A DNA stretch of 64,000 nt, from NCBI RefSeq assembly GCF_001027285.1, contig NZ_CP011509.1, positions 3,666,501 through 3,730,500 on the forward strand, in the 5' to 3' direction. Within the stretch, counting starts at the first letter, position 1. Every line of letters starts with the position of its first letter. The notes beneath the pieces were generated by a model. That model searched no databases, had not been told where the DNA came from, and saw nothing but the letters and a program-made list of their open reading frames with translations. Source of the DNA: Archangium gephyra. Its GTDB lineage: Bacteria > Myxococcota > Myxococcia > Myxococcales > Myxococcaceae. Shown in pieces: positions 1 to 64,000 of the stretch. A program made the translations under genes and the position numbers.

Positions 1-1328
1 AAGGTGTGGTGGGTCTCGGCGCGCTTGAGCGCGGTGATGTCCATGAAGCTGGCCACCACCGTCTGCAATCTCCCCCGCGCATCGAAGATGGGTCCGGCAT
101 TGATGAGGAGGACCCGCACGGAGCCATCGGGACGGTCGTAGAGCAGCTCCTGCTGGGGGTGGGGCTTCCCCGTGGCCAGCACCCGGGCAATGGGGTACTC
201 CTCCGCGGCCAGGCGCCGGCCGTCCGGATGGATGGCGTGGTATTGCGAATAGTCCTTCACGCACGTGCACGGGAGCATGGGGTGACCCAGGATGGACTCG
301 GCCTGGGCGTTGAAGTTCAGGGTCCGTCCGGAGGGCGCCTCGGCGATGTGCACCGCGACGGGGAGCTGCTGCAGGATGCTCTGCAGGCGCTGGTGCTCGA
401 ACTCCAGCTGCTCATGGAGCCGCTCCCGTTCCTGCTGGGCCTGCCGGAAGGGGGTGATGTCGAAGATGAAGCCCTCCAGTGCCCGTGCCTCCTCGTCCGG
501 TCCGAGCAGGGCCACCCCCCGCTCCCAGACCCAGCGCTCCTCCCCCGTCCGTGTGCGGATGCGATAGGTCAGGGTGAAGGGCGACCGGGTGGCGAGCGCC
601 TCCTGCATCTCCTCGCGGACGCGAGGCGCGTCCTCGGGGTGGATCAACTCTCCCCAGGTCACGCGCCGCTGCGTGAAGTCCTCGGGGGTGTAGCCGCTGA
701 GGACCAGGGTGGCCTGACTGGCATAGCTCAGGGCCCAGGGCTCCTCGGTGGTGCTGCGGTAGACCATCCCCGGCACGTTTCCCAGCAGGGTGCGCAGCAT
801 GCGCTCGCTCTCGCGCGCGGCCGCTTCCGCCTGTCCGGCCCGCTCGAGCGCCTCCCGCATCAGCGCCTGCCGCCGGTGCTGCTCGAGGTACATCCCCACC
901 TTGAGGCGGAGGATGTCCGGGGAGAGGGGCTCCAGGATGCAGTCCACCGTCCCCACGGCGTAGCCGCGCAGCAGGTCCGCCTCGCCACAGGAGTGACCGC
1001 CGAGGAAGAGCACGGGGATGTAGCGGGCACCGGGGTGCGCGAGCAGGCGGCGGGCCGTCTCGATGCCCACGGTCCAGCTCCGCCGCGCGTCGACGATGAG
1101 GCAGGCGGGCGACGCGTCGAGCAGCTCCCCGAGGTCTTCACTCCAGGGGACCGCCTTGTGCACGGGATGCTCGAGCGGCGCCAGGAGCTCCTCCAGGCCC
1201 GCCAGGTCCTCCACCTGCTCTCCCACGAGCAGCAGCGGGCAGGCTGTCTCCTCCGCGACCGCTCCGGTCCCGTCCGGCCTGCTCGCGAGAGCGGGTGGGG
1301 GTTGTGACTCCCGATGCGTTCCCCACAT
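1..1328 (-). CDS. PAS sensor protein, probable histidine kinase, 3' end outside window
   Basis: Partial gene; 442 codons are visible and the C-terminus lies beyond base 1. The start at 1328 is set by a strong AAGGAGG eight bases upstream. Residues about 19-125 look like a response-regulator receiver, but the acidic pair after beta-1 is replaced (LLLVGEQVED) and the beta-5 lysine is glutamate (ILEPLSP), so it is probably not phosphorylated normally. Two PAS domains follow (about 160-285 and 300-430), the first ending in FDITPF and the second in MDITALKRAE, which normally lead into a kinase core. No partner regulator is visible. The protein start (MWG) and leader resemble those of the next kinase, so the two probably arose by duplication. 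That the missing part is HisKA/HATPase is inference. Confidence 0.8.
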   Translation of the reverse strand, partial: MWGTHRESQPPPALASRPDGTGAVAEETACPLLLVGEQVEDLAGLEELLAPLEHPVHKAVPWSEDLGELLDASPACLIVDARRSWTVGIETARRLLAHPGARYIPVLFLGGHSCGEADLLRGYAVGTVDCILEPLSPDILRLKVGMYLEQHRRQALMREALERAGQAEAAARESERMLRTLLGNVPGMVYRSTTEEPWALSYASQATLVLSGYTPEDFTQRRVTWGELIHPEDAPRVREEMQEALATRSPFTLTYRIRTRTGEERWVWERGVALLGPDEEARALEGFIFDITPFRQAQQERERLHEQLEFEHQRLQSILQQLPVAVHIAEAPSGRTLNFNAQAESILGHPMLPCTCVKDYSQYHAIHPDGRRLAAEEYPIARVLATGKPHPQQELLYDRPDGSVRVLLINAGPIFDARGRLQTVVASFMDITALKRAETHHT

Positions 1329-1499
1329 CCCCCTGTCCTCCTTCCCGTTCCCGGGTGCCATGCCAGGGGTCGTCCAGGGTCAACCTTGCGCACCCTCCGT
1401 GCCGTCCGCACCGTCTCCCGCCCGGTGTGAGCCCGTCACAAGGGCCCAGGTCCCCTCGGCAGGTCTCCCTGCTGGCGGGAGGGAGCTCCCCGCGGGGGG

Positions 1500-3188
1500 C
1501 TACCGCCGCGTCTCCGCTGGAGGGAAGCGCGGCAGCTCGACGGTGAAGGTGGAGCCCTGGCCCGGGCGGCTGTCCACCTGGATGGTGCCGCCCATGGCCT
1601 CCACGATGCTGCGGGTGATGTAAAGCCCCAGCCCCAGGCCTCCGGAGTGGTGGTCCGGCACGGCCCGCTCGAACTTGCCGAAGATGCGCTCCAGGGCCTC
1701 CGGCGGGATGCCAATGCCCTCGTCGCGCACCACCAGGCGTGCGCGCTCTCCCACCACCTCCACGCGGGCATGGATGGGGCGGCCCGCACCGTAGCGGATG
1801 GCGTTGGAGATGAGATTGGTGACGACCTGCTCCAGCCGCAGCCGGTCCCACCAGCCCGGCACCCGCGCCTCTCCCTCCACCTGGAGCGCCGAGCCCACCC
1901 GGGCCGCCTCGGGGGAGAACCAGGCCGTCACCTCGCCCAGCACCTCACCCAGGTCCGTGTTCTCGGGCTCCAGCTTCAGCTGGCCCCGCGACAGGCGGCT
2001 GATGTCCAGCAGCGCATTGATGAGCGTGGACATCTTGTGCACCTGCCGTTTGGCCACCGTCACGTGGCGCTGGAGCGCCTCGGAGCGGGCATCCCCGGCG
2101 CAGCACCGCGGCAGCTCGCGAGACAGGGCGGTGAGCTTGAGGTGCAGGGGCGTGAGCGGCGTCTTCAGCTCGTGCGAGGCCACCGAGAGGAACTCGTCGC
2201 GCAGTTGCACCGCGAGCTGGGCCTCGCGGTAGAGCCGGGCGTTGTCCACCGCGAGCGCGGCCCGGCGCGCCATGTCCTCGGCCAGCAGCTGGTCCTCCGG
2301 CTCGTAGCGGCGCTCGGTGTGGCAGTGGAAGAAGGTGAGCGCGCCGAGGGTACGGCCCCGGGCGCGCAGGGGGACCGTCAGCATGGAGGTGACGCCCGTG
2401 CCGCGCAGCAGCTCCAGGTGCCGGGCGTCCTTCGCGTATTGGACGAACTGCTCGTCGGAGAGGTGCTGCCGCACCTCGGTCTTCCCGGTGCGGATGACGG
2501 CCCCGGCCCCGCCCGTGTCCTCGAGCCGCTGCGGGTAGCTCCGGGCCAGCTCCCACGCCAGCTCCGCCCGGGCCGGGTCCACGTGGGCCACCGCGAGCCG
2601 GCGCAGGGGGCCTTCCGGCTCGGCCGTGTCCAGCACGCACCCCTCCCCCAGCACCGGCACCGCCCGCTGCACCACATGGGCCAGGGTGTCCTCGTAATCG
2701 AGCGAGCTGGCCAGCGTCTCGCTCACCGAGGACAGGAAGGCCTGGCGCTGCTCGGCGCGCTTGAAGGCGGTGATGTCGGTGATGAAGCCCTCCAGGACGC
2801 CCACCCCGTCCGGGGTCTCGCCGATGCCCACCCCGCGCTCACACACCCAGCGCTCCTCCCCCGCGCGGGTGTGGATGCGGTAGGTGACGGTGAAGGGCGT
2901 CCGGGTGTCGAGCGCCGCCTGGACCGTTTCCCAGACCGGCTGGACGTCCTCGGGGTGGATCAGCTCCCGCCAGAACACGTGGCTGCCGGTGAAGTCCTCG
3001 GCGTCATACCCGGTGAGCTCCAGGACCCCGGGGCTGGCGTACAGGAAGGGGTAGTGGGGCTCATGGAGGCACCGGTAGGCCATGCCCCGGAGATTTCCCA
3101 GCAGGGTGCGCAGCATGCGCTCACTGTCGCTCTCGCCAGGTGGCACGGGAGCGGGGGGAGGTTCGGCTTCCGGCTGGGGTCCCCACAT
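1500..3188 (-). CDS. PAS-GAF sensor histidine kinase
   Basis: A complete 562-residue soluble histidine kinase. A PAS domain (about 24-145) resembles the first PAS of the upstream-strand neighbour (RMLRTLLGN in both). A GAF domain (about 155-320) is followed by HisKA with the phospho-acceptor H339 in SHELKTPLTP. The HATPase domain has the N box NLISNAIRYG, DEGIGIPPEAL and GLGLGLYITRSI. No transmembrane segment is visible, so it should sense a cytoplasmic signal or small ligand through PAS/GAF. The start at 3188 is preferred over the longer frame because GGAGGACAGGC lies directly before ATG-TGG-GGA. No response regulator is adjacent, so it is an orphan kinase. It is read in the same direction as the kinase at 1-1328 with about 170 bp between them. 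Confidence 0.93.
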   Translation of the reverse strand: MWGPQPEAEPPPAPVPPGESDSERMLRTLLGNLRGMAYRCLHEPHYPFLYASPGVLELTGYDAEDFTGSHVFWRELIHPEDVQPVWETVQAALDTRTPFTVTYRIHTRAGEERWVCERGVGIGETPDGVGVLEGFITDITAFKRAEQRQAFLSSVSETLASSLDYEDTLAHVVQRAVPVLGEGCVLDTAEPEGPLRRLAVAHVDPARAELAWELARSYPQRLEDTGGAGAVIRTGKTEVRQHLSDEQFVQYAKDARHLELLRGTGVTSMLTVPLRARGRTLGALTFFHCHTERRYEPEDQLLAEDMARRAALAVDNARLYREAQLAVQLRDEFLSVASHELKTPLTPLHLKLTALSRELPRCCAGDARSEALQRHVTVAKRQVHKMSTLINALLDISRLSRGQLKLEPENTDLGEVLGEVTAWFSPEAARVGSALQVEGEARVPGWWDRLRLEQVVTNLISNAIRYGAGRPIHARVEVVGERARLVVRDEGIGIPPEALERIFGKFERAVPDHHSGGLGLGLYITRSIVEAMGGTIQVDSRPGQGSTFTVELPRFPPAETRR

Positions 3189-3545
3189 GCCTGTCCTCCT
3201 GCCCCCCGCCGGGCTCTCAGGGGGTGACACTTGGGCAACCCCCCGGGCTTCCCAGGTCGTTCCAGGCCACCGGGCACCCGGGGCGAAGCCCGCCCGGCCG
3301 GGGTCCGGAACCCGGGAAAACCCGCCAGAAAATGGTCGGAAAATCCCCGCCGTCAGGTTCCCGGCGCCGGTTCCGTCGCTGTCTTCCAGTACCCCTCGTG
3401 TGCCCTCTGTCGGACATCTGAGGGTCGTGTCATCGGGAGACTTCCTTCGGATGCCGTCGTGCTACCTTGACCCGCCGTTTCAGCGAACCCCACCCTGCCC
3501 AGGCGGGGAGCTCGTGCCTCCCGGCGGCGTTCCGAGGACCTTCCG
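3189..3545. other. divergent intergenic region, no gene seen
   Basis: This 357-bp stretch separates the minus-strand kinase (start 3188) from the plus-strand sigma factor (start 3546). It must hold both promoters. Short open frames here show no recognisable protein. I could not identify a convincing -35/-10 pair for either gene. Confidence 0.5.
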
Positions 3546-4208
3546 GTGTTCGACGATCTCACGGATGACGAACTGTTCGCAGAGGTGCTCCAGCGCCGCG
3601 CCGGAGGCGAGGCCGTGGGCGCCCCGCTTGGCGCGCTGTGTGAGCGCTGGGCCCGTCCGGCCCGCTACGTCATTTCCAAGATTCAGGCCAGCTATGGCCG
3701 TGGCTCTCCGGCGGACGCGGACGAGCTCTATCAGGACGCGGTCGGCAAGTTCCTCGACCGGGGCCTGGACCAGTTCCGGGGCGTCTCCGAGCAGATGCCC
3801 GGGCGCAGCGCGTCTCCCAAGACGTTCTTCCTGCGCATCGTCAAGCACGTGGCCATCGACTTCTACCGGCGCCAGCGCGAGGACCTCGCGCCCGCCGCGT
3901 CGGACCCCGATGACGCCATGGAGGAGCCCGCCTCCGAGGTGGCGCGCGCGGTGGACCTGTCGCGACGCCGCGAGGAGCGCTCCGAGGCTCAGGAGCTCTA
4001 CTGGCGTGCCTTCGAGCGCCTGCAGCAGGAGCACCCCAAGGAAGCGGGTGCGTGGGAGCTGTACCACCACCAGGACGTCGAGGATCACGAGGAATGTGCC
4101 CGGCGCCTGAACATCAGCGTGGTCAATTCGTACAAGCGCGTCAGCCGCGCACAGGCCTACCTACGGCTCTATCTGCTCGACCTCCATCAGGAGGGCGGGC
4201 ACGAGTGA
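3546..4208 (+). CDS. ECF-like RNA polymerase sigma factor
   Basis: A 220-residue sigma-70 family protein starting with GTG, with GAGGACC just upstream. Region 2 is visible as DELYQDAVGKFLDRGLDQF followed by IVKHVAIDFYRRQRED, the typical region 2.4-like end. Region 4 is represented by the C-terminal helix-turn-helix DHEECARRLNISVVNSYKR with a trailing basic helix. There is no region 1.1 or 3. It would direct RNA polymerase to a small regulon. The next gene, 30 bp downstream, has two zinc-finger anti-sigma motifs, so the pair probably forms a sigma/anti-sigma switch; that pairing is inference. The signal sensed is unknown. Confidence 0.85.
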   Translation: MFDDLTDDELFAEVLQRRAGGEAVGAPLGALCERWARPARYVISKIQASYGRGSPADADELYQDAVGKFLDRGLDQFRGVSEQMPGRSASPKTFFLRIVKHVAIDFYRRQREDLAPAASDPDDAMEEPASEVARAVDLSRRREERSEAQELYWRAFERLQQEHPKEAGAWELYHHQDVEDHEECARRLNISVVNSYKRVSRAQAYLRLYLLDLHQEGGHE

Positions 4209-4238
4209 GCCCCCCCGTACCCCAAGGAGGGTACTCAC

Positions 4239-5414
4239 ATGGTCGTTGACGCACTCTCTCGGTATCAGGCCCGGCGTGAGCAGCTCGTTCGGGGTGGAGC
4301 TTCCAACGGTGGTTCGCTCGAGGCGATTGGGGACATTCTCCGGCGCACCGAGCGGTTGGGCAGAGAGGGCGTCGAGCAGGCCCTGCGGGGGTTGACCCGC
4401 GCGGACATCGACGGCTGGCTCCGGTCGCAGAAGCCCGAGGCACTTCAGCCCGCGCTGCTGAAGGCCGCGGAGGAAGCCGCCGAGGCCGCGCTGGGAGAAG
4501 AGGGGGAAGAAGCCGAGGTGTGGCGCACCTCCTCGATGGACGGACTTTCCGCGCGCGACAGGGCCGAGTCCGCCGCCCGCGCCATCGGCGAGTGGGAATC
4601 ACTTCATGGGGCGCTCGACGGAGAGGCAGCGGCACGGTGGAAGGCATTTCGCGACGGCCTGGGACGTCTGGATTCGGTGCTGCGCCCCAAGGCCCGCTGG
4701 TTCATCCCCCTCAACCCACGACGCAGGGCCGAGCGGGACATATTGGATACGGCCGAGCGGACCCGGGCCTGGTGGTTCACGGACCGGGCCGATTGTGACG
4801 ACTTCCTGGCCGCGCTGAGTGCCCGCCCCGAGCGGCCGAGTCCCCACCTGCAGAGCTGTTCGGATTGCCGCGCGGACCTGTCGAATAGCGAGACGGTTGA
4901 AGTACCCCCCAAGCGGCACCTGAGCGCGGATGACTTGTGGCGCTTCGACATGGGGATGATGTCGGCGACGGAGCTGAAGTGGGTGGATGGGCACACGGAG
5001 AAATGCCTCGAGTGTGCACAGGCCATCTGGGCGCTGGAGGAGGGGGACGAGGCCATCGAGAAGGCGCAGGACGAGCAGTCCGCCTCCGCGGCCCGCACCT
5101 CGCGTGCCCCCGAGAGTCCCGCGCGCAGGCCCGGAGCCGCGCGCCATCCCGAGCAGCGTGAAGTGCTGGAGGAGCGGCGGGAGTTCCGCGTGGTGCTCGT
5201 GAGGGAGCGTCAGCGGGCCCGGCTGCTGGTTCAACCCCTCGCGGGGCGTGCCGTGACGGCGGCCGTGTTCCTGGCGCCCGGCAAGCCCTCGCTCAAGCCG
5301 CAGCAAGGCCCCGAAGGTCTCCAGTTTGATCTCGGCACCGGCGGCGGTCGCACCGCCCACCTGATGGTGCGGGTGGGCAACAGCGAGATCTTCGAGCGCG
5401 ACTTCTCCTTCTAG
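4239..5414 (+). CDS. Putative soluble anti-sigma factor with tandem zf-HC2 motifs
   Basis: 391 residues; AAGGAGG eight bases before the ATG. The protein carries two zinc-finger anti-sigma motifs of the HxxxCxxC type: H203/C207/C210 in HLQSCSDC, preceded by C186, and H252/C256/C259 in HTEKCLEC, preceded by H227. The N-terminal 150 residues are charged and helical and the C-terminal about 90 residues look like a small beta domain. No transmembrane segment is present, unlike most ECF anti-sigma factors. Zinc-binding anti-sigma factors of this kind can respond to thiol oxidation, so a redox role is possible but not shown. Its position behind the sigma gene supports the anti-sigma call. It is followed at once by a hairpin. 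Confidence 0.7.
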   Translation: MVVDALSRYQARREQLVRGGASNGGSLEAIGDILRRTERLGREGVEQALRGLTRADIDGWLRSQKPEALQPALLKAAEEAAEAALGEEGEEAEVWRTSSMDGLSARDRAESAARAIGEWESLHGALDGEAAARWKAFRDGLGRLDSVLRPKARWFIPLNPRRRAERDILDTAERTRAWWFTDRADCDDFLAALSARPERPSPHLQSCSDCRADLSNSETVEVPPKRHLSADDLWRFDMGMMSATELKWVDGHTEKCLECAQAIWALEEGDEAIEKAQDEQSASAARTSRAPESPARRPGAARHPEQREVLEERREFRVVLVRERQRARLLVQPLAGRAVTAAVFLAPGKPSLKPQQGPEGLQFDLGTGGGRTAHLMVRVGNSEIFERDFSF

Positions 5415-5420
5415 GTAAGT

Positions 5421-5437
5421 CCTCCAATTTTTGGAGG
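5421..5437 (+). terminator. Hairpin after the sigma/anti-sigma operon
   Basis: Perfect 7-bp stem CCTCCAA/TTGGAGG with a TTT loop, starting seven bases after the anti-sigma stop codon. There is no T-run afterwards, so it may end or stabilise the transcript rather than act as a classical intrinsic terminator. It also marks the start of a lower-GC stretch. Confidence 0.55.
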
Positions 5438-5672
5438 CATCCTCGTGTAACAGGGAAATATCAAAGAGTCGGGGTCCGCCAATGACTTTGGCACCCTACT
5501 CGACTGCAGCCGAGAGCACTGGTTGCTTGTTCGCACTGGCCTGCAACGCTTTGCCTACCAGAATCTTTAAATGTCTCGCGGGCCACCGCTTACACATCAA
5601 CGAGTTTGTCGACAAATTTCGCAGCCAAAAGTTCTCCGCATAGATGGCGCACCCCGCCCGAGTTCGTTCAAC

Positions 5673-5972
5673 ATGACAGCAGACCGCTTGTCTCCGAAAG
5701 AACTTCTGAAGGCGCGGCGCCCCGAGCGATTCTCGGATTCCATTGGGCAAGATGTGCCTGTGCTCGATCGTTCTCAGCTTGAGTACCACCTCGACACCCT
5801 CACGAACCGAAGCGAGGAACTTCCGTTTGAGTCGTTCGCACGCCGTCTGCTTGAGCGAACAGTCTGCCCAAACCTACTCCCCCACACAGTTCCAGAAGGG
5901 AAGAGTGATGCGCCAGTGATTAAGGCACTGGCACGGTTGCGCGCCATGGCCAATCGAGGCTCTAACGGCTAG
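5673..5972 (+). pseudogene. Truncated N-terminal fragment of a large accessory protein
   Basis: An ORF of 99 residues beginning MTADRLSPKELLKARRPE. Base composition here is visibly lower in GC than in the flanks. The segment ELPFESFARRLLERTVCPN followed by LLPHT recalls, from memory, the N-terminus of long accessory-region proteins in which this block continues into a glycine-rich nuclease-like core. Here the match stops after LLPHT and 30 unrelated residues lead to a stop. I therefore read it as the broken front end of a larger gene, joined to foreign sequence. It could also be a genuine small gene. The family recall is not checkable here. Confidence 0.4.
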
Positions 5973-6350
5973 CCTTGGCCTCGCTTCATTCCTGCAGTCA
6001 GGAGGGACGAAGGGAGGCATTGATGGGCGGCGCGTCAGCGAGTGCCTCAGGGTCGCGAGCACCCGCGAGGGACAATGGCTGCGCGCTCGCCCGGACGGCT
6101 CTTGGCGTGTTCGCCGAGCAGCAGCGAGGGCTGGAGTATGACGAGCGGCTCGAAGCCCATGGTCTTCGGAGTCTCCTTCGCCTCATCCTTCACTTGGTTG
6201 TGAGTCGAAGTCGGGTTGAGGAACTACTCCATGTTGTGCGGGCGCCCGTTCCAGACATCATCTTCGTTAGATGCCCACAGAAGTGAAAAGCAGAAGAGGA
6301 ACAAACCCGATGCTGAGGTCCATGTATTGGTCTCTCTCCTGATTCACACT
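5973..6350. other. Intergenic stretch with decayed gene and toxin promoter region
   Basis: This 378-bp stretch contains the decayed oxidoreductase copy listed separately (6023-6205). The last 145 bases before the toxin start are moderately AT-rich and must carry the toxin promoter. No clear -35/-10 pair or strong ribosome site was found there. Confidence 0.45.
6023..6205 (-). pseudogene. Decayed partial copy of the neighbouring NAD(P)-binding oxidoreductase gene
   Basis: The nucleotide sequence aligns by eye with 8442-8626, inside the intact oxidoreductase gene, in the same orientation. Long near-identical blocks include CGCTCGCCCGGACGGCTCT (both copies) and CTCGAAGCCCATGG. The matching part codes for roughly residues 125-186 of the 219-residue intact protein. 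Small indels and substitutions break the reading frame, and both ends of the gene are missing. Together with the intact gene it flanks the toxin/immunity pair as a direct repeat, which suggests that the island entered by recombination or that the gene was partly duplicated. Confidence 0.8.
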
Positions 6351-7880
6351 ATGAGCACCTCACGTGGAGGGATGGCTTGGCTACCAGTCGTCCTCCTGCT
6401 GGTCATGGCCTGCGCCACGAATGACGGGCGACGTGTCCGCAACGAGTCCGGGGAAGACACCTTGCCCGCTGCCTCCTGCGAGGCCGCCAACACACCGCAG
6501 GTCTTTCTGGATGACGGCCAGGGTCGCCTTTTCGCTCTGCCCCCGCTGCCTCGCCATGCGGCCGTGGAGGTTTCTCAAGCCCGCTTCGAGCTGGCCATGG
6601 CCAGATTGGCGGCAGGATTGTCCACGCCCCCGCGTCCCCTACTGCCCAGGTTGACGCTCTCCTGGGCACCTCCTCTCTCCAGCGGCGAGCAGGCGGCTCT
6701 CGTCAGTGACTACCGGAACTGGTGCACCCGCCGTCCTGGTGACTGCCTTTCCTCGCCCGAGGAGGAATTCTTCCTGGGCCCTGACGAGAAAGTGGACATG
6801 GCCCTTTCCTTCGCCATGGACGGAGTGTGGGCTGGAGCCCATGCCGCCGTGCAGGACTTCCTGGACCCCGCGCAGCTCTACACCGCAGTCGTCACCTCCC
6901 TGACGGCATATCTCACGCTCCTGGTACTGCCCGAGCCCGTCTCGAAAGTCATCGTAATCACCCTCACCGCCTGGATGGTGGCGTATCTGGGGATGGACAC
7001 GGTCAAGAGTCTGCTCGACGGCTGGCGGCAGATGCGGGCTGAGGCGCTGCGGGCACACTCCTTCGCTCAGCTTCGTGCGGCCGGCGAGCGCTTTGGGGCT
7101 CTGATTGGGACGCAGACGGCACGCGTGCTCGTGATGCTGGCCACCATGGCGCTCGGTTCCTCCAGTCACGCCGCCATGATGCGGCCACCGGGGCCTGGCT
7201 TGCCTGCCCTCGCCGAATTGAAAGCCGGAGCCAGCTTCCTGGTCCTCCTCAGGGCACGGACGATCGCGCTTTCAGAGGCTGGCATCATCGCGTCCTTCGC
7301 CCCCAATGCCCTGGCCATGGTGTCCACGGGTGACGATGGTGGCCCTCGCCGTGACGACGAGGCTTCCCAGCTTGCCGCTCCTGGCTCGGACAAGCACCGG
7401 CTACAATCCGTCGAGTCCTGGCGCAAGCCACAGTTCACCGAGGATGGAAGGATTATACCCTACAAGGGGTCGAGGAGCCCAGCAGAGCCCATAACCAACC
7501 TGGGCCGCAATCGCGCCGGGCAGGCCGTCACTGACGGGCAGCGGACCATCCGCTTCGACGAAAACGGCTTCCCCGAGTTCAAGACGAAATTCGAGGCTCT
7601 TCTGGACGACATCCACATCGGTAGTCGCTCGCGGCCCGGGCACTACAGAGCCGCGAACCAGAAGCTTCTCAAGGCAATCGAGGAGGATCCTACCCTGGCA
7701 CGGGAGCTTGGTCTTTCCCGGAGTAGCATCGAGAGTCTGAAGACTTCCGTCCGGGCTCCCGACGGCTACGCATGGCATCACCATCAGGATGTGGGCAGGA
7801 TGCAACTCGTTCCTGATGGAGACCACCTGCTAGCCAATTCCCATACGGGAGGGATGGCCATCTGGGGTGGAGGCCGGTGA
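6351..7880 (+). CDS. sitA: SitA5-family lipoprotein toxin with WHH nuclease C-terminus
   Basis: 509 residues with a lipoprotein signal ending VMAC (C21), so the protein should be tethered to the outer membrane. The middle region (about 50-330) matches my memory of SitA5-family polymorphic toxins of Myxococcus, with LPEPVSKVIVITLTAWMVAY, AYLGMDTV.SLLDGW and AGERFGALIG...ARVLVMLATMALG. Sit toxins are passed between siblings by TraAB outer membrane exchange and kill cells lacking the immunity protein. The last 110 residues form a variable tail with WHHHQD (475-480) and H498 near HTGG, the signature of WHH-type HNH nucleases. So it likely cuts nucleic acid in the recipient. The cognate immunity gene follows two bases after the stop. 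The start at 6351 has no strong ribosome site; ATG at 6372 is an alternative that still leaves a lipobox. Confidence 0.85.
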   Translation: MSTSRGGMAWLPVVLLLVMACATNDGRRVRNESGEDTLPAASCEAANTPQVFLDDGQGRLFALPPLPRHAAVEVSQARFELAMARLAAGLSTPPRPLLPRLTLSWAPPLSSGEQAALVSDYRNWCTRRPGDCLSSPEEEFFLGPDEKVDMALSFAMDGVWAGAHAAVQDFLDPAQLYTAVVTSLTAYLTLLVLPEPVSKVIVITLTAWMVAYLGMDTVKSLLDGWRQMRAEALRAHSFAQLRAAGERFGALIGTQTARVLVMLATMALGSSSHAAMMRPPGPGLPALAELKAGASFLVLLRARTIALSEAGIIASFAPNALAMVSTGDDGGPRRDDEASQLAAPGSDKHRLQSVESWRKPQFTEDGRIIPYKGSRSPAEPITNLGRNRAGQAVTDGQRTIRFDENGFPEFKTKFEALLDDIHIGSRSRPGHYRAANQKLLKAIEEDPTLARELGLSRSSIESLKTSVRAPDGYAWHHHQDVGRMQLVPDGDHLLANSHTGGMAIWGGGR

Positions 7881-7882
7881 CT

Positions 7883-8320
7883 ATGACGATTCGCTGGATG
7901 CCCTATCTCCGAGACAAGTCTCATCCCATCGACGTCGGCAGGCTCCAGCCTGTCGAGCAAGCCTGGGGGGTTCAACTCCCTGAGACCTACAAACAGCTCG
8001 TTTGCCGCTATCAGGGCATGGCTCCCGAGCCCTGTGTCTTCAACGTCGGCGGAGCCGAGGATGTTTTCAACGACCTCCTGACCATCACTCCCATCGAGGG
8101 GCGGGAGTCGTACTCGGTCATGCGTGTCCACGCAGTGCTCGCGCCCCATCTCCCGCCGGGAATCTTCCCATTTGGGAGAACCCCCGGCGGCGAGTACTTG
8201 TGCTTCGATTTCAGGGATGCGCCTGACTCGCCCAGGGTCGTTCTCGTGACCGGCGAGCGGTCCATCCTCTCCGTCGCCAACAGCTTCCAGGAGTTCCTGG
8301 AGGGACTTCACGACGGATGA
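7883..8320 (+). CDS. sitI: SUKH (SMI1/KNR4) family immunity protein
   Basis: 145 residues. It has the SUKH fold pattern: VEQAWGVQLPETYKQLVCRY near the N-terminus, the loop FPFGRTPGGEYLCFDFRDA in the middle, and a terminal helix SFQEFLEGL. SUKH proteins neutralise nuclease toxins by direct binding, and SUKH partners of WHH nucleases are well known. The gene starts two bases after the toxin stop with GGAGG nine bases upstream; a GTG two codons earlier overlaps the toxin stop and is a possible alternative start. Tight coupling ensures the producer is immune. The symbol follows the Sit nomenclature by position only. Confidence 0.85.
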   Translation: MTIRWMPYLRDKSHPIDVGRLQPVEQAWGVQLPETYKQLVCRYQGMAPEPCVFNVGGAEDVFNDLLTITPIEGRESYSVMRVHAVLAPHLPPGIFPFGRTPGGEYLCFDFRDAPDSPRVVLVTGERSILSVANSFQEFLEGLHDG

Positions 8321-8339
8321 GGGCTGTTCCAGGTACGCC

Positions 8340-8999
8340 CTACCGGCCGAGCTGTTGCAACTCTCCTGACGGAGCCACCTTCACACCCTGGGGCGCCGAG
8401 TGCGCCAGGGCGACCATGGCCCGTGCGACGGTGCGGGCCTCGATGGGGCGGCTCGCCAGCGGGCGCAGCAGGGGCGCGAGTACCCGAGAGGCGACGATGG
8501 CCACACGCTCGCCCGGACGGCTCTCGGCACGGTCTCCGAGCAGCAGCGACGGCTGGAGGATGACGAGCGACTCGAAGCCCATGGCTTTCAGGGCCTCTTC
8601 CGCCTCGCCCTTCACGCGGTTGTAGAAGACGCGGGAGCGCGCATCCGCGCCGAGCGCCGTCACCACGAGGAAGCGCTGGACGCCCGCCTTCTTCGCGGCG
8701 CTCGCGAAGGCCAGCACGGCGTCGTGGTCCACGGCGCGGAAGGCTTCCTGGCTGCCAGCCTTCTTGATGGTGGTGCCCAGGCAGCAGAAGGCCTCCTGGG
8801 CGGGCGGCAGTGCCTCTCCGCCGAGCCGGGCGAAGTCCACGGTGTGCTGGACGAGCTTCGGGTGCTGCTTGGGCAGAGGGCGGCGGCCCAGGGAGTGCAC
8901 TTCCCGGTACCGCGAGTCCTCGAGCAGCGCGTCGAGGAGGAAGCCTCCGACGAGTCCGCTCGCGCCGGCCACGAGCGCGGTGCGTGTTTGCGTTTCCAT
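8340..8999 (-). CDS. NAD(P)H-binding oxidoreductase (atypical short-chain reductase)
   Basis: 219 residues with an N-terminal Rossmann motif (ALVAGASGLVGGFLLDALL) and the later conserved block YNRVKGEAEEAL, as in NAD(P)-binding epimerase-like or HTATIP2-like proteins. CCLGTTIKKAGS and VVTALGAD fit that subfamily. The start at 8999 was chosen over an earlier in-frame codon because METQTR leads straight into the Rossmann strand; the ribosome site is weak. The substrate is unknown. The gene stands tail-to-tail against the immunity gene with 19 bp between stops. A decayed internal fragment of a close copy lies at 6023-6205. Confidence 0.8.
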   Translation of the reverse strand: METQTRTALVAGASGLVGGFLLDALLEDSRYREVHSLGRRPLPKQHPKLVQHTVDFARLGGEALPPAQEAFCCLGTTIKKAGSQEAFRAVDHDAVLAFASAAKKAGVQRFLVVTALGADARSRVFYNRVKGEAEEALKAMGFESLVILQPSLLLGDRAESRPGERVAIVASRVLAPLLRPLASRPIEARTVARAMVALAHSAPQGVKVAPSGELQQLGR

Positions 9000-9096
9000 G
9001 CGCGGATGCTCAGCACAACCCGCGCGTGGGCGCCAGTCTCGCTCCGCCCCCGGGTTCAACGGTGCGCTCTCCGCCATCGGGTAGAGTCACCAGCTC

Positions 9097-9654
9097 ATGC
9101 CGCCACCGAGCGCCGCCCCAGCCCCCTCCCTCGAGAGATTCCGCCGCCGCGCGGCCCTGGCCTCGCTCGGGCTCTACGTGCTCGCTTGCGCCACTCCGGC
9201 GGTCGCCACCTACGACACCGTCAATCGCGAGTACAACCTCTTGTTCGGCGCGGAGCTGCTGCTCATCGGCTGCCTGGGTGTCTTCGCCTTCAACTACGGC
9301 TGGTTCGCCAACCTCTTCCTGGCCGGCTCCGGATTCGCGCTGCTGATGCGCAAGGACCGGACGGCCCTGGTGCTGGGAGTGCTCGCGATCCTCGTGGGGC
9401 TCGACACGCTCTACTGGTACGAGAAGCCGATGCTGGCCACCAGCAGGGCCAACCAGGTGGAGACGGGGGAGCTCCAACTGCGCTACCCCTCCATCGGCTT
9501 CTTTCTCTGGATGGCGAGCATGTTCGTCCTCGTCATCGCCGTGCTCGTCCTGCGCCAGCGCTCCCGTGCGCCAGCATCCGGGCCCGCCGGATTCATTGCT
9601 GGACCGCCCGGGGTGGCTGGGAGATCCGATCCACGGGCGGCTGGGGAGGAGTGA
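9097..9654 (+). CDS. Small integral membrane protein, unknown function
   Basis: 185 residues with about four hydrophobic segments (LASLGLYVLACATPAVATY, a long GAELLLIGCLGVFAFNYGWF block, LVLGVLAILVGLDTLYWY and FFLWMASMFVLVIAVLVL). The C-terminal 35 residues are hydrophilic and probably cytoplasmic. I do not recognise a family. It is divergent from the oxidoreductase (start-to-start about 100 bp), and its 3' end overlaps the convergent gene on the other strand by 62 bases. Confidence 0.7.
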   Translation: MPPPSAAPAPSLERFRRRAALASLGLYVLACATPAVATYDTVNREYNLLFGAELLLIGCLGVFAFNYGWFANLFLAGSGFALLMRKDRTALVLGVLAILVGLDTLYWYEKPMLATSRANQVETGELQLRYPSIGFFLWMASMFVLVIAVLVLRQRSRAPASGPAGFIAGPPGVAGRSDPRAAGEE

Positions 9655-10708
9655 CGGCGCCCCGCTGGGCGGAGACCGAGCGGAAGTCATTGGCGAGGAA
9701 GGCGACCACCAGGGGAAGCGGCGGCGGATTCTTGCTGAGCGCCAGTCCGCAGATGTCCAGGTGGTCACTCACGTAGATGCCTCCGGCGTCGCGGTAGCGG
9801 ATGCAGCGCCCATCGTCCCGGGGCCGCTCGTCCTCGCGCACCAGCTCGCGCGAGTGGATGCCCTTCTTCATGACGAGCTTCTCCGCGCCCAGCTCGATGA
9901 ACACCTGCTCGGTGCCCCACTGGCCCTGGATGAGGGTGGAGGGGCCGCCCGTCTTGATGGTGACGTTCAGCGCCAGGTTGCTCAGGGTGCCCTTCACCCG
10001 GTTGCCCTCCACCAGCGTGAGCACATTGGACTGGTTGTCCTTCCAGGTGCCGTCCGGCTGCGGCAGGGCGCGGTACACGGCGGAGTCCACCTTCTCCGCG
10101 TTGAACAGGACATCGCCGATGCGGCCGGAGGGCAGACGGCGGGGCCTCTCGGCGATCAGGTTGGTGACCGGCACCGAGGCGTCCACCGGCTCGAAGCGCA
10201 CGGCGCCCATCCACGCCTTGCCCGTGCCGCTGAGCATCAGCCCGGCCATGATGGCCTTGGCCTCCTGGGGCACATCCAGCACCACCTCGTAGCGCTTGCA
10301 CGGCGTGGTGCCCACCAGCGCGCGCGACTGCATGTTGTCGAAGGCGAGCGGCTCCTTGGGATCCTCCCCCTCCACGCGCATCCACAGGCCGGACCAGCCC
10401 TGCACGTCCTCGGTGCGCATCACGGCGGAGAAGCGCAGGCGCTTGCCGCGGAAGGTCTGCGCGCCAAAGGCCTGCATGAAGGTGCCGTAACCCGAGGGCG
10501 ACGCCTGGAGCGAGCGCAGGTACGCGCTGCGGTTGCCTTCGCACGGGCTCTCCGTGTCCAGGCCCGCTTCATAGAGCTTGGGCGTGCTCTCGGTGACGAA
10601 CCACCCCGGGGGCAGGGCCTTCTTGTCGTCGGCGGCCGAGGCGGGCCCCCCGAAGGCGAGCGCCGCTACCCACAGGAGCGTCAGGATCCGCTTCATCCGG
10701 TCGGTCAT
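9593..10708 (-). CDS. Exported protein of unknown function in a sigma-factor operon
   Basis: 371 residues with a clear Sec signal peptide (ILTLLWVAALAFGGPASA). The N-terminal half contains FRGKRLRFSAVMRTEDVQGW and RYEVVLDVPQEAKAIMAGLML, which resembles the carbohydrate-binding-like domain of AraC-associated or jelly-roll extracellular proteins. The C-terminal half is a second beta-rich domain. No catalytic motif is recognised. It is the third gene of an operon: the anti-sigma stop is 11 bp upstream. The start at 10708 has AAGG upstream, and a start 6 codons later is possible. Likely an envelope target or sensor of the sigma factor; that role is inference. Confidence 0.7.
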   Translation of the reverse strand: MTDRMKRILTLLWVAALAFGGPASAADDKKALPPGWFVTESTPKLYEAGLDTESPCEGNRSAYLRSLQASPSGYGTFMQAFGAQTFRGKRLRFSAVMRTEDVQGWSGLWMRVEGEDPKEPLAFDNMQSRALVGTTPCKRYEVVLDVPQEAKAIMAGLMLSGTGKAWMGAVRFEPVDASVPVTNLIAERPRRLPSGRIGDVLFNAEKVDSAVYRALPQPDGTWKDNQSNVLTLVEGNRVKGTLSNLALNVTIKTGGPSTLIQGQWGTEQVFIELGAEKLVMKKGIHSRELVREDERPRDDGRCIRYRDAGGIYVSDHLDICGLALSKNPPPLPLVVAFLANDFRSVSAQRGAVTPPQPPVDRISQPPRAVQQ

Positions 10709-10719
10709 GGCGGTGCCTT

Positions 10720-11277
10720 TCACAGCGAATAGGGCCCGGAGGCGCTCAGCGCGTCCGTTGGAATTCCCGAGTGGCCCTCGTAGCGGGGCACCTCGCCCAC
10801 ACCCTGGGGGTACTGCACCAGCAGCCCGCGCGCCAGAGCCTCCGAGGCACACGTCTCCTGGCTCGTCAGGTCCGGACAGGCGACCAGGCGCTCGGGAACC
10901 TCCGGCAGCTCCAGCGGCAGCGCCAGCACCGGGAAGTCCTCGTCCTGGGTGGGCGGCCGCACGGCCTGCTCGGGGCGGAGGACGAGGAGCATCACCGCCG
11001 CCGCGGCCGCCATCATCACCCCCACGGCGGCGGAGGTGGACACCCGGGGCCGGTTCCAGCGGGCCGGGCGGATGACCCGGGCCTCGCGCCGGGCTTCCTC
11101 GACGGACGCCTGGGCCACCTCGCGCAGCTGCTCCTCCAGCAGGGCCTCGCGCTGGAGCACGAGGGCGCAGGGCGGGCAGGCAATCGTATGGGCCTCGAGG
11201 GCCGCCGCGGCTTCCGGCTCCAACGCGCCCAGCACGTACTGCTCGGCATCGGCCGGTTGGATGTGCGGCTGGTTCAT
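10720..11277 (-). CDS. Membrane anti-sigma factor, zf-HC2 type
   Basis: 185 residues. An N-terminal zinc-finger anti-sigma motif, LEAHTIACPPCALVLQ (HxxxCxxC), is followed by one transmembrane segment (about AAVGVMMAAAAAVMLLVL) and a periplasmic part of about 80 residues with two cysteines. The ATG overlaps the TGA of the upstream sigma gene (ATGA), and GGAGGAAGC supports the start. It should hold the sigma factor at the membrane until an envelope signal releases it. The two periplasmic cysteines (in VACPDL and QETCASE) could form a disulphide. Confidence 0.85.
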   Translation of the reverse strand: MNQPHIQPADAEQYVLGALEPEAAAALEAHTIACPPCALVLQREALLEEQLREVAQASVEEARREARVIRPARWNRPRVSTSAAVGVMMAAAAAVMLLVLRPEQAVRPPTQDEDFPVLALPLELPEVPERLVACPDLTSQETCASEALARGLLVQYPQGVGEVPRYEGHSGIPTDALSASGPYSL

Positions 11278-11912
11278 GATGCTTCCTCCTCGAGGACTCC
11301 CCGCAGCTTCTTGCGGACCTCGCACAGGATTTGACGGACGCGCTGCACGGACAAGCCGACGCGCGCGGCCACTTCGGCGTGCGGCAGCTCCTGGCCGTCG
11401 CACGCCAGTTGAAAGACACGCTGAGCGCTCGACGAGCACTCGCTCAGGGCCGCCTGGGCCCGGGCCAGCTGCTCCTCGGACAAGAGGCGCCGCTCGGCCG
11501 AGACGGACGGGTCCACCGGTTGGTGGGCCTCGGGCAGCTCCTCCACGGGGCCGGCCAGGGACTCGCGGCGGGCCCGGCGCGCCTCGTCGGCGGCGAGGAA
11601 GGCCGCCTGGGTGAGGGCGAGGTTGGGCAGGCGCAGCTCGGTGAGCAGTCCCTTCTGTTGCTGCTGGATGAGGCGCGCCCACGTCTCCTGGGCGAGCTCA
11701 TGCGCCCGGTCCACCCGGACACCCCGGGCGAGCAGCGAGACCACGACGCGGTGCTGGTAGCGGGAGATGAGGGTGTTCCAGGCGGCACGCTCCCCGTCCA
11801 GGGCGCGCCGTGCGAGCCCGGCCTCGTCCTCCGGCGCGCTGCCCCCCGGCCGCGCGCCCTCCTCAGGCTGTCGCACCACGCTCCGAACTGGTTGCACCAA
11901 GGCCACACCCAT
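11274..11912 (-). CDS. ECF RNA polymerase sigma factor
   Basis: 212 residues. Region 2 runs through ALDGERAAWNTLISRYQH and RAHELAQETWARLIQQQ. Region 4 is ECSSSAQRVFQLACDGQ followed by the helix-turn-helix HAEVAARVGLSVQRVRQIL and a basic tail. It is translationally coupled to its anti-sigma gene by an ATGA overlap. The start at 11912 (MGVALVQP) is preferred because GGAAG lies just upstream; an in-frame ATG at 11993 adds 27 low-complexity residues without a ribosome site. The three-gene operon points to an envelope-stress regulon. Confidence 0.87.
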   Translation of the reverse strand: MGVALVQPVRSVVRQPEEGARPGGSAPEDEAGLARRALDGERAAWNTLISRYQHRVVVSLLARGVRVDRAHELAQETWARLIQQQQKGLLTELRLPNLALTQAAFLAADEARRARRESLAGPVEELPEAHQPVDPSVSAERRLLSEEQLARAQAALSECSSSAQRVFQLACDGQELPHAEVAARVGLSVQRVRQILCEVRKKLRGVLEEEAS

Positions 11913-12027
11913 CGTGTCTTCCCGAGCTTCCGCTGGCCCGCCGGGGTCTCGCTGCTGCCCGGTGCCTGGGAAACGTCCGGTGCCGGTGGACATATCGGAG
12001 GGGAGTGGAGGGGGGCCGGAGGAGGCG

Positions 12028-12498
12028 TCAGTTGACGGCCGGGCTCTCTCCGGAGGCCCACTTCATCTGGGAAATCTTGACCACGCCCTGGCAGCGGGCA
12101 CACACCTGCCCCTTGTCGTCGTACATCCGGGCGGAGGCGAAGAGGGTGGAGGTGCCGACGCTGTCCAGGGTGGCCTCGGCGCGAATGGTGGTGCCCCGGA
12201 GGGGCCGCTCGAAGCTGACGGACAGCTGCACGGTGGCGCAGCGGCGGGTGGGGTCCACCAGGGCGGGGGTGCAGCCGATGGCGTAGTCGAACATGGCGGA
12301 GATGATGCCGCCGTTGATGGCATGGGTGCCCAGGCCCCCGAGGTGCTCGGGGCGGACCTCGGGCAGGGTGATGACCACCTTTTCACCCTGGGGAAAGCTC
12401 AACCGCAGACCCAGCAGGCGCATGGTCTGACTCTGATTGAACTGTTCGGCGTAGCGGTCCAGCTGCTCCTGGGTGGGACGGGTGTCGGCTTCGGACAT
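12028..12498 (-). CDS. PaaI-family hotdog-fold thioesterase
   Basis: 156 residues with the PaaI hotdog pattern: LPEVRPEHLGGLGTHAINGG, where GG(I/V)(I/L)..MFDYA aligns with the catalytic helix, then CATVQLSVSFERPL and ATLDSVGTSTLFASARMYD. Members hydrolyse acyl- or phenylacetyl-CoA type thioesters. The exact substrate cannot be told. The start at 12498 lies only 30 bp from the divergent lipoprotein start at 12529, so both promoters must overlap the two coding 5' ends or share this short gap. Confidence 0.85.
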   Translation of the reverse strand: MSEADTRPTQEQLDRYAEQFNQSQTMRLLGLRLSFPQGEKVVITLPEVRPEHLGGLGTHAINGGIISAMFDYAIGCTPALVDPTRRCATVQLSVSFERPLRGTTIRAEATLDSVGTSTLFASARMYDDKGQVCARCQGVVKISQMKWASGESPAVN

Positions 12499-12528
12499 GG
12501 GCGCGACTCTACTGGTAGAACGTCGTCC

Positions 12529-13890
12529 ATGCTTCGCCTGACGCGTCTGTTCGTCCTCGTCCTGCTGGCCGTCTCGGGATGCACGGAGTTGCGGGGTTGT
12601 GGGACGTCCGAGCCGGCCCCCCTCCAGGCCGCCGTGGCCCCGGATGCCGGGACGCCGCAGGCCTCCACTCCAGGTGTGGCTCCGCCTCCACGGGAGGCAC
12701 GCTACGCGAAGAAGTGGCTGGTCATCGTCCACTCCTCGTCCACGCCCGGGGAGGGGAGCGGGGTGCTGGAGGCGCTGAAGGCGACGGGGCTGCACACGGA
12801 GCCCCTGCGGCTGTCCACCAATGCCTTCAAGGATCTGCGTCCGTGCCTGGAGGTGGTGGTGGCGAAGGTGTTCGAGACGCGGGCGGAGGCGGAGGGCTTC
12901 CGCGAGCAACTGTCCCAGGCGGCAGTGACGGCCTACGTGAAGAACGCCGGGCCGCTGGAGCCCGAGCGGGGGCGCAAGGATGCCACCTGCCAGGCCGAGG
13001 CCGAGGCCCACGCCGCCCGGGCCGAGGCGCTGAACCGGCGGACGGTGCCACGCTTCGTGGAGTCCCACGTCGGGCGCACCTTCATGCTGCTGGGGGAGGG
13101 GACGACGAGCGTCGTGCTCGAGCCGATGGACGTGCGCCGGAGCGTGTGGATGGCCCCGGCCGAGGAGGACCCCACGGGCCTCTTCCTGAAGGGGGAGACG
13201 GTGGACCTCTATGGGGCGGCCGGGCTCCTGCAGGCGGGGTGCGCGGTGAAGGGCTTCGCGTGGATCAACCGGGGTGTGCCGCACTTCGGCTACTTCCAGC
13301 AGGAGCCGCCTCCCGAGGCACCGGGTTGTGGGCGGCCCTGGGCCTTCGCCGAGCTGGACTGCGCGGTGGCGCCGGACACGCTGGCCTTCGCCCTGCCCGC
13401 GGGCACGAAGGCGCCGGTGTTCTTCGCGGCCGGTGAGGGGCCTCCCGCGGAGGTGCTGGCGGCCGAGGAGACCGCGCTCCGGCGCTCCGAGCGCTTCGCC
13501 GCGCTGCGCTCCGAGGGCTCCATCCAGGCGGAGCAGGTGCAGGAGCGGCTGAACGAGGAGGTGAGGTCGTTCCGCTACGCCTCGGGGAGCACGCACGCCG
13601 TCTTCACGGTGGCGCGCTTCCGCACGGGCGAGGGCAACTCGGTGTGCGGCGGCGACTACAACCAGCAGGTGACGCGGGCCGTCGTGCGGGGGCCGGGCGG
13701 CAGCGAGCGGACGCTCCCGGCGAAGGAGCTGGTGGGGGAGGACGTGGTGGGGGTGCTGGACCTGGAGGGGGACGGGAAGGTGGAGCTGCTGGTGCAGGAG
13801 TCCTGGCCCGCGCAGGCGGTGCGGCTGCTCGGCGAGGACGGCTCCGAGCTGGCCGGCGCCGTGGTGGAGAACTGCGACTGCGGGTGCTGA
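12529..13890 (+). CDS. Lipoprotein with SPOR-like N-terminal region
   Basis: 453 residues with a lipobox VSGC (C18). After a Pro/Ala-rich linker, residues about 60-140 (KKWLVIVHSSSTPGEG... followed by VFETRAEAEGFREQLSQ and TAYVKNAGPL) resemble a SPOR-type fold used for peptidoglycan binding; this is a structural impression. The rest contains paired cysteines (GCAVKGF, PGCGRPW, NSVCGGDY, ENCDCGC) and a VLDLEGDGKVELLV segment like a calcium-binding or FG-GAP-like repeat. Function unknown, probably envelope-attached. It is followed by the UvrD-type helicase after 92 bp. Confidence 0.7.
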   Translation: MLRLTRLFVLVLLAVSGCTELRGCGTSEPAPLQAAVAPDAGTPQASTPGVAPPPREARYAKKWLVIVHSSSTPGEGSGVLEALKATGLHTEPLRLSTNAFKDLRPCLEVVVAKVFETRAEAEGFREQLSQAAVTAYVKNAGPLEPERGRKDATCQAEAEAHAARAEALNRRTVPRFVESHVGRTFMLLGEGTTSVVLEPMDVRRSVWMAPAEEDPTGLFLKGETVDLYGAAGLLQAGCAVKGFAWINRGVPHFGYFQQEPPPEAPGCGRPWAFAELDCAVAPDTLAFALPAGTKAPVFFAAGEGPPAEVLAAEETALRRSERFAALRSEGSIQAEQVQERLNEEVRSFRYASGSTHAVFTVARFRTGEGNSVCGGDYNQQVTRAVVRGPGGSERTLPAKELVGEDVVGVLDLEGDGKVELLVQESWPAQAVRLLGEDGSELAGAVVENCDCGC

Positions 13891-13982
13891 AAGGGGCCGA
13901 GAGGACTCCCTCGGAGGACGGGCGGGCGAGCCCCTGCGTGGAACGTCCTTCCAGACGGACGGAAACTCGTTAGAAGCAAGGT

Positions 13983-16385
13983 TTGCCTCTAGAAAAGCAC
14001 CTTGCCTTGAACGCCGACGAACTCCTCAAAGACCTGAACGAGCCCCAGAAGGAAGCAGTCCTGCACGGGGACGGCCCGCTCCTCGTCCTGTCGGGCGCGG
14101 GCAGCGGCAAGACGCGAGTCATCACTCGCCGGGTGGCCCACCTGGTCGAGGTGCGCGACGTCTACCCCTGGCGCATCCTGGCCGTCACCTTCACCAACAA
14201 GGCCGCCCGGGAAATGCGGGAGCGTCTCGTCCACCTGCTCGGGGGCCGGGCGAACGACCTGGTGGTGAGCACCTTCCACTCCTCGGCGTCCATGATCCTC
14301 CGCCGGGTCCTGAGGGATCCGCTGGTGGCGGCGGACAAGTCGTTGGAGCTGGTGGTGGGGGGACTCACGCCCTCGTTCGTCATCTACGACGATGGAGACC
14401 AGCTCCAGCTCGTCAAGCGCGCCATCCGCGAGGCCCGGGTGGACCCCATCATGCAGCCTCGGGAGATCCTCCACCGCATCGATCAGGAGAAGAACGCGGC
14501 CCGCCTCCCGGAGGACATGGTGGTGGAGGTGGACGATCTGCGCGGGCAGGTGGTGAAGAAGACCTACCCCGTCTACCAGCGGCTGCTGCGCGCGGCGAAC
14601 GCGGTGGACTTCGGAGATCTGCTGCTGCTGCTGGTGGCGCTCTTCCGCAAGCGCCCGGACGTGGCGGAGCAGTACCGGCGGCGCTTCCAGCACATCCTGG
14701 TGGACGAGTTCCAGGACACCAACCCGGTGCAGGCCGAGCTGCTGCGGCTGCTGGCGCCCCCGGAGCGGCGTCCCAACCTGGTGGTGGTGGGCGATGACGA
14801 CCAATCCATCTACCGGTGGCGCGGGGCGAGCGTGGACAACATCATCGGCTTCCCGGAGGCGTACGCGGGCGCGCGGGTGGTGAAGCTGGAGCAGAACTAC
14901 CGCTCGGACCAGAACATCCTGGACGCGGCGCACGCGGTCATCGCGCGCAACACGCGGCGCATGCCCAAGAAGCTGTGGAGCGATCGGCCCAAGGGCGAGA
15001 ACCTGGTGCTGATGATGAACCGGGACGAGCGCGCCGAGGCCCAGGACGTGGCGCGCCGCATCCACGAGCTGCAGCGCGAGGGGTTCATCAAGTACTCGGG
15101 GATGGCGGTGTTCTACCGCACCAACGCGCAGAGCCGCGTGCTGGAAGAGGCGCTGCGGCTGGCGCGGGTGCCGTACACGCTGGTGAGCGGGCGCAGCTTC
15201 TACGACCGGGCCGAGGTGCGGGACGCGGCGGCCTACCTGAGGCTGATGGTGAATCCGCGCTCGGACGCGGACCTGCTGCGCATCATCAACACGCCGGCGC
15301 GAGGCATTGGCGACACGACGGTGGAGCGGCTGGTGGACTGGGCGAACCAGGCGGGGGTGAGCCTGTACGAGGCCACGGCGGCGCCCGAGCGGATTCCGGG
15401 CCTCAACACGGCGGCGGTGCGGCGGCTGACGGGGTTCCACGCGGTGGTGTCCTCGCTGCATGCGTGCGCGCAGGAGTCGAAGGACGCGGCGAGCGCGGTG
15501 GACCAGATGCTGAAGGAGACGCTGCTCGTGGACTCGCTCGTCACGGAGGGCAGTGACGAGTCGCTGACGCGCGCGGAGAACCTGCGCGAGTTCCTGGGCG
15601 CGGCGCAGGAGTTCGACCTGAACCGTGCGGCGGCGGCGGTGGCGGCGGCCACGGCGGGGGACGACGAGGAAGGGGAGGACGCGAAGCAGGCGGAGCCGGA
15701 GGAGGAGGGGCTGGACTCCTCGCCGCTGACGGCGGACGTGCCGGCGCTGAACGCGTTCCTGGAGCAGATCAGCCTGGTGGGCGAGGCGGACGCGGACGTG
15801 GGGGAGGGCCGGGTGGCGCTGATGACGCTGCACGCGGCGAAGGGGCTCGAGTTCGACGCGGTGTTCATCACGGGCATGGAGGACGGAGTCTTTCCGCACT
15901 CGCGCTCGCTGGCGGCGGATGACCCGGACGGGGAGGAGATGGCCGAGGAGCGGCGGCTCTGCTACGTGGGCTTCACGCGGGCGCGGAAGCGGCTCTTCGT
16001 GAGCCTGGCGCAGTGCCGCTCGCTGTTCGGCGAGCTGCGCTACAACCCGCCCTCGCGCTTCCTGCGGGAGGTGCCGCAATCGCTCTTCGGGATCGCGGAG
16101 CAGGAGATGGAGACGCCCGCGCCGAAGTCGTCACCGATGATGACGCGCAAGCGGAACTGGGCGGAGGAGGACGACGGACCGCGGATCGACCGCACCTACT
16201 CCCAGACGTCGGACATGGAAGGCGTGAGCGGGGACGTGCGCGGGATGCGGGTTCGCCACGAGCAGTTCGGCATGGGGAAGATCATCTCGACGGACGGCAG
16301 CGGACCCAACGCGAAGGTGACGGTGGAGTTCGGTGGGGGCGTGGGTCTCAAGCGGGTCATCGCCCGTTTCCTGCTGCCGGGGTGA
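13983..16385 (+). CDS. uvrD: UvrD/PcrA-type superfamily 1 DNA helicase
   Basis: About 800 residues with all SF1A helicase motifs: Walker A LSGAGSGKT (37-44), TFTNKAAREM, motif II VDEFQDTN, motif III GDDDQSIYRWRGA, EQNYRS, the motif V region MTLHAAKGLEFDAVF and motif VI YVGFTRARKRLF. It unwinds DNA 3' to 5' in repair and replication restart. An acidic linker (EEGEDAKQAEPEEEG) splits domain 2B, and the C-terminus has the KII.TDG...VTVEFGGG...KRVI beta domain found in PcrA. The start is uncertain: TTG at 13983 and TTG at 14007 are both possible and neither has an ideal ribosome site. A frameshifted copy of its 3' end occurs at 19037. Confidence 0.93.
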   Translation: MPLEKHLALNADELLKDLNEPQKEAVLHGDGPLLVLSGAGSGKTRVITRRVAHLVEVRDVYPWRILAVTFTNKAAREMRERLVHLLGGRANDLVVSTFHSSASMILRRVLRDPLVAADKSLELVVGGLTPSFVIYDDGDQLQLVKRAIREARVDPIMQPREILHRIDQEKNAARLPEDMVVEVDDLRGQVVKKTYPVYQRLLRAANAVDFGDLLLLLVALFRKRPDVAEQYRRRFQHILVDEFQDTNPVQAELLRLLAPPERRPNLVVVGDDDQSIYRWRGASVDNIIGFPEAYAGARVVKLEQNYRSDQNILDAAHAVIARNTRRMPKKLWSDRPKGENLVLMMNRDERAEAQDVARRIHELQREGFIKYSGMAVFYRTNAQSRVLEEALRLARVPYTLVSGRSFYDRAEVRDAAAYLRLMVNPRSDADLLRIINTPARGIGDTTVERLVDWANQAGVSLYEATAAPERIPGLNTAAVRRLTGFHAVVSSLHACAQESKDAASAVDQMLKETLLVDSLVTEGSDESLTRAENLREFLGAAQEFDLNRAAAAVAAATAGDDEEGEDAKQAEPEEEGLDSSPLTADVPALNAFLEQISLVGEADADVGEGRVALMTLHAAKGLEFDAVFITGMEDGVFPHSRSLAADDPDGEEMAEERRLCYVGFTRARKRLFVSLAQCRSLFGELRYNPPSRFLREVPQSLFGIAEQEMETPAPKSSPMMTRKRNWAEEDDGPRIDRTYSQTSDMEGVSGDVRGMRVRHEQFGMGKIISTDGSGPNAKVTVEFGGGVGLKRVIARFLLPG

Positions 16386-16491
16386 GCCGCGTGGGCCGAT
16401 AGGGCCGAGGGATGTCCATGCGTCATCATTCGTCGCCAGGACGCGGGACCTGTAGTTGACTCACTCACTCACCTTCCAACGTGGAGACGTC

Positions 16492-16890
16492 ATGAACAAG
16501 CAGATCATCTTCAACCTGCCGGTCAGGGACCTGGACAAATCCAAGGCCTTCTTTTCCGCTCTCGGCTTCAGCTTCAATCCGCAATTCTCCAACGAGAGCT
16601 CGGCGTTCATGGTCGTCGTGGACGGCAGTATCAATGCCATGCTGATGACCGAGGCCTTTTTCAAGAGCTTCATCAACAAGCCCGTCGTGCGGGCGAAGGA
16701 GGCCAACGAGGTCATCATCTGCCTGAGCTGCGAGAGCCGGGAGGAAGTCGACAGCCTGATCGCCAAGGCCACCGCCGCCGGCGCCCGCATCCCGCATCCG
16801 CCGGAGGACCACGGCTTCATGTATGACCAGGGCTTCGAGGACATCGACGGCCACCTCTGGAACCTGGTCTGGATGGCGCCGCAGGCTTGA
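16492..16890 (+). CDS. VOC/glyoxalase-family protein
   Basis: 132 residues. It begins IIFNLPVRDLDKSKAFFSAL and ends DQGFEDIDGHLWNLVWM, the standard vicinal-oxygen-chelate pattern with the C-terminal DPDGHxWE-like metal region (here DIDGHLWN). These small proteins act as dioxygenases, lyases or resistance binders; the substrate is unknown. GTGGAGACGTC supports the ATG at 16492. It is convergent with the GST gene, with a hairpin between them. Confidence 0.87.
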   Translation: MNKQIIFNLPVRDLDKSKAFFSALGFSFNPQFSNESSAFMVVVDGSINAMLMTEAFFKSFINKPVVRAKEANEVIICLSCESREEVDSLIAKATAAGARIPHPPEDHGFMYDQGFEDIDGHLWNLVWMAPQA

Positions 16891-16906
16891 CCGGGCCGGC
16901 ACCGGG

Positions 16907-16936
16907 AAGGTGTCAAAGAACGCGTTTCGACACCTT
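16907..16936. terminator. Bidirectional hairpin between VOC and GST genes
   Basis: Inverted repeat AAGGTGTCAAA / TTTCGACACCTT with a seven-base loop and one bulged C. It lies between two convergent stop codons (16890 and 16945), where a shared terminator is expected. Confidence 0.6.
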
Positions 16937-16944
16937 GGACGCGG

Positions 16945-17607
16945 CTAGCGCGCGCTGCCCGCCGGGGCCCCGAGGCGCTGCTCATAGGCCTCCAGCGTCC
17001 GCTGCCAGGCGGGCCGTGCCTCACAGCGCTCGCGGTAGGCGGAGACCCGGGGGAAGCCGTCGAGCACGCCCGCGTTGCGCACCTCGCGCAGCACCGTGGT
17101 CATCAGGATGTCCGCCACGGTGAACGCCTCGCCGGTGAGATACGGACGCTCCCGAAGCCAGTCCTCGAGCGCTGTCAGCGCGTGCCCGGCCCACTGCACC
17201 AGCTCGGGACGCCGCTGCGCGCCGGTGGGGTCGGCGGCGCCGAACAGATCGATCATCGCGATCTGGAACAGCGGAGGCTCCAGGGTGTTGAGCGCGGCGA
17301 AGCACCAGCGTGTCACCTGGGCGCGGCCCTGGAGATCCGCGGGCATCAATCCGCCCGTCTTCTCCGCCAGGTACAGCAGGATCGCGCCCGTCTCGGTGAG
17401 CACGAAGCCGTCGTCCTCGAGCACCGGCACCTGCGAGAAGGGGTTCAGCCGCCGGTACTCCTCGCTCCTGGTTTCCCCCGCGGGATGATCCACGCCGTGC
17501 ACCCGGTAGGGCACGCCCAGCTCCTCGAGCGTCCACAGGACGCGCAAATCGCGCGTGAGACCCACTACCTTCGAGTTGACGCGGCCAAAGCCGTAGAGCG
17601 TGAGCAT
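16945..17607 (-). CDS. Glutathione S-transferase family protein
   Basis: 220 residues. The thioredoxin-like N-terminus contains LWTLEELGVPYRVHGVD, NPFSQVPVLEDDGFVLTETGAILLYLAE, which is the typical GST substrate-binding stretch (VPVL, ETGAI). A helical C-terminal domain ends with YLTGEAFTVADILMTTVL, the conserved N-capping box region. It likely conjugates glutathione or a related thiol to small molecules. The ATG at 17607 starts the first beta strand (LTLYGFGRV). Upstream is only an IS remnant, so its promoter lies in 17608-17650. Confidence 0.9.
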   Translation of the reverse strand: MLTLYGFGRVNSKVVGLTRDLRVLWTLEELGVPYRVHGVDHPAGETRSEEYRRLNPFSQVPVLEDDGFVLTETGAILLYLAEKTGGLMPADLQGRAQVTRWCFAALNTLEPPLFQIAMIDLFGAADPTGAQRRPELVQWAGHALTALEDWLRERPYLTGEAFTVADILMTTVLREVRNAGVLDGFPRVSAYRERCEARPAWQRTLEAYEQRLGAPAGSAR

Positions 17608-17639
17608 TCCAGCATTGTTGATGCCGTGCCCGCCCGCCG

Positions 17640-17720
17640 TCGAGGAGTTTGGCCGCCTACCGCAAGCGCTGCCGTGTCGAGTGCCTCTTCCACCGCCTGA
17701 AGCAGAACCGGCGGAGGCGC
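17640..17720 (+). mobile_element. Remnant of an IS5-type transposase
   Basis: One reading frame gives AYRKRCRVECLFHRLKQNRR, the highly recognisable C-terminal Y..R..VE..F..LK..RR signature of IS5-family DDE transposases, where the E is the third catalytic residue. Sequence on both sides is degenerate, no start, stop or terminal repeats could be found, and the upstream catalytic aspartates are absent. It marks past insertion activity next to the first immunity/toxin copy. Confidence 0.7.
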
Positions 17721-17789
17721 GTCAGCCGCGCGGCGGCCCCAGCATCCGCTTCACCAGCTGCTCTTTGACGTGTCTTGAGGAAGTGGTTT

Positions 17790-17807
17790 CCTGGAGGTGA
17801 CTCCAGG
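17790..17807 (-). terminator. Hairpin downstream of the first immunity gene
   Basis: Perfect 7-bp stem CCTGGAG/CTCCAGG with a GTGA loop, about 74 bases past the stop of the minus-strand immunity gene. No T-run follows, so termination is inferred. Confidence 0.45.
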
Positions 17808-17880
17808 CGTCAACTACCCTGACACAGGGGGTGGTGGAGGGTTCAGCGCATCATGAAGACCCTCCCCGTGGAGCCGTGAA

Positions 17881-18789
17881 TCAATCGAGGAACCGTCGCT
17901 CCCAGCGGCGCGTGTCTTCCATGCTCTGTACGACATGGAGCTTCGGCTCATGGTAGAGCCAGGGTTCCAGCACGCGCGCCAGTTCCCGGTAGGCGGGCAG
18001 GACATTTCCCTGCTCGGTGTCGCCCGCCTCGGGCCAGGAACCCAGGGAGACAACGGCCCGGTCCCCTTCCATCTCCTGGACGGTGGTTTCCGGATGTTGC
18101 AAGTGTGCGCGCAGTCCGGACACGCCACCCAACTCTTCCAGCACGGGCTGTCCGAGGAAGGTCAGCCAGGAGGGGCCGCGCACCTGGGTTCCGATGTGTA
18201 ACGAGACCCGATCGATGTCGGGAACATCCATGCCCGGGTAGCGGAAACGGAGCTTGGGCGTGTCTCCCGACATATGTGCCGGGTTTGAATCGTAGTTGAA
18301 GGAAAGACCGGCATTGCCGGTGCAGAAGGGCAGAGGGGAGGCCAGTTCCATGGCGAGCTCGCGTACCCGTTCCGGACCATGTTCCTCGAGGTACTCGGTA
18401 GGTAGCCAGAACGAGAGCGCGGAGACCGCACCTGGCTCCCTCTTGAGGAAAGAAGGGTCCAATTCCCTGCCATGATAGAAGAACCGATAGCGTTGCTCGT
18501 TACTCGATGCATTGGTCAGGGCAACATAGGCGGATTGGGGGTCCTCCAACTCCTGGCGGATGACCGTCCAGCCAGCCTCGTCGAGCAATTGCCAGTTGCC
18601 TTCTTCGTCGGCGTACAACCCTAGCGCGGCCGGACCCACCGCACGCAGGCAGGTCTCAAGTGAGCGGGTCATCTCTCGTGAAATGTCTTTATGGGAGCGG
18701 CGGAGATAGAAGGTCAGGTTGAGCCCCTCTCTGACCAGGAGGTATCCATTCTTGGAATGAATGCGGATTCTCGGGTAGTGCGTACTCAT
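17881..18789 (-). CDS. DUF3396-type immunity protein, copy 1
   Basis: 302 residues, no signal peptide, so cytoplasmic. It resembles, from memory, the DUF3396 'type VI immunity' family (conserved FWLPTEYLEEHGPERVRELA and PLPFCTGNAGLSFNY). The ATG overlaps the stop of the truncated toxin gene (ATGA), the same coupling as in copy 2. The last 107 residues differ from copy 2 at only about six positions, while the first two thirds are much more diverged. Its cognate toxin upstream has lost its N-terminus, so this is now an orphan immunity gene, which may still protect against toxin from relatives. Confidence 0.75.
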   Translation of the reverse strand: MSTHYPRIRIHSKNGYLLVREGLNLTFYLRRSHKDISREMTRSLETCLRAVGPAALGLYADEEGNWQLLDEAGWTVIRQELEDPQSAYVALTNASSNEQRYRFFYHGRELDPSFLKREPGAVSALSFWLPTEYLEEHGPERVRELAMELASPLPFCTGNAGLSFNYDSNPAHMSGDTPKLRFRYPGMDVPDIDRVSLHIGTQVRGPSWLTFLGQPVLEELGGVSGLRAHLQHPETTVQEMEGDRAVVSLGSWPEAGDTEQGNVLPAYRELARVLEPWLYHEPKLHVVQSMEDTRRWERRFLD

Positions 18790-18992
18790 TCGAGCACTCC
18801 GATCCAGGGAATGATGCGCGCAACCAATGGCGCGATGTACCGCTCGTAAGCGGATTTCTGGGTGTGCTTCGCAAGTGGATGCCCCTTGGGATACCGCCCC
18901 CAGTCCGGCGGCTCGCCGTTTTCTCCACAGGGGAATTTGAAGTCGTAAGCGGCCTGTGCGTTGAGCGGATCTCCCTCATGAATGTAGTTCAA
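18786..18992 (-). pseudogene. 5'-truncated nuclease toxin (C-terminal remnant)
   Basis: 68 codons, from TTG, matching the last about 66 residues of the intact toxin at 23381-24187: IHEGDPLNAQAAYDFKFPC, GHPLAKHTQ and LVARIIPWIGVLE against IHEGDPLQALAVYDFKFPC, GHPFAGFSQ and LVARILPRLGVV. The lipoprotein signal, linker and the PD of the nuclease motif are gone. The bases just upstream (18999-19033) match the region upstream of the intact toxin (24211-24245), so an internal deletion joined the leader directly to the C-terminal part. Certainly not a working toxin. Confidence 0.85.
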
Positions 18993-19036
18993 CTCACGGG
19001 CTCTATCGTGAGCCAGATGTAGAAGTCCACACTTGC

Positions 19037-19200
19037 TACAACCCGCCCTCTCGCTTCCTGCGGGCGGTGCCGCAGCCGCTCTTCGGCTTCGTGGAGCAGG
19101 AGTTGGAAACGCCAGCTCCGACGTCCTCTACTCCCACGCGTCGGACATGGATGGCGTGAGGGGGGACGTGCGCGGGACGCGGGCGCGCGGTACGTGGGCT
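19037..19200 (+). pseudogene. Frameshifted fragment of the 3' end of uvrD
   Basis: Aligns with 16041-16275 of the intact helicase gene in the same orientation. It reads YNPPSRFLRAVPQPLFGF and EQELETPAP in one frame, then SDMDGVRGDVRGTRAR in another, against YNPPSRFLREVPQSLFGI, EQEMETPAP and SDMEGVSGDVRGMRVR. About 64 bases of the linker are deleted, which breaks the frame. It ends inside the C-terminal domain. This places the toxin/immunity remnant between intact uvrD and a direct partial copy of it. Confidence 0.85.
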
Positions 19201-19777
19201 ACGGAGTCCTCGACGACGTGCCGGGACGCCACACGAGCCCGATGGCCAGGAGCGGCGTGTCGCCATCGACGAGATCCGAGATGACCTGGTGGAGCGGAAC
19301 GTTGAGCTGGACATTGAGTCCGAGCTGCTCGGAGAAGAAGTAGCGATAGCCGAGCGCCGCCTGGGCGGCGAAGCGAGCACTCCAGCTGGACGCCGTGGCG
19401 ATGTCCTGGCCCTGCCTGTAGGTGCGCTCACCGCCGACGAATCCGGCCCGCACGCCGAGTTGGACGCCCGAGTAGAGCTGCCAGCGGCGGCCGCCGGGAA
19501 ACGCGTAGCCCACGAGCCCCTGCGTGTCGAAGCGCACCGTGGTCCAGTCGCCCGCCAGGGTGGCCCAGCGGGTGATGGCGTGCTCGCGAGCCCCCACGTA
19601 GAGGCCATTCTCCCAGCGGTGGGTCGCCTGCACGGACAACCCGGGTCCCCAGACGGGCGTGGGGAGGGGCCCGAGGTCGTTGTAGAGGTCGAGCTGGAAG
19701 TCGAGCAGCGTGCTGCCGGCACGAGCGGGCGTGCCGAGGAGGAGGAGCCCCAGGAGGAGCATACCGCGCGGAATCAT
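19199..19777 (-). CDS. Exported outer-membrane beta-barrel-like protein
   Basis: 192 residues with a signal peptide (MLLLGLLLLGTPARAGS). The mature part alternates hydrophobic and polar residues with many aromatics (THRWENGLYVGARE, RWQLYSGVQLGVRAGFVGG, AALGYRYFFSEQLGLNVQLNVPL, LLAIGLVWRP), typical of a small outer-membrane barrel. AGGAGGA stands before the ATG. Its ATG overlaps the stop of the esterase gene, so the two are co-translated. The stop runs into the uvrD remnant, so the original 3' end may have been altered. Ligand unknown. Confidence 0.75.
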   Translation of the reverse strand: MIPRGMLLLGLLLLGTPARAGSTLLDFQLDLYNDLGPLPTPVWGPGLSVQATHRWENGLYVGAREHAITRWATLAGDWTTVRFDTQGLVGYAFPGGRRWQLYSGVQLGVRAGFVGGERTYRQGQDIATASSWSARFAAQAALGYRYFFSEQLGLNVQLNVPLHQVISDLVDGDTPLLAIGLVWRPGTSSRTP

Positions 19778-20589
19778 CGTGAATCCTCCTGGCCGAGGAA
19801 GAAGACCAGCGCATCGGTCATCGAGACATAGGCGCTGCTGACGTGGGACAGGCCACCGTAGCGCTTCGTCCCCCAACGCAGCCCCCGGTAGTGGCGGGAG
19901 GCGAGCCTCTGCTCGAAGAGGTTGTACGGCGCGAGAATGTCGATGTGCTCCCAGGCGCCCACCGAGCTCCACACGTTCACGGGCAGCTCGTCATGCGCGC
20001 TCGCGTACTCCTCCTCCCAACCGAGGGGCAGCCCGTCGTCGTACCAGAGCGAGGGAGAGAGCAGCCCCAGGTTGCCGAACAGGCCGGGCCGGCGGAACAG
20101 CAGGTACGACGTCGCGAGCCCTCCCAACGAATGGCCGAGAAGGGTGCGTTGCGACGGCGAGCGGGTGATGGGCAGCCGCGCCTCGAGCGAGGGCAGGAGC
20201 TCGTCCTGGATGAAGCCGGCGTAACGCTCGAGCCCGCCTCCCGCGGGAAACTCGCGGATGGCTGTCGGAGTGAAGTCGGTCCCCCGCAGGTTCTCCTGGG
20301 CATAGTCGATGCCGACGAGCACGGCCGCGTGGACCTCGCCCGCGCGCAGCTTCTCGTCGAAGTCACTCGCGACCGAGTGGAAGTAGGCGCCGCCATCGAG
20401 GACGAGCACGAGCGGCAGCGCCTCGCCAGCACCCGGTGGCACGTAGATGTCGAGCGAGTAGTCGCGTCCGAGAAGCGTCGAGTGAAAGACCTCGTGCGCC
20501 GTCTTGGGTCCACCGCAGCTGGCGAGGGCGAGCAGCGCGAGCAGGCCGAACGTCCGGCCACCACTCCACTGGAGGAAGGAACGAATCAT
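19774..20589 (-). CDS. Lipoprotein alpha/beta-hydrolase esterase (IroE/EstD-like)
   Basis: 271 residues with a lipobox LASC (C25). The hydrolase core has VLVLDGGAYFHSVASDF, the nucleophile elbow LLGHSLGGLATSYLL, LLSPSLWYDD and a late GGLSHVSSAYV that would supply the catalytic histidine. This matches the putative esterase family (COG2819) that includes enterobactin esterases and S-formylglutathione hydrolase-like enzymes. It is exported and membrane-anchored, so it likely acts on an extracellular or periplasmic ester. Co-translated with the barrel protein. A siderophore or antibiotic ester substrate is possible but unproven. Confidence 0.85.
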   Translation of the reverse strand: MIRSFLQWSGGRTFGLLALLALASCGGPKTAHEVFHSTLLGRDYSLDIYVPPGAGEALPLVLVLDGGAYFHSVASDFDEKLRAGEVHAAVLVGIDYAQENLRGTDFTPTAIREFPAGGGLERYAGFIQDELLPSLEARLPITRSPSQRTLLGHSLGGLATSYLLFRRPGLFGNLGLLSPSLWYDDGLPLGWEEEYASAHDELPVNVWSSVGAWEHIDILAPYNLFEQRLASRHYRGLRWGTKRYGGLSHVSSAYVSMTDALVFFLGQEDSR

Positions 20590-20695
20590 GGGAGCTCCGA
20601 ACGCCGGCCCTTTGTCCTCGGGCCCGCGTGGGCGGAATCTAGCCCAGAAGGCCTCGTGGTTCCGCGGGGTGCATCCTCCTTGCTGGCGGGAGACT

Positions 20696-20729
20696 CGACG
20701 TCCGTTGTGGACATCTACGACGGACGTCG
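20696..20729 (-). terminator. Long hairpin after the amine oxidase gene
   Basis: Inverted repeat CGACGTCCGTTGT / ACGACGGACGTCG, 13 pairs with one G-T, loop of eight. It begins 12 bases after the amine-oxidase stop at 20741 and precedes the esterase start at 20589. No T-run. It could end transcription of the oxidase or reduce read-through into the esterase operon. Confidence 0.55.
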
Positions 20730-20740
20730 TTGGTGAGAGG

Positions 20741-22306
20741 TTACTCCGCCTGGGCAGAGGGGCAGATCGTCGACTTCCACGGAGTGACGCCTGCCTGGGC
20801 TGGCACTCGCTGCCCGGCCTGTCGCTCGAGGATCTGCCGCGCCATCCGGCAGGCGGCGATGACAGCGCCTTCCGAGTGGCTGTCCTCGGTCGTATCGCCG
20901 CCGATGTAGAGCCGGCCCTGGGGCTGGCGCAGTTCCTGGGCGAGCGCATCGAAGCGGGATCGCTCGAGCTCCAGGGGCCAATAGGCCACCGCTTGGGGGT
21001 AGACGAAGATCTCCGAGGACTGGACGTGCTCGCCAATGCCCGGGAAGAGGTTCTCGAGTCCCTCCAATGCCTTGTCGCGCACCTCATCGTGTGACGCGTT
21101 CAGCAGGGAGCGCGCGAACCTGGCATGCAGCAGCAGCGTGAGGGTCCGATTCCCCTCCTCGGTATCGTCCTGGAGCTCGCTCACGTCGTAGATGCTGCCC
21201 GCGATGCTGTCGGAGAGCAGCGTCAGGACGTTGGTTCCCTGGAGCTCCCAGAGGCCGGCGGCCTTGGGGGAGACGCGCAGATGGATCTTGATGTAGCTGC
21301 CCATCCGCGTCGTGGCGATGGCCCGCTTCTTCTCCGGGCTGAGTGCTGGCGAGAACTGGAGCCTCCCGAGGTGGTTGACCGGAATCGTGACCACGGCGAG
21401 TTGTCCCGAGATGTCGCGGTAGCAGCGGTCGTTCTCGAGCACCCGGAGCTTCACGCCCGAGTCCGTCTGCACGATCGCGGTGACACGCGCCTGGGTCAGG
21501 AGTTGCTCCGGCCGGAGCCGGGCCGCGAGGGCCTCGATGAAGCGTGTGTTGCCCCCGCTCACGTGATGGTTCCTCTCGCCAAAGCCCTGCGGCGACTTCA
21601 GGAAGAGACGCATTTCGTCGATGCCGTCGAGCGCGGAGATCTGGTCCCATTCGATCGCCATCTCTGGCTCCACGGTGACGCGGATCCACTCGCTGACCTT
21701 GCGCGGAAGCTGATCGCGGGCCACGAACTCCGCGAAGCTGAGGCGCATGAGCCCGGCGAGCTCCGGCGGCAGTGGCTTGCCGGCGTAGTGGCTGGCGTGC
21801 AGCTGCTCATAGAGGCGCCAGGCCTTCTCGTTCCACTGGAGGAACGCCGTTCGCTCCGTCTCGTCGAAGAGTCCCTCCAGGTATTTGTCGATGCCCCCAT
21901 CCTCTGGGTACGGATGGATCCGTCCATCGATTCGCACGGAGGAGTGGGGGACATCCGTGTTCAGCTCGAGCTCGAGCTCCTTCAGGAGCTTCACGGCGGG
22001 ACTGCGCTCGAAGTACTCCTCCATGTGCGCCTCGGCCGTGGCGCCATCCGGGAAGTGGATCGTCTGGACGCGGCCGCCGATGCGAGGAGCCGCTTCGACG
22101 AGCAGCGCGTCGATGCCGGCCTTCTTCAACTCATACGCCAGGGTCAGTCCGGTCAGGCCGGCGCCGACGATGACGACGGGGGCCTCCCGGCCCTGGTACG
22201 CCGGGTGCGTCGCGGCGCAGGGATGGGTTCGCTGGCTCCATCCGGCACACGCCTGCAGGGCCAGGGCCATCGTCATCAGCCATGAGAATCTGAGCCAGCT
22301 CTTCAT
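20741..22306 (-). CDS. Lipoprotein FAD-dependent amine oxidase
   Basis: 521 residues. The N-terminus has a lipobox LQAC (C20), then the dinucleotide motif VVIVGAGLTGLTLAYELKKAG and the GG doublet APRIGGRVQTI of flavin monoamine oxidases. The C-terminal FAD-contact segment RLYIGGDTTEDSHSEGAVIAACRMA is intact. It oxidises a primary or secondary amine (or related substrate) with hydrogen peroxide production, and being exported it probably acts on external amines. GGGGGAAA supports the ATG at 22306. An exported, lipid-anchored version is unusual, because most relatives are cytoplasmic or Tat-exported; FAD loading across the membrane is a puzzle. Confidence 0.87.
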   Translation of the reverse strand: MKSWLRFSWLMTMALALQACAGWSQRTHPCAATHPAYQGREAPVVIVGAGLTGLTLAYELKKAGIDALLVEAAPRIGGRVQTIHFPDGATAEAHMEEYFERSPAVKLLKELELELNTDVPHSSVRIDGRIHPYPEDGGIDKYLEGLFDETERTAFLQWNEKAWRLYEQLHASHYAGKPLPPELAGLMRLSFAEFVARDQLPRKVSEWIRVTVEPEMAIEWDQISALDGIDEMRLFLKSPQGFGERNHHVSGGNTRFIEALAARLRPEQLLTQARVTAIVQTDSGVKLRVLENDRCYRDISGQLAVVTIPVNHLGRLQFSPALSPEKKRAIATTRMGSYIKIHLRVSPKAAGLWELQGTNVLTLLSDSIAGSIYDVSELQDDTEEGNRTLTLLLHARFARSLLNASHDEVRDKALEGLENLFPGIGEHVQSSEIFVYPQAVAYWPLELERSRFDALAQELRQPQGRLYIGGDTTEDSHSEGAVIAACRMARQILERQAGQRVPAQAGVTPWKSTICPSAQAE

Positions 22307-22479
22307 GTGTTTCCCCCCATGCGCACGTCCGGGCGCGGGAGCGAGCATAGGCGCGTGCTGGCGCGGAGCGGGTGCTTGCTCCGGGTCTTTCCGTTAGTGG
22401 ACGACAACTCCCCGCGCGGTCCCTGGGTTCGGTAGCGGGTGAGCCGTGTCGTATCCCAGCCTCCCCGTGGAGTCGTGAA

Positions 22480-23388
22480 TCAATCGAGGAACCGTCGCTC
22501 CCAGCGGCGCGTATCTTCCATGTTCTGTACGACGTGGAGCTTTGGCTCATGGTAGAGCCAGGGTTCCAGCACGCGCGCCAGTTCCCGGTAGGCGGGCAGG
22601 ACATTTCCCTGCTCGGTGTCGCCCGCCTCGGGCCAGGGCCCCAGGGAGACAATGGCCCGGTCTCCTTCCATCTCCTGGACGGTGGTTCCCGGATGCTGCA
22701 ACCGGGCGCGCAGCCCGGATACGCCGCCCAACTCTCCCAGCACGGGCTGCCCGAGGAAGGTCAGCCACGAGGGGCCTCGTACCTGGGTTCCGATGTGTAA
22801 CGAGACCCAACTCATGTCGGTAACATCCATGCCCGGGAAGCGGAAGCGCAGCCTGGGAGTGTCTCCCTGCATCTGTTCCAGCCTGGTAGCGCTGTTGAAG
22901 GAGAGCCCGGCGTAGCCAGTGCAGAAGGGGAGGGGCGAGGCGAGGTCCATCGCGAGCTCGCGTACCCGCTCAGGACCATGCTCCTCGAGGAATTCGGTAG
23001 GTAGCCAGAAGGAGACAGCGGAGACCGTGCCCGGTTTGCTCTTGAGAGACGGACTCTCCAGGAACCTGCCGCGATAGCTGAACCGATAGCTCTGCTGGTC
23101 GTTCCCCGCCCCCGAAAGGTCAACCATGGCCATGCGAGGGTGTTGCAGGGTGCCATGGATGAGTGCCCAGCCAGCATCATCAAGAGATTGGTGGTCACCT
23201 TCCTCGTCCGCGTACAACGTGAGCGCGGAGGGTCCCACCGCACGCAGGTACGTCTCGAGCGAACGATGAACACCTTGCGAGAGCTCCGCGTGGGAATGGC
23301 GCATGAAGAACGTCACGGCCAGGCCATCCCTGATCAGCAGGTACCCGCTCTCGGTGTGAATCCGTATCCGAGGGTAATTCTCAGCCAC
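22480..23388 (-). CDS. DUF3396-type immunity protein, copy 2
   Basis: 302 residues, the same length as copy 1 at 17881-18789, and its nucleotide similarity continues about 14 bases past the stop. The GTG start overlaps the toxin stop (CGTGGCTGA), giving strict translational coupling; an in-frame longer reading into the toxin gene was rejected for this reason. No signal peptide is seen. The N-terminal two thirds differ strongly from copy 1, the final third hardly at all. It is expected to bind and inhibit the nuclease domain of the toxin encoded just upstream. Confidence 0.78.
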   Translation of the reverse strand: MAENYPRIRIHTESGYLLIRDGLAVTFFMRHSHAELSQGVHRSLETYLRAVGPSALTLYADEEGDHQSLDDAGWALIHGTLQHPRMAMVDLSGAGNDQQSYRFSYRGRFLESPSLKSKPGTVSAVSFWLPTEFLEEHGPERVRELAMDLASPLPFCTGYAGLSFNSATRLEQMQGDTPRLRFRFPGMDVTDMSWVSLHIGTQVRGPSWLTFLGQPVLGELGGVSGLRARLQHPGTTVQEMEGDRAIVSLGPWPEAGDTEQGNVLPAYRELARVLEPWLYHEPKLHVVQNMEDTRRWERRFLD

Positions 23389-24187
23389 GAACGACTCCAA
23401 GCCGGGGAAGGATTCGAGCGACGAGAATGGCGATGAAATTCTGGTACATCTCCCCCTGGCTGAATCCCGCGAACGGATGTCCATCGGGGTATGGGGGCCA
23501 CTCAGGTACCGAGTCGGAACTCACACAGGGAAACTTGAAGTCATAGACGGCGAGTGCCTGGAGCGGGTCGCCCTCGTGGATGACTACATCGGGCTTCAGC
23601 GTCCCTTTCAACTCTCCACCATTGCCGGATTCTTCGAGCGCTTGCTCTTCTTCGGCGCTGACCAGTTCCTTCTCCCCGGTCTCCATGTCAGGGCGGTAGC
23701 GCTGTTCCAGGCTGAATCCTCCTGGTCGCAGCTTGTCCAGTGCTGCTTCGGCGCAGTTCCGGGCGACTTCATGCATTTCGATACCGAGCCGCATGGCCCA
23801 CGTGACTCGCCTGCTCTTGACCTTCGTTTCTTGCTTGCATTCGCCGGCGTCCGGGGCTGGGCCCTTGAATTGTTTTGGATACCGGAGAAGCACTTCGGAG
23901 CGTGCCAGGTCGGCGCACTTCTTCAACTCCTCCTCGATGGATTTCCTGGTCGTCTCGTCGATCACCACCTTCAGCACAGCCGTGGTGGAGGCCATCTCCT
24001 TGCCGTAAAGCGCGACGCAGGCGGAGAGGCTGTTGCGACAGGTGGCCGAAGGGGAGTCGATGCCCACGGGCGCGTTGCTGTAGCCGTAGTAGCCCCGTGT
24101 GCCTCTGGACGCGGTGGTGACGCACGCGCACTGCGCAACGAGCACGGCCAGGGCCAACACGTTCAGGCCAACGAGACGGGTGAACAC
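23381..24187 (-). CDS. Lipoprotein toxin with PD-(D/E)XK nuclease-like tail
   Basis: 268 residues from GTG with GAGGTGCC upstream. The signal ends in LVAQC (C20; C22 is also possible), so it is a lipoprotein. The middle is helical and lysine-rich. The C-terminus has LKPDVVIHEGD (PD at 199-200) and YDFKF (D216-F-K218), which fits the catalytic pattern of PD-(D/E)XK nucleases and VRR-NUC-like toxins. The directly overlapping immunity-type gene supports a toxin role. By analogy with SitA proteins of the same clade a lipidated toxin could be spread by outer membrane exchange, but its N-terminus does not match SitA5. Activity and delivery are inference. Confidence 0.68.
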   Translation of the reverse strand: MFTRLVGLNVLALAVLVAQCACVTTASRGTRGYYGYSNAPVGIDSPSATCRNSLSACVALYGKEMASTTAVLKVVIDETTRKSIEEELKKCADLARSEVLLRYPKQFKGPAPDAGECKQETKVKSRRVTWAMRLGIEMHEVARNCAEAALDKLRPGGFSLEQRYRPDMETGEKELVSAEEEQALEESGNGGELKGTLKPDVVIHEGDPLQALAVYDFKFPCVSSDSVPEWPPYPDGHPFAGFSQGEMYQNFIAILVARILPRLGVVRG

Positions 24188-24227
24188 GCGGCACCTCGCA
24201 GTTCAAAAACGCGGGCTCTATCGTGGC

Positions 24228-24251
24228 CCAGGTGTAGACGTCCACACCTGG
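24228..24251 (-). terminator. Hairpin between BamB-like gene and toxin gene
   Basis: Perfect 8-bp stem CCAGGTGT/ACACCTGG with an eight-base loop, 36 bases after the stop of the BamB-like gene and about 40 bases before the toxin start. An imperfect version exists at the homologous place beside the truncated toxin (about 19011-19034). Confidence 0.55.
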
Positions 24252-24287
24252 TGGGGGGGAAATGCCACCCTGGATGGACGTCAGCGC

Positions 24288-25355
24288 TCACGGCTTCGGC
24301 GGCTGGAGCCGCCACGAGAGCACCCGTCCATCCTGTCCCAGCACGAAGAGCTGGTCCCCGAGCACCACGGGCCGGGTGAGCAGCGGCGTATCCAACCTCA
24401 GGGTGAACACGGGAGGCCCTTCGCGCGGCTTGAGCGCGAGCAACCAGCCCTGGCTGTCGCGGGTGGGCACCAACACCCACTCGCGGAACTCGACGGCCTG
24501 TGTCACGAGGGGCGCGGGCAGGGCCAGCCGGATGGACTCGCGCCCATCCTGGGGCGACACGGCCAGCAGCAGCTTGTCCTCCGTGCCCACCCAGACCTGC
24601 CCCTGGGCCCAGGACGGGGGACTCGCGAGCGCGGAGGCGAGGGTCTGCCGCCAGCGCACCTGCCCGTTGGCCAGTCCGAGCGCGAGCACCTCGCCCTTCT
24701 GGGTGGAGACGTACAGCACCTCTCCCTGGGCCTCCATCCCGAGCACCCGGGCCAGGGGCTGACGCCAGCGCACGGTGCCGTCCTGGGGCGACAGCGCGAA
24801 CAGCCCCGCGTCCCCGAGTACCACCACGAGTACCCCCCCGGCGAGCACGGGCGCCGGCTGGGGCCGCGTGGCCTGGAGCCGGGGAGCCCCCGAGGGCAGG
24901 GGCCGGCGCCAGCGCACCTCGCCCGAGTCCACGGCGAGCGCCCTCACCGTCCCCTCCGGCCCCACGACGTAGACGGAGCCCGCGTCCGAGACGAGCGGGG
25001 TGAGCACGGGTGGCTGCCCGGTGAGGCGCCAGCGCTCCGAGCCATCGGCGAGCGCGAGGCTGATGAGAGTCCCGCCAACCGTTCCCACGATGACACTTTC
25101 CCCCGAAACCGCCGGGCCCGCGGCGACCTCCCGGCCCAGCTCCACCCGCCAGAGGGCCGTCCCCTGGCGGTCCAGCCGCAGGAACCGGCCCGCCTCGTTG
25201 CCCACCAGGACCCCGTCCTCCAGGGCCACCAGCCCCGCACGGGACGGCGCGTCAGAGGAGAAGGTGAAGAGCTTGTCGGTGGGTTGCCGGCAGGCGGCCA
25301 TCAGCGCCGCCATGGCGAGCAGTAAGAGGAGGCGCTGAGGGCGGGGTGGCGGCAT
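24288..25355 (-). CDS. BamB-like PQQ beta-propeller lipoprotein
   Basis: 355 residues with a lipobox MAAC (C22). The body consists of repeated blade motifs with DG(S/T)..WR and AV..G.V..G: GTALWRVEL, DGSERWRLTG, SGEVRWRRPL, DGTVRWRQPL and NGQVRWRQTL. This is the pyrroloquinoline-quinone-type propeller fold shared with BamB, which helps assemble outer-membrane barrels; no residues for PQQ itself are evident. It may act in the BAM complex or as another periplasmic scaffold. It is divergent from the adenosine deaminase gene, with 54 bp between the starts. Confidence 0.8.
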   Translation of the reverse strand: MPPPRPQRLLLLLAMAALMAACRQPTDKLFTFSSDAPSRAGLVALEDGVLVGNEAGRFLRLDRQGTALWRVELGREVAAGPAVSGESVIVGTVGGTLISLALADGSERWRLTGQPPVLTPLVSDAGSVYVVGPEGTVRALAVDSGEVRWRRPLPSGAPRLQATRPQPAPVLAGGVLVVVLGDAGLFALSPQDGTVRWRQPLARVLGMEAQGEVLYVSTQKGEVLALGLANGQVRWRQTLASALASPPSWAQGQVWVGTEDKLLLAVSPQDGRESIRLALPAPLVTQAVEFREWVLVPTRDSQGWLLALKPREGPPVFTLRLDTPLLTRPVVLGDQLFVLGQDGRVLSWRLQPPKP

Positions 25356-25409
25356 GGTTGAGGGAGGATCTTCAGGACCCTAGGATGGTTGGCAAGGAAG
25401 GAACCCGAC

Positions 25410-26570
25410 ATGGCTTCGATTCGCGACGACGAGCTCCCCAGCTCGACTGGTATTCCCTCATCCGCCCGCCGGGCCGATTGGGCCCCGCCCCCGGCCATCC
25501 CCGTCACCATGGAGCTGCTCCACGCGCTCCCCAAGACGGACCTGCACTGCCACCTCGACGGCTCCATGCGGCTCAAGACGATCCTCGAGCTGGCCGAGCA
25601 GCAGAAGGTGAAGCTGCCCGCGGACTCCGAGGACACCCTGGCCAAGGCCATCCACATGGGCGAGGTGTGCAAGAACCTCGAGGACTACCTGGTGGCCTTC
25701 GATGTGACGCTCTCGGTGCTCCAGACGGCCGAGGCCCTCTACCGCTCGGCCTATGAGCTGGCGGTGGACGCGGCGGCCGAGAACGTGCGCTACCTCGAGG
25801 TGCGCTACTCGCCGGCCCTGCACCTGCAGAAGGGCCTGAAGATGACCACCGTCATCGACTCGGTGCTCGAGGGCCTCCGGGTGGCCAAGCGCGAGACGGG
25901 GATCAAGTACGGCGTCATCATCTGCGGCATCCGCCACATCAACCCGCAGACGTCCATGCGGCTGGCGGAGCTGTCGGTGGCCTACAAGAACCGGGGCGTC
26001 ATCGGCTTCGACCTGGCGGGCGCCGAGGCGAACTTCCCGGCCAAGGATCACAAGGACGCCTTCCAGCTCATCCTCAAGAACAACGTGAACTGCACGGCGC
26101 ACGCGGGCGAGGCCTTCGGGCCCGAGTCCATCTCCCAGGCCATCCACTACCTGGGCGCGCACCGCATCGGCCACGGCACGCGGCTGCGCGAGGATGGGGA
26201 TCTGCTCAACTACGTGAACGATCACCGCATCCCCCTGGAGGTGTGCCCCACCTCCAACGTGCAGACGGGCGCGGTGCCGAGCCTGGATGCGCACCCGCTC
26301 AAGTTCTACTTCGACTACGGCCTGCGGGTGACGATCAACACCGACAACCGCCTCATCACCGACACCACGGTGACCAAGGAGCTGTGGGTGGCGCACAAGG
26401 AGCTGGGGCTGGCGCTGGAGGACCTGACCACCATCCTCGTGTCCGGCTTCAAGAGCGCCTTCCTGCCGTTCCGCGAGAAGCAGGACCTGCTGCGCCAGGT
26501 GAACGAGGAGATCGCCCAGACGCTGGCGGCCTTCGAGAAGCGGCCGCACGCGGTGAAGCAGCCGGCCTGA
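25410..26570 (+). CDS. add: Adenosine deaminase
   Basis: 386 residues. Metal ligands are in KTDLHCHLDGS near the N-terminus; CTAHAGEAFG and HRIGHGTRL supply the central histidine and glutamate; TINTDNRLI contains the late aspartate. These are the zinc site and catalytic residues of adenosine/AMP deaminases that turn adenosine into inosine plus ammonia. Start at 25410 follows AAGGAAGG; a TTG seven codons earlier overlaps that site and was rejected. The SDR gene follows after 15 bp, probably in the same transcript. Confidence 0.93.
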   Translation: MASIRDDELPSSTGIPSSARRADWAPPPAIPVTMELLHALPKTDLHCHLDGSMRLKTILELAEQQKVKLPADSEDTLAKAIHMGEVCKNLEDYLVAFDVTLSVLQTAEALYRSAYELAVDAAAENVRYLEVRYSPALHLQKGLKMTTVIDSVLEGLRVAKRETGIKYGVIICGIRHINPQTSMRLAELSVAYKNRGVIGFDLAGAEANFPAKDHKDAFQLILKNNVNCTAHAGEAFGPESISQAIHYLGAHRIGHGTRLREDGDLLNYVNDHRIPLEVCPTSNVQTGAVPSLDAHPLKFYFDYGLRVTINTDNRLITDTTVTKELWVAHKELGLALEDLTTILVSGFKSAFLPFREKQDLLRQVNEEIAQTLAAFEKRPHAVKQPA

Positions 26571-26585
26571 GCCGGGAAGGACGCC

Positions 26586-27365
26586 ATGGACCTGGAGCTC
26601 GGTGGGAAGGTGGTGCTGGTGACGGGCGGCTCGGAGGGGCTGGGGGCGGCGGTGGCGCTGCGCCTGGTGCGCGAGGGGGCCCGCGTGGCCCTCTGCGCCC
26701 GGGGCGCCGAGCGGCTGGAGTCCACGGCGTCCGCGCTGCGCGAGGCGGGCGGTGACGTGCTGGCGCGGGTGACGGACATCACCCGCCCGGAAGACGTGGA
26801 CCGCTTCGTGGAGGCGGCGCTGGAGCGGTGGGGGAGGGTGGACGGGCTGGTGAACAACGCGGGCACCGCGGCGGCGCGGCCCTTCGCCGAGGTGGAGGAC
26901 GCGGCGTGGGAAGCGGACCTGGAGCTCAAGCTCTTCGCGGCGGTGCGCACCTCGCGGCGGGTGCTGCCCCACCTGCGCGCGGGCGGTGGGGGCTCCATCG
27001 TCAACGTGCTGGCCATCGGGGCGAAGGCGCCGGGGGCGAACTCGTTGCCGTCCTCGGTGTCGCGGGCGGCGGGCATGGCGCTCACCAAGGCGCTGTCCAA
27101 GGAGCTGGGGCCCGCGGGCATCCGGGTGAACGCGGTGCTGGTGGGACTCGTCGAGAGTGGCCAGTGGGAGCGCAAGGCGGCGGCGGCGGGGCAGCCGGTG
27201 GAGGCGCTCTACACGAAGATGGCGAAGGACTCGGGCGTTCCCCTGGGCCGCGTGGGCCGGGCCGAGGAGTTCGCCGACGTGGTGTCCTTCCTCCTCTCGC
27301 CGAGGGCCGGCTACGTGACGGGCACGGCCCTCAACGTGGATGGGGGGCTGTCTCCGGCGGTGTAG
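26586..27365 (+). CDS. SDR-family protein lacking the catalytic YxxxK
   Basis: 259 residues with a good classical SDR cofactor motif (VTGGSEGLGAAVA), NNAGT and the C-terminal GYVTGTALNVDGG. At the active site the usual YSASK is SSVSR (156-160), so the tyrosine and lysine are serine and arginine, and the normal catalytic serine stretch reads VNVLAIGAKAPG. It may be a reductase with a changed mechanism or a cofactor-binding protein without the normal chemistry. It follows adenosine deaminase by 15 bp. Its 3' end overlaps the convergent kinase gene by 35 bases. Confidence 0.85.
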   Translation: MDLELGGKVVLVTGGSEGLGAAVALRLVREGARVALCARGAERLESTASALREAGGDVLARVTDITRPEDVDRFVEAALERWGRVDGLVNNAGTAAARPFAEVEDAAWEADLELKLFAAVRTSRRVLPHLRAGGGGSIVNVLAIGAKAPGANSLPSSVSRAAGMALTKALSKELGPAGIRVNAVLVGLVESGQWERKAAAAGQPVEALYTKMAKDSGVPLGRVGRAEEFADVVSFLLSPRAGYVTGTALNVDGGLSPAV

Positions 27366-29304
27366 CGCTGGGGGCGGCGGGCTCGGACGCCTCGTCCTCC
27401 AGCACCGGGAGGGTGACGTGGAACGTGGAGCCTTGGCCCACCTCGCTCTCCACCCAGATGCGGCCGCCGTGGCGCTCGACGATGTCGCGGCAGATGTAGA
27501 GGCCGAGCCCCAGCCCTCCGAAGCCCGAGATGGGGGCGTTGCGCGCCCGGAAGAAGCGCTCGAAGAGGTGCGCCTTCTGGTCCGGGGGAATGCCGATGCC
27601 CGAGTCCGACACCGAGATGAGGGCCTGGGCTCCGTCCCGCTCCAGGCGCACGCGGATGGTGCCGCCCGTGGGGCTGTACTTGAGGGCATTCTCCAGCAGG
27701 TTCACCAGCACCTGCGCGAGCCGTCCGCGGTCGCCCTGGATGAGGAGTGGCTCGGCGGGCTCCTCGTAGTCGAGCGAGCGGTGGGGACTGATCGAGCGGA
27801 GGTCCGCCAGCACCTCCTGGGTGAGTGCCCCGAGGGACACGGGCTCGTGCCGCAGCTCCAGCCGCCCGGCCTGGATGCGGGAGGTGTCCAGCAGGTCATT
27901 GATGAGCCCGGAGAGCCGCGCCACCTGGGCGAGCGCCTTCTCCACGTGCTGGGCCGGGACGGGCTGTCCGGACGCCATCCGGTGTTTCAGCACCTGCAGG
28001 TGCAGCTTGAGGGGGGTGAGCGGCGTCTTCAGCTCGTGGGAGGCGATGGACAGGAAGTCGTCCCTCACGCGGACGGCCTCGCGGGCCTCGCGCAGCAGCC
28101 GCTCGCTCTCCGCCTGGGCGCGGCGCTCCACCGTCACGTCCCGGTACGTCCAGACGCGGCCGACGATGGTGTCTCCCAGCCGCTGGGGACGCGAGTAGCG
28201 CTCGAGGACGCGCCCGTCCCGGAGCTCCAGGACGTCGACTCCCTCCTGCTCGGGACTCGCGAACAGTTTCTGGGTCCGCTCGTGGACCTGCTCCGCGTTC
28301 TCCAGTTGCGAGCGCATGTACTCGCTCAGCACCCGGCCATCGCGGCAGTCCAACAGGGAGTCGGGGATGTTCCAGAGCTTGTGGAACCTCCCGTTGATGG
28401 CGGTGACGTGCCAGTCCTGGGTGAGGACGATGACGCCATCCGCGGTCGATTCCAGGGTGGCGCGCAGCAGCGAGACGGTCTGCTCCAGGTCCGTCCGGGC
28501 CCGGCGCTGCGCGGTGACGTCCACCATGATGCCCCGGAGCCCGCGGAGGACGCCGTCCTCGGAGACGACGGTGACGATGTCCCGCAGCCACACGCTGCTC
28601 CCATCGGCCGCCACCATGCGGTACTCGAACTCGTGGGCCCTGCACTCCTTGGCGGACTTCAGGCAGTAGGCGGAGGCCCAGTCCCGGTCCTCGGGGTGGA
28701 GGTGCGCCAGCCAGAAGTCTGGCTCCTCCATCCACTTCTGGATGGGGTAGCCCAGGAGGCGCTCGGCCTGCTTGCTGACGAAGGTGAAGCGGAAGTTCGC
28801 GTCCGTCTCCCAGACGATGCCGTCGATGGCGTCGATGAGCTCTTCGTGGATGCGCTGGGTGCGGGTGAGCGCCGCGATCATCTCCTCGAGGCTCGGGGCC
28901 GTCCGCTCGCGCTCCTCGGGCTGGAGCGGCGGGGCGAGGACCCGGACGGTGCCGAGGAGCTCTCCCGTCCCATCCGGCGAGGGCTCGACGGCGTTCAGCT
29001 CCACGGACAGGCGGACGGGCCTTCCCTCGGCCGAGACCGCGCGGAACTCGAGGGTCCGGGGCTCTCCCGTCCGGGCCACCGCGCCCCAGGCCTCCAGCAC
29101 GCCCGCGAGGTCCTCCGGGTGCACGAGCTGGGAGGCGAAGCCCCGCGTCCTCCACGCCTCCAGGGGATGACCGAGCGCCTGGAGGAGGGAAGGGCTCACC
29201 CAGCGGAAGCGCGGGGGGAGACCCCCGCCCAGCCAGAGCAGCGGGGATGGAGCCGCCACACCGGCCGGCTCCGGGTGCTCCTCACTCCTTGGCAGGTCGG
29301 CCAT
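27331..29304 (-). CDS. PAS-rich sensor histidine kinase
   Basis: 657 residues without a transmembrane segment. Three PAS domains lie at about 25-125, 150-270 and 275-395; the second carries DGIVWETDANFRFTFVSKQ, the third DGVIVLTQDWHVTAINGRF. HisKA contains H423 in SHELKTPLTP; the HATPase has NLLENALKYS, DSGIGIPPDQK and GLGLGLYICRDI. GGGAAG before the ATG at 29304 sets the start. It is highly similar to the adjacent 909-residue kinase, from which it probably differs by loss or gain of PAS repeats. No response regulator is close. Confidence 0.92.
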   Translation of the reverse strand: MADLPRSEEHPEPAGVAAPSPLLWLGGGLPPRFRWVSPSLLQALGHPLEAWRTRGFASQLVHPEDLAGVLEAWGAVARTGEPRTLEFRAVSAEGRPVRLSVELNAVEPSPDGTGELLGTVRVLAPPLQPEERERTAPSLEEMIAALTRTQRIHEELIDAIDGIVWETDANFRFTFVSKQAERLLGYPIQKWMEEPDFWLAHLHPEDRDWASAYCLKSAKECRAHEFEYRMVAADGSSVWLRDIVTVVSEDGVLRGLRGIMVDVTAQRRARTDLEQTVSLLRATLESTADGVIVLTQDWHVTAINGRFHKLWNIPDSLLDCRDGRVLSEYMRSQLENAEQVHERTQKLFASPEQEGVDVLELRDGRVLERYSRPQRLGDTIVGRVWTYRDVTVERRAQAESERLLREAREAVRVRDDFLSIASHELKTPLTPLKLHLQVLKHRMASGQPVPAQHVEKALAQVARLSGLINDLLDTSRIQAGRLELRHEPVSLGALTQEVLADLRSISPHRSLDYEEPAEPLLIQGDRGRLAQVLVNLLENALKYSPTGGTIRVRLERDGAQALISVSDSGIGIPPDQKAHLFERFFRARNAPISGFGGLGLGLYICRDIVERHGGRIWVESEVGQGSTFHVTLPVLEDEASEPAAPSATPPETAPHPR

Positions 29305-29372
29305 GGTCTTCCCTTTCCGTCCCCGTAAGCCTAGCGCGGGAGCCGACTGGACATGGAATTCAACACCGGTGG

Positions 29373-29392
29373 AGCCCCAAGCACCTGGGGCT
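29373..29392 (-). terminator. Hairpin between two kinase genes
   Basis: Perfect 7-bp stem AGCCCCA/TGGGGCT with a six-base loop, 19 bases after the stop of the upstream-in-transcription kinase (29411) and before the next kinase start (29304). No T-run. It suggests that the two genes are separately transcribed or that the mRNA is processed here. Confidence 0.5.
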
Positions 29393-29410
29393 TCCTCGCT
29401 GACCGCCCTG

Positions 29411-32140
29411 TCAGGCTCGGCCGGGAGGAGGCGCTTCCACCGGCAGGGTGAAGCGGAAGGTGGTGCCCTGGCCGTCCTGGCTCTCCGCCCAGATACGGCC
29501 GCCGTGGTGCTCGACGAGGTGCCGGCAGATGTAGAGCCCGAGTCCCAGCCCGCCAAAGCACGAGACGGGGGCGTTGCGGGCCCGGAAGAAGCGCTCGAAG
29601 AGGTGCGCCTGTTGGTCCGCCGGGATGCCGATTCCGGAGTCCGACACGGAGACGAGTGCCTCCGCTCCGTTCCGAGTGAGGGTGACGCGAATGGGTCCCT
29701 TCAGGGGGCTGTACTTGCGGGCATTCTCCAGCAGGTTCGCCAGCACCTGCGCGAGCCGTTCCCGGTCTCCCAGGACGACGAGCTCCTCCGCGCACTCCTC
29801 GTACTCCAGCGGGTGCTGGGCACAGGCCGGGCGGAAGTCCTCCAGGGCTTCGCGGAGGACGTCCTGGAGCGGCAGGGGCTCGCGTATCAGCTCCAGCCGT
29901 CCGGCCTCGATCTGCGAGGAGTCCAGCATGTCGGAGATCAACCCGGAGAGCCGATCCACCTGGGCGAGCGCCTTCTCCGCGTCTTGGGGCGGGAGGGGCT
30001 GTCCGGAGGCGCACTTCCTTTTGAGCCGCTGCAGGTGGAGCTTGAGGGGGGTGAGGGGGGTCTTCAGCTCGTGCGAGGCGACGCAGAGGAAGTCATCCCG
30101 GGTTTGAATGGCCTCCCGGGCCTCGTGGAGCAGCCGCTCCCGCTCCTCCTGGGCCTGGCGCTCCGCCGTGAGCTCGACGACCACGGCGCCGAGGCCCACG
30201 ATCCTCCCGCTCGTGGTGCGGACGGGGTAGTAGCTGACGCGCCAGTAGCGCAACCGGCCCGGGGTGGCCGGGACCTCGAGGGCCAGGTCGAGTCCGATGA
30301 GGGGCTCGCCGGTCTCCAGGACCTGGCGCATGAGGGGCTCGACGTTGGCCGCGATGAGGGGAGCCACCTCGCGCAGCGCCCGGCCCAGCTCCTCCTCGCG
30401 GGTCTTGCCGTGGAGCGCGGCCAGGGCGTCGTTGACCTGGAGGAAGCGCAGGTCCCGGTCGAGGAAGCCCATGCCGATGGGGGCGTTGTTCAAGAAGGTG
30501 TCGAGCACGGCGAGCGACTCCTCCAGTTGCTCGCGCGCGTGCTTCTCGGCCACCAGCAGCCGCTCCTGCTCCGCCTTGGCGCGGCGCTGCTCGGTGACAT
30601 CCCGGTAGCTCCAGACACGTCCGATGATGGTGTCGCCCATCCGTTGGGGCATCGTGGTGTTCTCGAAGATGCGCCCGTCGCGGAGCTCGACGGTGTCGAT
30701 GGCCTCCCGGTCCGAGAGCACGAACATGTCCCGGAGCCGCGAGACGAACTGCTCGGGCTCCTTGACCAGGGGGGCGGCGGCGAGGACCGCCTGCACGGCG
30801 TCCAGACCCTCCGTCAGCGCGGCATCGGGGAGCCGCCAGAGCTGCTGGAAGCGCTTGTTGAAGGCGGTGATCTTCTGGTCGCCGTCCACCACGACCACGC
30901 CATCGGCGATGGAATCGAACGTGGCGCGCAGCAGGGAGAACGTCTGCTCCAGCTTCTCCTGGGCCCGGCGTTCCTCCGTCACGTCGCGGTAGCTCCAGAT
31001 GCGGCCGATGATGGTGCTGCCCAGCCGTTGGGGAATCGTGGTGCGCTGGAGGATGAGCCCATTGTGGAGCTCGACGATGTCGACCCCCTCCCGCTCGGGA
31101 TCCGCATACATCTCCCGGATCCGCGCGAGGAAGCGCTCGGGGTCCTTGGCCTGGGCGATCGCGGCCGGGAGGGTCTGCTTGGGATCCGGCATCCCCTGGA
31201 GGGCCTCATCGGAGTACCCCCAGAGCTGCTGGAAGCGCTTGTTGAAGGCGGTGATGCGCTGGTTCCTGCTCACCACGAGCACCCCATCGGTGACGGAGTC
31301 GAACGTGGCGCGCAGCAGCGAGGCCGTCTGCTCCAGCTTCTCCCGGGCCAGGCGCTGCTCGGTGACATCCACCATGATGCCGCGCAGCTTCAGGGGCCGT
31401 CCGTCCTCGGCGAGCACCGTGACGATGGTCCGCAGCCACACGACGCGGCCATCCGCGGCCAGCATGCGGTACTCGAACTCGTAGGGCCTGCGCTCCCGGG
31501 TCGCTTTCAGGCAGTAGGCCTGGGCCCACTCGCGGTCCTCGGGATGGACGTGGTTCTTCCAGAAGTCCGGCTCCTGGAGCCATTGGCGGGGGGGATGGCC
31601 GAGCAGGCGCTCCGATTGTTTGTTGACGAAGGAGAAGCGGAAGTTCACATCGGCTTCCCAGACGATGCCGTCGATGGTGTCGAGCAGCTCCGCGTACTGC
31701 CGTTGCGTCCGGGTGAGCTCCTGCTCCAGGGCCGCATGGTGGGACGACTCGGGCTTCGCGGGCGCTCGTTCGCTCAGGCGGGTGCATGCTCCCAGGCACT
31801 GCCCATCGTTTCCGAAGACGGGGAGCACCAGGGCCCGCATCCACCGGTCCCGCTCGCCGCCCTCGCTGACCGCCTCCGTTCCGGTGAGGGCTGTCCTCAG
31901 GGCGTCCACGAGCCACGGAAATAGAAGGAGCACCTCCTCCAGGGGCCGTCCTTCGGGAGGCACGCCGTCCCCCCACCCGGCGGCAACGGCCAGGGTGCTG
32001 TCGATCCGGGCAATCCGGCCCTGGGCATCGACCACCAACGTGGCCTGGAGGCTCTCGCCTACCTGGAGGAGCAACTCGGGGAAGGAGCGCAGGGATGCTT
32101 CCCGCCTCACTTCGCCTGCGTGCCCGTCGACTGTCGTCAT
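29411..32140 (-). CDS. Multi-PAS sensor histidine kinase with internal PAS duplication
   Basis: 909 residues, soluble. PAS domains lie at about 25-125, 150-265, 270-395, 398-520 and 540-660. The third and fourth are a recent tandem duplication: SLLRATFDSVTDGVLVV and SLLRATFDSIADGVVVV, then ITAFNKRFQQLW in both, with matching RIWSYRDVT/RVWSYRDVT ends. HisKA has H690 in SHELKTPLTP; the HATPase has NLLENARKYS, DSGIGIPADQQ and GLGLGLYICRHL. GGAGGAGCCC before the ATG at 32140 rules out the earlier in-frame start. An orphan kinase whose PAS array may bind haem, flavin or small molecules; the ligands cannot be told. Confidence 0.92.
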   Translation of the reverse strand: MTTVDGHAGEVRREASLRSFPELLLQVGESLQATLVVDAQGRIARIDSTLAVAAGWGDGVPPEGRPLEEVLLLFPWLVDALRTALTGTEAVSEGGERDRWMRALVLPVFGNDGQCLGACTRLSERAPAKPESSHHAALEQELTRTQRQYAELLDTIDGIVWEADVNFRFSFVNKQSERLLGHPPRQWLQEPDFWKNHVHPEDREWAQAYCLKATRERRPYEFEYRMLAADGRVVWLRTIVTVLAEDGRPLKLRGIMVDVTEQRLAREKLEQTASLLRATFDSVTDGVLVVSRNQRITAFNKRFQQLWGYSDEALQGMPDPKQTLPAAIAQAKDPERFLARIREMYADPEREGVDIVELHNGLILQRTTIPQRLGSTIIGRIWSYRDVTEERRAQEKLEQTFSLLRATFDSIADGVVVVDGDQKITAFNKRFQQLWRLPDAALTEGLDAVQAVLAAAPLVKEPEQFVSRLRDMFVLSDREAIDTVELRDGRIFENTTMPQRMGDTIIGRVWSYRDVTEQRRAKAEQERLLVAEKHAREQLEESLAVLDTFLNNAPIGMGFLDRDLRFLQVNDALAALHGKTREEELGRALREVAPLIAANVEPLMRQVLETGEPLIGLDLALEVPATPGRLRYWRVSYYPVRTTSGRIVGLGAVVVELTAERQAQEERERLLHEAREAIQTRDDFLCVASHELKTPLTPLKLHLQRLKRKCASGQPLPPQDAEKALAQVDRLSGLISDMLDSSQIEAGRLELIREPLPLQDVLREALEDFRPACAQHPLEYEECAEELVVLGDRERLAQVLANLLENARKYSPLKGPIRVTLTRNGAEALVSVSDSGIGIPADQQAHLFERFFRARNAPVSCFGGLGLGLYICRHLVEHHGGRIWAESQDGQGTTFRFTLPVEAPPPGRA

Positions 32141-32401
32141 GGGCTCCTCCGCTCCCCGTGCGGCGAAGCGCCTCTCCGCCACATCAAATCTGCAACACGT
32201 GGAGTCCTTTACAAAGTCGGCTCCTCCCCTGGCTGTCCTGCCCGGCGGCCTCGGGATGTGTCAGGGGCGGGCGGGCCGGGGCGTCCCTGGGGCCAGTGGA
32301 CGCTCCGGCGTGCACGGCCGCGGCTGCTGACCCGAGGTCTCGAATCCATTCGCACACGTCCCCCGTGCCCCTCCGGGCGCGGGCCAGATTCCGAGAAGGT
32401 C

Positions 32402-33826
32402 ATGCAGCCGAAACTGAACCGGCTCCTGCGGGCACTCGCCCGTGAGGGGCTCGATGTGACGTACGACGGTCGTGTCTACTCCGTGCGCCTCCAGGGCGAT
32501 TCCAACGCGCCGCCCGCCGAGGTGCTCCTCCCACCCGAACTGCCCGTGGAGGGCAAGGCCTTCCAGCAACTGGCCGCGCTCGCGGCGCTGAAGCACCCGG
32601 GCGGTGGCCGGGTGAAGCGTGTGCGCGCCACGCCGGACTTCCACCCGGGTGACTCCGGCGTGGCCATCGGCTCGGTGGTGTACACGGAGGGCCTGGTGGT
32701 GCCCGGCGCGGTGGGCACCGACATCAACTGCGGCATGCGCCTGCACGTCGCGGACCTGCCCGTGGAGACCTTCCTCGCCCGCCGGGACGCCTTCGTCGAG
32801 CGGATGAAGGGCCACTACTTCTTCGGCACGCGGGACGTGGCGTTGGGCTCGCGCGCGGTGGAGGCGCTGTTGCGTGACGGCCTGCCGGGCTGGCTCCTGG
32901 AGACGATGGAGGCGCCGCTGGGCCTGGTGGCCCGGGCGGACCTGGGGCAGCTCGACCGGGAGTCGGCGCGGGTGTACCTGGGCGGGGCGTTGGAGGGAGA
33001 CCCGGCGTGGGCCCCCACGGGGCTGCGGCGGGAGGGCGTGGTGCGCGACCCCGGACTGGCCACCATCGGTGGGGGCAACCACTTCGTGGAGGTGCAGCGG
33101 GTGGAGGCGGTGATGGACCGGGCGCGGGCGTGGGAGTGGGGTGTGCGCGAGGGACAGCTCGCGTTCATGATCCACTCGGGCTCTCGGGACATGGGCAGGC
33201 ACGTGGGGAACACGTGGCGGGAGCGGACGAGGGCGGCGTGGCCGGTGGGGGCGCCCCTGCCGGAGAGCGGGATTCTTCCGCTGGCGGAGCCGGAGCGGGT
33301 GCGCGAGTACCTGCGGGCCGAGGCCACGGCGGCCAACTACGCCTTCCTCAACCGGCTGTTGCTGGCGGAGCTGCTGCGGCAGACGCTGCGGGAGCTGTTC
33401 GGGGACGTGGAGGCGCCGCTCGTCTACGACGTGCCGCACAACATCACCCTGCCGTGGGAGGGCGGGTGGCTGGCGCGCAAGGGGGCGTGCCCGGCGGAGG
33501 CGGAGCAGCCGGTCATCATCCCCGGCTCCATGGGGGCGGCGTCCTACCTGATGGTGGGGCAGGGCAACGCGGAGGCGCTGGCGTCGGCGTCGCATGGAGC
33601 GGGGCGGGCGCGCTCGCGCTTCTCCATGGCGCGGGGTGGGGCGGACCGGCGGGAGGAGGCCCTGGGCCTCACGGGGGTGGACTGCATCACCCTGCGGGCC
33701 GAGCGCCGCATCGAGGAGGCGCCGGCGGCCTACAAGCCCATTGGCCCGGTGGTGGCCTCGCAGGTGGAGGCGGGCATCGTCCGGGAGGTGGCGCGGATGG
33801 CCCCGCTGATGACCTTCAAGGCCTGA
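32402..33826 (+). CDS. rtcB: RNA-splicing ligase RtcB
   Basis: 474 residues. Metal- and GTP-binding residues of the RtcB family are present: TDINCGMRL (metal cysteine), GGGNHFVEV, IHSGSRDMG and the guanylylation histidine in SHGAGRARSR. RtcB joins 2',3'-cyclic-phosphate and 5'-OH RNA ends in RNA repair and is often under RtcR control in bacteria. No RtcR or RtcA gene is seen nearby. The start has GAGAAGGTC upstream. It is divergent from the PAS kinase with about 260 bp between starts, so it has its own promoter there. Confidence 0.93.
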   Translation: MQPKLNRLLRALAREGLDVTYDGRVYSVRLQGDSNAPPAEVLLPPELPVEGKAFQQLAALAALKHPGGGRVKRVRATPDFHPGDSGVAIGSVVYTEGLVVPGAVGTDINCGMRLHVADLPVETFLARRDAFVERMKGHYFFGTRDVALGSRAVEALLRDGLPGWLLETMEAPLGLVARADLGQLDRESARVYLGGALEGDPAWAPTGLRREGVVRDPGLATIGGGNHFVEVQRVEAVMDRARAWEWGVREGQLAFMIHSGSRDMGRHVGNTWRERTRAAWPVGAPLPESGILPLAEPERVREYLRAEATAANYAFLNRLLLAELLRQTLRELFGDVEAPLVYDVPHNITLPWEGGWLARKGACPAEAEQPVIIPGSMGAASYLMVGQGNAEALASASHGAGRARSRFSMARGGADRREEALGLTGVDCITLRAERRIEEAPAAYKPIGPVVASQVEAGIVREVARMAPLMTFKA

Positions 33827-33970
33827 GTCCCACCCGGCTTCACCTGGGATTCTCGAAGGGGGCGCGTCAATTCCCTGGCGCTCCCCCCCTCCACCGGGTG
33901 GAATCGGCGGCGCGCGGGCCTCCCGGCCCACGGAAGCATCACCCCCGAGATGGGGAGGGGAAACACACAC

Positions 33971-34465
33971 ATGGACTACATTCCGGACAACCCGCCGGGA
34001 GCGGGGGGGCCTGGGCCCGACAAGGCGTTGCGGGACGCGGTGACCATCCCGGCCTACCTGTTGATGGCGACGGGGGCCCTGGTCACCCTCTTCTGGCTGC
34101 TGAACCTGCTGTCGGCGGTCGTCGGCTCGGGCAGTAGCCCGATGACGGAGCTGCCTCCCGAGTTCTACGACAACCCGAACCTGGAGCCGTACCGGGCGCT
34201 CTTCGAGAAGATTCTGGCCTCCCAGTCCGAGGGCCCGGGCGTGGTGGGGATCCTCTACAACCTGTTGGGGTTGGGACTCGGGGGGCTCATCGCCTTCGGC
34301 GGCCTGCAGATGACGAAGTTCAGGATGTACGGGGTGGCGCTCGCCGCTTCCATCGTCTCGATGATCCCGTGCTTCTCCTGCTGCTGCTGTGTCATGGGCC
34401 TGCCGGTGGGCATCTGGTCCCTGGTGGTGCTGAGCCGACAGGAGGTGAAGGCCGCCTTCCGCTGA
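33971..34465 (+). CDS. Small membrane protein with CCCC motif
   Basis: 164 residues with about three or four membrane segments (TIPAYLLMATGALVTLFWLLNLL, GILYNLLGLGLGGLIAFGGL, VALAASIVSMIPCFSCCCCV). The FSCCCCVMGLPVGIWSLVVL ending resembles DUF4064-like or similar small membrane proteins from myxobacteria and planctomycetes. Function unknown. GGGGAGGGG stands 10 bases before the ATG. Convergent with glgC, whose stop is 31 bp away. Confidence 0.75.
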   Translation: MDYIPDNPPGAGGPGPDKALRDAVTIPAYLLMATGALVTLFWLLNLLSAVVGSGSSPMTELPPEFYDNPNLEPYRALFEKILASQSEGPGVVGILYNLLGLGLGGLIAFGGLQMTKFRMYGVALAASIVSMIPCFSCCCCVMGLPVGIWSLVVLSRQEVKAAFR

Positions 34466-34496
34466 GGCGGCCTTCCAGGGGGCCGGGCAGGCAGGC

Positions 34497-35726
34497 TCAG
34501 GCCACCTTCATTCCCTTGGGGATGACCACCACGCCGCCGGAGGTGACGTGGAAGCGGCGGCGATCCTCGTCCAGGTCGTACCCGATGGTCATTCCCGGGG
34601 GGATCTCCACGTTCTTGTCGATGATGGCGCGGCGGATGCGGCAGCGCCGCCCGATGGTGACGTTCTCGAAGAGGATGGACTCCTGCACCTCGGAGAACGA
34701 GTTGACGCGCACCTTGGGCGAGAGCACCGAGCGGTTCACGTGGCCGCCGGAGATGATGCACCCCTCGCTCACCAGGGAGTCGGTGGAGTGACCCACGCGG
34801 TTGTTCTCCCGGTCGGCGAAGACGAACTTGGCCGGGGGGAAGTTGTTGGGCTGGGTGTAGATGGGCCAGCGGTCGTTGTAGAGGTTGAAGACGGGGTTGA
34901 CCTCCACCAGGTCCATGTTGGACTGGAAGTAGGTGTCGATGTTCCCCACATCCCGCCAGTAGCCGCGCTCCTTCTCCTCCTGGCCGGCGATGACGTTCTG
35001 GGCGAAGTCGTACACGTAGACCGGCTCGCGCTTGTACAGCTCGCTGATGATGGACTTGCCGAAGTCATGGGCGCTGGACTCGTCGGCGGCGTCGCGCACC
35101 ACCTCCTTCACCAGCAGGTCGGTGGAGAAGAGGTAGTTGCCCATGGAGGCCAGGCACATCTTCGGGTTGCCGGGCATGGGCGGGGGGTTCTTGGGCTTCT
35201 CCACGAAGCCCTTCATCCGCCCGTCCGGGCCCACGTCGATGATGCCGAACTCCTTGCCCTCCTCGATGGGCACGGGGATGGCGGCCACCGTGCAGGCGGC
35301 CTTCCGGGAGACGTGGAAGTCCAGCATCTGCTGGCAGTCCATCCGGTAGACGTGGTCGGCACCGAAGACGAAGATGTGGTCGGGCTCCTCGTCGGTGATG
35401 ATGTTGAGGTTCTGGTAGATGGCGTCGACGCTGCCCTTGTACCAGTCCATGCCGGTCCGCATCTGGGCGGGTACGGTTTCCACGTAGTGTCCGAGGAAGG
35501 CCGACATCCTCCAGGCCCGGGACAGGTGCTTGTTGAGCGAGTCGCTCTTGTACTGGGTGAGCACCTTCATCCGGTAGATGCCGGAGTTGGCGAAGTTGGA
35601 CAGGACGAAGTCGATGATGCGGTAGCGCCCACCGAAGGGCACCGCGGGCTTGGCGCGTTCACGGGTGAGGGGTTCCAGCCGGGTCCCGGCGCCCCCTGCG
35701 AGGATCATTGCCAGCAGTTTGGCCAT
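34497..35726 (-). CDS. glgC: Glucose-1-phosphate adenylyltransferase
   Basis: 409 residues. It makes ADP-glucose, the committed step for glycogen. The N-terminus has the pyrophosphorylase signature [20 protein letters not shown] and [28 protein letters not shown] and [10 protein letters not shown] follow, and the C-terminal left-handed beta-helix is visible ([37 protein letters not shown]). The start at 35726 is fixed by homology ([12 protein letters not shown]); the ribosome site is weak. It is divergent from the FHA-GGDEF gene, 133 bp apart. Its presence with glgX and treY in the same window fits a glycogen-trehalose storage programme. Confidence 0.95.
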
Positions 35727-35859
35727 ATGACCGGGCACGTTACCCCCGGTTTCGGGCCCTTCAAGGCCGCTGGAGGGGCACCGTTGAGTATCCAAACCGG
35801 GGGGGAGGGCATGGCCCTCGTGGCTTCCACCCGCCCAGCCGTGCTATGTCTTCTAATCG

Positions 35860-36744
35860 ATGGCTGGCGACGAAACCCGAGTAACCAAGATCTCCTCGAT
35901 CAAGGAACTGGCGACCCCCGTCGAGGCTGAATGCTGCATCGTTCAGATCCACGGGCCGGAGCTCGGCAAGAAGTACGCGCTCCAGGAGACCGAGTTCACG
36001 ATCGGGCGGGAAGAGGGCAACCACATCGTGGTGGACCTCGACAACGTGTCGCGCAGGCACGCCATGATCATCCGCAAGCAGGGGCGGATGCTCGTGAAGG
36101 ACCTGGGCTCCACCAACGGCACCTACCTCAACGATCAGGAGGTGACGCAGGAGACGGCGCTGCGCAGCGGCGATCTCATCAAGGTGGGAGGTTCCATCTT
36201 CAAGTTCCTCACCGGTGACAACGTGGAGCTGCAGTACCACGAGACCATCTACACGCTGACGATCGTGGATGGGCTCACCGGGGTGAACAACAAGCGTTAC
36301 TTCCTCGAGTACCTGGAGAGGGAGATGGGGAGGTGCCACCGGTACGGGCGCCCCCTGACGCTGATGATGTTCGACATCGACTTCTTCAAGAAGATCAACG
36401 ACGTGCACGGGCACCTGGCGGGTGACTACGTGCTGCGCGAGCTGTCGCAGACCATCAAGCGGATGGTGCGCAAGGAGCAGTGCTTCGCGCGCTACGGCGG
36501 CGAGGAGTTCGCGCTGGTGGTGCCCGAGGACGGCCTGGAGAAGGCGCGCATCTTCGCGGAGAAGATCCGCCAGACGATCGAGAAGAAGCAGTTCGTCTTC
36601 GAGAACCAGGAGATACCGGTCACCCTGTCGTTGGGCGTGGCGGACATGACGCCGGACATGGTGGAGCCGCTGCAGTTCATCAAGGTGGCGGACGCCAACC
36701 TGTACAAGGCAAAGAAGACGGGCCGCAACCGGGTGGTCTGGTAA
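35860..36744 (+). CDS. FHA-GGDEF diguanylate cyclase without I-site
   Basis: 294 residues. The FHA domain (about 45-115) has the phosphothreonine-binding residues R50, SRRH (64-67) and STNG (84-87). The GGDEF domain (about 130-290) has an intact GGEEF (213-217), VDGLTGVNNKRYF, FDIDFFKKIND and HGHLAGD, so it should make cyclic-di-GMP. The inhibitory RxxD is changed to RKEQ (204-207), so product inhibition at this site is probably lost. FHA suggests control by phosphorylated threonine, for instance from Hanks-type kinases, which are abundant in myxobacteria. Soluble and without a receiver. Confidence 0.93.
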   Translation: MAGDETRVTKISSIKELATPVEAECCIVQIHGPELGKKYALQETEFTIGREEGNHIVVDLDNVSRRHAMIIRKQGRMLVKDLGSTNGTYLNDQEVTQETALRSGDLIKVGGSIFKFLTGDNVELQYHETIYTLTIVDGLTGVNNKRYFLEYLEREMGRCHRYGRPLTLMMFDIDFFKKINDVHGHLAGDYVLRELSQTIKRMVRKEQCFARYGGEEFALVVPEDGLEKARIFAEKIRQTIEKKQFVFENQEIPVTLSLGVADMTPDMVEPLQFIKVADANLYKAKKTGRNRVVW

Positions 36745-36761
36745 CCACTCCGCCCACTGCT

Positions 36762-36896
36762 CCCTCTCCCCTCGGGAGAGGGTCGGGGTGAGGGTGCCTG
36801 TCCCTGTCCTTCAACCCGTGAACCGGAGTGGGGACCCGGGTTTGAACCCGAGTGCACCCGACACCCTCACCCCGTCCCTCTCCCGGCGGGAGAGGG
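36762..36896. repeat. Compound palindromic (REP-like) repeat / bidirectional terminator
   Basis: Two copies of the same palindrome, CCCTCTCCC-nnn-GGGAGAGGG (36762-36782 and 36876-36896), are linked so that GGGTGAGGGTG on the left is inverted as CACCCTCACCC on the right. The whole forms a long hairpin between two convergent genes (stops 36744 and 36906). The same CTCTCCC/GGGAGAG repeat type is frequent in high-GC genomes as a dispersed REP element. It can serve as terminator for both genes. Confidence 0.75.
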
Positions 36897-36905
36897 GAAA
36901 GGGAC

Positions 36906-37934
36906 TCAGGTCCCCTCGCGCAGCTCCTCGAGCTTGCCCTTGGTGCCCGGCAGGTGCCCCGGGGCCATCCGCGTGTACAGGTACTGCACCGTGTCGTGCA
37001 GCGTCTCGTGGACGTCCCGGGCCTTGAAGCCCAGCTCGCGCTCGGCCTTCGAGGCGTCCAGCCAGAACCAGTGCTCGCCGATGTCCACTTCCTGCGGATC
37101 CAACGCGGGCTTCGTCCCGCGCCACTTCGCCACCTGCTCCAGCACCTTCGCCCCGAGCACGTTCACCTTCGAGGGCAGCCGCAGCCGCGGCGCCGTCACG
37201 CCCGACAGGCGCTGCAGGCGCTCGAAGAAGTCCGGCATGGACATGTTCACGCCCATCAGGTGGCGCCCGTACACCTCGCCCCGCGTCAGCGCGTTGACGA
37301 AGGCATCGGCCGCGTCGCGCACGTCCACGAAGGACATGCCGCCCCCCGGCATGGCCGGAAGCTCGCCCTGCAGGAACTTCATCACCGTCCACGTGGACGA
37401 CAGCCGGTCATCCCCCGGGCCCATCAGCAGGCTCGGGTTGAGCACCACCAGGGGAAGGGCGTGCTGGCGGCAGTACTCCAGCGCGAGCTTCTCCTCGTAG
37501 ATCTTCGACAGGTAGTACGGCCAGCGCCCCACCACCTCCAGCGGGTAGCCGTCGTCCTCCGTGCCCACGCGCTCCTCCTTGGACACGGCGATGGTGCCCG
37601 AGGTGGAGGCGAGGATGACGCGCTGGACGCCGGACTCGCGCACGTCGCGCAGCAGCTCGCGCGTGGCGTCCACGTGCAGCTCGTACATGCGCCGCGCGTC
37701 CTTGTCCTGGAAGGAGACGAGCCCCGCCAGGTGGTAGACGGCCTGCACGCCCTCGAGCGCGCGCCGCACCACCTCGCGGTTCTTCAGGTCTCCCGGGACG
37801 TACTCCGCCTTCTCGAGGCCCGGGCCCGCCGGCTTGGAGCGGCCGATGATGCGCACCTCATGGCCCGCGGCGACCAGCCGCGGAACCAGGTGCGCGCCCA
37901 GGAAACCGGTGCCTCCGGTGACGAGCAGCTTCAC
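36906..37934 (-). CDS. NAD-dependent epimerase/dehydratase of the ether-lipid operon
   Basis: 342 residues, an extended SDR. GGTGFLGAHLVPRLVAAGHEV, VYHLAGLVSF, the catalytic VGRWPYYLSKIYEEKLAL (YxxxK) and SLLMGPGDDR identify the family. The gene overlaps the end of the ElbD-like gene by four bases (ATGA), so they are co-translated. In such a setting the reductase might act on a lipid intermediate, for example a ketone of an alkylglycerol; this is inference. The Tyr-Lys pair is intact. Confidence 0.88.
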   Translation of the reverse strand: MKLLVTGGTGFLGAHLVPRLVAAGHEVRIIGRSKPAGPGLEKAEYVPGDLKNREVVRRALEGVQAVYHLAGLVSFQDKDARRMYELHVDATRELLRDVRESGVQRVILASTSGTIAVSKEERVGTEDDGYPLEVVGRWPYYLSKIYEEKLALEYCRQHALPLVVLNPSLLMGPGDDRLSSTWTVMKFLQGELPAMPGGGMSFVDVRDAADAFVNALTRGEVYGRHLMGVNMSMPDFFERLQRLSGVTAPRLRLPSKVNVLGAKVLEQVAKWRGTKPALDPQEVDIGEHWFWLDASKAERELGFKARDVHETLHDTVQYLYTRMAPGHLPGTKGKLEELREGT

Positions 37935-40900
37935 GACTCACTCCCTCCCGAGGACAGTGCGCGGCGCTGATCCTCGACCGTCGCCGATTCATCGAAGCTC
38001 AGCACGCGGCCGGCGGCCAGCGCCTGGATGGAGTCCTCCGCCAGCCGGGTGGCGTAGCGGTAGCTCTCCGAGCGCGCCATGCCCTGCGTCTTGGCGCGCA
38101 GCATCTCGTACGTGAGCGCGGGGCCGATGTGGGCCTCCAGCTCGCGCGACTTGGGCACCATGCGGCCCTTGGGCAGCGCCTCGAAGGCGCCCTTGAGGTA
38201 GATGGGCAGCACGTCCACCCCGTAGGTGAGCGCCAGGTAGCCCAGCGTGGGCTTGAACTCGAGCAGTTCGCCCGTCACCGAGCGCGTGCCCTCGGGGAAG
38301 ATGAGCAGGTTGAAGCCCTGGCGCAGCGCATTGCCGGCGAGCCGCAGCGACTCGCGCAGCGAGCCATGCCGGTCCATGGGGATGAGGTCCGTGAAGTTCT
38401 CGAAGTACGCGCGCTTGAGCGGCGTATCGAAGAAGTAGTCCCGGGCCGCGAGCGTGGTGAGCCGCTGTCCCTGCTCGCCGAGCACCACCTTCACGAGTCC
38501 CATGTCCAGGTGGCTCGTGTGGTTGGCGATGACGAGGAAGTTGCGGTTCATCGGGATGAAGGGCTTGCCCGTCACCTTCACGTCGAAGAGGCCGCCGAAG
38601 ATGGCCTGCTGGCCCAGCCGCACCAGCTGCCGGCCCACCGTGACGAGGGGCTCCGGCACGGGGATCTCCGTCTCCTCGGCCTTCTCTGTCTCGCGGGAGA
38701 TGTCCTTGGCGCGCGTCTCCACGGCGGGGCGGCGGCCACTGGACACCACCAGCTTGCGCAGGTCCTCCACCGTCTGCACGTGCGTCAGGTCATTCACCGC
38801 GGGCAGCGGCACGCCGGCCTGCTCCAGGGCCACGGACAGCTCGGTGAGCATCAGCGAGTCCAGGCCCAGGTCCACCGAGAGACGGGAGTCGGGGCGGATG
38901 TCGGAGAGGGGCTTGTTCACCACCTCGGCGATGAGCGGGTAGAGCCAGTCGGAGACGCCGCCGGTGCTCTGCTGCACCTTCTCGCGGGCCTTCTCGCCCG
39001 AGGAGGCCAGCTTCTCCAGGCGCTTGAGCTCCTCCACCACCACCTTGCGCTTCACCTTGCGCGACGAGGTGCGCGGCAGCTCGCCGTCCCAGAAGCGCAG
39101 CACCTTCACGCGGCGGTAGAAGGGCATCTCCTGGCCCGTCTTGCGGAAGTGCTCCTCCAGCTCGCGGCGCACCTCCTCGCGCGGCCGGTCCTTGTAGTCC
39201 GGCACGCACAGGCAGGCCACCTTCTCCCCGCCGGCCTCGTCCGGCAGGCCGACGATGGACAGCTCCTTGATGTGCTCGTGCGGGGCGTACGTGTCCTCGA
39301 GCTCGTCCGGGTACACGTTCTTCCCGTTGGCGTCGATGATGACGTCCTTCTTGCGGCCCACCAGGTACAGGCGGCCCTCGGCGTCCAGGCGGCCCAGGTC
39401 CCCCGTGTACAGCCAGCCCTCCTTGAGGACGGCGTCGGTGGCCTCCTTGTCGCCGAAGTAGCCGGCCATGACGTTGGGGCCGCGGGCGAGCACCTCGCCG
39501 ATGCCCTCGTTGTCCGGCTCCAGAATCTTCAGCTCGACGCCCGGCAGCGCCTTGCCCACCGTGCCCGGCAGGCGCTTGTTGACGTTCGTCTCGGACACGG
39601 TGAGCACCGGGGAGGCCTCGGTGAGGCCATAGCCCTCGATGATGTTGAAGCCGAGCTGGTGGAAGGCCTTGTGCACGTCATCCGGCAGCGCCGAGCCACC
39701 GGACACCAGGAACTTGATCTTCCCGCCGAACTTGCGGTGCACGGGCCAGAAGAGCAGCTTGCCCAGGTTGAGGCTGCTGCGGTTGCGCAGCTCGCCGTGC
39801 GCCGACATGAGCGACTTGATGGTCTGCTCCACCAGGGGCGGCCGGCTGGCCATCTCCTGCGTCACCTTGCGGTGCAGCAGCTGCCAGAGCGCGGGCACGC
39901 CGATCATCGCCGTCACGTGGCCCGACTCGAACACCTCGCCCAGCCGGTCCGAGGTGAGCTCGTCGATGTACGTAATCTCCGTGCCACGCGAGAAGGGCGT
40001 GAGGAAGCCGGCGGAGAACTCGAAGGTGTGGTGCAGCGGCAGCACGGAGAGGACGGAGTCCCCCACGCCCACGTTGAAGGCACCCGCCAGCTTCGCGATG
40101 AGGGAGGCGAAGTTGCGGTGGGTGAGCATCACGCCCTTGGGCGTGCCCGTGGTGCCCGAGGTGAAGATGAGGCTGGCCACGTCGTCCGCGGCGGCCGTGC
40201 GGCGCACCGGCCCGATGTTGTCCGGGTACGCGGGGTCTCCACTCATCGCCTCGGCCATGCTGGCCACGCGCGTGGACAGGCCCGCGCCGGTGAGCGCCGC
40301 CTCCAGGCCCGGCAGATCCTTCGCCGTCTCCTCGGTGAGCAGCAGCACCTTGGCCTCGGCGCGGCGGGCGATGTTGACGAGCTCCGTCTCGGTGAGGCTC
40401 GGGTCCACGGGGACGGCGGTGCCGCCCGCGCGCAGAATCCCGAAGTAGGAGACGGGCCACTCGGGCCGGTTCTCGCCCAGCAGCATCACCCGCTCGCCGC
40501 GCTTGACGCCTTCCTTCAGCAGGAAGCTGCCCACGCGGTTGGCGTAGCGGTTCACCTCGCCATAGGTGAGGCGCTCTTCCTTCTCGTCCGCGGCGTAGCG
40601 GAAGGCCACCCGGTGGCGCCACGCGTTGACGCTGGCCTCGAGCATCTCCAGCAAGTCCCTGCTGGCGGGGATGACGGTGCGCTTCTTCGTCTCCTCCTCC
40701 AGGCCGGGGAACACCCACTTCTCCAGGCCGGGCAGGTGGGTGTCGAGGAAGTAGACGCGCCAGTCGATGGCTTCCGGGGCCCAGGGAATGCGGACCCGGT
40801 CATGGTGGGCCATGCGCGCGTACACCGAGCGGGTGTTGTCGCAGCGGAAGACGTAGCGGTTGTCGTAGAGGAAGGGGAGGAAGAGCTCGATGAGGCCCGC

Positions 40901-42337
40901 CAGGCTCAGGGCCTGGTTCTCCACCTCGTCCAGCGTCTCCCGGGCCTTCTCCAGCGCGGCCTGCACGCGGGGAGCGCCCCAGGCCGGCTTCACCTCGTCG
41001 ATGACCTGCCGCAGGAAGCGCGCGCCCTTGACGAACATGGGGGCGCTGAGGTTCTCGAAGACGGCGCGGCTCACCGGCACGGGCTCGATGCGCGAGCGCA
41101 CCTCGTTCATCAGCGCGTTGCCCGTGTCCTTGTTGCGGTAGTAGCGGCGGCGGTACAGGCCCACCAGCTCGATGGAGCGGCTGGCGTAGAACGGGTTCAC
41201 GTCACCCGAGGCCAGGTTGTAGACGCGCCGCTCCTCCACCTGCATGCAGTGGGCGGTGATGCCGATGGTGGCGCCGGCCACGTGGTCCACCGGGATGATG
41301 TCCAGGATGGCCTTGTCCCCGGCGGGGATGTTGCGGTGGCCCTTGATGCCGGCGAAGGCCAGCGGCGCCGAGGTGGTGAAGCCCTCGTTCCACCCGGGGA
41401 AGGGGAAGTGCTGGGCGGACTCGACGATGGAGGGCCGGACGATGGCGTAGCGCAGGCCCGGCGTGCTGGCCATCACCTGCTCGCCCAGGCTCTTGGTGTA
41501 CGTGTACGTGTTGGGCCAGCCCCAGTGCTGGGCGCGCTCCATGCCGGCGCGCACCAACTCGCCGGTGAGCCACAGCTTGCGCTCGCGGCCCATGGCCAGC
41601 CGCAGCGTCTTCTCGTCCGTGGCGTCGCGGCCCTCCTGCTCCAGCCGGTCCAACGCCTTCTTGCGGAAGATGGACGCCAGCGCCTTGTCATCCGCCTGCT
41701 CGCGCAGCCGGGCGACGATCTTCTCCGCGTCCGCCAACTCCTGCTCGAGGCTGAAGTCGCGCCCGTCCATGTCCTCGCGGCGCGGGAAGTAGCCCACCAC
41801 CTCCTCGTCCTCGAAGACGAGTCCGCTGCGGTTGCCCGCGACGAAGGCCGTGGACATGTGGATGAGGGGCACGTTCCACTTGAGCGCCAGCTCCACGGTG
41901 TACTTCACGCCGTGGGTGTTGACGTTGAGGCCCACCTCCAGCGACGGGTTGAAGGACACCAGGCCCGCGCAGTTGATGATGGCGTGCACCTTGCCGGTGA
42001 GCGCCTCCGCCTGCTCCGGGGTGAGGCCCATGAGCGGATCGGTGATGTCGCCGTCGAGCACCTCCACCTTGCGGCGGATGAACTCGAGCGCGCCCTCCTC
42101 GCCGTAGGTGTCACGCAGCGGCTGGAAGGGCTCGCTGGTGGCCACCTTGTCGTAGAAGCGCCGCTCGGCGGACGGGGCACTGCCCTTGCGCACCAGCACA
42201 TAGAGCTTGTCCAGCGTCTCGCCGTAGCGCGACAGGAGCATGGACAGGGTGACCTTGCCCACGAAGCCGGTGGAGCCCGCGAACAGCAGGCGCTTGCCGG
42301 TGAAGACCTCGGTGACGTTCAGCTCGGAAACACTCAT
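37931..42337 (-). CDS. elbD: ElbD-like multidomain reductase-ligase-ACP-acyltransferase
   Basis: 1468 residues in four parts. (1) Residues about 1-520: fatty-acyl reductase (GSTGFVGKV at 21-29, [10 protein letters not shown] active site). (2) About 560-1090: acyl-CoA/ACP ligase with [25 protein letters not shown] and YTGDLGR. (3) About 1120-1200: carrier protein with DLGLDSLML, phosphopantetheine serine S1161. (4) About 1230-1430: PlsC acyltransferase with NHTSHLD (1272-1278) and FPEGTRS (1347). The order matches the multifunctional ElbD described for Myxococcus xanthus, which is needed for ether-lipid formation in fruiting bodies (recalled, not checked). It should activate, load, reduce and transfer long acyl chains on one chain. 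It overlaps the epimerase gene and follows the LarA-like gene by 18 bp. Confidence 0.85.
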
Positions 42338-42355
42338 CGTGGGGAGCCCAGGGGG

Positions 42356-43969
42356 TTACTTCACGTCGACCATGACGGTGGGGGCGATGCGCAGCAGGCT
42401 GATGCTGGCCGAGCGGCCCATGAAGCCGCGCGCCTCCTCGATGGCCTCGGTGAGGGTGTCGGTGCGGTCCCAGCCGAGCAGGGCCGGGACGTGGTTGTTC
42501 TCCCCGCCCGCGAGGATGACCTTGCCCACGTGCTGGCGGCCGTTCTCGCCCCAGTACCACATGTAGAGCGGGTGCACGCCGTGGTAGGCGTTGCCCTTGC
42601 GGTACAGGTGCACGTAGCTGGGGTTCTCCGCGAACTCGCGCTCGTACTTCTGCTCGATCTGCACGGCGTCGCGCGTCTCGGGCAGCACGCGGTTGAAGAA
42701 CTCGATGTAGCTGGGGTGCTGGACGGGGTCGAACTCGTCGAAGGCCGGGTGGGTGAGGATGAGCACGCCGCCCTTCTTCACCAGCGGCACGCCGCGGTTG
42801 AGGTTGAAGAAGTAGCCCAGCCCCATCACCTGCACCAGCAGCGGGTTGAGGATGGAGTTGACGCTGTAGGGCGAGATGAAGGGGATGGGGAAGATGACGA
42901 TGTCGCTCTGCCCCTGCACCGGCACCACGTACTGCTGCCAGCTCTTCTCCAGCGTCTTGGCGTGGGTGGGCTCGGTGGCTCCGGCGAACACGCCCGTCAC
43001 GTCATAGGGCGCGGGGATGGAGTTGAGCACCTTGCGCGCCGCCGCGCGCGGCAGCTTCGAGAGCGCGTAGCGCATGCCCTGGAACTTCAGCCGGTCCCCC
43101 TCGGTGTAGTCCTCCTCCTTCTTGTGGAGGAAGTCCACGCCGGGGCCGAACATGCGGTTGTTCAGCGACGTCTCGATGTGGAACACCTTGAGGTGCTTGT
43201 CGATGGCCTTGCCGATGCGCTCGTTGCGCCGGTACAGCTCGCTGCGGCTCGGCTCCATGTAGCTTTCCGAGGAGCGGATCGTCTTCGGGTTGTGGTGCGC
43301 GCGGAGGCCGGCGTAGTTCGTCACGCCGGTGCCCATGGACTTGTGCCCGCCATTCATGGGCACGAAGTTCACGTTCACGTAGACGACGAGGTCGCTCTCG
43401 GCCACGCGCCGGTTGACGGCCACCACGTGGGTGCCGCACGGCGTGCGCTCCAGCTCCACCATGCCGTCCGGATCCTCGGCGTCATGGTTGTAATAGCGGT
43501 CCGGGTAGAAGGCGTCGTGGATCTTCTGGCCCACCATGCGCCGCATCTCGCCCTCCGTCATGCGGCGGTGCAGGGCGTTGGCGATGACCAGGTGGACGTC
43601 ATCCACGCCCGAGTCGGCGCATAGCTCCAGCACCACCTCGAGGATGGACTGGCGCACGTCCGGCGTCGCCATGGGCGGCAGGGGGACGGAGATGTCGTCG
43701 ATGACGCAGGTGAGCTTCATCCCCGGGCGGAGCAGGGCGTGCAGCGGCTCCATGCCCTCGGGGTGGTTGATGGCCCAGCGGATGGCGGCCTTCACGTTGG
43801 GCACGCCCGCCAGGGGCGGCCGGGGGAAGATGACCCGGGTGCCCACGGGCAGGTCCTCGAGGAGGAAGTTCTCCCCGTAGAAGAGCGCCCGCGGGGGGCT
43901 GCCCTTCTCGGTGATGACCACCTGGCTTTCCTCGTCGTAGAGCTTCTGGAGCGTCTTGAGCGGGCGCAT
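42356..43969 (-). CDS. LarA-like (DUF2088-type) protein of the ether-lipid operon
   Basis: 537 residues. N-terminal residues include [17 protein letters not shown] and [13 protein letters not shown], the DxxxPxP stretch typical of lactate-racemase-like LarA N-domains. The middle has [19 protein letters not shown] and [19 protein letters not shown], equivalent to the LarA region where the nickel-pincer cofactor binds. A C-terminal extension of about 150 residues is not from LarA. The chemistry is probably a hydride-type racemisation or isomerisation, but no lar cofactor genes are seen here. It sits between the HAD phosphatase gene (16 bp) and the ElbD-like gene, so it should act in the same pathway. 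The start at 43969 has a weak ribosome site. Confidence 0.75.
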
Positions 43970-43985
43970 GTGACGGAACTTTCGG

Positions 43986-44651
43986 TTACTTGAGGTCGAG
44001 GATGGGCCAGTTGTAGGCCCGGGCGATGGAACGCAGGCGCATGTCCGGATTGACGGCCGTGGGGCGGCCCACCACGGACAACATGGCGTAATCGGAGGCG
44101 CTGTCGGAGTAGCCGTGGCACTGGTCCAGCGCCAGGCCCTCCCGGACACAGTAGGAGCGGATGGCGTTGGCCTTGTTCGCTCCCTCGATGATGGGGGGGA
44201 TGACCTTGCCGGTGGCCTTGCCGCCCACGAACTGCATCTTGTTGGCGATCATGTCGTCGGCGCCCAGGTAGCGGGCCAGCGGGCGCATGCTGAAGTCCAG
44301 CGCTCCGGTGACGAGCACGATGCGGCAGCCGACGCGGCGCGCCTGGTCGATGAGGTCGCGCGTCTGCTCGTAGATGGCCGGCTTGAGGACGTCCTCGAAC
44401 ATGTCCTCGGCCACGGAGATGAGGCGGTCCTCGGACAGGCCGGCGTAGTAGCGGTAGAAGAACTCGTTGAACGTCTTCCGGTCCAACGCATCCATGGCCG
44501 CGAAGAGGGGCACACTGGCGGCGGTGGCCAGGGTCCTCCCGGCGATGCCCAGGAGGGAGCCCCGGTTCATGGCGTAGTAGGCGTAGACGTGGACGACGTT
44601 CGTCTTAATCAGCGTCCCGTCGACATCGTAGAAGGCGGCTTTCGCGGGCAT
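43986..44651 (-). CDS. HAD-IB family phosphatase
   Basis: 221 residues with the HAD motif [13 protein letters not shown], motif [15 protein letters not shown], and motif III/IV region with K ([10 protein letters not shown]) and [12 protein letters not shown], like SerB or CicA-type phosphatases. It removes phosphate from a small or lipid phosphate, and as first gene of the ether-lipid operon a lysophosphatidate-type substrate is plausible. ATG 44651 was chosen; a TTG two codons upstream has a better spaced GGAAG and may be the true start. The LmbE-type gene ends 239 bp upstream. Confidence 0.87.
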
Positions 44652-44826
44652 GGGCAAGGCGGGCTTCCTGACACCGGAGTCCGGCGTGTGTCAACCGCGC
44701 GATAAGGCCCGGAATTCGCCGATGTGGAGCCACCCTGGTGCGTAGGCGGTTACGCGGTGCTTCGAGCACAAGGGCCAGCGGGCTGGCGCACGTATCCACG
44801 GCTGCTTTGGCCCTGACTCGCCGCTC

Positions 44827-44851
44827 CACTCGTTGTCGATGTCAACGAGTG
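44827..44851 (-). terminator. Perfect palindrome between PIG-L gene and ether-lipid operon
   Basis: Nine-bp stem CACTCGTTG/CAACGAGTG with a seven-base loop, 39 bases after the PIG-L stop (44890) and 175 bases before the HAD start. As it has no T-run it could be a terminator for PIG-L or an operator for the operon downstream. Next to it on the minus strand is AT-rich sequence with GTAGGATAAT (about 44859-44868), which might be a -10 region. Confidence 0.5.
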
Positions 44852-44889
44852 CAGTTGTCATTATCCTACATAACGCGAAGCCTTCAGCG

Positions 44890-45825
44890 TCAGGTGGGAG
44901 GCGCTTGCGCCAGGCGCTCGAAGAGGGTGCGGGCGCGGGTGATTCCCTCGCCGGGATTGAGCGCGAGGTACCAGTAGCGCTCCAGCTCGATGGCGCCCTG
45001 GCGCAGCTGCATCACGCCCTGCGTCTTGTGCTCGGCGATGGCCCAGTCCACCACGATGTTGTAGTCGAGCCGGTCGCGGAAGCCGAACCCGCGCGTGCGG
45101 TCGAACTCGAAGACGACGCCCGGGCGCACGTCCGCGAGCGGATGGCCCGGCACACCGGCGTAGTGGAAGCCCTCGGCCTCCGGAATGGGGAAGCCCTGGC
45201 GGTTCTGCTCGGCCACCTCGCGGCTGCGCGTGTGTCCGGTGGCGCCGAGCACCAACGGCCGCTCGTGTGGCGCCAGTCCGGCCACCACCTCCAGCGCGAG
45301 CAGCGCCGCGTCGCGGTGGTGCGCATGGGTCTGGGGCAGCGGCAGCATCACGAAGACGAAGTCGTAGCGGCCCTGGAGCAACCGCTCGCGCAGCCCACGG
45401 CGGATGAAGTCCGTGTCCCAGCCTTCACCCACCGGAGCGTCCGCGGCCAGCGTGTAGCCAGGGTCCGGCTGGTCCAGGAAGACGCACTCGCGCAGCCCGA
45501 GGATGCGGGCCGCGGCGCGGAGCTCCTGCTCGCGGATGCGCGGCAGGTGGACGCGCGCGACGTCCGGGTCCGTGAGCTTCAAGCCATACAGGGGCTCGGC
45601 CAGGGTGGAGGTCCGGTAGCCGCCCTCGCCGCGGGTGAACACCACGAGGTCCACCTGCGCTCCGAGCGAGCGGGAGAGCTTGTACACGGCGCCGCCGAAG
45701 AGCGTCTCGTCGTCCGGGTGGGCCGTCACCAGCAGCAGCCGCGGAGGGCGGTCCTCCTGCGCCGGGCCTGAAGGGGGAGGGGCGTGCACGGCGCGAGCAG
45801 ACCGGAGCCCCCCGTGTCCGGTCAA
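44890..45825 (-). CDS. PIG-L/LmbE family deacetylase
   Basis: Up to 311 residues. The zinc motif AHPDDE near the N-terminus and HAHHRDAA in the middle (with the second AHHRD histidines) mark the PIG-L family, which removes acetyl groups from N-acetylglucosamine conjugates such as bacillithiol/mycothiol precursors or polysaccharide glycans. No signal peptide. The start is uncertain: TTG at 45825 gives the longest form, GTG at 45789 a form 12 residues shorter. The substrate is unknown. A hairpin follows it. Confidence 0.85.
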   Translation of the reverse strand: MTGHGGLRSARAVHAPPPSGPAQEDRPPRLLLVTAHPDDETLFGGAVYKLSRSLGAQVDLVVFTRGEGGYRTSTLAEPLYGLKLTDPDVARVHLPRIREQELRAAARILGLRECVFLDQPDPGYTLAADAPVGEGWDTDFIRRGLRERLLQGRYDFVFVMLPLPQTHAHHRDAALLALEVVAGLAPHERPLVLGATGHTRSREVAEQNRQGFPIPEAEGFHYAGVPGHPLADVRPGVVFEFDRTRGFGFRDRLDYNIVVDWAIAEHKTQGVMQLRQGAIELERYWYLALNPGEGITRARTLFERLAQAPPT

Positions 45826-45853
45826 GCCACACGCGCGTCATCTCCGCGCCTGC

Positions 45854-46834
45854 TCACAGCCAGCCGCGCTCCTTGTACCAGTGCGCGCTGAGGCGGATGG
45901 AGTCGGCCACGTCGCGCGTGGCGCGGAAGCCCAGCAACCGCTCGGCCTTGGCGCTCGAGCACGTCCAGGCGGGGACGAGCAGCTGTCGCGCGAACTTCCG
46001 GTTGAGGGGCAGGCGGCGGCCCGTCACCCGCGACACCCCATCCGCCACCGTGGCCAGCGCTGTCAGCACGCCCGGAGCGACCCGAAGTGTTCGCGGTTGG
46101 ACGCCCAGCGCCTCGGCCACCAGTCCCTGCAATTCTTCCAGGGTGAGGGGCTGGGGGTGACCTACGAAGAAGGCCTCCCCGAGGGCCTCGTCCCGCTCGG
46201 CCAGCAGCAGCAGCAGGTCCGCCACGTCCCGCACGTCCACCAGCGTCAGCGGCCGGGGGCCTCCGCCCAGCCGCAGACTCAGTCCCCGCGCCACCAGCTT
46301 GAAGAGGACGAGGTTCTCCTGGTCCCCCGGCCCCACGATGCGGGGCGGGCGCAGCACCGTCACCGGCAGCCGGTCCGCGTACGAGAAGGCGATGCGCTCC
46401 GACTCGGCCTTGCTCTCGCCGTACCACTCGGCGGGTTGAAGCGGATCCTCTTCGATTCTCGGCCTTTCGAGCGTGGAGGGCCCCGAGGCACCCAGCGAGC
46501 TGACCAGCACCAGCCGGGGCCGGGCACTGGTGGCCACCATGGCCTCGCAGACGTTGCGCGTCCCCTCGGCGTTGACGCGCATGAAGTCTTCCCGCGTCGC
46601 GGCCCGGCGGATGCCCGCCAGGTGGAAGACCACGTCCCGGCCCTTCATGGCCCGGGCGAGGCTGGACGCGTTCGTCACGTCCCCGTCCCACCTCTCGTAG
46701 CCCAACCCGATCAGACCCGAGACGTCACTTCCGGGACGCACGAGACATGTTGCTACATGTCCCCGCGCGAGCAGCGCGCGCACCAACCAGGAGCCCAGGA
46801 AACCATTCGCGCCAGTGACGAGTGTGTTCAACAT
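45854..46834 (-). CDS. NAD-dependent epimerase/dehydratase family protein
   Basis: 326 residues, an extended SDR: LVTGANGFLGSWLVRALLARG, VVFHLAGIRRA, WYGESKAESERIAF (YxxxK as YGESK) and VLRPPRIVGPGD. It probably acts on a nucleotide-sugar or sterol-like ring. The ATG at 46834 follows AGGGAAAG. It is divergent from the SWIB gene with about 195 bp between starts, and reads into the PIG-L gene after 28 bp, so both may form one transcript that modifies a sugar. Confidence 0.88.
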   Translation of the reverse strand: MLNTLVTGANGFLGSWLVRALLARGHVATCLVRPGSDVSGLIGLGYERWDGDVTNASSLARAMKGRDVVFHLAGIRRAATREDFMRVNAEGTRNVCEAMVATSARPRLVLVSSLGASGPSTLERPRIEEDPLQPAEWYGESKAESERIAFSYADRLPVTVLRPPRIVGPGDQENLVLFKLVARGLSLRLGGGPRPLTLVDVRDVADLLLLLAERDEALGEAFFVGHPQPLTLEELQGLVAEALGVQPRTLRVAPGVLTALATVADGVSRVTGRRLPLNRKFARQLLVPAWTCSSAKAERLLGFRATRDVADSIRLSAHWYKERGWL

Positions 46835-47030
46835 GGTGTGCTTTCCCTGAGAAAACACTCTTCCTTTCCGAGGGAGAAACACTATTTTCCCCTGGGCCCT
46901 CAGAGGGAAAAATGCAGCGGAGGGCTGATTTTCGGCCTCGGGCGTGTTACGACGCGCCCGACGGCTCAGGGTGTGAACAAGCCGTGCAACGCCCCCGGAC
47001 ACTCGAACAGGGGGAGGAGATCCGAACGAA

Positions 47031-47360
47031 ATGGCCGCCAAGAAGACCACCGCCGCGAAGAAGGCTCCTGCCGCGAAGAAGGCTCCCGCCGCCAAGAAGG
47101 CCGCTGGCCGTAAGCCCAACGCGGCGTTCATGAAGGAGATGACGCCGTCCCCCGCCCTGGCGGAGATCGTCGGCAACAAGCCGATCCCCCGCACCCAGGT
47201 CGTCAGCAAGATCTGGGACTACATCAAGAAGAACAACCTCCAGGACGCGAAGAACAAGCGGCAGATCAACGCCGACGACAAGCTCAAGCCCATCTTCGGT
47301 GGCAAGAAGTCCGTCACCATGTTCGAGATGACGGCGCTGGTGAACAAGAACCTCACCTGA
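47031..47360 (+). CDS. SWIB-domain protein with histone H1-like tail
   Basis: 109 residues. The first 25 are a lysine/alanine repeat (AAKKAPAAKKAPAAKKAAG), a tail like that of eukaryotic histone H1 and of bacterial nucleoid proteins. The rest is the SWIB/MDM2 fold (LAEIVGNKPIPRTQVVSKIW, LQDAKNKRQINADDKL, KSVTMFEMTAL). SWIB domains are chiefly eukaryotic and also occur in chlamydiae and some Proteobacteria. It is likely a DNA-associated protein. GGGGGAGGAG precedes the ATG and a strong hairpin follows, so it should be well expressed as a single gene. Confidence 0.92.
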   Translation: MAAKKTTAAKKAPAAKKAPAAKKAAGRKPNAAFMKEMTPSPALAEIVGNKPIPRTQVVSKIWDYIKKNNLQDAKNKRQINADDKLKPIFGGKKSVTMFEMTALVNKNLT

Positions 47361-47388
47361 TCCGCCGTACCGGTTGCCGCTGTCCACG

Positions 47389-47418
47389 GAGGGCTCGCCA
47401 CCAGAGTGGCGGGCCCTC
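47389..47418 (+). terminator. Strong intrinsic-type terminator of the SWIB gene
   Basis: Thirteen-bp stem GAGGGCTCGCCAC/GTGGCGGGCCCTC with one G-T pair and a CAGA loop, 29 bases after the SWIB stop. The downstream bases TGCGCTTTC carry a short T-run. Position and strength make it the clearest terminator in the window. Confidence 0.75.
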
Positions 47419-47504
47419 TGCGCTTTCAGCAGGACAACCTCCGAGGGAGCAAGCGCCTGGAGAGCGTTGGATAGCGTGCGGAAGGGCGTCTGGGTGGTGG
47501 TCAG

Positions 47505-50500
47505 ATGGGCCCTTCGGTCCTACGACTGAGCCATATGCGACTCGAAGGTTCGGCTGTGTCGGGTGGAGACGCGGGGCAGGTGGGGGGCGAGGCGCTGGCC
47601 GGGAAGCTGTATGGGCGCGTGCGCGACGAGCTGCTGGCGCGGGCCACGCCGTTGTCCACCTACCGTCTGCAGCTGCACAAGGGCTTCCCCTTCAGCGCGG
47701 CCCGCGAGGCGGTGCCCTACCTGGCCCGGCTCGGGGTGACGGACGTCTACTGTTCGCCCTACCTCAAGGCCAGTCCGGGCAGCACCCACGGCTATGACTG
47801 CGTGGACCACAAGCAGCTCAACCCGGAGGTGGGCTCGCCCGAGGAGCACGCGGCCTTCTGCTCCACCGTGCGCGAGCACCGGCTGGGCCAGGTGCTGGAC
47901 GTGGTGCCCAACCACATGGGCATCGAGACCTTCAACCCGCTCTGGTTCGACGTGCTGGAGAACGGTCCGTCGTCCATGTACGCGCGCTTCTTCGACATCG
48001 ACTGGACCCCGGTGAAGGACGAGCTGGAGGGCAAGGTCCTCCTGCCCGTGCTGGGAGACCAGTACGGCGTGGTGCTCGAGCGCGGGGAGCTGAAGCTGGG
48101 CTACCGGGACGGGGCCTTCTTCATCCATTACTACGATCGGCTGCTCCCGTTGGCTCCCCGACAGTATGGGCGGGTGCTGGGGCGCAACCTGGAGGCGCTC
48201 GAGGCCCGGCTGGGGGCCGAGCACTCGCACCTCATCGAGCTGCACTCCATCCTCACCGCCATCAGCCACCTGCCTCCGCGCACGGAGACCGAGCGCCCCC
48301 GCGTCGTCGAGCGCAACCGGGAGAAGGAGGTCATCAAGCGCCGGTTGGCGGCGCTCGCCGGCTCCAGCCCCGAGGTGGCCGCCCACCTCGAGGCCAATGT
48401 GAAGGCCTTCAACGGCACCCCGGGTGATCCGCGCTCCTTCGACGCTCTGGACGAGCTGCTGGCGGGGTGCAGCTACCGGCTGGCCCACTGGCGCGTGGCG
48501 GGGGAGGAGATCAACTACCGCCGCTTCTTCGACATCAACGGGCTGGCGGCCATCCGGGTGGAGGATCCGGACGTCTTCACCGAGGCCCACCAGCGCATCT
48601 TCGAGTGGCTGCGCCAGGGCTGCATCACCGGGCTGCGCATCGATCACCCGGATGGGCTCTACGATCCCACGGCCTACTTCCTCAACCTGCAGGAGCAGTT
48701 CTTCGTGGAGCGGGCGCGGGCCCTGTTCGACGCCGAGTACACGAACCGGGCGGAGCTCTGGCCGGAGGTGGAGCGGCGGCTGCGCGAGCGCTGGCAGGCG
48801 GAGGCGGGGGCCCACGTGGACTCGCCGCTGCGCAAGGCGCTCTATGTGGCGGTGGAGAAGATCCAGGGCGGCCGCGAGCGCATTCCGGAGGGCTGGGCGG
48901 TGCATGGCACCACCGGCTACCGCTTCGCCAACGCGGTGGGTGGCGTCTTCGTGAACCCGGATGCGGAGGGGCCGCTGACGGACGCCTACCACCGCTTCAT
49001 CGGCGAGGCGCCCCACTTCGATGAGCTGGTCTACGACAAGAAGCGCCTCATCCTGCGCGACTTCATGTCGAGCGAGCTGAACATGCTCGCGCACCGGCTC
49101 AACCGCATCTCGGAGATGAACCGGCGCTCGCGCGACTTCACCCTCAACAGCCTGCGGCGGGCGCTGTCGGAGTTCATCGCGCTCTTCCCCGTCTACCGCA
49201 CCTACGTGGATGACTGGCGGCCGGAGCTGGACGAGCGCGACGTGCGCTACATCCGGGACACGTTGCGTCATGCCAAGGCGCGCAACGCCACCCTCAACGC
49301 CTCCATCTTCGACTTCCTGGGGGACGTGCTGCTGCGGCGCTACCCGGAGCACCTGGGGCCGCACGAGCGGGCGGAGATGCTCGCCTTCGTCATGAAGGTG
49401 CAGCAGCTCACGGGCCCGGTGATGGCCAAGGGGCTGGAGGACACCGTCTTCTACGTCTACCACCGGCTCGCCTCGCTCAACGAGGTGGGCGGGGAGCCGG
49501 AGAACTTCGGCACCACGACGGAGATCTTCCACGCCCGCAACCAGGAGCGCGCGGCGCACTGGCCGGCGAGCATGCTCACCACCAGCACGCACGACACCAA
49601 GCGCAGCGAGGACGTGCGCGCGCGCATCAACGTCCTCACCGAGCTGCCCGGCGAGTGGCGTCAACGGGTGGAGCGCTGGTCCCAGCTCACGCGCACCCAC
49701 CGCCTGGAGCGGCCCGAGGGCCCCTCGCCCTCGCTCAACGACGAGTACCTCTTCTACCAGACGGTGGTGGGCGCCTGGCCCATGGGCCCCTCCCTCTCCT
49801 CCGAGGGCCTCGCGGAGCTGCGCGGCCGCATCCGCGACTACATGCTCAAGGCCATCAAGGAGGCCAAGGTCCGCACCTCGTGGACCAACCCGGACCCGGC
49901 CTACGAGGAGGGCATGGCGAAGTTCGTGGAGGCCTGCCTGGACGAGGGCAAGAGCCGCGCCTTCCTCGAGGACCTCCAGGCCTTCAAGCGCCGCATCGAG
50001 CGGGCGGGCCAGCACAACGCGCTCGGGCAGTTGCTGCTGAAGCTGGGCTCGCCCGGGGTGGTGGACACCTACCAGGGCTGCGAGCTGTGGGATCTCTCCC
50101 TCGTGGACCCGGACAACCGCCGGCCGGTGGACTACGGCGTCCGGGCCCGGCTGCTGGAGGCGCTGGACCGGGAGGCCGAGCCGGACCGGCCGGGCCTGTG
50201 CTCCCGGCTGGTGGCGGACATGGACGATGGCCGCATCAAGCTCTTCGTCCTGACCGAGGGACTGCGCCTGCGTCAGCGCCAGAAGGCCCTCTTCTGCCGG
50301 GGTGGGTACCAGGCGCTCCACGCGGTGGGCCCCCGCGCCGACGCGGTGGTGGCCTTCGCCCGCGAGCACGAGCGGGCCGCCGTGATTTGCGCCGCACCGC
50401 GCTACACCCTCTCCGCCCTGGAGTCCCCCGGGGGTCTCCCGGGGGCCTATGAAGAAACGTCCCTGGATCTGCCCGAGTCCTATGCGAGCATGACGTTCCG

Positions 50501-50614
50501 GGACGTATTCACCGGCCAGGAAGTGCGGCCGGGGCGACGGGAGGGTGGCGCGGTGCTGCCCCTCGCGCCGCTACTGGCGGGCTTCCCGCTGGTGCTGCTG
50601 GAGAGGAGCGATGG

Positions 50615-50618
<4 letters not shown>
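47505..50618 (+). CDS. treY: Maltooligosyl trehalose synthase
   Basis: 1037 residues, the size usual for TreY. It isomerises the reducing end of maltodextrins into an alpha,alpha-1,1 trehalose unit. [69 protein letters not shown] (catalytic region) and [14 protein letters not shown] are TreY-specific. The start is uncertain: ATG 47505 (GGTGG upstream) or ATG 47535. Its stop overlaps the start of glgX by four bases (ATGA), so they are co-translated and act in series on glycogen. The third gene of the usual set, treZ, is not in this window. Confidence 0.95.
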
Positions 50619-52771
<2,153 letters not shown>

Positions 52772-52801
52772 GACCGTAGGAGTATCAAGGGTGTCGACGG
52801 C

Positions 52802-52830
52802 GGGCCCCCCTGCCCGTTATAGGGGGGGCC
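52802..52830 (+). promoter_or_regulatory. Hairpin covering the ribosome site of the TerC gene
   Basis: Inverted repeat GGGCCCCCCT (52802-52811) / AGGGGGGGCC (52821-52830) with a nine-base loop directly before the GTG start at 52831. The right arm contains the only purine-rich stretch that could act as the ribosome site. In the folded state it would hide it, so translation may respond to a condition that opens the hairpin. It does not match the yybP-ykoY riboswitch consensus as far as I can see. Confidence 0.5.
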
Positions 52831-53820
52831 GTGAACACTCAAAGCGCGCTCTGGCTGGGCTTCAACCTCTTCGTCGTCGCCATGCTGGCGCTCGACCTGG
52901 GGGTCTTCCACCGCAAGGATCATGCGGTGTCGCCCAAGGAGGCCGGGGCCTGGACGGGCGTGTGGATCACCATCAGCCTGCTCTTCTGCGGTGGCCTGTT
53001 CTATTTCGGCTACTGGAACCGCGAGCAGGCCCTGCAGTGGGTGACGGCCTACGTCGTCGAGTACTCCCTCTCGGTCGACAACCTCTTCGTCTTCCTGATG
53101 GTGTTCTCCTACTTCCGGGTCGTGCCGGAGGTGCAACACCGGGTGCTCTTCTGGGGCATCGTCGGCGCCTTCATCATGCGCGCGGTGCTCATCATCACCG
53201 GCACCGCGCTCGTGCAGCGCTTCCACTGGCTGCTCTACATCTTCGGCGCCTTCCTCGTCTTCACCGCGGTGAAGATGGCCTTCTCCAAGGACGATGATGC
53301 CGCCGACCCCGAGCAGACGCTCATCGTCCGGGCGGCCCGGCGCATGCTCCCGGTGGCCCGCCAGGGCGAGGGCAGCAACTTCTTCACGGTGGAGGACGGC
53401 CGGCGCAAGGTGACGCCGCTCTTCCTGGTGCTGCTGGTGGTGGAGGCGACGGACCTGATCTTCGCCCTGGACTCCATCCCCGCGGTGCTCGGCATCAGCC
53501 AGGACGCCTTCATCGTCTACACGTCCAACGTGTGCGCCATCCTCGGCCTGCGCTCGCTCTTCTTCGTGGTGTCGAGCCTGATGGACAAGTTCCACCTGCT
53601 GAAGATGGGCCTGGCCGTCATCCTCGGTTTCGTGGGCACGAAGATGCTCATCACCTTCTTCGACATCCACGTCTCCATCGGCCTGTCGCTGGGCGTCATC
53701 GGCGGGGTGCTGCTGGCCTCCATCATCGCCTCGCTCATCTGGCCCAAGGCCGCCGAGGAGCCCGGAGTGCCCACGGACACGACCCGGCCCGGGCGGGACC
53801 GGGAAGGGGCGAAGCCCTGA
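52831..53820 (+). CDS. TerC/Alx family membrane protein
   Basis: 329 residues with about eight or nine membrane segments. The family signatures are EYSLSVDNLFVFLMVFSYF and VEATDLIFALDSIPAVLGIS, whose acidic residues bind a metal. TerC/Alx proteins export manganese or help load metal onto exported proteins, and are linked to tellurite resistance. It starts with GTG right after a hairpin that includes its ribosome site, which suggests translational control. It follows glgX by 59 bp but is functionally unrelated, so it probably has its own transcript. Confidence 0.92.
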   Translation: MNTQSALWLGFNLFVVAMLALDLGVFHRKDHAVSPKEAGAWTGVWITISLLFCGGLFYFGYWNREQALQWVTAYVVEYSLSVDNLFVFLMVFSYFRVVPEVQHRVLFWGIVGAFIMRAVLIITGTALVQRFHWLLYIFGAFLVFTAVKMAFSKDDDAADPEQTLIVRAARRMLPVARQGEGSNFFTVEDGRRKVTPLFLVLLVVEATDLIFALDSIPAVLGISQDAFIVYTSNVCAILGLRSLFFVVSSLMDKFHLLKMGLAVILGFVGTKMLITFFDIHVSIGLSLGVIGGVLLASIIASLIWPKAAEEPGVPTDTTRPGRDREGAKP

Positions 53821-53881
53821 GCGTCTGATTGGCTGGTTCGTTTGGCTTGCGTCCGGGCGGGGAGGCAGCCAATTGTGGGGC

Positions 53882-54265
53882 ATGTCCTCCGTCACCACCG
53901 AAGGCATCCGCGTCACCGTGAAGCCCACGTTCTGGCCGGAGCGCAGCAACCCCGAGTCCCACCAGTACGCCTTCATGTACACGGTGGAGGTCGTCAACAC
54001 GGGCGGCGAGCCCGCCCAGCTGCGCAGCCGCCATTGGATCATCACCGACGCCACGGGGAAGGTGGAGGAGGTGAGGGGGGACGGTGTCGTCGGCAAGCAG
54101 CCGCGCCTGGCCCCCGGGGAGCGCTTCGAGTACACGAGCTGGGCCCAGCTGCGCACGCCGTTCGGCTCCATGAGGGGCTCCTATACGATGGAGCGCCCGG
54201 ACGGCCGCCAGTTCGAGGCACGGATAGGCGAGTTCGCCCTCACACAACCCCATTCCCTGCACTGA
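53882..54265 (+). CDS. apaG: ApaG domain protein
   Basis: 127 residues, matching the ApaG family over its full length: VTVKPTFWPERSNPESHQYAFMYTV, NTGGEPAQLRSRHWIITDATGKVEEVRG and the C-terminal MRGSYTM. ApaG is a small beta-sandwich protein linked to cobalt/magnesium resistance and to folding of other proteins; its molecular role is not well settled. ATG 53882 was chosen over an upstream in-frame TTG. It ends six bp before hemH and probably shares a transcript with it. Confidence 0.92.
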   Translation: MSSVTTEGIRVTVKPTFWPERSNPESHQYAFMYTVEVVNTGGEPAQLRSRHWIITDATGKVEEVRGDGVVGKQPRLAPGERFEYTSWAQLRTPFGSMRGSYTMERPDGRQFEARIGEFALTQPHSLH

Positions 54266-54271
54266 CCAGTC

Positions 54272-55351
54272 ATGGCACGCAAGGGACTCCTCCTGGTCAA
54301 CCTGGGCACTCCAGATGCCCCCCAAACCGCTCCCGTCCGCCGCTACCTGCGCGAGTTCCTCAGTGATCCGCGCGTGGTGGACATCCACCCGGTGGGGCGC
54401 TGGTTCCTGCTCAACTTCATCATCCTGCCGTTCCGCTCGCCCAAGAGCGCGCACGCCTACCGCACCATCTGGACGGAGCAGGGCTCGCCGCTGATGGTGC
54501 ACTCCAAGGCCCTCACGGCCGCGGTGGCGGAGCGGCTCTCCGGCCAGTACGAGGTGGAGCTGGCCATGCGCTACGGCAACCCGTCCCTGCCGGACGCGGT
54601 GGCGCGGCTGCGGGCCAGGGGGGTGACGGAGTTCACCGTGCTGCCCCTCTACCCGCAGGAGGCCGCGTCCTCCTCGGGCTCGTCCCTGGCGCGCACCTAC
54701 GAGGTGCTGTCCGAGCCCTGGGACGTGCCCAACGTGCGGGCGGTGCCGGCCTTCCACTCGCACCCGGCCTTCCTGGACGCCTTCACCGAGGTGGCGCGCC
54801 CCGTCATCTCCGGGATGCGGGCGGATCACGTCCTCTTCAGCTTCCACGGCGTGCCCGAGCGCCACATCCGCAAGAGCGATCCCTCGGGCAAGCACTGCCT
54901 GGCCTCCCAGGGGTGCTGTGACGTGCTCACCGACGCCAACCGCCACTGCTACCGGGCCCAGTGTTTCGCCACGGCGCGGGGGCTGGCCAGCCGGTTGGGG
55001 CTGGGCCCCGAGGGCTGGAGCGTGTCCTTCCAGTCCCGCCTGGGGCGCACGCCGTGGGTGAAGCCGTACACGGACGTGGTGCTGCCGGAGCTGGCCGCGC
55101 GCGGGGTGAAGCGCCTGGCGGTGATGTGCCCGGCCTTCGTCGCCGACTGCCTGGAGACGGTGGAGGAGGTGGCCATCCGCGGGCGCGAGCAGTTCCTCGC
55201 GAGCGGGGGAGAGGAATTGACCCTCGTCCCCTCGCTCAACTCGCACCCCGCCTGGGTGGACACCGTGGTGCGGCTGGTGCGCGAGTCGGAGGCGGCTACT
55301 TCTTCGCCTGCGGCTGCAGCAGCTCGGGAGGCACCGAGTCGAGTGGGGTGA
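54272..55351 (+). CDS. hemH: Ferrochelatase with cysteine cluster of [2Fe-2S] type
   Basis: 359 residues. GLLLVNLGTPDAPQTAPVRRYL, YVKP-type PRVVDIHP, FSFHGVPERH (catalytic H192) and CPAFVADCLETVEE are the ferrochelatase signatures. It inserts iron into protoporphyrin IX for haem. Between 205 and 232 lies a block with five cysteines, C209, C215, C216, C226 and C231, which is the internal segment reported for Myxococcus-type [2Fe-2S] ferrochelatases. The gene overlaps the convergent lipoprotein gene by 56 bases. The last 20 residues are of low complexity. Confidence 0.95.
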   Translation: MARKGLLLVNLGTPDAPQTAPVRRYLREFLSDPRVVDIHPVGRWFLLNFIILPFRSPKSAHAYRTIWTEQGSPLMVHSKALTAAVAERLSGQYEVELAMRYGNPSLPDAVARLRARGVTEFTVLPLYPQEAASSSGSSLARTYEVLSEPWDVPNVRAVPAFHSHPAFLDAFTEVARPVISGMRADHVLFSFHGVPERHIRKSDPSGKHCLASQGCCDVLTDANRHCYRAQCFATARGLASRLGLGPEGWSVSFQSRLGRTPWVKPYTDVVLPELAARGVKRLAVMCPAFVADCLETVEEVAIRGREQFLASGGEELTLVPSLNSHPAWVDTVVRLVRESEAATSSPAAAAAREAPSRVG

Positions 55352-56318
55352 GGCGCAGCGTGCGCTCACCCTCGGCCGTACCGGGCAGGGTGGTGCCCTC
55401 GGTGCGCGTGGTGAGCGTGGCCTCCCAGGAGCGCCAGCGGCCCGCCTTCACGAGGAACTCGCCCCGGCCCTTCACCCGCATCTCGGCGAGGACGGACGGC
55501 TCGCCCTTGGTGGACTCGTCCTCGTGGCCGTGTCCATCATCGTGCGAGTGCCCGGGCTTCGCCGCCGCGGCCTTGGCCGCCGCCGCCTGCATCCTGGCCC
55601 GGGTGGCGCGCACCTCTCCGGAGAGGCTCTCGGTCAGGTCGTACTCGAGCGTCGCCACCTGCTCCCCGTTCTCGCCCGGGGTGAGCGCGGTGAGCTTCAC
55701 CTGGTTGCGCCGCTCGGCCTTCTTCTCCACGAAGCCCGGCACGGCGCCCATGTCTACCAGGTCCGCCCCCAGCGCCCACGTGGCCTCGGGGCCCACGGGA
55801 TCTCTCGGCAGCTCCAGCACCAGCACCGCCGTGTTGCGCAGCGGCCCGGCCAGGCCATCCATCACGAAGCCGCGCTCGCTCATGGTGCCCTGGTCCGCCT
55901 CGACGCCCGCTCCCTCGGGGACGATGCGGAAGGCGTAGTCCCCCGACTCGGTCCTCTGCAGGACGAAGATGGCGGCCGTCTCTCCCGGTCCGGCCGCGGG
56001 CTGGGGCTCCTTGTCCTTCTTGCCCTTCTTGCCCTTGGGGGCCTCGGCCGGGGCGCCGGAGCCCGAGGAGGTGGTGGTGAGGCGGAAGGCGGTGGGCGCG
56101 TCGAGCTTCCAGCGCAGCACCACCTTGGACGGGTCGGGCGGCGGCTCGGCGGCGACGGGCTTGGGGGCCTCGGCCTTCTTCGCGGGGGTGGCGGGCATGT
56201 CCGCCGGGCGGGGGATGGGGGTCATCTCGCCAACGGGCTCCTCCTTGCAGGCGGAGGTCAGGCTGAGGGCGGCGAGCAGGCCGAGGGTGCGCCGGTTCAA
56301 GAAATGACTCCTGGTCAT
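55296..56318 (-). CDS. Lipoprotein with histidine-rich segment, unknown function
   Basis: 340 residues with lipobox LTSAC (C24). The mature protein begins with a proline/alanine/lysine-rich linker, then a lysine-rich stretch (APKGKKGKKDKEPQ) and beta-rich sequence. A histidine/aspartate patch, PGHSHDDGHGHEDE, may bind metal. The C-terminal domain (RGEFLVKAGRWRSWEATLTTRTEG) resembles secreted proteins of unknown function from myxobacteria. Start ATG 56318. Its 3' end overlaps hemH by 56 bases on the other strand. Confidence 0.72.
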   Translation of the reverse strand: MTRSHFLNRRTLGLLAALSLTSACKEEPVGEMTPIPRPADMPATPAKKAEAPKPVAAEPPPDPSKVVLRWKLDAPTAFRLTTTSSGSGAPAEAPKGKKGKKDKEPQPAAGPGETAAIFVLQRTESGDYAFRIVPEGAGVEADQGTMSERGFVMDGLAGPLRNTAVLVLELPRDPVGPEATWALGADLVDMGAVPGFVEKKAERRNQVKLTALTPGENGEQVATLEYDLTESLSGEVRATRARMQAAAAKAAAAKPGHSHDDGHGHEDESTKGEPSVLAEMRVKGRGEFLVKAGRWRSWEATLTTRTEGTTLPGTAEGERTLRLTPLDSVPPELLQPQAKK

Positions 56319-56503
56319 GGCAGCGGGGACTCCGGACTTCAGTGTTCAGGAGTCTACGGCAGTGCGGCGGACGGTTGAAGAGAGGGGTGAGAGAAGAGGG
56401 AGCGAGCAGCCAGTGGCCGTGCTTGCCCGCTGGCGGGGAGGAGGTGGCTGAAGTAGGGCGGGTGGGGGAGACTTCGCAAGTCTGGCATGCTACTTCCCGG
56501 GTC

Positions 56504-57793
56504 ATGTCTTCTCGAAACGAGCCATGCCCTTGCGGCAGTGGACAGAAGTACAAGCGATGCTGCCTGGGGGAGTTCCGGCGCGCCGGTGGAATCGTCCTCC
56601 CTGCGCCGCCTCCGCGCCGGGGGCGGCCCACCGGGGTGGATGCGGTCACCGCCGAGGCCGCTGTCCTGGCCGAGGACGTGCTGTGTTCCCCCGCTCGCCT
56701 GCAGCGGATGTCCGAGGGCCTGGTGCTGCTGCGGGAGCTGTTCCGGCCGGACGGGCCACTGGCGTTCCTGCGCTGGTCCTGGGACGAGTTCGTCCCGGTC
56801 ATCGAGCGGCACATCCACCGGGTGACGGAGGAGGTGGAGGACATGGACGAGCGCAGGGCGTTGCTGTTCGCCCGCTGCGCTCCGGAGTTGCTCGGGCCCG
56901 AGCGCGTGGAGCGCTTCAACCAGGGGTTTCGCCGGGTGCTGATGGAGCCGGGGCGGACGCTGGAGGAGCGGCGTGCGCTGGCCATGGCGGTGTTGGAGAT
57001 GCAGGGGGTGCCACGCCATCCGCCCTATACGTACGGGCGGCACCACACGATGGCGTGGTTGATGATGGCCCAGGTCTCCGAGTGGGCGGAGCGCCGCTCG
57101 CGCGTGAGCGCCGCCGTGGCACGCGCCCACGGGGTGCGGCCCGGCGAGCAGAAGGGGCCCTGGATGAGCCCGGGGGTCCTGCGGCAGGCCATGGAACCTC
57201 CCGAGGAAATGATGGCGGGCCTCCAGGAGGCGGCGGACGCGGACCCGGAGTTCATGGAGCTGATGGAGAAGTACGAGGCGTCGCTGCTCCTGTCCATCCT
57301 CGACGGCCGGACACCGGAGGTGCTGCACGGGGAGGAGTGGCTGTGGCTGACGGTGGTGTTGCGCGAGCCGCTGCGGTTGGGGCCGGACGGGATGGCGCCC
57401 CAGGTGGATGTCGAGGCCTTGCTGGGCAGGCTCGACGAGGAGGTGAAGCAGGCCGTGCTGTCGCGGGTGGACGCGGCCAGCCGGGATCGCTCGTCGCCAC
57501 CAGAGGCGCAGCAGTGGTTCGAGTGGGCCTACAAGGCGTTGCTGATGCGTCCGCTGGCCTTCTTCGGGGCGTTCGCGAAGGCACGCGAGGCGCCTCTGCT
57601 CGAGCGCTTCGAGGGGGAGGCGGTGCTGGTGGGCGAGTTGCGGCGGCGCGAGCGGTGGCGCGCGGAGGACCTGGAGCCCTACCGGCTGAACCTGTCGGCG
57701 CGTGGAGCGCACGGGGCCGAGCAGCGCGTGCGGCGGCTCCAGGCCCTGTTGCGCGGGGAGTCGCCCGGGCCGGGCTCGCGCCTGAGGGTGTGA
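56504..57793 (+). CDS. SEC-C motif protein of unknown function
   Basis: 429 residues. The N-terminus is a zinc-binding SEC-C motif, EPCPCGSGQKYKRCCLG, as at the C-terminus of SecA; here it begins the protein. The remaining 400 residues are helical and charged, without a motif I know. SEC-C proteins sometimes bind SecB or act as adaptors. Upstream is a 185-bp gap with its promoter; the ribosome site is not clear. Downstream, the DUF2381 gene is convergent with only two bp between stops, so the two ends nearly touch. Confidence 0.75.
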   Translation: MSSRNEPCPCGSGQKYKRCCLGEFRRAGGIVLPAPPPRRGRPTGVDAVTAEAAVLAEDVLCSPARLQRMSEGLVLLRELFRPDGPLAFLRWSWDEFVPVIERHIHRVTEEVEDMDERRALLFARCAPELLGPERVERFNQGFRRVLMEPGRTLEERRALAMAVLEMQGVPRHPPYTYGRHHTMAWLMMAQVSEWAERRSRVSAAVARAHGVRPGEQKGPWMSPGVLRQAMEPPEEMMAGLQEAADADPEFMELMEKYEASLLLSILDGRTPEVLHGEEWLWLTVVLREPLRLGPDGMAPQVDVEALLGRLDEEVKQAVLSRVDAASRDRSSPPEAQQWFEWAYKALLMRPLAFFGAFAKAREAPLLERFEGEAVLVGELRRRERWRAEDLEPYRLNLSARGAHGAEQRVRRLQALLRGESPGPGSRLRV

Positions 57794-57795
57794 CG

Positions 57796-58731
57796 TCAGG
57801 GAAAGGTCACGCCACGCACGGTGAGGGGGCGTGCTCCGCCCGCCTCGCCCAGCTTCAGGAGGAAGGAGCCCGGGGTCTGCTTCGCCGGGGCCTCCGCCTC
57901 CACCACGAGCCATGCCCGCTCTCCCGGCCCGAGAGGCCCGGACTGCCACACCCGCACCACCCGCAGCCGGACGCCTTCCGTGCTCACGAGCTCCGCGGCC
58001 TCCAGGCCTTCCACCGTCCAGGGCCGCGTGCTTGTGTTCCGCACCCTCAGCTCCAGTGCCACCCTCCTGGGCCTATCGGCCTGGTAGCTGTGTGCTTTGA
58101 CTACCTGGGGTGCCTCGCCAGGGCGTTGGGTGATGCCTTTCGTGATGTCGCGCACCCTGATGCTTATGCCCTGCCCTACCAGCTCGGCGTCGAACAGGTC
58201 CGTGAGGTCCCCGGGGCGCGGCCCCTCCGGGCGGGTGCGCTCCTGCGCCAGCGCGGCCTCGCACCGCTCGGCCCGCTCCCGCTGCTGCCGGGACTCCTGC
58301 CAGTGCGACTCGCACGAGCGCGTGTTGCGGTACACCCGCACATGGTGCTCGGCTTGGGTGGCATGCGGCACCAGCCGGAAGGTGACGCTTCCAGGCACCT
58401 GGGTGTCCGCGAAGCGCACCACCAGCGTCAGAGGCTTGTCCGCTGGCGGCGCGTCCGAGGGCAGCAGTGTCACCATGCCCAGCTCTCCGTTCACCGCCAT
58501 CCCCACCGCTCCTCCCTCCACCATGACACCGCCGGGTTGTAGTGGCGCGTCGGCGAATACCAGCGTGGTGGGCTGGCCGGGGCTGATGCGCACCGGGTGT
58601 GGCTCTCCGGCGTTCTCCGCCGTCAGCTCCAGGTAGCGCGCGCCCGAGGTGTCCCACTCCTCGGAGCGGGGCGAGGCGGGCGTAGAGGTGAGGAGCACGA
58701 GCAGCAGCGGGGCGGTGAGCAGGGTGGACAC
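57796..58731 (-). CDS. DUF2381-family protein, kinase-associated
   Basis: 311 residues from a GTG with GGAGG eight bases upstream. A signal peptide (LLTAPLLLVLLTSTPASP) is followed by two beta-sandwich halves: ILFADAPLQPGG-type sequence (LVFADAPLQPGGVMVEG) and DITKGITQRPG...HSYQADRPRRVALELRVRNTS, the pattern of the myxobacterial DUF2381 family. Such proteins are usually encoded next to Ser/Thr kinases, as here (59 bp after the kinase). It is likely secreted to the periplasm and may pass an extracytoplasmic signal to the kinase; function is unproven. Confidence 0.82.
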   Translation of the reverse strand: MSTLLTAPLLLVLLTSTPASPRSEEWDTSGARYLELTAENAGEPHPVRISPGQPTTLVFADAPLQPGGVMVEGGAVGMAVNGELGMVTLLPSDAPPADKPLTLVVRFADTQVPGSVTFRLVPHATQAEHHVRVYRNTRSCESHWQESRQQRERAERCEAALAQERTRPEGPRPGDLTDLFDAELVGQGISIRVRDITKGITQRPGEAPQVVKAHSYQADRPRRVALELRVRNTSTRPWTVEGLEAAELVSTEGVRLRVVRVWQSGPLGPGERAWLVVEAEAPAKQTPGSFLLKLGEAGGARPLTVRGVTFP

Positions 58732-58790
58732 AGGGCGACCTCCGGGGTGGCCCAGACGGGCAGGGCCTCCGAAGTCGTCCTCTACCACTT

Positions 58791-60872
58791 CTAACGTTCC
58801 TCGTACCGCCACGCCTCGCCGAAGCCCTCCACGGGATAGAGATCCCCACCGTTCAGGGTGACGGCGGTGTCCTGGCTACTGCCCTCCCACTTCTCCAGGC
58901 CCCAGTACTCTCCGGACCTCACCTCCAGGCACACCGGATAGGACTTGCCCTCGGGCGTGTGGGCCTGGGTGAAGCGGAACTGCACGCGCTCGCCGAAGAC
59001 CACCTCCCCGGAGAACAGGGTGCCCCGTGGCAACCTGCCCCAATAGTCGGCACCCGTCAGCCGCAGAGTCAACGGGCCCGGCCGCACGGTGATGAACTGG
59101 CCGGCGTCTCGAATGAACGCATCCCCACTGGAGCCCGGGTAGAGCAGGCCCAGTTCCGCCATGGCCTGCTGCGCACCGGTGGGGCACTCGGCGGGAGGCG
59201 GCAGCGGGGGCGTGGGCAGCACCTGGGCCGTGGTGGCGGGGTTGGGACACCCGCTGGCCAGGGCGCAGCCGAGCACGGCCGCGCCCACCTTCGTGGCCGT
59301 GGAGCCCGTCTGCTTCGAGGGAGTGGGGGCTTTGGCTTTGGCTGGAGTCTTCACGTGCGTCTCTTGGGGCAGCGTCGCACGGGCGACGGGCGCGGGGGTT
59401 GCCGCCCCGTGGGGCGCCGCACCGCCGTCACCTTCTGGCTGCTTCCACGGGGGCGCCATTTCCTTGCCTTCCCACTTCTGGGCGATAGGAAAGAACTCCG
59501 GTGGTAGGTTGGCGCGAGGTGTCCCCAGCGGTGGGGTGGTGCGCACGGAGGCGTTCGGCGAGGGACGCACGGCGAGCCACAGGCCCAGGCCCAACACGAG
59601 CACCGCGCTGGCGGCCAGGAGCACCCGGCGCGTGCGTGCGGCGGGCCGCGTGGTTTCGTGGGCCCGCGGCGCCGGTGGTGCATCTGCCCGGGCATTGACC
59701 TCTCGGGTCGCCGCCTCGGGGAGCGGCGCGGACGGCCCCGCGGACGCCGCATCCGTGGAAGGAGCCTCTGGCGGTGGCGCTTGCGAGAGCAGGGTGGACA
59801 CCTCGTCGAGCGCACGCGGCCTGCCGCGCACCGGCACCTGGGCATAGGCAGCCCGCCGCTCGTAGAGCGCCAGCAGGTCCGCCCCCTGCCACATGTCGCG
59901 CTCGAGCACGGTGGTGGCGTGGTGCGGCCCCCACGCCTCGCACAGCGGCACTCGCCACGTTTCATCCACCTGCTTCAGCGCCTCGCCAATGGCCACGTCC
60001 ACCGCGAGCGCGTCCGCGTACCGCTCCTCCGGCGCCTTGCGCAGCATGCGCCAGCACACCTCGCCCAGCGCCCGCGGCACCCGGGGGTTGTACACGTGCG
60101 GCACCGGTGGCTCCTGGTGCAGGATGGCCTGTACCAGCTCGCCCTCGCGGCCCTGGAAGGGCAGCCTGCCTGTCAGCACGAAGTAGAGCTCCACGCCCAG
60201 CGCCCACACGTCGTCACCCGGGCTGGCGCGTGAGTCCTCCTCGCCACGCCAGGAACGCCACACCCGGGGGCTGAGGTAGGGCCAGGTGCCTGGGGGAAAG
60301 GCTCCCGTCACCGGAGGAGCGCCCTCGTAGGTGGCCACGCCAAAGTCCACCAGCACCACCCGGTCCTCGCCGTACACCAGCAGGTTGGCGCCCTTGACGT
60401 CCCGGTGCACCACGCCGGCCGCGTGCACCACCGACAGCTGGCGCGCGCCCTGGCCGAAGAGCTGCGCCACCTGGAGGGCACAGGGGTTGTGGACGCGCGT
60501 CCACACGTCCAGCGGCAGCCCGCGCACCAGGGGCATGACGAGGAAGAGGTAGAGGGGCGCGTGCGCGGGCCACTCGCCCTGGTCCACCAGGGGCAGGCCG
60601 CCCGCGCTGCTGAGCTTCACCATGACGTCGCGCTCGCGCCAGGCCCAGCGCGCCGAGCGCGGCAGGAAGAGGAACTTCACCGCGTACTGGCGGCCCTCGC
60701 GCGAGGCGCGGAACACGGTGCCCTGGCCACCGGTGCCCAGCCGCGCCTCCAGCGTGTAGCCGGCCACTTCCAGGCCCGGCCGGGGCCGCCACGCCGAGGA
60801 CTCCTCCTGAAGGATCTCTCCCTCCACGGGCCGCTGCTCGTGCCCACCGCTTTGCGTGCTGGCCTCGCTCAT
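58791..60872 (-). CDS. Membrane Ser/Thr protein kinase (Hanks type)
   Basis: 693 residues. The kinase domain has the P-loop LGTGGQGTVFRA (45-56), K66 in YAVKFLF, HRDVKGANLL (156-165; D158, K160, N163), and DFGVAT (176-181), so it should be active. APE is changed to SPR. A proline-rich juxtamembrane region precedes one transmembrane helix at about 417-435. The C-terminal 250 residues are extracytoplasmic, with LGCALASGCPNP and a globular end containing VEGFGEAWRYEE. The start at 60872 is supported by GGAGGTGGTG. It is transcribed with the DUF2381 gene. Confidence 0.92.
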   Translation of the reverse strand: MSEASTQSGGHEQRPVEGEILQEESSAWRPRPGLEVAGYTLEARLGTGGQGTVFRASREGRQYAVKFLFLPRSARWAWRERDVMVKLSSAGGLPLVDQGEWPAHAPLYLFLVMPLVRGLPLDVWTRVHNPCALQVAQLFGQGARQLSVVHAAGVVHRDVKGANLLVYGEDRVVLVDFGVATYEGAPPVTGAFPPGTWPYLSPRVWRSWRGEEDSRASPGDDVWALGVELYFVLTGRLPFQGREGELVQAILHQEPPVPHVYNPRVPRALGEVCWRMLRKAPEERYADALAVDVAIGEALKQVDETWRVPLCEAWGPHHATTVLERDMWQGADLLALYERRAAYAQVPVRGRPRALDEVSTLLSQAPPPEAPSTDAASAGPSAPLPEAATREVNARADAPPAPRAHETTRPAARTRRVLLAASAVLVLGLGLWLAVRPSPNASVRTTPPLGTPRANLPPEFFPIAQKWEGKEMAPPWKQPEGDGGAAPHGAATPAPVARATLPQETHVKTPAKAKAPTPSKQTGSTATKVGAAVLGCALASGCPNPATTAQVLPTPPLPPPAECPTGAQQAMAELGLLYPGSSGDAFIRDAGQFITVRPGPLTLRLTGADYWGRLPRGTLFSGEVVFGERVQFRFTQAHTPEGKSYPVCLEVRSGEYWGLEKWEGSSQDTAVTLNGGDLYPVEGFGEAWRYEER

Positions 60873-60946
60873 GCACACCACCTCCGAGGTGGGCCAGCCT
60901 ACAGGACGGCGGAAGGCGTGCGGGTACACATCCTTGCCGGAGCCCG

Positions 60947-61918
60947 TCAGCCCCCGGCGGGGCGGGGGGCGGCGGCGCGGGACAGGCGGTCCCTCACGGC
61001 GATGCCCAGTCCCTCGGCGCGCGGCAGGCACGCCACCAGCACGTCATGGCCCTGCTCATCCGCCTCGCGCAGCCGCGTGTAGAGGGCGCGCGCCGCTCCG
61101 GCCGGGTCTTCCGGCACGTCGTAGCGGGGCACACCCGGCGGCAGCGTGAGGCTCGGAGGGCCCAGCACGCCCACGTTGTGTCCCCGGGCGCGCAGCGACG
61201 TCACGCGGGACACCACGTCCGCGGGCTCGGAGAGCACCACGCCCGCCCGGGGCGCGTAATGCGAGGCGAGGCTGCCCGAGACGCGCACCGTGGCCGACGT
61301 CCTCACCGGCACCTTGCGCCCCAGGACGCGCTCGAGCTCCTCCACCGCGAGGCCTCCGGGGCGCAGCACCGCCGGCTCCTTGCCGCTCAAGTCGACGATG
61401 GTGGACTCCACGCCCACCGTGCACGGGCCCCCGTCGAGGATGAGGTCCACCTCGTCCCCCAGGTCCGCCCGCACGTGCTCCGCCGTGGTGGGGCTCACCC
61501 GGCCGAAGCGGTTGGCGCTCGGCGCGGCCACCCCTCCGCCCAGGGCGTCCAGCACCGCCAGGGCCACGGGGTGGTTGGGCACGCGCAGGGCCACCGTGTC
61601 CTGGCCTCCCGTCACCGCGTCCGTGGCGCGCGCGGTGCGCGGCAGCACGAGCGTCAGGGGCCCCGGCCAGAAGGCCTCCGCGAGACGCCAGGCCTCCTCG
61701 GGGACATGGCGGGCCCACGAGGGCAGCTCCGAGGCTCGGGCCACATGGACGATGAGGGGGTGGGTGGCGGGGCGCCCCTTGATGGCGAAGACGCGGCGGA
61801 CGGCCAGCTCGTCCTCGCAATTGGCCGCCAGTCCGTAGACCGTCTCCGTGGGAAGGGCGATGACGCCGCCGCGCCGGAGGGTTTCCACTGCCCGAGTGAG
61901 GATGTCCGAGGTAAGCAT
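60947..61918 (-). CDS. sua5: Sua5-type L-threonylcarbamoyladenylate synthase
   Basis: 323 residues. It makes threonylcarbamoyl-AMP for the t6A modification of tRNA at position 37. The YrdC domain has GGVIALPTETVYGLAANC, FAIKGRPATHPLIVHV, FWPGPLTLVLP, VALRVPNHPVA, AAPSANRFGRVSPT and VGVESTIVDLSG. The Sua5 C-domain begins at the linker SGSLASHYAPRAGVVLSE. The start at 61918 gives MLTSDILTRAVE; the longer reading to 62041 would overlap the divergent gene. It lies 35 bp from that gene's start. Confidence 0.92.
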   Translation of the reverse strand: MLTSDILTRAVETLRRGGVIALPTETVYGLAANCEDELAVRRVFAIKGRPATHPLIVHVARASELPSWARHVPEEAWRLAEAFWPGPLTLVLPRTARATDAVTGGQDTVALRVPNHPVALAVLDALGGGVAAPSANRFGRVSPTTAEHVRADLGDEVDLILDGGPCTVGVESTIVDLSGKEPAVLRPGGLAVEELERVLGRKVPVRTSATVRVSGSLASHYAPRAGVVLSEPADVVSRVTSLRARGHNVGVLGPPSLTLPPGVPRYDVPEDPAGAARALYTRLREADEQGHDVLVACLPRAEGLGIAVRDRLSRAAAPRPAGG

Positions 61919-61953
61919 ACCGGTCGGGCGCAATCTGGCCCCCGGAGGGGACA

Positions 61954-63363
61954 ATGGGCAAGTCACAGGTGTTCGAGGCGCGCAGTCAGATGCCCGTGGG
62001 CGCTGGCGAGGTGTTCGCCTGGCATGCCCGCGAGGGAGCATTCCAGCGCCTGACGCCCCCCTGGGAGCCGGTCGAGGTGGTGGAGCGCCAGGGGGACGGC
62101 ATCCGCGAGGGCACGCGGGTGGTGCTGCGCATGAAGACGGGGCCGGTGTCCCTGCGGTGGGTGGCGAGGCACACGCGCTACATCCCCGGCTCGCTCTTCC
62201 AGGACGAGCAGGTGTCGGGGCCCTTCGCGAAGTGGGTGCACACCCACCGCATGTGGGACGAGCCCGCGGGCAGCGGCGTGCTGGAGGACGAGGTGGAGTA
62301 CGCGCTGCCGGTGGGGGCGCTCGGGAGGCTGGTGGGCGGTGGCTACGCGCGAGGGCGGCTGGAGCGGATGTTCGCCTACCGTCACACGGTGACGCGGGAG
62401 GACCTGCGGCGCCATGCGGCCTTCGCCGGACAGCCGCCGCTGACGGTGGCGGTGAGCGGCGCGTCGGGACTGGTGGGCAGCGCGCTGGGGCCCTTCCTCA
62501 CGACGGGCGGCCACCGGGTACGGCGGCTGGTGCGGGGCCGGCCCGAGGCCGGGGACATCGCCTGGGCACCGGGCCAGGGCGAGATGGACATGGTGGCGCT
62601 GGAGGGCGTGGACGCGGTGGTGCACCTGGCCGGCGCGCCCATCGCCGAGGGGCGCTGGACGGAGGAGCGCAAGGCCCTCATCCGCCGCAGCCGCGTGGAG
62701 GGCACCCGGGTGCTGTGCGAGTCGCTCGCGCGGCTGGCGCGCCCGCCGAAGGTGCTGGTGTGCGCCTCGGCCATGGGCTTCTACGGCAGCCGGGGCGACG
62801 AGGTGCTCACCGAGTCCAGCCCGCCCGGCGAGGGGTTCCTCGCGGACGTGACGCGCGAGTGGGAGGCGGCCAGCGCTCCGGCGGAACAGGCCGGCATCCG
62901 CGTGGTGCACCTGCGCCTGGGCGTGGTGCTGAGCGCCCGTGGGGGCGCGCTGGCGAAGATGCTGCCCGCCTTTCAGGCCGGAGCCGGCGGCCGCATCGGT
63001 GATGGGCAACAGTGGATGAGCTGGGTGTCGCTGGAGGACCTGCTGGGCCTCATCCACTTCGCCCTGTTCACCCCCGGCCTGCGCGGGCCCGTCAACGCGG
63101 TGGCCCCCCAGGCCGTGCGCCAGGAGGCGTTCGCCCGGACACTCGGGCACGTGCTTTCCCGGCCGGCCGTGATGCCGCTGCCCGCCGCCGCGGTGCGGGC
63201 CGCTTTCGGCGAGATGGGCGAGGAGACGCTCCTGCTCAGCTCCCACGTCCGCCCGGAGGTGGCCGAGCGCCAGGGCTTCAGCTTCCTCCACCCCTCGCTG
63301 GAGCAGACCCTGCGCTTCACGCTCGGCAGGACGAGCGAGGGGCCGCGCTTCCGCCACGGCTGA
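61954..63363 (+). CDS. TIGR01777-family epimerase fused to SRPBCC domain
   Basis: 469 residues. The first about 150 residues are an SRPBCC/START-like ligand pocket (MPVGAGEVFAWHAREGAFQRL, HRMWDEPAGSGVLEDEVEYALP). The rest is an NAD-binding epimerase of the TIGR01777 family (VAVSGASGLVGSALGPFL, VVHLAGAPI, WTEERKALIRRSRVEGTRVL, FYGSRGDEVL). The fused form is common in this family. The substrate is not known. ATG 61954 follows CGGAGGGG. The ABC ATPase gene starts 14 bp after its stop, so they may be in one operon. Confidence 0.9.
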   Translation: MGKSQVFEARSQMPVGAGEVFAWHAREGAFQRLTPPWEPVEVVERQGDGIREGTRVVLRMKTGPVSLRWVARHTRYIPGSLFQDEQVSGPFAKWVHTHRMWDEPAGSGVLEDEVEYALPVGALGRLVGGGYARGRLERMFAYRHTVTREDLRRHAAFAGQPPLTVAVSGASGLVGSALGPFLTTGGHRVRRLVRGRPEAGDIAWAPGQGEMDMVALEGVDAVVHLAGAPIAEGRWTEERKALIRRSRVEGTRVLCESLARLARPPKVLVCASAMGFYGSRGDEVLTESSPPGEGFLADVTREWEAASAPAEQAGIRVVHLRLGVVLSARGGALAKMLPAFQAGAGGRIGDGQQWMSWVSLEDLLGLIHFALFTPGLRGPVNAVAPQAVRQEAFARTLGHVLSRPAVMPLPAAAVRAAFGEMGEETLLLSSHVRPEVAERQGFSFLHPSLEQTLRFTLGRTSEGPRFRHG

Positions 63364-63377
63364 CGGAGAACGCCACG

Positions 63378-64000
63378 ATGATCCACGTCGAGGGGCTGAC
63401 CCGGTACTACGGCGGCCACGCGGCCATCCGCGGCCTCTCCTTCGACATCCAACGGGGCGAGGTCATCGGCTTCCTGGGACTCAATGGCGCGGGGAAGACG
63501 ACCACCTTGAAGATCCTCGGGTGCGTGTTGTTGCCCACCTCGGGGCGGGCCCTCGTCGACGGCCATGATGTGGTGGACCACCCTCACGAGGTGCGCCAGC
63601 GCATCGGCTTCCTTCCGGACACGCCTCCCCTCTACGACGAGATGGGGGTGGGCGAGTTCCTCGCCTTCGTGGCGAGGCTGCGCGGCGTGCCCTCGCGCGA
63701 GGTGTCCGCCCGCGTCACCGAGGCCGAGGAGAAGACGGGACTGCGCGACATGGACGACGCGCCCATCTCCTCGCTGAGCCATGGCTACCGGCAGCGCGTG
63801 GGGGTGGCACAGGCGCTCGTCCACCGGCCGGCGCTGCTGCTGCTCGACGAGCCGGGCAGTGGGCTGGATCCCCGGCAGATGGTGGAGATGCGCACGCTCA
63901 TCCAGGGACTGCGCGGAGCGGAGCACACGGTGCTCGTCTCCAGCCACCTGCTGCCGGAGATCAGCCAGACGTGTGATCGGCTCCTGGTCATCAAGGACGG
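63378..64000 (+). CDS. ABC transporter ATP-binding protein, 3' end outside window
   Basis: 207 complete codons are visible. Walker A LGLNGAGKTTTLKIL, Q-loop GFLPDTPPLY, signature SHGYRQRVGVAQAL (SSLSHGYRQR), Walker B LLLLDEPGSGLDP and the switch histidine VLVSSHLL are all intact. It belongs to the GldA/NatA/CcmA-like group of exporters. In gliding bacteria a GldA-type ATPase is linked to motility, but the membrane partner lies outside the window and the assignment is only by similarity. ACGGAG lies upstream of the ATG. Confidence 0.92.
   Translation, partial: MIHVEGLTRYYGGHAAIRGLSFDIQRGEVIGFLGLNGAGKTTTLKILGCVLLPTSGRALVDGHDVVDHPHEVRQRIGFLPDTPPLYDEMGVGEFLAFVARLRGVPSREVSARVTEAEEKTGLRDMDDAPISSLSHGYRQRVGVAQALVHRPALLLLDEPGSGLDPRQMVEMRTLIQGLRGAEHTVLVSSHLLPEISQTCDRLLVIKD

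Follow-up and report, generated by a model that had tools for sequence, protein, structure and literature searches.

A conserved sigma factor gene pair in Archangium gephyra and its relatives encodes a probable soluble anti-sigma factor whose two putative zinc sites are retained or missing as a set

The window, the whole stretch of 64,000 nucleotides that was analysed, spans positions 3,666,501-3,730,500 of the single-contig 12.49 Mb genome of Archangium gephyra. By gene comparison, Archangium violaceum Cb vi76 (94%) and A. lansinium (92%) are its closest named relatives. A 220-aa ECF-type sigma factor with a GTG start is encoded at 3546..4208 (+). It is followed by AAGGAGGG (4224..4231, +), a predicted ribosome-binding site kept in near relatives, and by the gene for a 391-aa protein (4239..5414, +) that, judging from its ligands, its linkage and orthologue searches, is a probable soluble class I anti-sigma factor. 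The sigma factor passes the Pfam threshold for Sigma70_r2 (PF04542; 31.9 bits, E 1.2e-7, cut-off 24). It falls 1.7 bits short of that for NCBIfam sigma70-ECF (TIGR02937; 41.2 bits over residues 37-209, cut-off 42.9) and scores below that for Sigma70_r4_2 (PF08281; 15.3 bits, cut-off 25.7). The segment NSYKRVSRA is invariant across 19 aligned orthologues, and the sigma profile at E<=0.001 finds only the sigma factor itself in its own genome. Against the PDB, the sigma profile A3 gave a single chance-like match and nothing else. A match to a type III-E CRISPR sigma factor (18.9 bits against a cut-off of 100) was dismissed as general ECF similarity. Two other features of the window were recorded. 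Positions 10720-11993 (-) hold a second sigma/anti-sigma pair, in which the sigma frame (11274-11993) has region 4 and the downstream anti-sigma frame carries one HxxxCxxC motif (HTIACPPC) and a hydrophobic segment. On the 3' side of the anti-sigma gene of the first pair, a short frame at 5571-5972 (+), beginning RRLLERTVCPNLLPHT, resembles the start of a truncated larger gene and matched no family over its cut-off.

The partner protein contains HxxxCxxC twice, as HLQSCSDC at residues 203-210 and HTEKCLEC at 252-259, and nowhere else. C186 and H227 lie upstream as further ligands, and each of its five cysteines (186, 207, 210, 256 and 259) is a proposed ligand. Among 200,000 shuffles of the sequence, at least one such motif arose in 141 and two arose in none. 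The highest 19-residue Kyte-Doolittle mean is 1.44, and a membrane segment is therefore not indicated. In these respects both frames are as a sequence-only reading of the DNA had described them, namely a sigma factor beside a soluble partner with two HxxxCxxC motifs and no membrane segment. Putative zinc module 1 (4794..4868, +) is a CHCC knuckle made up of C186, H203, C207 and C210, and putative zinc module 2 (4917..5015, +), which resembles an anti-sigma domain, is an HHCC site made up of H227, H252, C256 and C259. They are flanked in the AlphaFold2 model by an N-terminal helical domain (residues 1-166; 4239..4736, +), a possible sensor or sigma-binding part that matched no Pfam family above cut-off, and by a C-terminal beta domain (residues 306-390; 5154..5408, +) that is Ig-like by weak, nonsignificant Foldseek matches.

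Family and structure searches with the whole partner returned little. Pfam and NCBIfam scans yielded no family over its cut-off; zf-HC2 (PF13490) reached 12.2 bits, below the curated cut-off of 22.2, and a 'Cytotoxic' Pfam match (12.7 bits against 22) was discarded as chance. Among partner orthologues, zf-HC2 was matched by 22 of 30 at E<=5, with a best E of 4.3e-6. None of 20 other zf-HC2-type frames of the same genome has two HxxxCxxC motifs, a sample that rests on a Pfam model scoring below threshold on the window protein itself. The full-length AlphaFold2 model has a mean pLDDT of 65.5, and Foldseek found nothing with it at 0.001; COPI matches of this model were discounted, as their rmsd exceeded 20. 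The partner profile (A2) had no match in the PDB up to E 5.

The two genes travel together. The partner was present in 28 of the 59 genomes of a first sample, the window's own genome counted, and when 195 genomes from the phylum were searched with its profile at E<=0.001, 90 matched. In G026, G156 and G040 the match is confined to the vicinity of the zinc module or to what follows it, and the other 87 are the same 87 in which the sigma factor was found at E<=1e-20, a few of them holding the pair genes as fragments at contig ends. All but one of the 87 belong to the window's own family; the exception (G035) is from another family of the same taxonomic order. Of the 62 partner rows that were aligned, 61 have the sigma gene immediately before the partner gene in the same orientation, and the contig of the remaining one (L077) ends there.

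The two modules differ in spacing and in predicted structure. Module 2 reads H227-x24-H252-x3-C256-x2-C259, and module 1, at C186-x16-H203-x3-C207-x2-C210, is shorter. In a fragment model, module 2 is built of helices with pLDDT values of 80-93, and the module 1 part is mostly under 50. The predicted helices 243-255 and 257-286 (helices 2 and 3) carry the Hx3Cx2C of module 2, with a further ligand upstream of them. When 31 chains were realigned to the module 2 model, RslA (3hug, Z 5.5) and ChrR (2z2s/2q1z, Z 4.4) were the top entries, at scores below the level that excludes chance, since a Z under 8 may reflect only a common arrangement. ChrR superimposes on the module 2 model with an rmsd of 1.4-1.6 across 51 residues at 24% identity. 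Among the 18 chains that Foldseek listed for the modelled fragment, six are ChrR or RslA (E 6-10), the first ChrR chain standing at rank 8 after seven unrelated chains. A profile of the module fragment ranked RslA first among 177,635 PDB sequences, weakly, at E 0.35. Taken as a predicted structure, module 2 is thus consistent with a class I anti-sigma domain. The earlier description of two zinc-finger modules, if one kind of module is meant, holds only in part: module 2 has HHCC ligands and ZAS spacing, and module 1 has a CHCC set and a short C-x16-H.

ChrR of Rhodobacter and RslA of Mycobacterium are class I anti-sigma factors of the HHCC type; the former carries a cupin and the latter is membrane-bound. 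Module 2 shares with both the ligand set, the helical arrangement and an adjoining ECF-type sigma gene. Unlike either of them, the window protein adds a CHCC knuckle directly before the HHCC module, and is extended by a helical domain of 166 residues at the N-terminus and a weakly Ig-like one at the C-terminus. These long extra domains, the lack of any anti-sigma family match above cut-off and the weakness of the fold similarity would fit a different reading, in which the partner is a zinc-binding co-factor or effector that is co-transcribed by happenstance and is not an anti-sigma factor. We consider that very unlikely, because a sigma/anti-sigma operon would account for the gene order, the pairing and the co-occurrence and because RslA and ChrR are the best solved relatives of module 2 by sequence and by realigned fold. 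The sigma/anti-sigma pair named by the sequence-only reading is supported by linkage, by sigma region 2, by the ZAS-like module 2 and by the conserved sigma-gene promoter described below; the inhibition itself is a prediction.

Module 1 invites comparison with RsrA of Streptomyces, a CHCC protein that likewise has Cys as its N-terminal ligand, according to the accessible part of PMC4960319. The C11-x25-H37 spacing of RsrA given there differs from the C186-x16-H203 of module 1, which therefore departs from RsrA-type ZAS spacing. Also unlike RsrA, the window protein has a separate HHCC module, and its module 1 comes without a confident predicted fold. The same partial text places the trigger disulfide of RsrA in the CHCC-type site, and cites the HHCC protein RslA as peroxide-responsive, so that the HHCC/CHCC rule is not strict. 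Ligand types could accordingly be read as a thiol-redox switch: oxidation of the CHCC site would eject zinc, a disulfide would form among C186, C207 and C210, and the sigma factor would be freed while the HHCC site stayed structural. The ligand types of the two modules speak for such a switch, as does the enrichment of the zinc motif in soluble ASDIs, about 72% of which carry it in the portion of PMC7406223 that was available. The report on RslA speaks against it, and with the evidence from the orthologues and linked genes added, we regard this switch as possible yet rather doubtful. More generally, the comparison of the two modules suggests a division of labour in which module 2 would grip the sigma factor and module 1 could sense.

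The orthologue comparison bears directly on the role of zinc. Its 62 rows come from 59 of the 87 genomes, three of which contribute two rows each; other duplicate loci and two fragments from G013 had been dropped beforehand. All eight ligands (CHCC plus HHCC) are complete in 43 rows from several genera. A row from another family (L022, family f2) reads C-CCCHCC and fills seven of the eight ligand columns with Cys or His; Cys replaces H227, and a His beside the first knuckle Cys stands in for H203. Another 18 rows lack all eight ligands, and their module 1 knuckle is eight residues shorter. Exactly five cysteines are found in 42 of the 44 rows of the zinc set, and 0 to 3 in the zinc-less rows. 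In a tree built from 60 rows, without L034 and L077 and with residues 180-262 excluded, the zinc-less rows form one side of a branch with support of 100/99. The tandem nature of the motifs, as claimed from the sequence, is backed both by this conservation of ligands and by their joint absence in one clade. With L022 as outgroup, zinc would be ancestral and both sites would have been lost once, on a tree in which L016, L017 and L022 are long branches of unsure placement. As one shared event this is not an independent replicate, yet it shows that the two sites disappeared jointly and that the pair outlived them.

As both the pair and the promoter of the sigma gene persist in the zinc-less clade, the pair can do without zinc, which may serve as a structural clip or else as an input particular to one lineage. 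The suggestion of a cytoplasmic redox or metal switch made in the sequence-only reading loses ground here, and the absence of the motifs from a sister clade that retains the pair likewise weighs against the thiol-redox switch; redox sensing by the partner is still plausible. The same 18 rows favour a reading in which the zincs are purely structural and take no part in release, and the signal would arrive through ligand or partner binding by the N-terminal helical or the C-terminal beta domain. Precedents appear in the available portion of PMC7406223, where RsiW has a zinc motif and binds its sigma factor independently of zinc, where zinc and non-zinc members mix within ASDI groups, and where arguments are given for each of two roles of zinc in anti-sigma factors, that of a sensor and that of a structural clip. 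Purely structural zincs sit less well with the count of exactly five cysteines in nearly all zinc-set proteins, every one of them a proposed ligand in the window protein, and with the CHCC character of module 1, the kind of site that supplies the trigger disulfide of RsrA (PMC4960319, accessible part). We hold this structural role to be a serious possibility, if short of probable. In comparison with the ASDI groups AS33-1 and AS33-2, as far as they are described in the available portion of PMC7406223, two motifs differ together here on one branch of one orthologous family, and the sigma-gene promoter is retained across that branch.

Sigma residue 102 was also seen to vary. It lies in a conserved region 2 stretch that reads KHVAID or KHCAID; Val is present in 43 of 44 zinc loci, the other having a gap, and Cys in 15 of 17 zinc-less loci, the other two having Ala.

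ECF promoters are typically of the GGAA/CGTC type and autoregulated. Upstream of the sigma gene, GTCAGGTTCCCGGCGCCGGTTCCGTC at 3352..3377 (+) is a predicted ECF promoter of the sigma/anti-sigma operon, corresponding to a GTCAGG-N16-CGTC pattern conserved upstream of sigma orthologues. In the alignment of these upstream regions, GTCAGGAA is followed by CGTC 14 bases on in both clades; the copy in the window's genome has TT where the family consensus has AA after GTCAGG. GTCAGG occurs within 200 bases upstream of the sigma gene in all 59 loci, and the strict spacing in 50 of them (39 of 43 zinc loci and 11 of 16 zinc-less loci); the distance from promoter to start codon varies greatly among orthologues. 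By comparison alone, the site is thus predicted to be an autoregulated ECF-type promoter. These sigma-gene sites were chosen by pattern and used as the training set for a matrix. In two sets of control stretches, 342 and 320 in number, no stretch reached a score of 15 with it.

Genome-wide counts of the motif need to be read with care. The strict motif gave 5 matches in the window's own genome against 1 for a backward control; two matches with no convincing gene behind them (L104 and L105) were taken as chance. In 19 relatives it gave 47 against 49, and the looser GTCAGG-N16-CGTCG gave 4 against 30. As there is no genome-wide enrichment, the case for a regulon rests on the position of the site before the same genes in many genomes. 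Of the 47 strict matches, 19 lie before the sigma gene (10), a phosphatase gene (2) or a small-protein gene (7), and the other 28 are unplaced or confined to a single genome, such as those before a methyltransferase (L121) and AlaX (L122). In two Archangium genomes (G001 and G002), the motif was also observed 20 bases upstream of a gene whose product begins MVYGEEKA (L106 and L143).

The phosphatase gene is the divergent neighbour of the sigma gene. Its product is a 234-aa metallophosphatase (PF00149, E 1.2e-14) in which the motifs GDLHG, GDLVDRG, GNHE and IDTG were read by eye. In the accessible part of PMC2887360, this motif set marks bacterial PPP phosphatases, and IDTG separates PPP-like from ApaH-like proteins. 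An ApaH/Np4-cap reading, drawn from the part of PMC10148737 that was available, is weakened by the presence of IDTG and by NCBIfam matches below cut-off. In every row with both genes, the phosphatase is divergent from the sigma gene, mostly 136-475 bases away. The gap widens to about 4,970 bases in G000 and A. violaceum (L030), to 2,218 in A. lansinium (L031) and to between 1,104 and 2,056 in three zinc-less genomes; at two loci (L011 and L035), no phosphatase was matched beside the sigma gene at E<=1e-8. Histidine kinase genes occupy the gap in the window's genome. Two similar PAS/GAF histidine kinase genes were recorded between the sigma and phosphatase genes, at 1500-3230 (-) of the window and at 1516-3012 (-) of L103, and this pair looks like an insertion within Archangium, because the sigma and phosphatase genes adjoin divergently in most relatives. 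With the trained matrix, a promoter site on the phosphatase's own strand was found at <=1/100 shuffles before 42 of 51 loci, and a score of 15 or more before 40 of the 51. Counted by genome, 32 of 39 pass, comprising 28 of 29 in the zinc clade and 4 of 10 in the zinc-less clade.

A second set of sites precedes an operon elsewhere in the genome. It encodes a small protein of 71-82 aa with the conserved end LRPKVPFGA (3637717-3637959 (-) in G000, outside the window), for which no Pfam family was matched; we do not call it ubiquitin-like, since its profile (A4) gave only chance-like PDB matches. Of the 87 sigma genomes, 75 have the small protein, as against 1 of the 108 genomes without the sigma factor (Fisher 8e-40, a value that ignores relatedness). 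Its neighbour, a 192-aa ThiF/E1-like protein (PF00899, E 9e-22), was found in 24 of 27 genomes searched. At 0/200 shuffles the promoter site precedes the operon at 12 of 24 loci. These are 12 of the 16 loci of the zinc clade; the zinc-less clade has it at 0 of 8, or at 1 of 8 when 1/200 is allowed. A relaxed pattern with a spacing of 15-17 was present at 19 of the 24 loci, five of them zinc-less, and not found at L183, L186, L188, L189 and L190. In G018 the small gene (C7:461425) keeps the promoter motif and the ThiF gene lies on another contig without it (C27:57712), and the promoter therefore goes with the small gene.

The third candidate target is an RNA ligase (Pfam RNA_ligase, 82.8 bits, cut-off 27; TIGR02306, 143.4 bits, below its cut-off of 151.15), which in the window's genome has a promoter site 75 bases upstream. 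All four Archangium loci with this gene keep the site, at -75 to -77. The relaxed motif was present at only 6 of 14 RNA ligase loci, two of which are pieces of one gene, and a core role for this target was set aside; in five of the six it lies at -71 to -77 (four Archangium and one of the Myxococcus genus group). The target sites before the phosphatase and the small-protein/ThiF operon are weaker in the zinc-less clade. By family, no linked gene is a classical thiol-redox gene, which is a further point against the thiol-redox switch.

Considering these observations together, we propose as the probable mechanism that a soluble anti-sigma factor, co-transcribed with an autoregulated ECF sigma factor, would bind the latter in the cytoplasm and keep it inactive. 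The grip on the sigma factor would come from HHCC module 2 as the anti-sigma domain, and CHCC module 1, as a second zinc knuckle, would join it in one metal-dependent unit, as might be expected because both are present or absent together. Once the inhibitor let go, the sigma factor would drive promoters of the form GTCAGGAA-N14-CGTC, that of its own operon and, in the zinc clade, also those of the PPP-type phosphatase and the small-protein plus ThiF/E1-like operon; in Archangium the RNA ligase may be added. A possible trigger is that the CHCC knuckle is oxidised or loses its metal, and the N- or C-terminal domain of the partner could provide an alternative input. Zinc binding by the modules, recognition of the sites by the sigma factor and the nature of the trigger are, like inhibition, what we infer from these patterns. 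Searches of the open literature found nothing on this pair, on anti-sigma factors with tandem CHCC plus HHCC sites or on the regulon.

A bolder and, in our estimate, unlikely version would have a two-zinc inhibitor with divided labour, an HHCC grip and a CHCC redox or metal trigger, control a new kind of myxobacterial stress regulon comprising the PPP-type phosphatase, the small protein with its own E1-like enzyme, possibly a protein-modification pair, and, in Archangium, the RNA ligase. If that division of labour were true, the role of zinc would be directly testable by swapping natural variants. One orthologous family offers a natural comparison for this purpose, in that one clade combines the sigma factor and its promoter with two zinc sites and the sister clade combines the same elements with none. 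Comparative promoter evidence, moreover, links a single sigma factor to a PPP-type phosphatase, to an RNA ligase and to an uncharacterised small protein with its E1-like partner, and this candidate regulon is testable in Myxococcus.
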